DNA of 32,868 nucleotides from an uncultured Lentisphaerota bacterium (GTDB taxonomy: Bacteria > Verrucomicrobiota > Lentisphaeria > Oligosphaerales > CAITYL01). How positions within the stretch are numbered: position 1 is the stretch's first letter; the number at the start of each line of letters is the position of its first letter. Made by a program: the position numbers and the translations under genes. The stretch covers positions 1-32,868 of the forward strand of contig CAITSE010000035.1 in NCBI GenBank assembly GCA_903894975.1. Direction: 5' to 3'. Under the pieces are notes generated by a model. That model saw only the letters and a list, made by a program, of their open reading frames with translations, had not been told where the DNA came from and did not search any database. Shown piece after piece: positions 1 through 32,868 of this stretch.

Positions 1-201
1 GGCGTGCTGGACGGCAAGCGCCTGGACAAGGCCGGCATCGAAGTGTTGGCGGACCTGCCGCCGCGCGAAGTGCTCCTGTCCATGATGCTGGGCGTCCTGC
101 AGGGTCCGGCCCGCAACCTGGTCACGGTGCTCAGCCAGAAGACGGCAAGCATCGTTTACGTGTTACAAGCCATCGCGGACAAGAAAGAAAAAGCAGCTTA
201 A
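1..201 (+). CDS. rplJ: 50S ribosomal protein L10, C-terminal part (5' end outside window)
   Basis: The reading frame is open from the first base and ends at TAA 199-201, so only about the last 66 residues are present. They contain the LPPREVLLSMMLGVLQGP segment and the helical tail (LVTVLSQKTASIVYVLQAIADKK) that in the L10 family forms the C-terminal helix on which L7/L12 dimers sit at the base of the ribosomal stalk. The next gene, 18 bp downstream, is rplL, the expected partner in the L10-L7/L12-rpoB-rpoC operon. The true start lies upstream of the window; the GTG at 4-6 is internal and not a start. The identity rests on the C-terminal pattern plus gene order. Confidence 0.93.
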   Translation, partial: GVLDGKRLDKAGIEVLADLPPREVLLSMMLGVLQGPARNLVTVLSQKTASIVYVLQAIADKKEKAA

Positions 202-219
202 CCCTCGGAGAATACGACC

Positions 220-618
<399 letters not shown>

Positions 619-624
619 GTTCGT

Positions 625-695
625 GCCGGGGGCTTTGCCTCCGGCCTCTCGCGCCGTTCGGAATCGGCGGTTCGCGCCTGCGGCCGCCGGTTCCG
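625..695 (+). promoter_or_regulatory. tandem hairpins in the rplL-rpoB spacer (possible attenuator or processing site)
   Basis: Two stem-loops lie back to back. The first pairs 625-632 with 638-645 (8 bp, one G-U, 5-nt loop). The second pairs 659-670 with 684-695 (12 bp, one G-U, 13-nt loop) and is followed by a short TTTT run at 705-708. In E. coli the equivalent spacer holds a partial terminator and an RNase III site that lower rpoBC relative to rplJL. The same role here is inference. There is no long U-tract, so full termination is unlikely. Confidence 0.5.
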
Positions 696-755
696 AATGA
701 CGTCTTTTCCGCTTCGGACCAATTCTTTCACGATGTTGGCTGAACAGGGTGGATC

Positions 756-3700
756 ATGGCAGCAGACCGCATCATTTTCGGCAAGATCAAGGAAGTCCTC
801 GACATCCCTGATCTCATTGCTATTCAGACTGAATCGTACGTCGACTTCCTCCAGAAGGACATTCCCCCGGAGAAGCGCAAGACCCAGGGGCTTCAGGAAG
901 TCTTCAAAGAGATTTTCCCCATCGAGAGTTTTGACCAGCAGTGCGTGCTGGATTTCGTCCGTTATGAACTTGGCGAATGCAAGGGCGACCTTCTGAAGTG
1001 CCTCAAGGACGGAGGCACGTTTGCGGCGCCCCTGTACGTCGTTTTCCGTTTGCAGACCCCGCGGGATACCAAAGAAGAGACGGTCTACATGGGGGATATT
1101 CCCCTGATGACCGACAATGGCGGTTTTGTCATCAATGGCGCCAGCCGCGTCATCATCAGCCAGTTGCACCGGTCCCCGGGCATCTGTTTTGAGAAGACCC
1201 GCCATCCCAGCGGCCGCATGCTCTATTCCTACCGGGTGATCCCGGATCGCGGCTCCTGGATGGAAGTCCAGTTCGACATCAACGACCTTATCTGGATCTA
1301 CCTTGACCGCCGCCGCCGCCGCCGGAAGTTCCTGATCAGCACTTTCCTCCGCGCTTTGGGCACGGCCACGAACCGGGACCTGCTCCACTCCGTTTACGGA
1401 GTTCAGGACATGCCCCTGTCCAAGCTGCTCAAGGCGGAGAATCCCGCGGAACTGTTCACTGCCGAGACCGTCGTCTCTCCGGCCGATCCCGAAACGGTGC
1501 TCGTGCCCGAACTGGAGCCCTTGAACCCCAAGGTTCTGGAGTCCCTGAAAAAGGCGGAAGTCAAGACCGTGGCGGTTGTCGACACCCGCGGCCTGGGCGA
1601 GTATTTCGTCCAGTGCGTCAAGCGTGACACCACTAAGGACACCGATGACGCCCTCAAGGAAATCTACCGGCGCCTGCGCCCCGGCGATCCGCCCAACGTC
1701 AACAATGCCAAGCAGTTGCTAAAGCGCCTGTTCTTCAGCGCCCGCCGCTACGACCTGGGCTTGGTCGGCCGTTTCAAGATCAACCAGAAGCTGGGCATCA
1801 ACGTGCCCACCGACGTGCGGACCCTGGACGTCCAGGATCTGGTCGGCGCGACGCAGTTCCTGATGCGCCTCAAGAACGGGGACGGTGCGGTGGATGATAT
1901 CGATCATCTCGGCAGCCGCCGTGTGCGTACCGTCGGCGAACTCATGCAGAACCAGTGCCGCGTCGGCCTGCTCCGCACCGAGCGCCTGGTGCGCGAACGC
2001 ATGACCCTCATCGACATGGAATCCGAGGATGTGGTCCCTGGCAAATTGGTCAACCCGAAGGCGTTCGCGGGCGTGATCCGCGACTTCTTCGCCCGTAACC
2101 AGCTCAGCCAGTACATGGATCAGACCAACGCCTTGGCAGAACTGACCAACAAGCGCCGGCTCTCGGCCCTCGGACCGGGCGGCCTTACCCGCGAACGCGC
2201 CGGGTTTGAGGTGCGCGACGTGCATGCCAGCCATTACGGTCGCGTCTGCCCGATCGAGACCCCGGAAGGCCCGAACATCGGCCTGATCTCCTCCCTGGCC
2301 CTCTACGGCCGCGTCAATGCCTTCGGCTTCATCGAGACGCCGTACCGCAAAGCCGCCAACGGCGTGGTCAGCGAGAAGATCGACTACCTGACGGCGGATG
2401 TGGAGTCGGAATTCTCCATCGCCCAGGCCAATGCGCCGCTGGACCCCAAGGGCCGGTTCCAGAACAAGACCGTCGTCTGCCGCGTCAAGGGTGGAGAGTT
2501 CGTCGAAGTCCCGGCTGATAAGGTCGATTACATGGACGTCTCGCCCAAGCAGCTGGTCAGCGCCGCCGCCGGTCTGGTTCCATTCCTGGAGCACAACGAC
2601 GCCAATCGCGCGCTCATGGGTTCCAACATGCAGCGCCAGGCCGTTCCGCTGGTGCGCGCCGAGGCGCCGGTGGTCGGCACCGGCCTTGAGTCGGTCGTGG
2701 CGCGGTTCAGCCGCACCGTGGTCTGCTCAGAGTCTGACGGCACCGTTGCCAGTTCCAACGCCGAACGCATCATCATCACCAAGGACGGCAAGCTCCCCGG
2801 GCAAACCTCGCAGCCCGATTCCGTCCGCGAATACATCCTCAGCAAGTTCCTGCGCTCCAACGCCTCCACCCTGATCAATCAGAAGCCGGTGGTCAAGCGC
2901 GGGGACAAGATCAAGAAGGGCCAGGTTCTCGCCGACGGCGCCTCCACGGACCACGGCGAAATGGCCATCGGTCGTAACCTCACCGTGGCCTTCATGCCCT
3001 GGTGCGGGTACAACTTTGAGGATGCCATCATCATCAACGAGAAATTGGTGCGTGAAGACGTCTTCACTAGTATCAACATCTCCGAGTTCGACATTATCGC
3101 CCGGGACACCAAGCTCGGGCCTGAAGAGATCACCCGCGACATCCCCAACATCGGCGAGGAAGCCCTGCGCAACCTCGACTCCGAGGGCATCATCCGCATC
3201 GGCGCCGAGGTCAAGCCCGGCGATATCCTGGTGGGCAAGATCACCCCGAAGAGTGAAACCGAGCTCGCCCCCGAGGAGCGCCTGCTCCGCGCCATCTTTG
3301 GCGAGAAGGCGGCGGACGTCAAGGACAGCTCTCTCTATGTGCCCAGCGGCACCGACGGCATTGTCATGGACGTGCGCATCGAGCGCCGCTTTGACCCGAC
3401 CAAGCAGAAGGCCAGCAAGGTCGAGCTCAAGCGCAAGATCCAGGAAGCCGAGGCCAGCTTCAAGAGCCAGTTCAACGAACTGGCCGAAGAGCTGACCGAA
3501 AAGCTCGCCGCCGTGCTCCTGGGCGCCAAGCTCCAGGCCGACATCACCCTGGCGGACAAGGAAGGCGAGGTTCTCATCCCCGCTAACCGCAAGATTACCA
3601 AGGTCATGTTGCGCAAGCTCTCCATCAACCGTGAAGGCTACCGCCTGGGTGCCGGTCCGGCCAAAGAGCAGATCGACGAGATTGTCAAGCCCTACCGGCC

Positions 3701-4613
3701 GCGCTTCCGCGATGTGGAGATCAACCACCAGGAAATCATGAAGCGCCTGCAGGAGAGCGAGGGTGGCGATCCCGGCGTGGTCAAGAGCGCCAAGGTCTAC
3801 ATCGCCAGCCGCCGCAAGATATCCGTCGGTGACAAGATGGCCGGACGCCACGGCAATAAGGGCATCGTTGCCCGTATCGTGCCGCAGGAAGACCTGCCCT
3901 TCATGGCCGACGGCACCCCGGTCGACATCGTGCTCAATCCGCTCGGCGTGCCGAGCCGCATGAACGTCGGCCAAGTTCTGGAAACGCATCTCGGCTGGGC
4001 CGCCAAGATCCTCGGCCTCAAGTTCGCCTCGCCGGTCTTCGATGGCATCCCCGAGGAAGAGATTCACAAGTATCTGCGCATTGCCAAGGAAAAAGTGGTC
4101 AAGGACGCCGGCTGGAAGCTTCGCGCCGATGGGCACGTTTCCGACTCCGAGGGGCGTGACCGCTCCGAAAGCGTGGTCGACGACGATGGCAAGACCCGTC
4201 TCTTCGACGGCCGCAATGGCGACTCCTTCGCCCAGCGCGTCGTGGTCGGCCAGATCTACATGATCAAGCTTGACCATATGGTGGTGGACAAGATCCATGC
4301 CCGCGCCGTCGGCCCCTACTCCCTGGTCACCCAGCAACCGCTGGGCGGCAAAGCGCAGCACGGCGGCCAGCGGTTCGGCGAAATGGAAGTGTGGGCGCTG
4401 GAGGCCTATGGCGCCGCGCACACTCTCCAGGAAATGCTCACCGTCAAGTCCGATGACGTCACCGGCCGCACCAAGATCTACGAGTCAATCCTGCGCGGGC
4501 AGAATTTCCTCGAAGCCGGCGTGCCGGAATCGTTCAACGTGTTAATGAAGGAAATGCAGAGCCTCTGCCTGGACATCCGGGTCCGGCGCGGCCGCGCCGC
4601 CGAGGCGGTGTGA
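756..4613 (+). CDS. rpoB: DNA-directed RNA polymerase subunit beta
   Basis: A 1285-residue beta subunit of the core RNA polymerase. Recognisable blocks in order are the Arg-rich DRRRRRRKFLISTFLRALG segment near residue 190, the rifampicin-pocket region at 449-475 followed by RVCPIETPEGPNIGLISSLA, the FEDAIIINEKLV block, the DKMAGRHGNKGIVARI block (active-site lysines), and the C-terminal QPLGGKAQHGGQRFGEMEVW and SDDVTGRTKIYE motifs that contact beta-prime. The ATG at 756 follows a weak AGGGTGGA (746-753). An unusual feature is Asn465 (codon 2148-2150), where E. coli has His526, a rifampicin-contact position; the equivalents of Asp516 and Ser531 are unchanged. It is followed after 80 nt by rpoC, and a small GC hairpin (4615-4629) sits in that spacer. 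Confidence 0.99.
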   Translation: MAADRIIFGKIKEVLDIPDLIAIQTESYVDFLQKDIPPEKRKTQGLQEVFKEIFPIESFDQQCVLDFVRYELGECKGDLLKCLKDGGTFAAPLYVVFRLQTPRDTKEETVYMGDIPLMTDNGGFVINGASRVIISQLHRSPGICFEKTRHPSGRMLYSYRVIPDRGSWMEVQFDINDLIWIYLDRRRRRRKFLISTFLRALGTATNRDLLHSVYGVQDMPLSKLLKAENPAELFTAETVVSPADPETVLVPELEPLNPKVLESLKKAEVKTVAVVDTRGLGEYFVQCVKRDTTKDTDDALKEIYRRLRPGDPPNVNNAKQLLKRLFFSARRYDLGLVGRFKINQKLGINVPTDVRTLDVQDLVGATQFLMRLKNGDGAVDDIDHLGSRRVRTVGELMQNQCRVGLLRTERLVRERMTLIDMESEDVVPGKLVNPKAFAGVIRDFFARNQLSQYMDQTNALAELTNKRRLSALGPGGLTRERAGFEVRDVHASHYGRVCPIETPEGPNIGLISSLALYGRVNAFGFIETPYRKAANGVVSEKIDYLTADVESEFSIAQANAPLDPKGRFQNKTVVCRVKGGEFVEVPADKVDYMDVSPKQLVSAAAGLVPFLEHNDANRALMGSNMQRQAVPLVRAEAPVVGTGLESVVARFSRTVVCSESDGTVASSNAERIIITKDGKLPGQTSQPDSVREYILSKFLRSNASTLINQKPVVKRGDKIKKGQVLADGASTDHGEMAIGRNLTVAFMPWCGYNFEDAIIINEKLVREDVFTSINISEFDIIARDTKLGPEEITRDIPNIGEEALRNLDSEGIIRIGAEVKPGDILVGKITPKSETELAPEERLLRAIFGEKAADVKDSSLYVPSGTDGIVMDVRIERRFDPTKQKASKVELKRKIQEAEASFKSQFNELAEELTEKLAAVLLGAKLQADITLADKEGEVLIPANRKITKVMLRKLSINREGYRLGAGPAKEQIDEIVKPYRPRFRDVEINHQEIMKRLQESEGGDPGVVKSAKVYIASRRKISVGDKMAGRHGNKGIVARIVPQEDLPFMADGTPVDIVLNPLGVPSRMNVGQVLETHLGWAAKILGLKFASPVFDGIPEEEIHKYLRIAKEKVVKDAGWKLRADGHVSDSEGRDRSESVVDDDGKTRLFDGRNGDSFAQRVVVGQIYMIKLDHMVVDKIHARAVGPYSLVTQQPLGGKAQHGGQRFGEMEVWALEAYGAAHTLQEMLTVKSDDVTGRTKIYESILRGQNFLEAGVPESFNVLMKEMQSLCLDIRVRRGRAAEAV

Positions 4614-4693
4614 TGCCGCCCCGGGCGGCGGACGGACGAAAACAGGCATACGAAGGTTTCTTTTTTCTACTTTGACAACTGGAGGGCTCTCCC

Positions 4694-8893
<4,200 letters not shown>

Positions 8894-8911
8894 TCCGAAC
8901 TCATTCCACTC

Positions 8912-8948
8912 AAGCCGGCGCCGGGACCTTCCCGCCGCCGGCTTTTTT
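8912..8948 (+). terminator. rho-independent terminator of the rpoBC operon
   Basis: Bases 8912-8920 pair with 8936-8944 (9 bp), then one C-C mismatch, then 8922-8926 with 8930-8934 (5 bp), closing a 3-nt loop. Six T residues follow at 8943-8948. It begins 18 nt after the rpoC stop codon, which separates rpoC from the accessory DNA downstream. Confidence 0.9.
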
Positions 8949-8950
8949 AT

Positions 8951-8982
8951 TCACCACAGAGTTCACAGAGTCCGCAGAGAAG
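8951..8982. repeat. 9-bp-period intergenic repeat (CACAGAGTT type)
   Basis: About three imperfect 9-bp units of the form CACAGAGTT/CACAGAGTC/CGCAGAGAA lie directly after the rpoC terminator. Related degenerate arrays occur near 22686-22713 (opposite strand) and 30990-31017. It is not coding in any convincing way. Confidence 0.55.
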
Positions 8983-9058
8983 GCCTTTGTGGGCGGTTCA
9001 TGAATAAATTAGAGTAAGGTTTTCGGCGGCTCGGAGCGCTGAAGGCGCGGATTCATCA

Positions 9059-9243
9059 TAGCCTGGGGCAACGCCCCAGGTTGGAACGACAAGGGAATAG
9101 AGCCCTGTAGGGGCGAACCATTTTTGGCCGTCTTTGGCCTGTCGCCAAATCTCTATGGGACGCCCCTTCAGGGCTCAATCGGTGTGGGGACAGAAACCTG
9201 GGGCGACGCTACGCTCTGCCCCAGGCTGTTATGGGGCGCCCCG
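9059..9243. repeat. REPIN-like composite inverted repeat
   Basis: The left outer module (9060-9082) is itself a hairpin, CCTGGGGC/GCCCCAGG. The right outer module (9195-9227) is its reverse complement with a longer loop. Nested inside, 9101-9115 pairs with 9161-9175 (14 of 15 bases). A short GGGGCGCCCC palindrome follows at 9233-9242. The whole could fold as one long stem or as two separate hairpins. A degenerate relative lies at 31070-31117. With 8983-9058 (no feature seen) it fills most of the gap between rpoC and the ankyrin gene. No transposase of the REP-associated type is in the window. Confidence 0.7.
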
Positions 9244-9310
9244 TTGGGGCTGAAAACGGATTGCGCAAGTGCCTGTTAATGTTAAGGCCCCCGAGGCCTT
9301 GGTTTCCCCT

Positions 9311-9340
9311 TGTAGGAACGGGCGTGCCGCCCGTTTTCTT
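9311..9340 (-). repeat. dispersed GC palindrome (GGGCGGCACGCCC element), copy 1
   Basis: Read on the minus strand it contains ACGGGCGGCACGCCCGTTCCTAC, a small hairpin around GGGCG/CGCCC. Two longer plus-strand copies occur at 10996-11042 and 27546-27592. It lies just beyond the 3' end of the ankyrin gene. Confidence 0.65.
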
Positions 9341-9379
9341 CCCGGTTTCCCTCGGCGTCCGGCTCCGCGCCATTGGGAT

Positions 9380-10744
9380 TCATCGGCCCCGTAACGCATT
9401 CACCAGGATTGGATCCTTCAGCCAGCGTTCCGGCGTCCAGCCGGCCTGATCCGTCAGCCTGGGGTAGGCCTTGGCTTTGAGAAGCAGATGAATGGCCTCC
9501 CGCGATTGCGCGCAAAAGAGCGGGCTCCAGCCATCCACATCCTGCGCGTTGGGATAGGCGCCCCGTTCGAGCAGGATTTCCATCGCCTCGCGGGCGTCGG
9601 CCGCTACGGCGGCATGAAGGGCCGTTGCTCCCGTGGAAGTCCGGTCCACTTCGGCCCCATGATCCAGCAGCCACTTGATGCATTCCACGTCGTTGTTTTC
9701 CGCCGCGTGTTTCAAGGGCCAGTCTCCGCAACCATTGATGGCGTTGACATCCACTCTTCCGGTTTCAGCCAGCAACTGCATGATTTCCCGCGAATGGGCG
9801 GCATGAATCGGTTGGTCGCCAAACCTGTTTTCCCGGGTGGGATCAGCCCCCTTGCCAAGCAGGACGCGGGCACAGGAAAGATGATTCGATTCCGCGGCCA
9901 GGTATAACGCGGTCTCACCATCCCCGTTTCCCTCGTTTGCATCCGCCCCTAGCTCCAGCAGCCACGACAACGCCTCCCGCCGGCCGAATTCCGCCGCGAG
10001 ATGCAACGCCGTATTTCCTGACCTGTCCGCTTGCGTCAAATCCGCTCCCCGCTCCGCAAGCCATTGCATGATTTCGACCTTGCCTCGCATCAGGGCCAGC
10101 AGCCACGGCGACAGTTCGAACCGGAGATTTTTGGAATTGATCGCAGTGCTGGACGGTGAGAGCCGTTCAACTTCGGCCAAGCCCTCAAGGGCCACGGCAT
10201 GATGCAGTTCCGACCAGTGCAGCGGCGTCGGATCCGCGCCGAGGCGGATGAGGGCGCGCAAGGTCTTGAAATCACCAAACCCGAGGCAAACGCCGAGTGG
10301 GAACTCTCCGTAAGTTGACGCCGCATCCAGGCTTGCGTCAGCTTCACGCAACTGCTCGATGATGGCGCGCTTTGCCGGACCTGACGGCTGGCAGCAGGCA
10401 GACAGAAACACCGAATAGCCGGACGGGGTGATATGCTTGGGATTCCCACCCCGGCGCAACAGCAGATCCAGAAACTGTGGATCGGGAATTCTGGCGGCGC
10501 GGTGAATGGCGGTTTCCCCCAGGCTGTCAGCCGCCTCCAGGTCAGAGCCGGCATCCAGCAGGAACTGGACCGCCTCCAGCGTCACGGTGGGCCCCCGCCA
10601 ATGGGAAAATCCCTCCGCCTGTTCAAGCGCGAACACCAGGGCGGTCCGCTCGGCAGCGTTACGCGCATTGATATCAGTACCCTGGCTCAAGGCAAGGGTC
10701 ATGGCTGTAACGTCGCCGCGTGAAGCTGCCGCGTGGAGTTGCAT
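9380..10744 (-). CDS. ankyrin-repeat protein
   Basis: A protein of 454 residues built almost wholly of ankyrin repeats, a helix-turn-helix protein-binding scaffold. Roughly ten to twelve units are visible, the clearest being SGNTALHLAAEFGRREALSW, DGETALYLAAESNHLSCARV, TGATALHAAVAADAREAMEI and DGWSPLFCAQSREAIHLLLK. No enzymatic domain, signal peptide or membrane segment is evident from the chosen start, so it is probably cytoplasmic; its partner is unknown. The frame stays open 134 codons further upstream, but that part runs through a dispersed repeat (10996-11042) and is not ankyrin-like. The ATG at 10744, where the first repeat begins (MQLHAAASRGDV), is therefore preferred, though no clear Shine-Dalgarno precedes it. 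It is transcribed against its neighbours and isolated from them. Confidence 0.85.
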   Translation of the reverse strand: MQLHAAASRGDVTAMTLALSQGTDINARNAAERTALVFALEQAEGFSHWRGPTVTLEAVQFLLDAGSDLEAADSLGETAIHRAARIPDPQFLDLLLRRGGNPKHITPSGYSVFLSACCQPSGPAKRAIIEQLREADASLDAASTYGEFPLGVCLGFGDFKTLRALIRLGADPTPLHWSELHHAVALEGLAEVERLSPSSTAINSKNLRFELSPWLLALMRGKVEIMQWLAERGADLTQADRSGNTALHLAAEFGRREALSWLLELGADANEGNGDGETALYLAAESNHLSCARVLLGKGADPTRENRFGDQPIHAAHSREIMQLLAETGRVDVNAINGCGDWPLKHAAENNDVECIKWLLDHGAEVDRTSTGATALHAAVAADAREAMEILLERGAYPNAQDVDGWSPLFCAQSREAIHLLLKAKAYPRLTDQAGWTPERWLKDPILVNALRGR

Positions 10745-11290
10745 GGGAAATGTGGGCTGTTCCGATCCGACGTTTTTCCCCGCATCTTGATGTGGACGGG
10801 GTTTTGCGGGAAAACTGCGGCGGAATGATTTTTCTGAATGCGAATACCTTACTGCGATTTTCGCGGGTTCGTGCGGATCCCGTTTTTTTCGTACTGACAA
10901 ATTGTAGGAACGTGGTTGCACCACCTTTCCGCGGCATTGCCGAAAGCCGCGGCGGTGAACGTGCCGATACCCGCCGGGGCCTTGTGCCACCCATCGAACC
11001 GAATCGGCGCGTGGGAACACGGGCGGCACGCCCATGCCTACATTTGTCCTTATCCTCACATGCTCCCGGCTAAGACGGAGATTCCACCATATGCGGCGGA
11101 CCGGGTTGCCTGTCCCGGTCGTTTCTGACAAGGCGGCAGTCTGCACGCGTGCTACAGTTTGCTTTCCGTACGTTCATGATGGAGTCCACGAGTTCTTTCG
11201 CGCACGATTCGCGTAATTTCGCGAACTACCGGTTGCTGATGAATCATTCAGGATCGCGCCCGGGAAACGGACTTGCCGGAGAGGATGCCT
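10745..11290. other. intergenic region between divergent ankyrin and secreted-protein genes
   Basis: 546 bp between divergent genes. It contains one dispersed palindromic element (10996-11042) and a degenerate 9-10-bp-period stretch around 11197-11226 (TTCGCGCACGATTCGCG type) resembling the arrays at 29714-29832. It should hold both promoters, but I found no pair of -35/-10 boxes with acceptable spacing. No convincing small gene is seen. Confidence 0.4.
10996..11042 (+). repeat. dispersed GC palindrome element, copy 2
   Basis: 47 bp matching 27546-27592 with about five differences. Its centre is ACGGGCGGCACGCCC, a self-complementary core, ending in GCCTACA. It falls inside the unlikely upstream extension of the ankyrin frame, which supports the shorter start for that gene. 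Confidence 0.75.
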
Positions 11291-13267
11291 GTGAAATCCA
11301 GAGGGAAGAATCCAAAAGGCCGGCGGCTTTCGGCCGCGGCCCTGGCTTTGGCGGCGGCGCCCGCCATGTTCGCCTTTGGCGGGGAAATCGGCATTTCGGC
11401 GTGCTCACCCGTGACGCGGCCGCTGACCGACATCGGGCTCGGCGAGTTCCCGGCCGAAGGCGTGGTGGAGCGCGTACTCGCCGGCCCCACGCCGGAAGGA
11501 TGGCGACCCAGCGGCGCGGACAGGCGCCTCTACCTGGATCTCATGGAACCGCTGGTGGCCATGGGCGCCACCTGGGTGGACCGCGACGGCGCGGTTATCG
11601 ATCCGGTCATCCACAAGGAATGGAACCAGGCCACGCCGCGCTTCGCCTCCTCCGCGGCGGTGCTCCTGAAGTTCGGACGCCTGCCGGAGGTGAAAGAACC
11701 CGCCTTCCGCGCCATGACGCGCTGCGCCGCGCGCCTCCGTTCCCCGGAGTGCCGGGGATCTTCCCCGGATTTCTGGATGCGCGAACTGGTGACGGCCTAT
11801 CTTTGCCTGGACGGCATTGTCCCGGCGGACTTACGCGAACAGTGGCGGCGCGATCTTGCCGCGGTCGAGCCCGAGGCCATCTACGCCTATACCGACCCGA
11901 CGCACACCAGGCTGAAACAGTTTCACAACTGGGCGGTCTACAGCGCCTCCGGGGAATCCATGCGGCAGCGAGCCGGCATCGGCGCGTCCAGACCGTTTCT
12001 CTGGGGCGACGACTTTTTCGACCTCTACATGACCGCGCAGATGGGGCGGATCACGCCGTACGGGATGTACCGCGATCCCAATGATCCGATGACCTACGAC
12101 ATCACCACGCGCCTCCAGTTCGCCTCCGCGCTGGCCTTCGGGTACAACGGAAAACTGCGGCCGGTGCTTGAAGAGATTCTCCGGCGCGGCAACCTCTCCC
12201 TGCTGCTGTTCACCGCTCCGCAGGGGTTTGTGCCCTACGGTGGGCGCTCCTCGCAGTTCAATTTCCAGGAGGCCATGACCGCGGCCCTGTGCGAACTGGA
12301 AGCGCGCCGGTACAAGGAATCCAACCCGGCACTGGCCTCGGCGTTAAAGCGCCAGGCGCACCTTTGTGCGCTGGCGATCAAGCCGTGGGTGTTCGGGGCA
12401 ACGCCGCCGCGCCACATCAAGAACCTCTTCCCGCCGGAAACGCTGCACGGGTGCGATTCTTACGGCCAGTATTCGGTGTACAGCCAGCTCCTGTCCTCGT
12501 TCCTCGGTCTGGCGGCGATCTATGCCGACGACTCGATCCCGGAAGGCCCGGCCCCCTCCGAGATCGGCGGCTACGTCTTCGCCACCGGCGGCGAGGCGTT
12601 CCACAAGGTCTTCGCCTCCTGCCACGGAACCTACGTGGAGATCGACACCGCGGCGGACGCCATGTACGACGCCACCGGCATCGGTCGCATCCTCCTGCCG
12701 GGGCTGCCCGGCGTGCTGCCTCTGGGCATGCCGTTCAGCGCCAAGCCCCACTACACGCTCGCCCCGGGACTGGCCGCGGTCGCCCTGCCACTGGCCATCG
12801 GCCCGGAATGGGATCGGGAGGGCAGTGCGGTGCGCCTGGCCCAGCTTTCGGAAGGGCTCGCCTGCGAGGTGACCGCATCGGAACAGACCCGGGACCGGGT
12901 GCGGGTGACCACCACCTATTCCAAAGACGCCACGAAAGTGGTCGAAACCTGTCTCCTGGAAAAGGGCGGGGTTGAGCTGGCATGCACGGTTGCGGAGGGC
13001 GGGGCGGCGGTCAAGCCGCTACGCTACCTGTTCCCGGTCATCCAGTCCGACGGCGCGAAGAATTACCAGGCCCGGCTGTCCGCCGGAAAGCTGACCGTTG
13101 CGCTCGACGGCCGGGAGCTCTTCGTTGTGTCCTGGCCGGAAGGCGCCAAGGCGTCGCTCGCGGCTGCGCCGCAGGCGAACCGCAACGGAGTTTTCCAGAT
13201 GCTCGTCCTGGAGTTCCCCGACGGCCGCGCCATCCTCCGGATCGCCGCCGCCGGGGACAAAGAATAA
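11291..13267 (+). CDS. secreted protein of unknown specificity, possible (alpha/alpha)-toroid carbohydrate-active enzyme
   Basis: A 658-residue exported protein. The GTG at 11291 is preferred because GGAGAGG (11278-11284) lies 6 nt upstream and the product then opens with a classic signal peptide: KSRGKNPKGRR, then a hydrophobic Ala/Leu stretch ending near AMFAFGG. An in-frame ATG at 11285 is the alternative. The middle part has helical segments with aromatic and polar motifs (QFHNWAVYSASGESMRQR, TPYGMYRDPNDPMTYDI, FVPYGGRSSQFNFQEAMTA), which resembles alpha/alpha-barrel polysaccharide lyases or hydrolases. The C-terminal third, from about residue 430, looks beta-rich. I cannot assign a family; the enzyme class is inference from fold-like patterns and export. 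It stands alone, flanked by repeats. Confidence 0.6.
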   Translation: MKSRGKNPKGRRLSAAALALAAAPAMFAFGGEIGISACSPVTRPLTDIGLGEFPAEGVVERVLAGPTPEGWRPSGADRRLYLDLMEPLVAMGATWVDRDGAVIDPVIHKEWNQATPRFASSAAVLLKFGRLPEVKEPAFRAMTRCAARLRSPECRGSSPDFWMRELVTAYLCLDGIVPADLREQWRRDLAAVEPEAIYAYTDPTHTRLKQFHNWAVYSASGESMRQRAGIGASRPFLWGDDFFDLYMTAQMGRITPYGMYRDPNDPMTYDITTRLQFASALAFGYNGKLRPVLEEILRRGNLSLLLFTAPQGFVPYGGRSSQFNFQEAMTAALCELEARRYKESNPALASALKRQAHLCALAIKPWVFGATPPRHIKNLFPPETLHGCDSYGQYSVYSQLLSSFLGLAAIYADDSIPEGPAPSEIGGYVFATGGEAFHKVFASCHGTYVEIDTAADAMYDATGIGRILLPGLPGVLPLGMPFSAKPHYTLAPGLAAVALPLAIGPEWDREGSAVRLAQLSEGLACEVTASEQTRDRVRVTTTYSKDATKVVETCLLEKGGVELACTVAEGGAAVKPLRYLFPVIQSDGAKNYQARLSAGKLTVALDGRELFVVSWPEGAKASLAAAPQANRNGVFQMLVLEFPDGRAILRIAAAGDKE

Positions 13268-13301
13268 TTTCCCTGTCACCGTATGCCTCACTTCATGCCG
13301 T

Positions 13302-13440
13302 TGCCGCGCCGCCGTTCCATGGGTCCCATACGTCGCATAGGTCCCATAAGTCCCATTCCTCCGATCCGGCGGCGCGCGTTCGGGGCATGGGACCTATGGG
13401 ACGAATAGGACGAATGCGACGTATGGGCCGGCGCGCCGCC
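13302..13440. repeat. 9-bp-period inverted-repeat element (CCCATANGT type), copy 1
   Basis: The left arm (about 13318-13355) is a run of 9-bp units of the form CCCATACGT, CGCATAGGT, CCCATAAGT. The right arm (about 13386-13428) is the complementary run ATGGGACCT, ATGGGACGA, ATAGGACGA, ATGCGACGT. A GC-rich 30-bp centre lies between them. A transcript could form a stem of over 30 bp. The same element, including the centre, is present in inverse orientation at 31422-31546. The rest of the 13268-13576 gap shows nothing else. Confidence 0.85.
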
Positions 13441-13576
13441 GAAAACCATCGTGGTCGGCGAAATTCCGGAAACTCCGGCGCGCTCCCGCACCAAGACTTG
13501 TTTTCCCCCATGCCGCCGGGTATGGTTTTCCGGCAAAGGCTGAAACCCGTTGAATAACAAGTCGACATCAGGAACG

Positions 13577-14275
13577 ATGATGAAACTTTTTTCAATCGCA
13601 TGCAGTATGTGGTTTTCCACCACAGTATTCGCCTCAACAAACGAGAATATTAGCTTCCTTGAGAATGTCAGGGAAGAGGCGCGACGATACTCCGAAGCAG
13701 ACCTGAGCAAATGGAGGTTTGGCGACGGAATCGCCGCCGTTCCTGAGTCTGCTGATGTCAAGAATCTGGAACAACTGCGACTTCTTGTGGCAGCGAATCC
13801 CGACCGCTACGAGGGCTACGTCATGTATGGATTGCATTTCTTCATACAGCATGATTACGAGGTCGCTGTTGCAGCGTACGGCATGGCCGTGGACATCGTT
13901 CGGGCAAACAAGATCGCTCAGCCCGTTGATTTCGGGAAGTACTACGAACTTTCTCTCGCGATGCTCTTCAGTAAAGAACACGACAAAGACAAGGTCATGG
14001 CACTCCGAACATTCGAGAAGATTGTGGATTACGACTTCACCTTCTTTGACAGGGAACCGAGACTGGCGAATTGCATATCATTGGCGGCATTGGATTACTA
14101 CGGCAAGGGAGATCAGAAGAAGGCGATGGAGTTGATCCGGCGCGCCCGCGCACTTAAGAAGCTTCCTCCTGACATTGCGGCGCTGCTCGGTCAGATTGCG
14201 GAGAGAATCGAGAAGAACGTCGAGCCAACAAACACACCCTATTCTTCACCCGCTTTGCAGGTTCAGGAACGGTGA
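13577..14275 (+). CDS. small exported TPR-like protein
   Basis: A protein of 232 residues. The start is ATG 13577 (or the adjacent ATG 13580), preceded by AGGAA at 13570-13574. The N-terminus MMKLFSIACSMWFSTTVFAS is a signal peptide with probable cleavage after VFA. The mature part has helix pairs resembling tetratricopeptide repeats (YEGYVMYGLHFFIQHDYEVA, KYYELSLAMLFSKEHDKDKV, NCISLAALDYYGKGDQKKAM), which usually mediate protein-protein contacts. No catalytic motif is seen. Its base composition is clearly more AT-rich than its neighbours and its codon use less GC-biased, consistent with recent acquisition. It sits between two 9-bp-period repeat elements. Function is unknown. Confidence 0.7.
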   Translation: MMKLFSIACSMWFSTTVFASTNENISFLENVREEARRYSEADLSKWRFGDGIAAVPESADVKNLEQLRLLVAANPDRYEGYVMYGLHFFIQHDYEVAVAAYGMAVDIVRANKIAQPVDFGKYYELSLAMLFSKEHDKDKVMALRTFEKIVDYDFTFFDREPRLANCISLAALDYYGKGDQKKAMELIRRARALKKLPPDIAALLGQIAERIEKNVEPTNTPYSSPALQVQER

Positions 14276-14419
14276 TTTGTAATGTTGGCTCGAGGCCGGG
14301 AGCGTGGCGAGCGCATGGCAGTCCATGGCGGCGGACATGGGAATCCTGAGCGCGCGCGATGAGGGAGGAGGACGAGTGCCGGTCCTGGCGCCGCGGCAAA
14401 ACGTCTGCGGCCTGCGGAA

Positions 14420-14478
14420 GATCCGTCAGATCGGTCAGATCCGACCGATCTGACGGATCTGACGGATCTGACGGATCG
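14420..14478. repeat. 9-bp tandem repeat forming an inverted repeat (GATCTGACG type)
   Basis: Six and a half contiguous 9-bp units all begin with GATC: two GATCNGTCA units, one GATCCGACC turning unit, then three GATCTGACG units and GATCG. Bases 14420-14441 are complementary to 14447-14468 with one mismatch, giving a 22-bp stem and 5-nt loop. It lies about 50 bp before the rpsL promoter. The flanking 14276-14419 shows no gene. Confidence 0.85.
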
Positions 14479-14528
14479 TTTTCCCCCACAGGCCACAGAC
14501 CCATAGACCACAGGCCCACTCAAACGCG

Positions 14529-14557
14529 TTCGCAATTTCCGCGGCGCCGGGTATAGT
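14529..14557 (+). promoter_or_regulatory. probable sigma-70-type promoter for the rpsL operon
   Basis: A -10 box TATAGT (14552-14557, 5 of 6) and a -35 box TTCGCA (14529-14534, 4 of 6) are separated by 17 bp. Transcription would start near 14564, about 340 nt before rpsL. It is the best promoter match in the gap and is correctly oriented for the long ribosomal operon. Confidence 0.55.
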
Positions 14558-14563
14558 AGGGCG

Positions 14564-14900
14564 TTTTAATAATCCTGCCGCGTGGCTTTCCAGGGTGACC
14601 CGGGGCCGCGGGGGCAGAATCTTAAATACGTCGTCCGGGGCCGCTGCGGAAATCGTTCCGCAAGCACCGTTGCCTGGAAGGGCAAGGCGGCGGAACCAGA
14701 AGTCTGTCTTGGGACGGACTGGAGCAGCGGTCATGCGACCCATGGCGGCGGTCGTCGCGAAAGCGGCGGGCGCGCCAGGGATACCCGGTCTCGGGGTCGC
14801 AGCAGGCGCTGGATCCGGTCTTTTTTTTGGCTGCCGTTGCAAGTGTCGCGGCGGCGGCTATGTTAAACCCTTTCGTGTGAACCGAACCGAGGATACGTTT
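14564..14900 (+). other. long 5' leader of the rpsL operon
   Basis: About 340 nt of GC-rich untranslated sequence, if the promoter above is right. It contains an eight-T run at 14821-14828 after only a weakly paired stretch, so an attenuator is possible but not demonstrated. The frame upstream of rpsL happens to be open here, but its translation is low-complexity and unlike any ribosomal protein. Confidence 0.35.
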
Positions 14901-15290
14901 ATGCCCACGATCAACCAGCTCGTGCGCCACGGGCGCCAGCCGAAACAGCAGAAGATCAAGACCCGTGCGTTGGCGGGCTGCCCGCAGCGTCGCGGCGTGT
15001 GTCTGCTGGTGACCACCCGTACGCCGAAGAAGCCGAACTCCGCGTTGCGCAAGGTGGCCCGCGTCCGCTTGACCAACGGCCAGGAAATCACGGCCTACAT
15101 CGGCGGCGAAGGACACAACCTTCAGGAACACAGCGTGGTACTTGTCCGTGGCGGCCGCGTCCGCGACCTTCCCGGCGTGCGTTACCACATTGTCCGAGGC
15201 GCGCTCGACTGCCTGGGAGTTGAAGGCCGCAAGCAGGGTCGCTCCAAGTACGGGGCGAAGGCGAATCAGGTCGCGGCGAAGAAGAAGTAA
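14901..15290 (+). CDS. rpsL: 30S ribosomal protein S12
   Basis: A 129-residue decoding-centre protein. It has the family core [20 protein letters not shown], then [36 protein letters not shown] and a basic RSKYG tail. The PKKPN and [12 protein letters not shown] lysine/arginine surroundings are those of streptomycin-sensitive proteins, with no classical resistance substitution visible. The ATG at 14901 is chosen over the in-frame upstream extension because GAGGA (14889-14893) is 7 nt before it and the protein then starts with the canonical [12 protein letters not shown]. It is the first gene of a str-type operon with rpsG and fusA. Confidence 0.98.
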
Positions 15291-15356
15291 GAGCGGTCAG
15301 ACGTTTTAATTTTCACCACACCGACGCAACTTGCGTGATGGACAGAGGTTGAGAGC

Positions 15357-15827
15357 ATGAGAAGACGGCACGCAGAAAAACGGCAAGCGATTCCGGACGT
15401 GCGCTACAATAGCGACCTGGTCGCGCGGATGATTACCGCGATCATGGAGCGGGGCAAGAAAGCCACCGCCCAGGGAATCGTCTATGGGGCGTTCGACATC
15501 ATCAAGGAAAAGCGCAAGGACAAAGATCCGCTCGAGATCTTCCTGCAGGCGCTGGAAAACGCCAAACCCCGGCTGGAAGTCAAGAGCCGGCGCGTCGGCG
15601 GCGCGACCTACCAGGTCCCTGTTGAAGTCTCCCCCTCCCGGCAGGTGGCCATGGCCATGCGCTGGATCCGCGACTACGCGGCGGGGCGCAAGGGGCAGGC
15701 CATGATGAATGCGCTGGCCTCCGAGTTGCTCGATTGCTATGACAACACGGGCAATACCGTCAAAAAGCGCGACGACACCCACAAGATGGCCGCGGCCAAC
15801 CGCGCTTTCGCACACTACCGTTGGTAA
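15357..15827 (+). CDS. rpsG: 30S ribosomal protein S7
   Basis: A 156-residue primary 16S rRNA-binding protein of the small-subunit head. It begins [20 protein letters not shown] and contains [10 protein letters not shown]-like ([19 protein letters not shown]) and the C-terminal [21 protein letters not shown] region. AGAGG (15344-15348) lies 8 nt before the ATG. The 66-nt spacer after rpsL carries a small perfect palindrome, ACGCAA-C-TTGCGT. In E. coli the rpsL-rpsG spacer is where S7 autoregulates; that is not shown here. Length and order are normal. Confidence 0.98.
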
Positions 15828-15864
15828 CTGACTTTTGACAAGAGGCCGCGGCCGTCCGCAGCCA

Positions 15865-15886
15865 GTCCGGAGATTAACTTCCGGAC
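15865..15886 (+). other. hairpin in the rpsG-fusA spacer
   Basis: GTCCGGA (15865-15871) pairs with TCCGGAC (15880-15886) around an 8-nt loop. No T-run follows, so it is not an intrinsic terminator. It lies 22 nt before fusA and could affect processing or fusA translation, which otherwise lacks an obvious Shine-Dalgarno. Confidence 0.4.
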
Positions 15887-15908
15887 GCAGGACGTCTGTT
15901 TCATTACT

Positions 15909-18038
15909 ATGACCACCACGAATTCATTTGCCGTCTACGAGAATCCGGCGCGTAAAAGCCCGCTGGCCAAGATCCGCAACATCGGGATCATGGCCCACAT
16001 CGACGCGGGCAAGACCACGCTCTCCGAGCGTATTCTCTTCTACACGGGCAAGACCTACAAGATCGGCGAGGTCCATGATGGCGCGGCCACCATGGACTTC
16101 ATGCCGCAGGAACAGGAACGCGGCATCACCATCCAGTCCGCGGCCACCACCTGCGAATGGAACGACATCCGCATCAACCTGATCGACACTCCCGGACACG
16201 TGGATTTCACGGCCGAGGTCGAGCGTTCCCTGCGTGTGCTGGACGGCGCCGTGGGCGTCTACTGCGCCGTGGGCGGTGTGCAGCCCCAGTCTGAAACCGT
16301 CTGGCGCCAGGCCAAAAAATACGGCGTGCCGGTCGTCGCGTTCGTCAACAAGATGGACCGCACCGGCGCCGACTTTTACAAGGTTGTGGAACAGATCCGC
16401 GACAAACTGAGCGCCACCCCGATCCCGCTGGTCATCCCGATCGGCAAGGAAGATTATTTCACCGGCGTGGTCGATGTGCTGACCGGCGAAAAGATCACCT
16501 TTGACGAAAAAGACAAGGGCGTGACCATCTATCGCGAGCCCTGTCCCGCGGAGCTTGCCGAAGAACTAAAGGCCGCCCAAGCCAAACTTTTCGAATGCAT
16601 CGCCGAGAACGATGAGCATATGATGGCCATGTTCCTGGGTGAGGAAAAGCCCTCCGCCGAAGAACTTAAGGCCGCCATCCGCCGCGCCACTCTGGCCGGA
16701 ACCGTCGTGCCGGTTTGTTGCGGCACCGCCTTCAAGAACAAGGGTGTTCAGGTTCTGCTGGATGCCGTTGTGGCCTATCTTCCGACCCCTTTGGACCGCC
16801 CGGTGATCAAGGGTCGCGATCCGCAGACCGAGGAACCGGCCGAACGCCATATTGGCGACGACCAGGCCTTTACCGCGCTGGCCTTCAAGATCGTCACCGA
16901 TCCCTATGTGGGCAAGCTGGTCTTCATCCGTGTCTATTCCGGCCACGGCACCCGCGGCCTGACCCTGCTCAACCCGCGGACCGGCCGGCGCGAACGCATC
17001 GGCCGCCTAGTGCAGATGCACGCCAACCACCGCGCCGAAATCGACGAAGTCTTTACGGGCGACATCGCCGCCGCCATTGGCATCGGCGAACTCACCACGG
17101 GCGACACCCTCTGCGCCGCGGATGATCCGATCGTCATGGAAGCGATGAAGTTCCCGGATCCCGTGATCGCCATGTCCGTGGAGCCCCAGTCCAACGCCGA
17201 CCGTGACAAACTTCTCAGCGCTCTGGCCGGCATGGCCCAGGAAGATCCCACCTTCCGCGTCAAGACCGACCACGAGACCAGCCAGACCATCATTTCCGGC
17301 ATGGGCGAGTTGCACTTGGACATCATCCGCGACCGCATCCAGCGCGAACACAAGGTCGCCTGTGTGGTCGGCGCCCCCGAAGTGGCCTACCGCGAAACCA
17401 TGATGCGCCCGGCCGAGTCCAACACCAAGTACGTCAAGCAGTCCGGCGGCCGCGGTCAGTACGCCCACGTGATCATCAAGGTCACCCCCGGTGAACCCGG
17501 CACCGGCGTCACCATTGAAAACAAGGTGGTTGGCGGCCGTATTCCCAAAGAATACATCAAGCCCACCGAGGAAGGTCTGCGCGAAGCCTGTGAAAAAGGC
17601 GTGCTCGCCGGCTACCCGATGGTGGCTTTGAATATTGTGCTTCTGGACGGCTCCTACCATGACGTCGACTCTTCGGAGATGGCGTTCAAAATCTGCGCGT
17701 CCATGGCGCTCAAGGACGCCGGCAAGAAGGCGGGCTTGCAGTTGCTGGAACCGATCATGAAGCTGGAGGCGACGACGCCGGACGACCACATGGGCGATGT
17801 CATCGGCGACATCTCCAGCCGCCGCGGCAAGGTTGTCGAGGTCGAGACCAAACAGAACACGACCCGGGTTCTGGCCCATGTGCCGCTGGCCGAGCTCTTC
17901 GGCTATGCCACGGCGCTGCGGTCGCTCACCAAGGGGCGCGCCAGCTTTGTGGCCGAGCCTTCGCACTTCGATCCGGTGCCGGGCAACGTCCAGGAAGAAG
18001 TTGTCAAGAAGAAATTGGAAAAGAAGGCCAAGGAATAA
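15909..18038 (+). CDS. fusA: translation elongation factor G
   Basis: A 709-residue translocase GTPase. The G-domain motifs are intact: G1 AHIDAGKTT, switch [10 protein letters not shown] and G4 NKMD, plus [12 protein letters not shown]. Domain II, the [19 protein letters not shown] of domain III, the domain IV segment [14 protein letters not shown] and a C-terminal domain V follow in order, with a short Lys-rich tail. The N-terminus ([19 protein letters not shown]) is about 12 residues longer than usual. No other in-frame start lies nearer to the conserved region, and the ATG has no good Shine-Dalgarno. The gene is followed after 12 nt by rpsJ; tuf, which usually sits between them, is absent. 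Confidence 0.98.
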
Positions 18039-18050
18039 GCGAGAACGACC

Positions 18051-18362
18051 ATGGCGACGAAACAGGTAATCCGAATCCGGTTGCAGTCGTATGACCACCG
18101 GATCCTCGACCAGTCTACGGCGGAAATCGCCACCACGGTGAAGCGCACCGGGGCGGTGGTGGCCGGACCGGTCCCGCTCCCGACCCGCATCGAACGCTTC
18201 TCCGTGAACCGTTCCCCGCATGTCGACAAGAAGTCGATGGAGCAGTTTGAAATCCGCACTCACAAGCGGGTTCTGGACATCGTCAACCCGACGTCCAAGA
18301 CCGTGGATGAGCTCAAGAAGCTGAACCTGCCTGCCGGCGTGGACATCAGCATTAAGATCTGA
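18051..18362 (+). CDS. rpsJ: 30S ribosomal protein S10
   Basis: A 103-residue small-subunit protein that in other bacteria also serves as NusE in antitermination. Recognisable segments are [20 protein letters not shown], the loop [20 protein letters not shown] and [20 protein letters not shown]. It starts only 12 nt after fusA and probably depends on translational coupling: the only purine-rich sequences are AAGGA inside the fusA end and a weak GAGAA. There is no sign of an S10-type leader before it, so it appears to be driven by the rpsL promoter. Confidence 0.98.
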
Positions 18363-18382
18363 GAAGTGATGGGAGTGTAGCC

Positions 18383-19015
18383 ATGAAGGGCATTATCGGC
18401 AAGAAGCTGGGCATGACCCAGGTCTATGACAAAGAGGGGAAACTCCTTCCCGTCACCGTGATCGAAGCCGGTCCTTGTACCGTGCTCGCGCTGCGGACGA
18501 TGGAAAAGGACAAGTACTCCGCCGTCCAGATCGGATTCGGGGCGCGCAAGGTTAAGAACACGACGAAAGCCGTCCTCGGCCACGTCAAAGCTGCCGGGTT
18601 GGAGGCGACTCCGCCGGCGGTGATCCGCGAAATCCGTCTGGATGAGAATCCGACGGCGAGCGTGGGCGACAAGGTTACCGCTTCCTCCTTTGCGGAGAAC
18701 GAGTGGGTGGACGTCACGTCCACCAGCAAGGGCAAAGGTTTCGCGGGTGTGGTCAAGCGCCATGGGTTCAAGGGCGGTCGCGCCTCCCACGGCGGTGGCT
18801 GGATCCGCAAGGGCGGTTCCAACGGCATGAAGGCCCGCCCGGGCCGTGTGCTCCGGGGCCATCGCATGGCGGGTCACATGGGCAACGAACAGGTGACCGT
18901 CCAGAATTTGAAAATTGTCCAGGTGCGTCCGGAAGAGAACCTCCTGCTGGTGAGCGGGTCGGTTCCCGGCCCGGTCGGCGGCACGGTTCTCGTCCGCAAC
19001 GCCCGGAAGAAATAA
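18383..19015 (+). CDS. rplC: 50S ribosomal protein L3
   Basis: A 210-residue early-assembly 23S rRNA-binding protein. It starts with the canonical MKGIIGKKLGMTQVYDKEGK and carries TSKGKGFAGVVKRHGFKGG and GRMGNEQVTVQNL-like sequence (GHMGNEQVTVQNLKIV). The extended loop that reaches the peptidyl-transferase centre is Gly/Lys-rich (HGGGWIRKGGSNGMKARPGR). GGGAG (18371-18375) precedes the ATG by 7 nt. It is in normal S10-cluster order between rpsJ and rplD. Confidence 0.97.
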   Translation: MKGIIGKKLGMTQVYDKEGKLLPVTVIEAGPCTVLALRTMEKDKYSAVQIGFGARKVKNTTKAVLGHVKAAGLEATPPAVIREIRLDENPTASVGDKVTASSFAENEWVDVTSTSKGKGFAGVVKRHGFKGGRASHGGGWIRKGGSNGMKARPGRVLRGHRMAGHMGNEQVTVQNLKIVQVRPEENLLLVSGSVPGPVGGTVLVRNARKK

Positions 19016-19033
19016 GCAGGGAGTTTGCCGAGT

Positions 19034-19681
19034 ATGGAAGCGACTTTAAAAACCATCAACGCGGGCGGCGAGCAGACCGGCAGCATCGCACTGAATCCCG
19101 CCTGGCTTGAAGCCGAAAAGGGCAACCAGGCCGTGAAGGACGCCGTCGTGGCGTTCCTCGCCGCCAATCGCGCCGGTACGGCGAAAACCAAAACCCGCGG
19201 CCAAGTCCGCGGCGGCGGCGCCAAGCCGTGGAAGCAAAAGGGCACGGGCCGCGCCCGCGCCGGCAGCATCCGCAGCCCCCTCTGGCGCAAGGGCGCCGTC
19301 ATCTTCGGGCCGATTCCCCGGAGCTATGACAAGAAGCTGAACCGTTCCGTCCGCCGCCTAGCCCTCAAGCGTTCCTTTACCGACCGTTTGGCCGACGGAG
19401 ACATCCTGGTGGTCGAAGAGATCGCCATGGCGGCTCCCAAGACCAAGGCCATGCTGGCGTTCCTGGACAAGATCGGCGCGGGACAGGAAGTCCTGCTGGT
19501 GGTCGAGGAATTGAACGAAGCCGTCCTCAAGTCCGCCGCCAATCTGCCCGGGGTCGAGGTGATGAAGGCCTCTTCGGTCAATCCCTACTGGCTCCTCCTG
19601 TTCAAAAAGATTGTCTTCACCAAGGCCGCGCTTGATGCGTTCGGCAAACGGCTTGTGGCCGCCCGAGAGGTGGAATCATGA
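19034..19681 (+). CDS. rplD: 50S ribosomal protein L4
   Basis: A 215-residue protein with the exit-tunnel loop TRGQVRGGGAKPWKQKGTGR, then ARAGSIRSPLWRKGAVIFGP, both diagnostic of L4. The ATG at 19034 is preferred to an in-frame TTG at 19025 because AGGGAG (19018-19023) is 10 nt upstream of the ATG but only 1 nt from the TTG. The stop codon overlaps the start of rplW by four bases (ATGA), indicating translational coupling. In E. coli L4 represses its own operon through the S10 leader; no such leader is seen here. Confidence 0.97.
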   Translation: MEATLKTINAGGEQTGSIALNPAWLEAEKGNQAVKDAVVAFLAANRAGTAKTKTRGQVRGGGAKPWKQKGTGRARAGSIRSPLWRKGAVIFGPIPRSYDKKLNRSVRRLALKRSFTDRLADGDILVVEEIAMAAPKTKAMLAFLDKIGAGQEVLLVVEELNEAVLKSAANLPGVEVMKASSVNPYWLLLFKKIVFTKAALDAFGKRLVAAREVES

Positions 19682-19962
19682 ATGATCCCTTCCAGACAAT
19701 TAAAAACGTGCTGGTGACCGAAAAGGGCACCCGCCTTCAGGAAAGCCTGAACAAGTACTGCTTCAAGGTAGATCCGGCGGCCAACAAGATCGAGATCAAG
19801 AAGGCCATCGAGATAATCTTTAACGTCAAGGTGACGGCGGTTAACGTCATGAATCGTCTCGGCAAGCGCAAACGTATGCGTTCGCCCCAGCTCGGCCAGC
19901 GCTCCGACTGGAAGAAGGCGGTTGTCACCTTGAAAGAAGGCAGCAAGATCGATATCCTGTAA
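19678..19962 (+). CDS. rplW: 50S ribosomal protein L23
   Basis: A 94-residue protein at the tunnel exit, where chaperone and SRP dock. Characteristic sequence includes the N-terminal region VLVTEKGTRLQESLNKYCFK, then IEIKKAIEIIFNVKVTAVNV and the Arg-rich loop KRKRMRSPQLGQRSDWKKA. The start overlaps the rplD stop (ATGA), with GAGAGG (19665-19670) 7 nt upstream. Length is normal. Confidence 0.96.
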   Translation: MNDPFQTIKNVLVTEKGTRLQESLNKYCFKVDPAANKIEIKKAIEIIFNVKVTAVNVMNRLGKRKRMRSPQLGQRSDWKKAVVTLKEGSKIDIL

Positions 19963-19992
19963 CGTGCGCATCAAGGCAACGAGGTACCGTCC

Positions 19993-20817
19993 ATGGGCCT
20001 GAAAACTTATAATCCTTTCACTCCGAGTCGCCGCCAGATGGCGGTGCAGGACTTTGCGGAACTGACCCGCAATCGCCCGGAGAAGTCCCTGACCGTTGGC
20101 AAACGCTCCACCGGCGGGCGCAACAACCAGGGCCGCATCACCACCCGCTTTCGTGGCGGTGGCGTGAAGCGCACCCTGCGCAAGATCGATTTCCGCCGCG
20201 ACAAGGACGGCATCCCCGCCAAGGTCGCCCAGATCGAATACGATCCCAACCGCAGCGCCCGTATCGCCCTCCTGAACTACGCGGACGGCGAGAAGCGTTA
20301 CATCCTCTGCCCCGTCAAGCTCCAGGTCGGCGACACCGTGATCAGCGGCGACAAGGCCGAGATCAAGCCGGGTAACTGCCTGAAGCTGGGTGACATTCCG
20401 GAAGGCGTTGAAGTTCACGCCATCGAAATGACCCCGGGCAAGGGCGCCGCCCTGATCCGCACCGCCGGCGGCGTCGCCGAGCTGCGCGCCCGGGAAGGCG
20501 ACTATGTTCAGGTTAAGCTGTCCAGCGGCGAAATCCGCAAACTCCATATCAACTGCCGTGCCACCATCGGCCAGGTCGGCAACCTGGAGCACATGAACAT
20601 CGTGCTTGGCAAGGCGGGCAAGAAACGTTACCAGGGCAAGCGCCCACACAATCGTGGCGTGGTCATGAACCCGATCGACCATCCGATGGGTGGTGGCGAA
20701 GGCCGGTCCAGCGGTGGCGGTCATCCGCGGTCACCGTGGGGTCAGCTCGCCAAGGGCTTCAAGACCCGCAAGAAGAGCAAGTCCATGAAGTTCATCGTCG
20801 AACGGAGGAAGAAATAA
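19993..20817 (+). CDS. rplB: 50S ribosomal protein L2
   Basis: A 274-residue large-subunit core protein required for peptidyl-transferase assembly. Features are [20 protein letters not shown], the [19 protein letters not shown] block, and the C-terminal [20 protein letters not shown] signature around the active-centre loop. That loop reads DHPMGGG where DHPHGGG is common, a conservative family variation. GAGG (19981-19984) lies 8 nt before the ATG. The stop codon directly abuts the start of rpsS. Confidence 0.98.
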
Positions 20818-21090
20818 GTGAGCCGTTCACTGAAAAAAGGTCCCTTTGTGGACAGCCACCTTACGGAAAAGGTGGAAAAAGCCATCAAGACTGGCTCGAA
20901 ACTGCCGATCAAGACGTGGTCGCGCCGTTCCATGATCCTGCCGGAATTCGTGGGTCAGACGTTCGCCGTGCATAACGGCAAGACGTTTGCCAACGTTTTC
21001 GTGACCGAGAACATGGTCGGCCACCGCCTGGGTGAATTCGCGATGACTCGCGTGTTCCGCGCCCACGGCACGGTTTCCGGCAAGAAGTAA
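20818..21090 (+). CDS. rpsS: 30S ribosomal protein S19
   Basis: A 90-residue small-subunit head protein. It shows [40 protein letters not shown] and [20 protein letters not shown], the standard S19 pattern. The start is GTG at 20818, immediately after the rplB stop, with GGAGG (20804-20808) 9 nt upstream. It is the last gene of the operon: rplV and rpsC, which nearly always follow, are missing, and two strong hairpins, the second a clear terminator, come next. Confidence 0.97.
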
Positions 21091-21125
21091 GCCCGGATAC
21101 TCCTCCTCTCACTCCGCCGCTTTCG

Positions 21126-21151
21126 TCGGCCGGCCGCTTTTGGCCGGCCGA
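21126..21151. other. perfect 10-bp hairpin downstream of rpsS
   Basis: TCGGCCGGCC (21126-21135) pairs with GGCCGGCCGA (21142-21151) around a GCTTTT loop. No T-run follows on either strand, so it is more likely a 3'-end stabilising or pausing structure than a terminator by itself. Confidence 0.6.
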
Positions 21152-21174
21152 AGGAATGCGAACGGATTCTCTGC

Positions 21175-21220
21175 AAACGCCGGAAGCTGCCCCAACGCAG
21201 CCTCCGGCGTTTTGTTTTTT
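21175..21220 (+). terminator. rho-independent terminator ending the rpsL-rpsS operon
   Basis: Bases 21175-21184 pair with 21203-21212 (10 bp), one A-C mismatch, then 21186-21190 with 21197-21201 (5 bp) around a 6-nt loop. It is followed by a T-rich tract (TTTTGTTTTTT, 21210-21220). This shows that transcription really ends after rpsS. Confidence 0.92.
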
Positions 21221-21260
21221 GTCAGCGGAGCGGGGGCGTCCTGCCCCGCCCGGGTGGGGG

Positions 21261-21295
21261 GCGGGTGTCCACACCCGGCCAAACGGGCCGGCGGG
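21261..21295. repeat. 35-bp dispersed repeat, copy 1
   Basis: An exact 35-base match to the reverse complement of 31779-31813. It contains GGTGTCCACACC and CGGCCAAACGGGCCG, each partly self-complementary. With the rpsS terminator it accounts for most of the 21091-21396 gap. Confidence 0.85.
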
Positions 21296-21396
21296 CATCT
21301 TGCCCGCCGATTTCATCCGTTGCGTCGTCATACAGGTGTCGCCACCCTGCGGAGATTGCGCTCCGGCGCTTCTGCGGGGCGTGACAGGCTCGCCGT

Positions 21397-22563
21397 TCAT
21401 TTTTTCTTTGCGTTGACGCGCATGGGGCCGGGGTTGCCCATCCGGGGCGAGACCGGCGGCGGCGCATCCGCCGGCCGGAGTTCGGGAAGGCCGGAGAAGA
21501 AGATCGTGCCCTGCAATGAGCGCACACGGATATTGCGGAAACTGGCGGAGGTGTTCCATGTGCCTACGCCGACCCGGCCGGTCGGCCCAGCCCCGGCGGA
21601 AGTGTCTTCGACGTCGCACACCGGCTTCCCGTCCAGCCAGACCTGCACATGCCGGCCTTCGCAGCGGATGCGGACGACATACCATTTGTCGGACTCGATC
21701 ATGCCCGGCTGCAGCGGTCCCAGCAGGCGCTTAGCCCCGCCGGCGCGGCGCTCCAGCCCGAACTTGCGGTTGTTCCAGCCGCCGAAGTTGAAGCCGTAGA
21801 AGGTTTGATTGTCCTGCGCCCGGAAAAGAATCAGGAACCCTTCGCTGCCGCCATCCTTCCGCGCCTCCAGGGAGAACTCGTAATCCGTCCAGGCGGGATT
21901 GCCGAAGGTGCAGGCGGCTTCGGACATGGAGCTGGTCTGGGCCAAAACGCCGCCTGTCACTCTCCAGTATCCTGTGCTGGCGACGGTTATGACAGAGCCT
22001 GCGTCCGTTTTTTTTGTCACTTGCGCCGCAGGAGAATGGCGCCCGGTTTCCGACGGGCGCGATTTTTTTGGGGTGAGGTTTGACCGGCCCGACCAGACCG
22101 ACCAGACGAGGAAGATCAGGCCGGCGGCGCTGGCAAAGATGATGATTCTGTGCCACGTGATCCGGCCGGCGGGACAGGCCGTGCCGGTTTCGGCGTTTCC
22201 GCCGCCGGCGGCCGGCGATCCGGGATCTGCGGCGGGCCGGACGACCGGGGAGGGCAGCGCGGGCATTCCCTCCAGTTCCAGGCGGAGGTTGGTGTCCCCG
22301 ACAAGCAGCACATCGCCATGGGCGAGAAGGCCTTCATCGACTCGTCGGCCGTTGACGTCGGTCCCGTTCACGCTTTTGAGATCCTTGAGCCACCAGCCGT
22401 CGCCGCGATCCTCCAGGTGCAGATGCCACCCCGAGGTGGTCAGGTCCGGGATCACAATATCGTTGCCGGGGTTCCGGCCGATCGTCACGGTTGTGCCGCT
22501 ACCCAGCGGGTACGTCCTTCCCGCATCGGCGCATTCCGGCTGTACCACCAGTCGGGCGTCCAT
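21397..22563 (-). CDS. FHA domain - transmembrane helix - GH51-type jelly-roll domain protein
   Basis: A single-pass membrane protein of 388 residues. Residues about 22-100 form a forkhead-associated (phosphothreonine-binding) domain: TVTIGRNPGNDIVIPD, a Ser/His pair in TTSGWHLHL, and KSVNGTDVNG. A low-complexity Pro/Ala linker precedes a hydrophobic helix at about 138-158 (IIIFASAAGLIFLVWSV). The outer part, 186-350, has EGFLILFRAQDNQTFYGFNF, GGWNNRKFGLE and KWYVVRIRCEG, resembling the jelly-roll accessory domain of GH51 arabinofuranosidases and DUF1080-like proteins. FHA would face the cytoplasm and the glycan-binding-like domain the outside. ATG 22563 is preferred over an in-frame TTG at 22581; GGAG lies about 10 nt upstream. 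Domain identities are by pattern; the ligand is unknown. Confidence 0.8.
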   Translation of the reverse strand: MDARLVVQPECADAGRTYPLGSGTTVTIGRNPGNDIVIPDLTTSGWHLHLEDRGDGWWLKDLKSVNGTDVNGRRVDEGLLAHGDVLLVGDTNLRLELEGMPALPSPVVRPAADPGSPAAGGGNAETGTACPAGRITWHRIIIFASAAGLIFLVWSVWSGRSNLTPKKSRPSETGRHSPAAQVTKKTDAGSVITVASTGYWRVTGGVLAQTSSMSEAACTFGNPAWTDYEFSLEARKDGGSEGFLILFRAQDNQTFYGFNFGGWNNRKFGLERRAGGAKRLLGPLQPGMIESDKWYVVRIRCEGRHVQVWLDGKPVCDVEDTSAGAGPTGRVGVGTWNTSASFRNIRVRSLQGTIFFSGLPELRPADAPPPVSPRMGNPGPMRVNAKKK

Positions 22564-22683
22564 CCTTGCTGTTCTCCACAAGACGGCGCCGGACTTTCTG
22601 GAAATCCATCGGCGCGCGTGATGTCTGGCAACGTATTCCGACTCCTCTTTGTGACAAGCCGGAAATAACGCAAAGATCGCTTA

Positions 22684-22713
22684 TCCTATGTGTTCTTTGT
22701 GTTCTTTGTGGCA
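22684..22713. repeat. 9-bp-period repeat (TTCTTTGTG type)
   Basis: TGTGTTCTTTGTGTTCTTTGTGGC gives about three units of 9 bp; on the reverse strand it reads CACAAAGAACACAAAGAACACA, related to the array at 8951-8982. It lies between the divergent FHA and aldo/keto reductase genes, upstream of the latter's ribosome-binding site. Confidence 0.6.
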
Positions 22714-22738
22714 AAAAACGTCTTTCAAAGGCACGCAC

Positions 22739-23698
22739 ATGAAACGCCAGCAACTGGGTGGCACGGCTCTGGTGGTCTCGGAGATCTGTTACGGCGGCGG
22801 CGGATTCGGGTCGGCGCGCCGGGGCGCGGAGCTTGAGGCGCTGCTGAAACTGTACCGGGATGCCGGCGGTAATTTCCTTGACACCGCGCACTGCTATGCC
22901 TTCTGGCTGCCGGAGGGCGCCGGATGCAGCGAGTGCGCCCTGGGCGACTATCTGCGGCGCAACGGCAAGGGCGATCTGGTCATCGGCACCAAAGGCGGGC
23001 ACACGGGCGCGCCGGGGTATCGCACGACCGACGCCTGGCTGGCGCCGGGCCGAGTGGCAGCGGATATCGACGACAGTCTCGGCCGGCTCGGGTTCGACAC
23101 GCTGGACTTCTTCTGGCTGCATCGTGATGACACGCGCCTGCCGGTCGGCGAGATTGTGGAGATGCTGAACGCCGAAGTCCGGCGCGGCCGGGTCCGGTGG
23201 TTCGGAGCGAGCAATTGGCACCGGGACCGGGTCGCCGCAGCCAATGCTTATGCCACGGCGCACGGACTCCAAGGCTTCGCCGCCAGCCAGCCGGAATGGA
23301 ATCTGGCGCGGAAGAACGGCCAGTCCGCCGCGGATTCCGGCCCCGGCACAGGTACGGAAATGCGGGTTCTGACGTGCCTGGACCGTGCATGGCATGAACA
23401 GACGCAACTGCCGGTGGTTCCGTACCGTGCCACGGCGGGCGGCTATTTTGCCAGCCGCGGCGAGCGATGTCAGGCGGACTATGAGAGCCCGGTCAATCGC
23501 GCCCGCCTAAAGCGCGCCGTGATATTGGCCGCCGAGCTCGGCGTCACGCCCGGACAGGTCGCCCTGGCCTGGTTGCTGAATCAGCCGTTCCCGGTTTTTC
23601 CCATCATCGGCAGCCTTCAGGCCGCGCACTTGCAGGAAGACCTCGCCGCCGCCGACCTCCGCCTCACCCCCGCCCAGGTTCGGGCGTTGGAAGGCTGA
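22739..23698 (+). CDS. aldo/keto reductase
   Basis: A 319-residue NAD(P)H-dependent oxidoreductase of the AKR TIM-barrel superfamily. The catalytic tetrad is complete: Asp48 (NFLDTAHCY), Tyr53, Lys85 (VIGTKGG) and His128 (DFFWLHRDD). The cofactor-binding region includes VRWFGASNWHRDRV and the C-terminal VFPIIGSLQAAHLQEDL. The ATG at 22739 has AAAGG (22727-22731) 7 nt upstream; the frame is open further 5' only through a repeat. It converges on a Gfo/Idh/MocA-type gene 11 bp downstream. Such pairs often act in sugar or inositol oxidation, but the substrate cannot be read from sequence. Confidence 0.92.
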   Translation: MKRQQLGGTALVVSEICYGGGGFGSARRGAELEALLKLYRDAGGNFLDTAHCYAFWLPEGAGCSECALGDYLRRNGKGDLVIGTKGGHTGAPGYRTTDAWLAPGRVAADIDDSLGRLGFDTLDFFWLHRDDTRLPVGEIVEMLNAEVRRGRVRWFGASNWHRDRVAAANAYATAHGLQGFAASQPEWNLARKNGQSAADSGPGTGTEMRVLTCLDRAWHEQTQLPVVPYRATAGGYFASRGERCQADYESPVNRARLKRAVILAAELGVTPGQVALAWLLNQPFPVFPIIGSLQAAHLQEDLAAADLRLTPAQVRALEG

Positions 23699-23709
23699 GC
23701 GCCCGCCGG

Positions 23710-24711
23710 TCAGAGGACTTCCACCGGTTCCCAATGCCCGGACTTGGCGGAGGCGTAGGCGGAGGCCATAATCGCCACGGAGTCCAGGGCCGCGGCCAGG
23801 TCCAGCGCCTGTTCGGCGGGGTCGAGTTTCCCCGCGATGGCGGCCAGCAAGCGGGGGATACGATCGGGGTGCGCGTCCGCCGCCGGTACCGGCTCGGACT
23901 TCTGCCCCGGGGCGCCCCAGACCAGGCCGGCCGGGGTGTTCCACAGCGACTTTTCCGACCCGATGACCTCCAGCCCGCCCGGCGCGCCGGTGAAGACCCA
24001 GCCGGCCTCGACCCGGCCGAGCACGCCAGAGGCGAAGCGCATCAACAACAAACCATAGTCATCAACCGCGGCGTAGTGCCCGGACCAGTTGCCGGTCACG
24101 GCCCACACCTCCCGGACCGGGCCGAACAGCCAACGCAGCAGATGCACGGCGTGCGTCCCCATATCCAACAGCGCCCCGCCGCCGGAGAGTTCCGGCTGGG
24201 CGAACCAGGCCTTGTCGGGCGAATCGAACCAGCGGCCGTAGGCGGCGTTGTGGGCGTTGCGGAAGGTTGTGTGGGTAACCTTGCCCAGGGCGCAGCGGGC
24301 CAGCAGTTCCATGACGCCGCGGTTGCCGGCGTTGAACGGCTGGAAGTAGCCGTTGGTCAGGCAGGGATGGTGGCGGCGCACCAGGGCCGCCACGGCCCGG
24401 GCGTCGGCCACGGTCGTGGCCAGCGGTTTTTCGCACATCACCGGCCGGCCCGCGGCCAGCGCCTTTTCCAGCAACGGCAGGTGCCGGTTGTTCTCGGCGC
24501 AGATGACAAAGCCCGCGACCGCCGAATCCCCAAGCACGGCGGCCAAGTCCGGATTGAACGTACAGTTGAACTCCTTGGCGTGGGCTTGTCCCCGCTCCGG
24601 GATGTCATCCCAGATAACGGGAACCTCCAGGCCGCCGGGCTGCTCCTGCAGCGTCTTGAGAAACATGCGGCTGTGGACATGGGCGGTGGAGAGCACGGCG
24701 ATGCGGGACAT
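23710..24711 (-). CDS. Gfo/Idh/MocA family oxidoreductase
   Basis: A 333-residue predicted sugar or inositol dehydrogenase-like protein. The N-terminal Rossmann domain carries the family EKP motif (Glu94-Lys95-Pro96 in VMCEKPLATT). The C-terminal alpha/beta domain has GGGALLDMGTHAVHLLRWLF with Asp183 and His187 in the catalytic positions. The first strand is followed by LSTAHVHSR, not the usual GxGxxG dinucleotide loop, so cofactor binding may differ or the protein belongs to a divergent subgroup. GAGG lies 7 nt before the ATG on this strand. The substrate is unknown. Confidence 0.9.
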   Translation of the reverse strand: MSRIAVLSTAHVHSRMFLKTLQEQPGGLEVPVIWDDIPERGQAHAKEFNCTFNPDLAAVLGDSAVAGFVICAENNRHLPLLEKALAAGRPVMCEKPLATTVADARAVAALVRRHHPCLTNGYFQPFNAGNRGVMELLARCALGKVTHTTFRNAHNAAYGRWFDSPDKAWFAQPELSGGGALLDMGTHAVHLLRWLFGPVREVWAVTGNWSGHYAAVDDYGLLLMRFASGVLGRVEAGWVFTGAPGGLEVIGSEKSLWNTPAGLVWGAPGQKSEPVPAADAHPDRIPRLLAAIAGKLDPAEQALDLAAALDSVAIMASAYASAKSGHWEPVEVL

Positions 24712-24883
24712 GGCGGGACCTCACGGTTTTTGCCCGGGCCTGATCTTACCGGGGGTTTAAAACTCAGGGTAAAGAATACCACACTTTCACAAATCCGCCC
24801 GCCGGCACCGCTCCGGCGCCGGATTATGGTATGCCTCCCGCGCCCCGTTCCCTTCACTCGTCCCCGTTTTCCTTGATTTATAT

Positions 24884-25606
24884 ATGTCCGACCCCCTTTC
24901 CCGCTGCCTCGCCCGCGCCGCCGCCGCCGGCCGCGACGGCATGCGCCGCAATCTCAAGCCCGGTATCCTGCTCTGGCTGCTGGGGCTCGCCCTGGTCCTG
25001 GCCTACTACCACCTGCCGGCGCTGCGCCCCGCCTATGACACGGTGCGCGACTGGAAACTCCGGGGCGGGTTCGCCTTCTCCGCCCTCAGCAGCGCCTTGT
25101 GCGGCGGTTTGATCCCGTTCGTCGTCGAACTCGCCGCCGGCCGCATCCCGCGCCGGGGCTGGCTTGCCGCGGGCGCGTTCTTGATTCTTTTCTGGGTCTA
25201 CCGCGGGGTTGAGGTGGATGCCTTCTACCGGCTTCAAGGGTTCTGCTTCGGCAACGACCCCGGTGTACGCACCGTCGCCTGCAAGACCGCCGCTGACATG
25301 CTCGGGTACACCGCATTCTGGAGCATCCCCACCACCACCCTCGCCTATTTTCTGGCCCACGAATGCGGCTGGGACTTCGCCCGGTTCCGGGCCGGCCTGG
25401 ACCGGGAAATGCTCCTGGTGAAAATCCCCGCCCTGATTCTGGCCGCCTGGGCGGTGTGGGCGCCGTCGGTCTGCATCATCTACAGTATGCCGGCGCCGCT
25501 GCAAGTGCCGCTGTTTTCAGTCGTGCTCTGCTTCTGGGTGCTGCTGGTCAACCTCATGAACCCCGCCGTCACCAAGACCGTCACCGCCGGGAACGCTTCT
25601 TCATGA
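24884..25606 (+). CDS. polytopic membrane protein, unknown (weak Mpv17-like pattern)
   Basis: A 240-residue protein with about six hydrophobic segments: residues 27-44, 61-83, 93-108, 139-156, 178-198 and 204-222. The last pair, IPALILAAWAVWAPSVCIIY and VPLFSVVLCFWVLLVNLMNP, loosely resembles the W-x-P...FW end of Mpv17/PMP22 proteins; this is a tentative impression only. The ATG at 24884 has no Shine-Dalgarno (upstream is T-rich, TTGATTTATAT). It is 90 bp upstream of the caspase-like lipoprotein in the same direction, though that gene appears to have its own promoter. Confidence 0.65.
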   Translation: MSDPLSRCLARAAAAGRDGMRRNLKPGILLWLLGLALVLAYYHLPALRPAYDTVRDWKLRGGFAFSALSSALCGGLIPFVVELAAGRIPRRGWLAAGAFLILFWVYRGVEVDAFYRLQGFCFGNDPGVRTVACKTAADMLGYTAFWSIPTTTLAYFLAHECGWDFARFRAGLDREMLLVKIPALILAAWAVWAPSVCIIYSMPAPLQVPLFSVVLCFWVLLVNLMNPAVTKTVTAGNASS

Positions 25607-25619
25607 AACGGCTTGAAGC

Positions 25620-25648
25620 TTGGTATTTCCGCGGCCAGTTTCTATATT
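25620..25648 (+). promoter_or_regulatory. probable promoter of the caspase-like gene
   Basis: The -35 box TTGGTA (25620-25625, 4 of 6) and -10 box TATATT (25643-25648, 5 of 6) are 17 bp apart. Initiation near 25655 would give a leader of about 42 nt. It lies entirely in the gap after the membrane-protein gene, in an unusually AT-rich patch. Confidence 0.5.
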
Positions 25649-25696
25649 GATATTCACCAACCAGACCAACACAAGCCCGACAAAAGGATGGACGAT

Positions 25697-27256
25697 ATGC
25701 GTTTAAATTGGCAAGCCTTCTGCATCGCCATCGCACTGACACTCGTCGGGATGGGCTGTACCCACGACCTCGAAGTCCGCAACCTGCGCCAATACAAGGT
25801 CGCCTACCACCAAGGCCTGCCCAAAGCCCTGGCCATCGGCGTTGACTACAAGGGCGACGACGAGGAGTGCGGCCGTCTTGTCGCCGCCGTCGCCGACGCG
25901 CTCTACAAGTACAACGCCAGCTCCCAGTACCCGTATGTCCCCAGTGCCTATCGACAGGTGGACGTCATCGCCGAGGTCAAGGTGGCCCCTGACTACAGCG
26001 GTTCCGCCTGGAATTATTTCATCACCTTCCCCGGCTGCCTGATCTTCGCCCCCGCCTGGAACGGCATGGTCTATTCGGTGGACTACGTCTTCACCGTCTC
26101 CCTGTTCAACGGCGGCGACCACGGCCAGATCGGCGAACTCCAGATTCCCGTCCGGCTCAATCTGCGCCACGCCGACGGCGGCCGCACTTGGACCACGGCC
26201 ATGTGGATCCCCGGCATCGCCCTCACCCCGCTCCACGGGATCTACAACATCACTTATGACAGCGACGCCACGGAACTGGTCGTCGACAAGATCTCCGCCC
26301 AGGTCGGCGACTACATCGCCGGCAAGATCACCGAGCGCATCATCACCGTCGGTGTCGGCATGAAACCCATCAATCCCGGCAAAAAGGGCGGCCCCTCCTT
26401 CGATTCCCCGTCACAGCCCTCCCTCCTGCGCAGCAGCAACGCCGCGCCGACGGCGCCCGGAGCCGCCCCGAAAACTGCACCCACACCCGGCGGCGTCACC
26501 ATCCCGGCCACCACCGGCAAGTCCGCGGTCGCCACCCTGCCCCCCGCCGAGGCCGGCGCGGAAACCTACGCCCTGGTCATCGGCATCAACGACTACACCT
26601 CCCTCACCCCGCTCTCCACCCCCCTCAACGACTCCAGGGCCGTGGCCGACGTCCTGCGCAAGCGCTACGGCTGCAAGGTGATGTCCCTTGAAAATCCCAC
26701 TCGTGCCGAAATCTTCGACGCCCTCGCCACCTGCCGCACCACCCTCGCCCCCGACAGCCGGTTCATCCTCTATTACGCCGGCCATGGCTGGAACGACGAA
26801 AAAGCCAAGGAAGGCTACTGGCTCCCCGTCGATGCCGAGGAAGGCAACAAAGCCAACTGGATCCCCCATTCCTCCATCACCGCCGAACTCTGCGCCATCC
26901 CCGCCAAGCAGATCTTGGTCATCTCCGACAGTTGCTACGCCGGCATCATGACCCGCGGCTTGGCCTTCTCCGACAAACCGACCGACAAAAAGGTCCGCGT
27001 CGCCCTGCTCTCCGGCGGCAACGAACCCGTCGCCGACTCCGGCGCCAATGCCGGCCATTCCGTGTTCGCCGCCGCCCTGCTCGACACCCTCCAAAGCAGC
27101 AACGGCCAGCTCAGCGGCAACGCCTTGTGGAAGACGGTCAAAGACCGCGTCAAGAACACGTCCGACCAGACTCCCCAGTTCAGCCCCATGTTCAAGGCCG
27201 GACACGAGGACGGCGACTTCTTCTTCGACGCCGCATCTCGCCCCGTCGCCCCATAA
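25697..27256 (+). CDS. lipoprotein with C-terminal caspase-like (peptidase C14) domain
   Basis: A 519-residue protein with an N-terminal lipoprotein-type signal (MRLNWQAFCIAIALTLVGMGC, likely lipidated Cys21). Residues about 25-215 form a domain I do not recognise; a Pro/Ala/Thr-rich linker runs from about 235 to 285. The caspase-fold domain starts at YALVIGINDYTSLTPL and has both catalytic residues: His363 in LYYAGHGW and Cys413 in VISDSCYAG. These are signatures of metacaspase/orthocaspase-like C14 peptidases, which cut after basic or acidic residues depending on subfamily. The start is ATG 25697, with AAAAGG 9 nt upstream; ATG 25688 is too close to that site. Lipidation would place the protease outside the cytoplasm. 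Its targets are unknown. Confidence 0.85.
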   Translation: MRLNWQAFCIAIALTLVGMGCTHDLEVRNLRQYKVAYHQGLPKALAIGVDYKGDDEECGRLVAAVADALYKYNASSQYPYVPSAYRQVDVIAEVKVAPDYSGSAWNYFITFPGCLIFAPAWNGMVYSVDYVFTVSLFNGGDHGQIGELQIPVRLNLRHADGGRTWTTAMWIPGIALTPLHGIYNITYDSDATELVVDKISAQVGDYIAGKITERIITVGVGMKPINPGKKGGPSFDSPSQPSLLRSSNAAPTAPGAAPKTAPTPGGVTIPATTGKSAVATLPPAEAGAETYALVIGINDYTSLTPLSTPLNDSRAVADVLRKRYGCKVMSLENPTRAEIFDALATCRTTLAPDSRFILYYAGHGWNDEKAKEGYWLPVDAEEGNKANWIPHSSITAELCAIPAKQILVISDSCYAGIMTRGLAFSDKPTDKKVRVALLSGGNEPVADSGANAGHSVFAAALLDTLQSSNGQLSGNALWKTVKDRVKNTSDQTPQFSPMFKAGHEDGDFFFDAASRPVAP

Positions 27257-27283
27257 TTTCGCGCCGCGGCGGCACGAAATTAT
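27253..27283. terminator. inverted repeat at the caspase gene stop, possible terminator
   Basis: ATAATTTCG (27253-27261) pairs perfectly with CGAAATTAT (27275-27283), and the GC-rich interior can pair further. It includes the stop codon, and a TTTT follows at 27287-27290. The U-tract is weak, so it may terminate only partially. The gene on the other side is convergent, so a bidirectional role is possible. Confidence 0.45.
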
Positions 27284-27318
27284 CAGTTTTCCGGCATTGA
27301 ATGAATGTTCTTTCCCCC

Positions 27319-27342
27319 GGGAACGCCGATCTCCCGATCGGC
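27319..27342. repeat. short palindromic element (TCGGCGTTCCC family), copy 1
   Basis: GCCGATC (27325-27331) pairs with GATCGGC (27336-27342). The adjoining GGGAACGCCGA is the reverse complement of TCGGCGTTCCC, found at 28742-28752 and 31718-31728. It is part of a repeat-filled convergent gap (27257-27595). Confidence 0.5.
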
Positions 27343-27442
27343 AAGTCTCCGGTTCCCGGCCTGAACCGCCCAAGTTCGGAGTCCCGCCTTCAGGCGGCGC
27401 CGGAGTCGCCCTTATCCGCGGCGGCGCAACCGCCCGGAATGA

Positions 27443-27464
27443 AAAGTTCACTTGAGTGAACTTT
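27443..27464. repeat. perfect 22-bp palindrome followed by an AT-rich island
   Basis: AAAGTTCACT and AGTGAACTTT flank TG without any mismatch. The next 50 bp (27465-27515) are strikingly AT-rich for this genome, with an A8 run at 27499-27506. The centre resembles a regulator operator or a small terminator. No gene begins here on either strand. Confidence 0.6.
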
Positions 27465-27545
27465 GGTGTAATCGTTTTATTATAAACTTATTGCATCGTA
27501 AAAAAAACGAGCGAACTCCGGCCGGGATGCGTGTTACCGCGCCGC

Positions 27546-27592
27546 GAACCGAGACGACGCGCGGGAACACGGGCGGCACGCCCGTGCCTACA
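27546..27592 (+). repeat. dispersed GC palindrome element, copy 3
   Basis: A 47-bp near-copy (about five differences) of 10996-11042, with core ACGGGCGGCACGCCCGT. It ends only 3 bp from the stop codon of the NamZ-like gene, so it may act as part of that gene's 3' end. Confidence 0.75.
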
Positions 27593-27595
27593 GGG

Positions 27596-28705
27596 TCACT
27601 CCGGATACAGCCGCGCCGGATGCGTCCGCGCCGCGAACTCCGCCAGAACGGGGCGCAACGACTCCAGGTAGGCAAGAATGTCTAGGGCGCGCAGGCGTTC
27701 CGGGGTCCAGGCGCCGTTGTCCAGCCACACGGCAAAGCCGGGCTTGAGTTCGAACTCTTGCGGGTACAGCCGCGCCAGTTCCTGAAGAATGACGAACTGG
27801 GTCCGGACCGGGTCCGGCCGCGCCGCGGCGTCGAACATCAGATGCACACCGCCGCAGACCTGGCCGGCGAACTTGTTGAAGGCCGGCGCAAAATAGATCT
27901 CGCGGAAATACACGCCCGGCAGCTTCCGGGCGTTCAACGCCGCGGCCAGCGTTTCCGGCCGAATGAAGGGCGCGCCGATGAACTCGAAGGGCCGGCAAGT
28001 GCCGCGCCCTTCCGCCACCGTAGTCGCCTGGAGAATGCCGGTGCAGGCATAGGCCAGGATGGAATCCGGCGAGGGCAGATTGGGCGACGGCGGAATCCAG
28101 GGCAGTCCCGTGGCCGCCCACGGCATGCTCCGCGTCCAGCACTGCGCCGGCAGCACATGCAGGTCCAGTTCCGGGAACTGTTCCTGTTTCAGCCACAGAC
28201 CGAGTTCGCCATGGGTCAGCGCCGGCAGCATCGGAAAGGGCAAAGGGAAAAACTGCGCCGCCACCGGCCCCGCCGCGCCGAGCCAAGCCAGGGGAGACGG
28301 CCGGTCAAGCACGACCACGGCCTTGCCGCGCACCGCCGCCGTGGCCATCAGTTCGGCTAGAGCCCAGTGAAAGGTATAAGCGCGGTGGGAGGCGTCCTGG
28401 GCGCAGAACACCGCCACGTCCACCGCCTCCCAGAACGCGTCCGGCACGGTCTTGCGCTCACCGTAAAAACTGAACACCGGCAGGCCGGTGGCGCGGTCGG
28501 CGTAGGATTCCACATGCACGCCATCCTGGAGTTCGCCGCGCAGGCCGTGTTCCAGCGCCAGGAAGGCGCGCACGTCACCGGCGACGGCCGGGCACTCGGT
28601 CAGCGCCGCCTGCCGCTGCGGCAGCCACGCCGCCGGCGTCACGGCCAGCCCGACGCGCCGGGCGCCGATGCTTTTGTGCAACGCCTCCAGATCAAACGTA
28701 ACCAT
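27596..28705 (-). CDS. NamZ-type exo-beta-N-acetylmuramidase (DUF1343)
   Basis: A 369-residue member of the family whose characterised member, B. subtilis NamZ, removes terminal N-acetylmuramic acid from peptidoglycan fragments. The family motifs appear in order: ALEHGLRGELQDG, ATGLPVFSFYG, AYTFHWALAELM, VVLDRPSPL (Ser where Asn is usual), LTHGELGLW, PSPNLPSPDS, VAEGRGTCRPFEFIGAPFI and AFNKFAGQVCGGVHL. The ATG at 28705 has AAAGGGA about 7 nt upstream. The N-terminus (MVTFDLEALHKSIGARRVGL) lacks any signal peptide, while many relatives are exported; it may act on recycled muropeptides in the cytoplasm. It is convergent with the caspase-like gene. Confidence 0.88.
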   Translation of the reverse strand: MVTFDLEALHKSIGARRVGLAVTPAAWLPQRQAALTECPAVAGDVRAFLALEHGLRGELQDGVHVESYADRATGLPVFSFYGERKTVPDAFWEAVDVAVFCAQDASHRAYTFHWALAELMATAAVRGKAVVVLDRPSPLAWLGAAGPVAAQFFPLPFPMLPALTHGELGLWLKQEQFPELDLHVLPAQCWTRSMPWAATGLPWIPPSPNLPSPDSILAYACTGILQATTVAEGRGTCRPFEFIGAPFIRPETLAAALNARKLPGVYFREIYFAPAFNKFAGQVCGGVHLMFDAAARPDPVRTQFVILQELARLYPQEFELKPGFAVWLDNGAWTPERLRALDILAYLESLRPVLAEFAARTHPARLYPE

Positions 28706-28730
28706 GCCGAATCCCTTTCATTCGACTTGC

Positions 28731-28757
28731 CGAGCTGGGGCTCGGCGTTCCCAGGTC
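28731..28757. repeat. short palindromic element (TCGGCGTTCCC family), copy 2
   Basis: GCCGAG-CTGGGG-CTCGGC is a 6-bp hairpin, followed by GTTCCCAGG. It shares GGGGCTCGGCGTTCCC with the copy at 31713-31728. It lies in the 244-bp gap between the divergent NamZ-like and phosphoesterase genes. Confidence 0.55.
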
Positions 28758-28949
28758 AGACGGTCGGACATCCGTGACGCCTACCCTACCGCCGCGCCGA
28801 CGGGCCGCAACTTCGCGCTGAATCTTTCAGAACCGCGCGGACTTGGAAAAATGCGCGGTTGTGCCATTATGTTAAGCATGCGGAAGAGGCTGGAGGCCGT
28901 GATGGAAACGGCGTGAAGTATTCTTGCCCGGCTCCAGGAGAATGTGGCC

Positions 28950-29681
28950 ATGAAAATCGGCGTGTTCGGCGATGTCCACAGCAATCTCGCCGCCCTGGAG
29001 GCCGTGCTGGCCGCCATGAAAGAGGCCGATTGCCACAAACTGATCTGCACCGGCGACGTCATCGGCTACGGCCCTTCCCCCAGGGAATGCCTCCAGCGCG
29101 TCCGCGACTCCGGCGCCGTCTGCGTACTCGGCAACCATGACGATTACGTCACCGACATGTTCGACCAGCACATCCAGAAACTGGACGCCGACACCCGGCA
29201 ACTGGTCGAATGGACCCGCACCCAGCTCGCCATGGACGAACTCAAGTGGCTCGCCACCCACCCCCTGCACACCGTTGTCGACGATGCCACCGTGCTTCAC
29301 GGCATGCTCGGGCCGCATCCGTGGAACTACATCATCAATCCGCAGCAGTTGGAGATCCACTTCCAGCACCAGAAAACCGCACTGGCGTTCTGCGGCCATT
29401 CCCACCTCCCCCTGTACGGGTTCCAAAAACCGGGCCAGCCAGCCGTGCTCGACTTTCTCAAGACCCATGTCATTCCGGCAGACGTCAAGGTGCTAGTCAA
29501 CCCCGGCGCCGTCGGCCAGCCGCGCGACCATGATTCCCGCGCCGCATTCTGCATCTGGGACACCGCCACCCACTCCATCCATCCCAAACGCGTTCCCTAC
29601 GATCTCGCCGACACCCAGGCGCGCATCCGCGCCGCCGGCCTGCCGGAACGCTTCGCGGCCCGCCTGGAACTGGGCAAGTAA
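28950..29681 (+). CDS. metallophosphoesterase (YfcE/calcineurin-like)
   Basis: A 243-residue two-metal phosphoesterase. All ligand motifs are present: GDVHSN (Asp8, His10), TGDVIGYGP (Asp36), GNHDDY (Asn62, His63) and CGHSHLPLYG (His150, His152), with an additional His117 in LHGML and the family-typical VNPGAVGQPRD near the end. The ATG at 28950 is preferred over GTG 28944 because AGGAG (28936-28940) is 9 nt away and the product then begins MKIGVFGDVHSN. A weak promoter-like pair (TTGGAA at 28843, ATTATG at 28866) lies upstream. The physiological substrate is not evident; family members hydrolyse phosphodiesters or phosphoserine in proteins. Confidence 0.9.
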   Translation: MKIGVFGDVHSNLAALEAVLAAMKEADCHKLICTGDVIGYGPSPRECLQRVRDSGAVCVLGNHDDYVTDMFDQHIQKLDADTRQLVEWTRTQLAMDELKWLATHPLHTVVDDATVLHGMLGPHPWNYIINPQQLEIHFQHQKTALAFCGHSHLPLYGFQKPGQPAVLDFLKTHVIPADVKVLVNPGAVGQPRDHDSRAAFCIWDTATHSIHPKRVPYDLADTQARIRAAGLPERFAARLELGK

Positions 29682-29712
29682 TTCCACTTACAAATCAAAT
29701 TGATGGTATACT
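29682..29712 (+). promoter_or_regulatory. possible extended -10 promoter for the methyltransferase gene
   Basis: TGGTATACT (29704-29712) matches an extended -10 (TGn then TATACT, 5 of 6). A weak TTCCAC at 29682-29687 would be a -35 with a long 19-bp spacer. Initiation near 29719 would place a large inverted repeat in the leader of the gene at 29863. Confidence 0.35.
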
Positions 29713-29713
29713 G

Positions 29714-29832
29714 TCCACGAATTCCACGAATTTCACAAATCCTGCTAAAATACAACAAATTACACCACAAATAAATGCGTCATTGGAAAAATTGTCCATA
29801 CATCATTCGTGCAAATTCGTGAAATTCGTGGA
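29714..29832. repeat. 9-bp-period arrays in inverted orientation (AATTCGTGG type)
   Basis: The left array (29714-29740) is CCACGAATT, CCACGAATT, TCACAAAT. The right array (29805-29832) is ATTCGTGCA, AATTCGTGA, AATTCGTGG. Bases 29723-29740 complement 29815-29832 with one mismatch across a 74-bp AT-rich centre. The element fills the gap before the methyltransferase gene. Confidence 0.8.
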
Positions 29833-29862
29833 TAAAGCCGTTTACTTTTAAATTGGTATAAC

Positions 29863-30978
29863 ATGTTCTTTTTCGCTTCAGCGGCACGCGGCACCGAATG
29901 GGTGCTGGCGGAAGAATTGCGCGAACTCGGCTTCAACGGCGTCCGGCCCCGCTCCGGCGGCGTGCAGTTCGACGGCGCCCGTGAGGACGGCTGGCGCGTC
30001 TGCCTGGAATCCCGCATCGCCCAGGGTGTGCGCCTGCCGGTGGCGGAATTCGAGGCGGCCTCCGCCGACGACCTCTACAACGCCGCCCGCGCCGTGCCCT
30101 GGGAAACCTGGCTCACCCCCGAACTCGCCTTCGCCGTCTCCGCCCACGTCCAGGACACCGCCGTCAACCACTCCGGCTTTGCCGGACTCCGCGTCAAGGA
30201 CGCCGTCGCCGACCGCCTCCGCGACCGTTTCGGATCCCGCCCGGATGTGAACCGCGCCGCCCCCGACGTCGCCATTTTTCTGCTCTGGTCCCACACCCGC
30301 GCCACGCTCTACCTGGAACTCGCCGGCGAACCGCTCTTCAAGCGCGGCTGGCGCACCGCCACCGGCGCGGCGCCCCTGAAGGAAACCCTGGCCGCCGCCA
30401 TCCTGCGCTTTTCCGGCTGGGACCGGCGCCGGCCGCTGCTCGACCCCATGTGCGGCTCCGGCACCCTCGCCATCGAGGCCGCGCTCTGGGCCGCCGGCAC
30501 CGCGCCCGGCATCTTCCGCGAACGGTTCGGCTTCGAACGCTGGGCCGACTTCACCGACGAGGACCGCCGCTCGCTCCGCGACCTCCGCGGCGAACTCCGC
30601 CGCCACGCCCGCGGCCAGACCCCGCGCATCACCGCCTCCGACATTGACCCCGGCGTGCTCGAAGCCGCCAAGACCAATGCCCGCGCCGCCGGCGTCCGCA
30701 TCTCCATCCGCGAGGCTGATGTCCGCGAACTCCTCACCTGCGAACCCGCGCCGCTACTGGTCACCAATCCGCCCTACGGCTTCCGCATCGGCGCCGCCGA
30801 CATCGACACCTTGCAACAGGAACTCGGCGCCACCCTCTCCCGCCTCCACGGCTGGCGCGCCGCCCTGCTCGCCGGCAATCCCGGCCTGGAGCGCGCCATC
30901 CCCGTCCGCCCCGTCGCCAAGTTCGACCTCTCCAACGGCGACATCCCCTGCCAGCTCCTCATCTACGACCTGCCGTGA
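29863..30978 (+). CDS. THUMP-domain class I rRNA methyltransferase (RlmL/YpsC-like)
   Basis: A 371-residue protein similar to the N-terminal half of RlmL and to YpsC, predicted to make N2-methylguanosine in 23S rRNA. The N-terminus (MFFFASAARGTEWVLAEELR) and the following about 150 residues correspond to a ferredoxin-like plus THUMP RNA-binding unit. The catalytic domain has the AdoMet loop DPMCGSGTLAIEAALWAAG (Asp194), the acidic strand TASDIDPG and the NPPYG motif (302-306) of base-amine methyltransferases. The ATG at 29863 has no Shine-Dalgarno, but the product begins exactly as the family does. The C-terminal RlmK-like domain of long RlmL proteins is absent. The exact target base is inference. 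Confidence 0.88.
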   Translation: MFFFASAARGTEWVLAEELRELGFNGVRPRSGGVQFDGAREDGWRVCLESRIAQGVRLPVAEFEAASADDLYNAARAVPWETWLTPELAFAVSAHVQDTAVNHSGFAGLRVKDAVADRLRDRFGSRPDVNRAAPDVAIFLLWSHTRATLYLELAGEPLFKRGWRTATGAAPLKETLAAAILRFSGWDRRRPLLDPMCGSGTLAIEAALWAAGTAPGIFRERFGFERWADFTDEDRRSLRDLRGELRRHARGQTPRITASDIDPGVLEAAKTNARAAGVRISIREADVRELLTCEPAPLLVTNPPYGFRIGAADIDTLQQELGATLSRLHGWRAALLAGNPGLERAIPVRPVAKFDLSNGDIPCQLLIYDLP

Positions 30979-31421
30979 CCGGATTGGTTTCACACGGAGC
31001 CGCGGAGTTCGCGGAGGAGAATCCCCACCCGCCCCGATCGATGACGCAAAGACCGTGCGTGGGATCGGGATTCTGCCCTGAAAGGGCGATACATACCAGC
31101 CCAGGGCGCTGCCCCATACGCGTCACCGTAAGGATGATTTTCCGCCGTGACCGCGGCGTCCGCGCCGCTTTGGAGTGCCGGCGGGTTGTCGCTCCCGATG
31201 GTCGCTGCTGCTTTGCAGCCTGTCTCGCGTTGCTCGACTGACGCCGCTTTTTCCCGCCGGTGGAACCGGCCTACAGCCTGAGTTTTCCTTCTGCCGAGGC
31301 GCGGGAATCAACTGGCGCGTGGGAGAGGCGGCTCCGCCGCCGGGGTGGAAAACAATCCGTCATGCGGGAGCACGCCGGCTTTGCCGGAATTTCGATGACC
31401 CCGGCAAGGATCCGCCCCAGT
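30979..31421. other. repeat-derived intergenic region after the methyltransferase gene
   Basis: This is the first part of a 968-bp gene-free stretch. It begins with a degenerate CGGAG-type 9-bp-period run (30990-31017) and then carries a REPIN-like relic and several GC palindromes (for example around 31241-31275, CCGGTGGAACCGG). No frame here has a recognisable protein pattern. Confidence 0.5.
31070..31117. repeat. degenerate second copy of the REPIN-like element
   Basis: GCCCT-GAA-AGGGC (31075-31087) matches the inner module of 9101-9175 read on the reverse strand. The following CAGCCCAGGGCGCTGCCCC corresponds to its outer CCTGGGGC module. It is shorter and more decayed than the first copy. 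Confidence 0.5.
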
Positions 31422-31546
31422 GGCGCGCACTCCCATAAGTCCCATAGGTCCCATTCGTCCCATGCCCCAAGCGCGCGCCGCCGGGTCGGAAGAATGGGAC
31501 GTATGGGACCTATGCGACGCATGGGACTCATGGGACGGCGGCGCGA
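31422..31546. repeat. 9-bp-period inverted-repeat element (CCCATANGT type), copy 2
   Basis: Units CCCATAAGT, CCCATAGGT, CCCATTCGT, CCCAT on the left (31431-31463) face ATGGGACGT, ATGGGACCT, ATGCGACGC, ATGGGACTC, ATGGGACGG on the right (31494-31538). The GC-rich centre is the reverse complement of the centre of the copy at 13302-13440, so the two elements are in inverse orientation about 18 kb apart. Confidence 0.85.
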
Positions 31547-31613
31547 AGGAACAACTCCTTCTTTACGTCTTTGCTCCTTCTGTTCAAAGTCCGACGGGCG
31601 AACTCCGGCCCCC

Positions 31614-31633
31614 AAGTCCCACCGGTGGGACTT
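31614..31633. repeat. perfect 20-bp palindrome
   Basis: AAGTCCCACCGGTGGGACTT is fully self-complementary. Like the palindrome at 27443-27464 it ends in ACTTTGRTG followed by an AT-richer stretch (31634-31690), which suggests the two share a design. Confidence 0.6.
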
Positions 31634-31708
31634 TGATGGAATTACATGAAGTCAAGACCCTTGTATCAAAACCATACGCGAACGAACTTTTGACCGGAAT
31701 TCGCGCCG

Positions 31709-31735
31709 GGCCGGGGCTCGGCGTTCCCTGGGAGC
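31709..31735. repeat. short palindromic element (TCGGCGTTCCC family), copy 3
   Basis: It contains GGGGCTCGGCGTTCCC (31713-31728), identical to part of the copy at 28731-28757. It is one of several repeats packed into the gap before the HAD gene. Confidence 0.5.
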
Positions 31736-31778
31736 AGGAAGGGAGAGGAACCAGGCACGAAGTTCGCCGGGCTGGAAG

Positions 31779-31813
31779 CCCGCCGGCCCGTTTGGCCGGG
31801 TGTGGACACCCGC
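31779..31813. repeat. 35-bp dispersed repeat, copy 2
   Basis: An exact reverse complement of 21261-21295. The remaining stretch to 31946 is pyrimidine-rich (CTTTCTCCTTCTCTACCCC type) and shows no gene or clear promoter. Confidence 0.85.
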
Positions 31814-31946
31814 CCCCCCTTTTACGGCCGCACACAGGAGAGGCCTTGATCTTCGCGGCTCCTCCTTCATGTTTGCTTCCTTTCTCCTTCTCTACCCCCT
31901 TTGCCGCACTTTGCGGCCTTCTGTTCAACCAGCCCCCATCCATCCC

Positions 31947-32801
31947 ATGCTTCCCATCGAACCCTCGTTCCTGACCTGGTTTGGCCGGCATCGCGCGGAC
32001 TTCGACGCGCTGGTGTTCGACATCGACGGCGTGCTCATGACCAGCGGCAGGCCCATCCCCGGCAGCGTGGAGGTGCTGCAGCGGCTCCGGGCCGAAGGCG
32101 TCCCGTTTTCGCTGCTCACCAATGACGGCAGCCACTCGATCCCGCAGAAGGTCGCGTTCCTGGAACGCCTGGGCTTTGCGCTACACCCCGAGGAAATCAC
32201 GTCCTGCTCCGACGGCCTGGTCGAGATCGTACGCGAACAGCAGCGAGCCGGACAGCTCATGTTCATCCTCGGCGACCTGGGCGTCCCCTGCTACGCGGAA
32301 CAGGCCGGCCTGCGCACCACCCGCGACCTGCGCCTGCTGCCGGAGTGCGACGGCGTCATCGTCGGCGAGGCGCACTACGACTGGGAACCGGCGATCAACG
32401 GCGTGCTGAACCATCTCCTCCGCCACCCCAACCACCCACTTCTGGTGCCGAACCCGGACGAGTATTACCCGGGTCCGGACGGCACGATCATTATCGCCGC
32501 CGGCGGCGTGGCGCGATTCATCGCCAAAACCCTGGAAGTTTACGGCATCAAGCTTGAACCCAATTATTTGGGAAAGCCGTACCAGCCCATCTTCAATCAC
32601 CAGCACGCGGAGCTGGAAAAACGGCTGGGCCGTTCTCTGCCGCGCCGGCGCATCCTCATGCTCGGCGACTCGCTCGCCTCCGATATCCGCGGGGCCAAAG
32701 AGTTCGGCTACCGCGCCGGCCTGCTCCTGACCGGTATCACCCGGGAACAACATCTCCCCTCCGCCCCCGTCCGCCCCGACCACATCTTCCGCGGCTTCTG
32801 A
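31947..32801 (+). CDS. NagD-like HAD-superfamily phosphatase
   Basis: A 284-residue phosphatase of HAD subfamily IIA type. Motif I is VFDIDGVL (nucleophile Asp25, acid Asp27), motif II SLLTNDGS (Thr58, Asn59), motif III Lys210 in LGKPYQP, and motif IV LGDSLASDI (Asp241, Asp246). A C2-type cap lies between motifs II and III. Family members dephosphorylate nucleotides or small sugar phosphates. The frame is open from 31800, and ATG 31869 is also possible, but the residues upstream of MLPIEPSFLTWF are low-complexity and repeat-derived, so ATG 31947 is preferred. Neither start has a Shine-Dalgarno. Confidence 0.88.
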   Translation: MLPIEPSFLTWFGRHRADFDALVFDIDGVLMTSGRPIPGSVEVLQRLRAEGVPFSLLTNDGSHSIPQKVAFLERLGFALHPEEITSCSDGLVEIVREQQRAGQLMFILGDLGVPCYAEQAGLRTTRDLRLLPECDGVIVGEAHYDWEPAINGVLNHLLRHPNHPLLVPNPDEYYPGPDGTIIIAAGGVARFIAKTLEVYGIKLEPNYLGKPYQPIFNHQHAELEKRLGRSLPRRRILMLGDSLASDIRGAKEFGYRAGLLLTGITREQHLPSAPVRPDHIFRGF

Positions 32802-32811
32802 ACCAAGCCTG

Positions 32812-32842
32812 TCGGGGAGGTGGCGTTCTGCCCCCTCCCCGA
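32812..32842. other. hairpin downstream of the HAD gene
   Basis: TCGGGGAGG (32812-32820) pairs with CCTCCCCGA (32834-32842), with a 13-nt loop. No T-run follows, so termination by this structure alone is doubtful. Confidence 0.45.
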
Positions 32843-32868
32843 ACCCCTCCGCAGAGGGTCTTCGACCC

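Follow-up and report, generated by a model that had tools for sequence, protein, structure and literature searches.

Results

The gene and the layout of its product

The stretch of DNA analysed here (the window; 32,868 nt of contig CAITSE010000035.1 from an uncultured Lentisphaerota bacterium) carries on its minus strand, at 21397..22563 including the stop codon, a gene for a 388-aa protein in which an FHA domain and a jelly-roll module are joined through a predicted transmembrane (TM) helix. The open reading frame (ORF) runs from an ATG at 22563 to a stop codon at 21397-21399, and a candidate GGAG, found by eye, stands upstream of the ATG at 22574-22577. GC3 of the ORF is 0.79, and its codon adaptation relative to the neighbouring genes is 0.565, compared with 0.298 and 0.292 in the two shifted frames; an overlapping plus-strand ORF reached 0.353, again lower than the real frame. 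Codon usage was coding-like in all three parts of the protein, and the 388-aa ORF is a real coding gene.

From the N-terminus, the protein consists of the FHA domain (aa 1-97, with the Pfam core at aa 26-89; 22273..22563), delimited using Pfam, alignment and model, a Pro/Ala/Gly-rich low-complexity linker (aa 98-139; 22147..22272), the TM helix predicted from hydrophobicity (aa 140-158; 22090..22146), a second, basic linker (aa 159-197; 21973..22089), a GH51-type, CBM66-like jelly-roll module of family PF06439 that extends through an SLxGxxxxxGLP strand (aa 198-360; 21484..21972), and a C-terminal tail with the stop codon (aa 361-388; 21397..21483), in which homology beyond GLP is unsupported; all of these lie on the minus strand. 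The helix, IIIFASAAGLIFLVWSVWS, has a mean Kyte-Doolittle value of 2.13 and is the single hydrophobic helix between the FHA domain and the module that the original prediction had described. The three motifs it had listed (EGFLILF, FGGWNNR and KWYVVRI) are all present in the C-terminal module, and its N-terminal FHA domain was confirmed by the Pfam match and the pocket residues given below. The E-values of the FHA and PF06439 matches exclude chance. By eye, the end of the TM helix (VWSVWS) is encoded by two perfect 9-nt direct repeats, CGACCAGAC on the plus strand, at 22090-22107; their unit length equals that of the intergenic arrays of the window (14415-14477 and 31494-31537), which may be chance.

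Genome context

The source genome comprises 4.46 Mb in 376 contigs and is 89.45% complete. It gave 16 Pkinase matches and a single PF06439 match, which is the window gene, and its six other FHA proteins have the architectures FHA-PEGA, FHA-GAF-cyclase, double FHA, FHA with a C-terminal helix, FHA-GGDEF and FHA-T2SSE. No GH51 catalytic domain was found in this 89.45% of the genome, while the same search was positive in 3 of 14 control genomes.

The gene stands by itself; rpsS, on one side, is transcribed towards it, and an aldo/keto reductase gene, on the other, away from it. Further neighbours encode a Gfo/Idh/MocA oxidoreductase, a caspase-domain protein (PF00656; 25691-27256) and a NamZ exo-muramidase (27596-28705), and a protein with many ankyrin repeats is encoded at 9380-10822. 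At 20818-21399 the S10-type ribosomal operon ends after rpsS, and rplV lies on another contig (G000:C367), reflecting either a broken operon or an assembly effect. Dispersed repeats were also observed: a 55-nt intergenic inverted pair (21256-21310 and 31764-31818), the first copy of which is downstream of the gene and outside the protein, a 115-nt inverted repeat pair (13305-13419 and 31431-31545), and a hairpin-like element, GGCGTGCCGCCCGT, at 9308-9338, 11015-11042 and 27545-27592.

The FHA domain retains the residues of the phosphothreonine pocket

Pfam placed PF00498 at aa 26-89 with an E-value of 1.9e-14 and 54.3 bits, against a gathering cut-off of 20.7. The best PDB sequence match was the Rv1747 FHA domain (E 3e-11), and the AlphaFold model of the domain (pLDDT 91.4) came closest in fold to FHA domains from the mycobacterial proteins FhaA and GarA. 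An alignment of 33 FHA rows showed G29, S44 and H47 to be invariant and R30, S64, N66, G67 and N71 to be nearly invariant. All of these are present in the window protein (signature GR..S..H..NG..N). Because the pocket residues are kept and the predicted fold is nearest to the FhaA and GarA FHA domains, phosphothreonine binding by this domain is plausible.

The protein also matched PF16697, a YscD model of type III secretion systems (T3SS), with an E-value of 3.9e-14. YscD/CT664-type inner-membrane proteins of T3SS have an FHA-fold cytoplasmic domain before a TM helix. Since each of the six further FHA proteins encoded in the genome matched PF16697 as well, the match is non-diagnostic and uninformative on type III secretion, and a YscD-type identity was rejected.

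The C-terminal module is related to modules of GH51 arabinofuranosidases

Pfam assigned aa 198-348 to PF06439 (3keto-disac_hyd / DUF1080) with an E-value of 4.8e-17 and 63 bits (gathering cut-off 26.8). The domain had been predicted to be DUF1080/LamG-like: DUF1080 is PF06439, while the likeness to LamG holds at the level of the fold alone, Laminin_G_2 scoring an E-value of 0.24, below the cut-off. Matches to farnesoic acid methyltransferase, DUF6250 and Laminin_G all fell below the Pfam cut-off and were discarded. The GH51 catalytic domain PF22848 is absent from the protein according to Pfam.

The closest relatives, 43-51% identical in their best segments, are mostly modules inside GH51 arabinofuranosidases; the identity to a Phycisphaerales module in GH51 context (L082) is 50% over 172 aa. 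When ten module-bearing ORFs were scanned, five contained PF22848, and the other five had a GH51 C-terminal domain only (a contig-end fragment), GH43, BNR repeats, Sel1 repeats or a module-only partial frame. A scan of named genomes returned 25 loci with 27 module ORFs, in 20 of which a GGLWG segment ending in RSFE or similar directly precedes the module (by eye); this segment forms the N-terminal portion of the GH51 proteins concerned. According to the record titles, the hosts belong to the Planctomycetota, Verrucomicrobia, Lentisphaeria, Kiritimatiellae, Armatimonadetes and a few others. The homology continues past the Pfam boundary through SLxGxxxxxGLP, the real score being reached by none of 1958 scored shuffles. 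These relatives and the extended homology bear out the designation as a GH51-type jelly roll. The tail after GLP was not accepted as homologous to the GH51 linker, as 96 of 1998 shuffles scored equally well or better, although by eye MAFFT aligns the two.

Two further arrangements were noted. One ORF (L043:691-2190) has a signal-like N-terminus, the same module and Sel1 repeats without a catalytic domain, another non-enzymatic use of the module. In GH51 proteins of a C-terminal type (L099:2267-4663, L100:1163-6175, L103, L097:195-3086 and L044:1-2169), the last module strands (GxxGxGTWxTxxEYxDxxV..DGxxLY) precede the rest; compared with the window module and with modules of the N-terminal GH51 type, this arrangement resembles a circular permutation.

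The module was modelled with a pLDDT of 88.1, and its nearest solved fold was CBM66 (Z 20.7, rmsd 1.8 over 151 residues), whereas solved 3-keto-glycoside enzymes, including BT2157, gave Z 13.3-13.7. The structure search thus ended in a carbohydrate-binding family, in line with the original prediction, for which a non-carbohydrate family would have been contrary evidence. A profile search with the module family matched CBM66 (E 1.6e-15) and the uncharacterised DUF1080 structure 3imm (E 0.01), and its match list contained no characterised 3-keto enzyme. As noted in the part available of PMC5673643, one and the same domain can be annotated both as DUF1080 and as CBM66. The higher Z-score for CBM66 than for the catalytic 3-keto enzymes suggests that the module is likelier to be a binding module than an enzyme.

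The module has diverged from its GH51 relatives

A tree built from 25 modules placed the window module among the GH51 modules, with fork supports of 90/75 with L082, 94/86 with L082 and L087, and 81/79 for a group of twelve rows, none of them starred; its nesting inside the GH51 modules is thus weakly indicated. Its end branch measured 1.26, compared with a median of 0.36. At least 80% of 22 GH51-type rows agree at 66 positions; the window module keeps 55 of these and differs at 11. The changes include W257G and W372S, both at positions with W in 22/22 other GH51-type rows, R217A (R in 20/21 other rows) and H268F (H in 19/22). In a leave-one-out count, 19 of 21 other rows lost a smaller fraction of conserved positions than the window module did. 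The residue count leaves aside L009 and L106, which are not of GH51 type, and the leave-one-out count also leaves aside L038, which is partial. L037 and L008 are the same sequences as L088 and L089, and one of each was used in alignment A4; a joint full-length alignment (A3), in which FHA rows were placed on the module, was not used. The changed residues could mean that sugar binding was lost. Together with the long end branch, they suggest that the module has probably been under a different constraint since it left the enzyme.

The combination was found once

No second protein with both an FHA domain and this module was found among the candidates listed per genome in 47 genomes of the order, among the best candidates (at most nine per genome) in 197 genomes of the class, or among the best (at most four per genome) in 387 genomes of the phylum; the three genome sets overlap. 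A scan of named genomes with the window protein alone found no relative, and none of the 25 loci found with alignment A2 had an FHA domain in the module ORF, in a scan that may omit records of the source genome itself. When profiles from which the window row had been left out were run across 114 loci, 69 ORFs carried the module and 34 carried FHA, and the two sets overlapped only in the window gene, which appears twice among the loci (as L001 and L081). The parts are ordinary and their combination was found only in the window protein. Since a single copy is known, conservation of the architecture is unusable as evidence of function.

FHA-TM proteins with another ectodomain recur in the order. 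PEGA was present in 10 of the 11 long FHA-TM ORFs scanned (L002, L010, L011, L014, L016, L018, L022, L023, L032 and L034; about 600-740 aa), the eleventh being a double FHA protein (L004), and two FHA-TM ORFs from outside the order (L061 and L063) had no named ectodomain. No description of the FHA-TM-PEGA architecture was found in the open-licence literature searched.

Membrane topology

The 15 residues on either side of the helix carry a net charge of +1 towards the FHA domain and +3 towards the module. This is the reverse of what the positive-inside rule predicts for a cytoplasmic FHA domain with the module outside, a topology that the flank charges thus mildly disfavour. The FHA side was the more positive one in 7 of 10 FHA-TM-PEGA proteins. 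In five FHA ORFs (L005, which belongs to the source genome, L017, L021, L025 and L062), a helix ends at most 10 residues from the C-terminus, which suits a cytoplasmic FHA domain, topology here being a prediction. Relatives of the module sit in proteins with signal-like N-termini (by eye). On the basis of the FHA chemistry, these N-termini and the five C-terminal-helix ORFs, the FHA domain would lie inside and the module outside.

Discussion

We favour, with a probability of roughly one half, the reading that the gene encodes a single-span, membrane-anchored FHA adaptor that may hold or cluster a phosphorylated partner at a glycan, as judged from sequence and structural models. The FHA domain would face the cytoplasm and bind a threonine-phosphorylated partner of one of the Ser/Thr kinases of the genome; the module would face the periplasm or the cell surface and bind an envelope or environmental glycan; and the protein would hold the phosphorylated partner at the glycan or cluster it there. 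Most likely, an FHA-TM protein of a type frequent in the order gained the module from a GH51 gene, after which the module would have diverged fast.

A tentative alternative, which we would put clearly behind the adaptor reading, is that the module serves as a tether rather than a sensor: it would bind an envelope polysaccharide, or another protein, and so hold the window protein in place while the FHA domain scaffolds phosphorylated partners there, without any ligand-triggered signal. The prevailing long FHA-TM architecture of the order, FHA-TM-PEGA, speaks for it, as does the lack of an enzymatic output domain; moreover, PEGA and Sel1 domains located after a TM helix are treated as peptidoglycan-associating in the text available of PMC7159879. 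However, the same evidence fits a sensor equally well, and the relatives of the module belong to degradative enzymes, not to cell-wall anchors.

It is unlikely that the gene is a recent chimera whose module is decaying and non-functional. The orphan architecture, the long end branch and the lost conserved residues would suit such decay, but the frame is intact with coding-like codon usage throughout, five-sixths of the conserved positions are kept (55/66), and the module folds with high predicted confidence. More improbable still is a membrane-tethered enzyme, that is, an active DUF1080 3-keto-glycoside hydrolase/eliminase regulated or recruited by the FHA domain: the Pfam family name, the nearby Gfo/Idh/MocA oxidoreductase gene and the precedent of the DUF1080 proteins BT2157 and CCNA_01705, for which activity on 3-keto-sugars is described or proposed (PMC9007349, in the portion available), are outweighed by the closer CBM66 fold, the profile search that found CBM66 and no characterised 3-keto enzyme, the position of the Gfo/Idh gene outside any operon with the window gene, and close relatives that are modules of enzymes with a GH51 catalytic domain of their own.

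Returning to the adaptor reading, we infer any signal through the protein. An FHA domain is a phospho-reader, and since it only reads, the window protein alone has no output. A bolder version, which we regard as rather unlikely, is a glycan receptor without a kinase, in which a sugar-binding module derived from an arabinofuranosidase forms the ectodomain of a phosphothreonine reader, and contact with plant or matrix polysaccharide outside would alter where, or whether, kinase-phosphorylated proteins gather inside. If a sensor reading were true, the protein would link extracellular glycan to Ser/Thr phospho-signalling in a bacterium through a reader domain, and an accessory module of a CAZyme would have been reused as a receptor; if it is an anchor only, it widens the range of ectodomains among the FHA-TM proteins of the group by one. 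The FHA domain and the module, separable and well folded in prediction, make a small testable construct.

Among known systems, CBM66 (Bacillus subtilis levanase SacC; Cohnella xanthanase CsCBM66) is the nearest solved fold and profile match, although the window module is only about 20% identical to it; in the text available, CBM66 ligands vary between fructan ends and xanthan (PMC11002231). The N-terminal modules of GH51 arabinofuranosidases from Planctomycetota, Lentisphaeria, Kiritimatiellae and Verrucomicrobia (e.g. L082, L083, L091 and L008) share the strand order and the homology through SLxGxxxxxGLP. In those enzymes the module sits between the GGLWG..RSFE segment and the CBM4_9/catalytic part, whereas in the window protein it follows an FHA domain and a TM helix, lacks a catalytic domain and is changed at W257, R217 and H268. 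The YscD/CT664 proteins of T3SS (PF16697) resemble the window protein in the FHA-fold cytoplasmic domain ahead of the TM helix, but the window protein keeps the phosphothreonine residues and its C-terminal domain is different.

The FHA-TM-PEGA proteins of the order share an N-terminal FHA domain, a linker, a single TM helix and a non-enzymatic C-terminal domain with the window protein, but they are longer and their ectodomain consists of PEGA repeats, not a jelly roll. The original prediction was made without knowledge of a described protein with this function. No protein combining FHA with DUF1080, or with a carbohydrate-binding module, was found in the open-licence literature searched, but Ser/Thr kinases with a periplasmic DUF1080 are published for the Planctomycetota (PMC11032199, in the part available). 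As far as that text goes, these proteins likewise combine a cytoplasmic phospho-signalling domain, one TM helix and a periplasmic DUF1080. They carry a kinase, the writer, whereas the window protein carries FHA, the reader, and the comparison is made at the level of the DUF1080 family. Given the recurrence of FHA-TM-PEGA in the order and the published kinase-TM-DUF1080 proteins, we class the window protein, read as a membrane-anchored FHA adaptor whose ectodomain derives from GH51, as a new ectodomain on a known plan.

Follow-up and report, generated by a model that had tools for sequence, protein, structure and literature searches.

A putative lipoprotein caspase of an uncultured Lentisphaerota bacterium carries an unnamed N-terminal domain with a predicted LptE/CsgG/PelC/PqiC-type fold

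An open reading frame within the window, the whole stretch of 32,868 nucleotides analysed here from an uncultured Lentisphaerota bacterium, encodes a protein that is best explained, with a probability of about 0.6, as an exported lipoprotein in which a domain of the LptE/CsgG/PelC/PqiC type, lipidated at Cys21 and probably located at the outer membrane, carries a linker-borne C14 protease that cleaves after Arg or Lys. The protein has a lipobox, an N-terminal domain with a predicted lipoprotein fold, a low-complexity linker and a caspase domain with its catalytic dyad intact (Table 1), and the same N-terminal domain is fused to a different caspase in a second genome. In the mechanism proposed here, the N-terminal domain would be held by its lipid in the membrane as an anchor or assembly platform, possibly oligomerising into a ring or complex that holds the protease, and a flexible linker of about 70 residues would carry the protease with its His363/Cys413 dyad. 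Its substrates would be envelope or surface proteins, cut after a basic P1 residue and processed as by lipid-anchored C11 proteases such as fragipain.

Table 1. Positions of the protease gene, its parts and the HExxH lipoprotein genes discussed in the text
Feature	Position	Strand	Basis
Whole gene, 519-residue lipoprotein-type protease	25697..27256	+	Open frame and translation, stop codon included
Possible sigma-70-like promoter, TTGGTA-17-TATATT	25620..25648	+	9/12 consensus match, weak
Lipoprotein signal peptide, residues 1-20, VGMG before Cys21	25697..25756	+	Sequence; homologue conservation; hydropathy
N-terminal domain, residues 21-218, predicted LptE/CsgG/PelC/PqiC-type fold, unnamed family	25757..26350	+	AlphaFold2, Foldseek, homologues
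Low-complexity linker, residues 219-287	26351..26557	+	Composition
C14 caspase domain, residues 291-497, with His363 and Cys413	26567..27187	+	Pfam PF00656, E 6.2e-23; MALT1 alignment
HExxH lipoprotein (candidate metallopeptidase)	L036:2141-3019; L038:5306-6226; L046:6635-7528; L054 about 4485-5972	+ (all)	HE[GA]GH

An earlier, sequence-only reading of the DNA had the coordinates and length of the gene and the positions of His363 (YYAGHGW) and Cys413 (SDSCYAG) exactly right. The start at 25697 has a Shine-Dalgarno-like AGGA about 8 nt upstream, a spacing that would shrink to about 2 nt from the alternative ATG at 25691. The AT-rich leader noted in that reading is likewise real, with a GC content of 47% against 63% in the surroundings and only 2% of the window's 90-mers equally low. 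The promoter of its own and the independent control that were proposed for the gene did not fare as well, as they come down to one weak sigma-70-like match, where 0.4 matches of such quality are expected in the 2.3 kb scanned. Two genes lie just upstream on the same strand (23734-24876 and 24884-25606, neither matching a Pfam or NCBIfam family), and the convergent downstream gene (27596-28705, minus strand) encodes a NamZ-type exo-β-N-acetylmuramidase (PF07075, PF20732), a peptidoglycan-turnover enzyme. The protease matches nothing in PADLOC except the general caspase model, and the three neighbouring genes that were scanned match no defence model.

The protease is probably exported and lipid-anchored with its dyad intact, as had been proposed from its lipoprotein-type signal. 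The signal MRLNWQAFCIAIALTLVGMG, followed by Cys21, satisfies a PROSITE-type lipobox rule applied by eye, the N-terminus as a whole (MRLNWQAFCIAIALTLVGMGC) agrees with the lipoprotein rule and residues 6-20 have a mean hydropathy of 1.89. Assignment of Cys21 as the lipobox cysteine is supported by its conservation among homologous domains, Gly-Cys being invariant in the first 12 aligned and the cysteine at least 90% conserved in 32. The opposite view, that the caspase is cytoplasmic and the protein neither lipidated nor exported in this organism, would fit the failure to find Lsp (PF01252) and LolA (PF03548) in the window's genome bin (4.46 Mb in 376 contigs, 89% complete). However, Lgt is present in the same bin, the lipobox is conserved across the domain family and Lsp occurs in 14 of 15 relatives, which makes a cytoplasmic location very improbable; given the relatives, the missing Lsp is most simply put down to a gap in the assembly.

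The N-terminal domain was modelled by AlphaFold2 as a monomer from a 32-sequence alignment with high confidence (pLDDT 89.2, pTM 0.86). A Foldseek search of the PDB with this model returned LptE, CsgG, HpaA, PelC, the PqiC-type structure 2iqi, TraT and FlgT, with E-values down to 1.9e-5, probabilities up to 1.00 and TM-scores by target up to 0.68; nearly all matches are outer-membrane lipoproteins. Full-query TM-scores to known lipoproteins do not exceed 0.45, and it is therefore only the core fold that the domain and these proteins have in common. The fold group to which the model belongs suggests that the protease probably has an outer-membrane address. Several members of the group build rings, such as the PqiC octamer and the PelC dodecamer (PMC10897342). 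Shared with the group are the predicted core fold and the lipid anchor, whereas a sequence match is lacking, the insertions differ and the matched structures have no protease domain.

The sequence-only reading had considered this domain as a possible sensor or substrate-recruitment module; in such a role it would turn on the caspase upon an envelope signal. Caspases are frequently fused to sensing modules, the second fusion described below lies just before a gene for a CHASE2 sensor-domain protein, and the highly conserved aromatic and Gly residues of the domain could make a binding site. Yet the lipoproteins of the matched fold group serve as anchors, form rings or act in transport, and the domain itself is mostly found without a caspase, usually as a protein of its own. 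A sensory role is consequently hard to favour, and on the model the domain fits the description of an LptE/CsgG/PelC/PqiC-type lipoprotein fold better than that of a dedicated sensor.

The suggestion that the domain could be a new family has held up in that no named family was matched in Pfam (including 12 family members scanned at E up to 1), in NCBIfam or, by profile search, among PDB sequences. Homologues occur in at least five phyla of the genome collections searched, namely Verrucomicrobiota/Kiritimatiellota, Thermodesulfobacteriota, Nitrospinota, Omnitrophota and Planctomycetota, with a patchy distribution of 11 in 388 genomes of the phylum sample and 2 in 198 of the class. The family signature consists of the lipobox cysteine followed by Ser/Thr/Ala-His, a β-α-β core and an aromatic segment like GSGWNFLINWPGFLIWTPAWHGYVY. 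Read by eye, the sequences show the domain making up the whole lipoprotein in most members, with a short SHOCT-like tail added in some. In the genome that contains the window, one further protein (L003) carries a copy of the domain 40% identical to that of the protease followed by a different C-terminal piece, and another lipoprotein (L002) carries a caspase 65% identical to the window's. The N-terminus of L002 was considered as a homologue of the domain, but its order of strands and helices is similar only by eye and the assignment is unsupported. Close to the domain gene in three loci (L033:6694-7341, L035:6763-7455 and L044:1845-2657) lies a second unnamed lipoprotein family with a GC[AC].FP.N.LP motif and the hydrophobic insert GLSLYIIPSWATD; other neighbours of the domain gene include the small lipoprotein families DUF2846 and DUF4410.

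Pairing of the N-terminal domain with a caspase recurs in the metagenome-assembled genome SZUA-191, where a second fusion with an intact dyad directly follows a standalone copy of the domain and precedes a CHASE2 gene. The stretch with the caspase fusion and then the CHASE2 sensor-domain protein spans L057:807-3814, and a pairing of CHASE2 with a caspase is known from a cyanobacterial fusion (PMC3501461). In the tree of the N-terminal domain, several deep branches of which are weakly supported and in which the SZUA-191 fusion forms a long branch, the two fusions fall in separate clades, and their caspase domains are 28% identical. It is likely from this separation in the tree and the low identity that the fusion arose twice.

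A conserved HExxH lipoprotein is encoded beside the domain gene in four other loci, which occupy three places in the tree: L036 (Nitrospinota), L038 (an uncultured bacterium), L046 (Omnitrophota) and L054 (a deltaproteobacterium). The lipoprotein has an HE[GA]GH motif with a Glu 31 residues past the first His and matches no Pfam family, and it may represent a putative metallopeptidase family. Its association with the N-terminal domain is no more than a lead, noticed post hoc, and a search of the genome that contains the window yielded no HExxH lipoprotein of this kind. A broader reading, speculative and rather unlikely as a whole, is that the domain serves envelope proteases in general as a platform at the outer membrane. 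Separate lineages would have fused it to caspases and placed its gene next to those of HExxH metallopeptidases, and a lipoprotein ring or complex would thus present a caspase at the outer membrane.

At the other extreme the fusion could be a modular accident, in which a lipoprotein was borrowed merely as export signal and tether and the N-terminal domain plays no part in regulation, assembly or substrate choice. The rarity of the domain in the class, its joining to C-terminal pieces as varied as the SHOCT-like tails and the L003 extension, and the L002 paralogue, whose 65% identical caspase follows an N-terminus that cannot be recognised as this domain, all speak for such an accident. SZUA-191 shows the same pairing, however, with a caspase of low similarity, both dyads intact and a different clade in the domain tree, and in four more loci the domain gene has an HExxH lipoprotein gene as its neighbour; we regard an accident as a minority explanation, doubtful in the face of this recurrence. 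The reading of the domain as anchor or assembly platform of an envelope protease is the one retained here.

The linker that would join the two parts has 69 residues, including 13 Pro, 11 Ala, 10 Gly, 7 Thr and 7 Ser. Behind it, the Peptidase_C14 profile (PF00656) scores 82.1 bits against a cutoff of 21.4, which confirms the C14 caspase-like domain recognised earlier, and the intact dyad aligns with the dyads of relatives. Single-sequence AlphaFold2 prediction of the full-length protein reached a pLDDT of 38 and gave no usable caspase model or domain arrangement. By sequence, the caspase domain has its best PDB match in human MALT1 (E 6e-4, about 95 residues aligned), whose specificity for arginine at P1 has been ascribed to Asp365, Asp462 and Glu500 (PMC4357240). 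Asp312 aligns with MALT1 Asp365, Asp411, two residues before the catalytic cysteine, corresponds to Asp462 by position, and Glu443 may tentatively be the counterpart of Glu500. Orthocaspases are described as cutting after positively charged residues (PMC6426788); a search of the literature for P1 wording on MaOC1 found none. As these S1-type residues match those of MALT1 and orthocaspases cut after positive residues, we infer that the window's protease probably cleaves after Arg or Lys. MALT1, with which the acidic S1 positions are shared, is a eukaryotic and cytosolic protein, unlike the protein described here. Two other assignments were rejected: the protease may work like the C11 enzymes clostripain and fragipain but does not belong to C11, the Pfam scan having given only PF00656 and a sub-threshold Raptor_N, and it falls below the cutoff for EACC1-associated caspases (NF047832, 68.4 bits against 140).

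An exported caspase is less uncommon than the sequence-only reading supposed. A crude signal-peptide rule marked 23 of the 48 caspase open reading frames in the fetched loci and a lipobox in 5, some frames being copies or pieces of the same gene. Among 671 prokaryotic homologues surveyed, 46 have a lone N-terminal helix, a possible signal peptide, ahead of the caspase domain (PMC3501461), and the Bacteroidales C11 proteases of the fragipain type are outer-membrane lipoproteins that cleave after Arg or Lys (PMC11169675). Export is already known for a minority of caspases, and lipid anchoring within clan CD is established in the form of the C11 proteases. Within the class, 17 of the 149 sampled genomes encode C14 proteins, and one genome of the same order (G003, loci L015-L020, contig 37) has at least nine C14-type matches, with many of them clustered on a single contig and most starting with a signal-like N-terminus. 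A search for relatives of the protein gave none on viral contigs, and on plasmids it recovered the caspase part alone, most closely (35-37% identity) in Azospirillum genes annotated as filamentous haemagglutinin N-terminal domain proteins.

With the prokaryotic C14 homologues (orthocaspases or bacterial metacaspases) the window's protease shares PF00656, the His-Cys dyad and the S1-type Asp, but most of those described have no known localisation, in contrast to a protein with a lipoprotein signal and an LptE/PqiC-type domain in front (PMC3501461). Fragipain and DpnB of the Bacteroidales offer a functional parallel as clan CD cysteine proteases of the lipoprotein kind, outer-membrane anchored and cutting after Arg or Lys; they belong to family C11 rather than C14, and the accessible part of the source describes no N-terminal LptE/PqiC-type domain for them (PMC11169675). 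Two things appear to be new, the coupling of a caspase to a lipoprotein domain of the LptE/PqiC type and the identification of the unnamed domain family itself; neither is described in the literature searched, a search that leaves their absence unproven.

Bacterial caspase homologues are mostly discussed for cell death and phage defence. A caspase placed on an outer-membrane lipoprotein fold suggests that such an enzyme may instead process proteins of the envelope or surface, a role parallel to that of the C11 lipoprotein proteases, and yields a testable starting point for an unnamed lipoprotein family that extends across at least five phyla.
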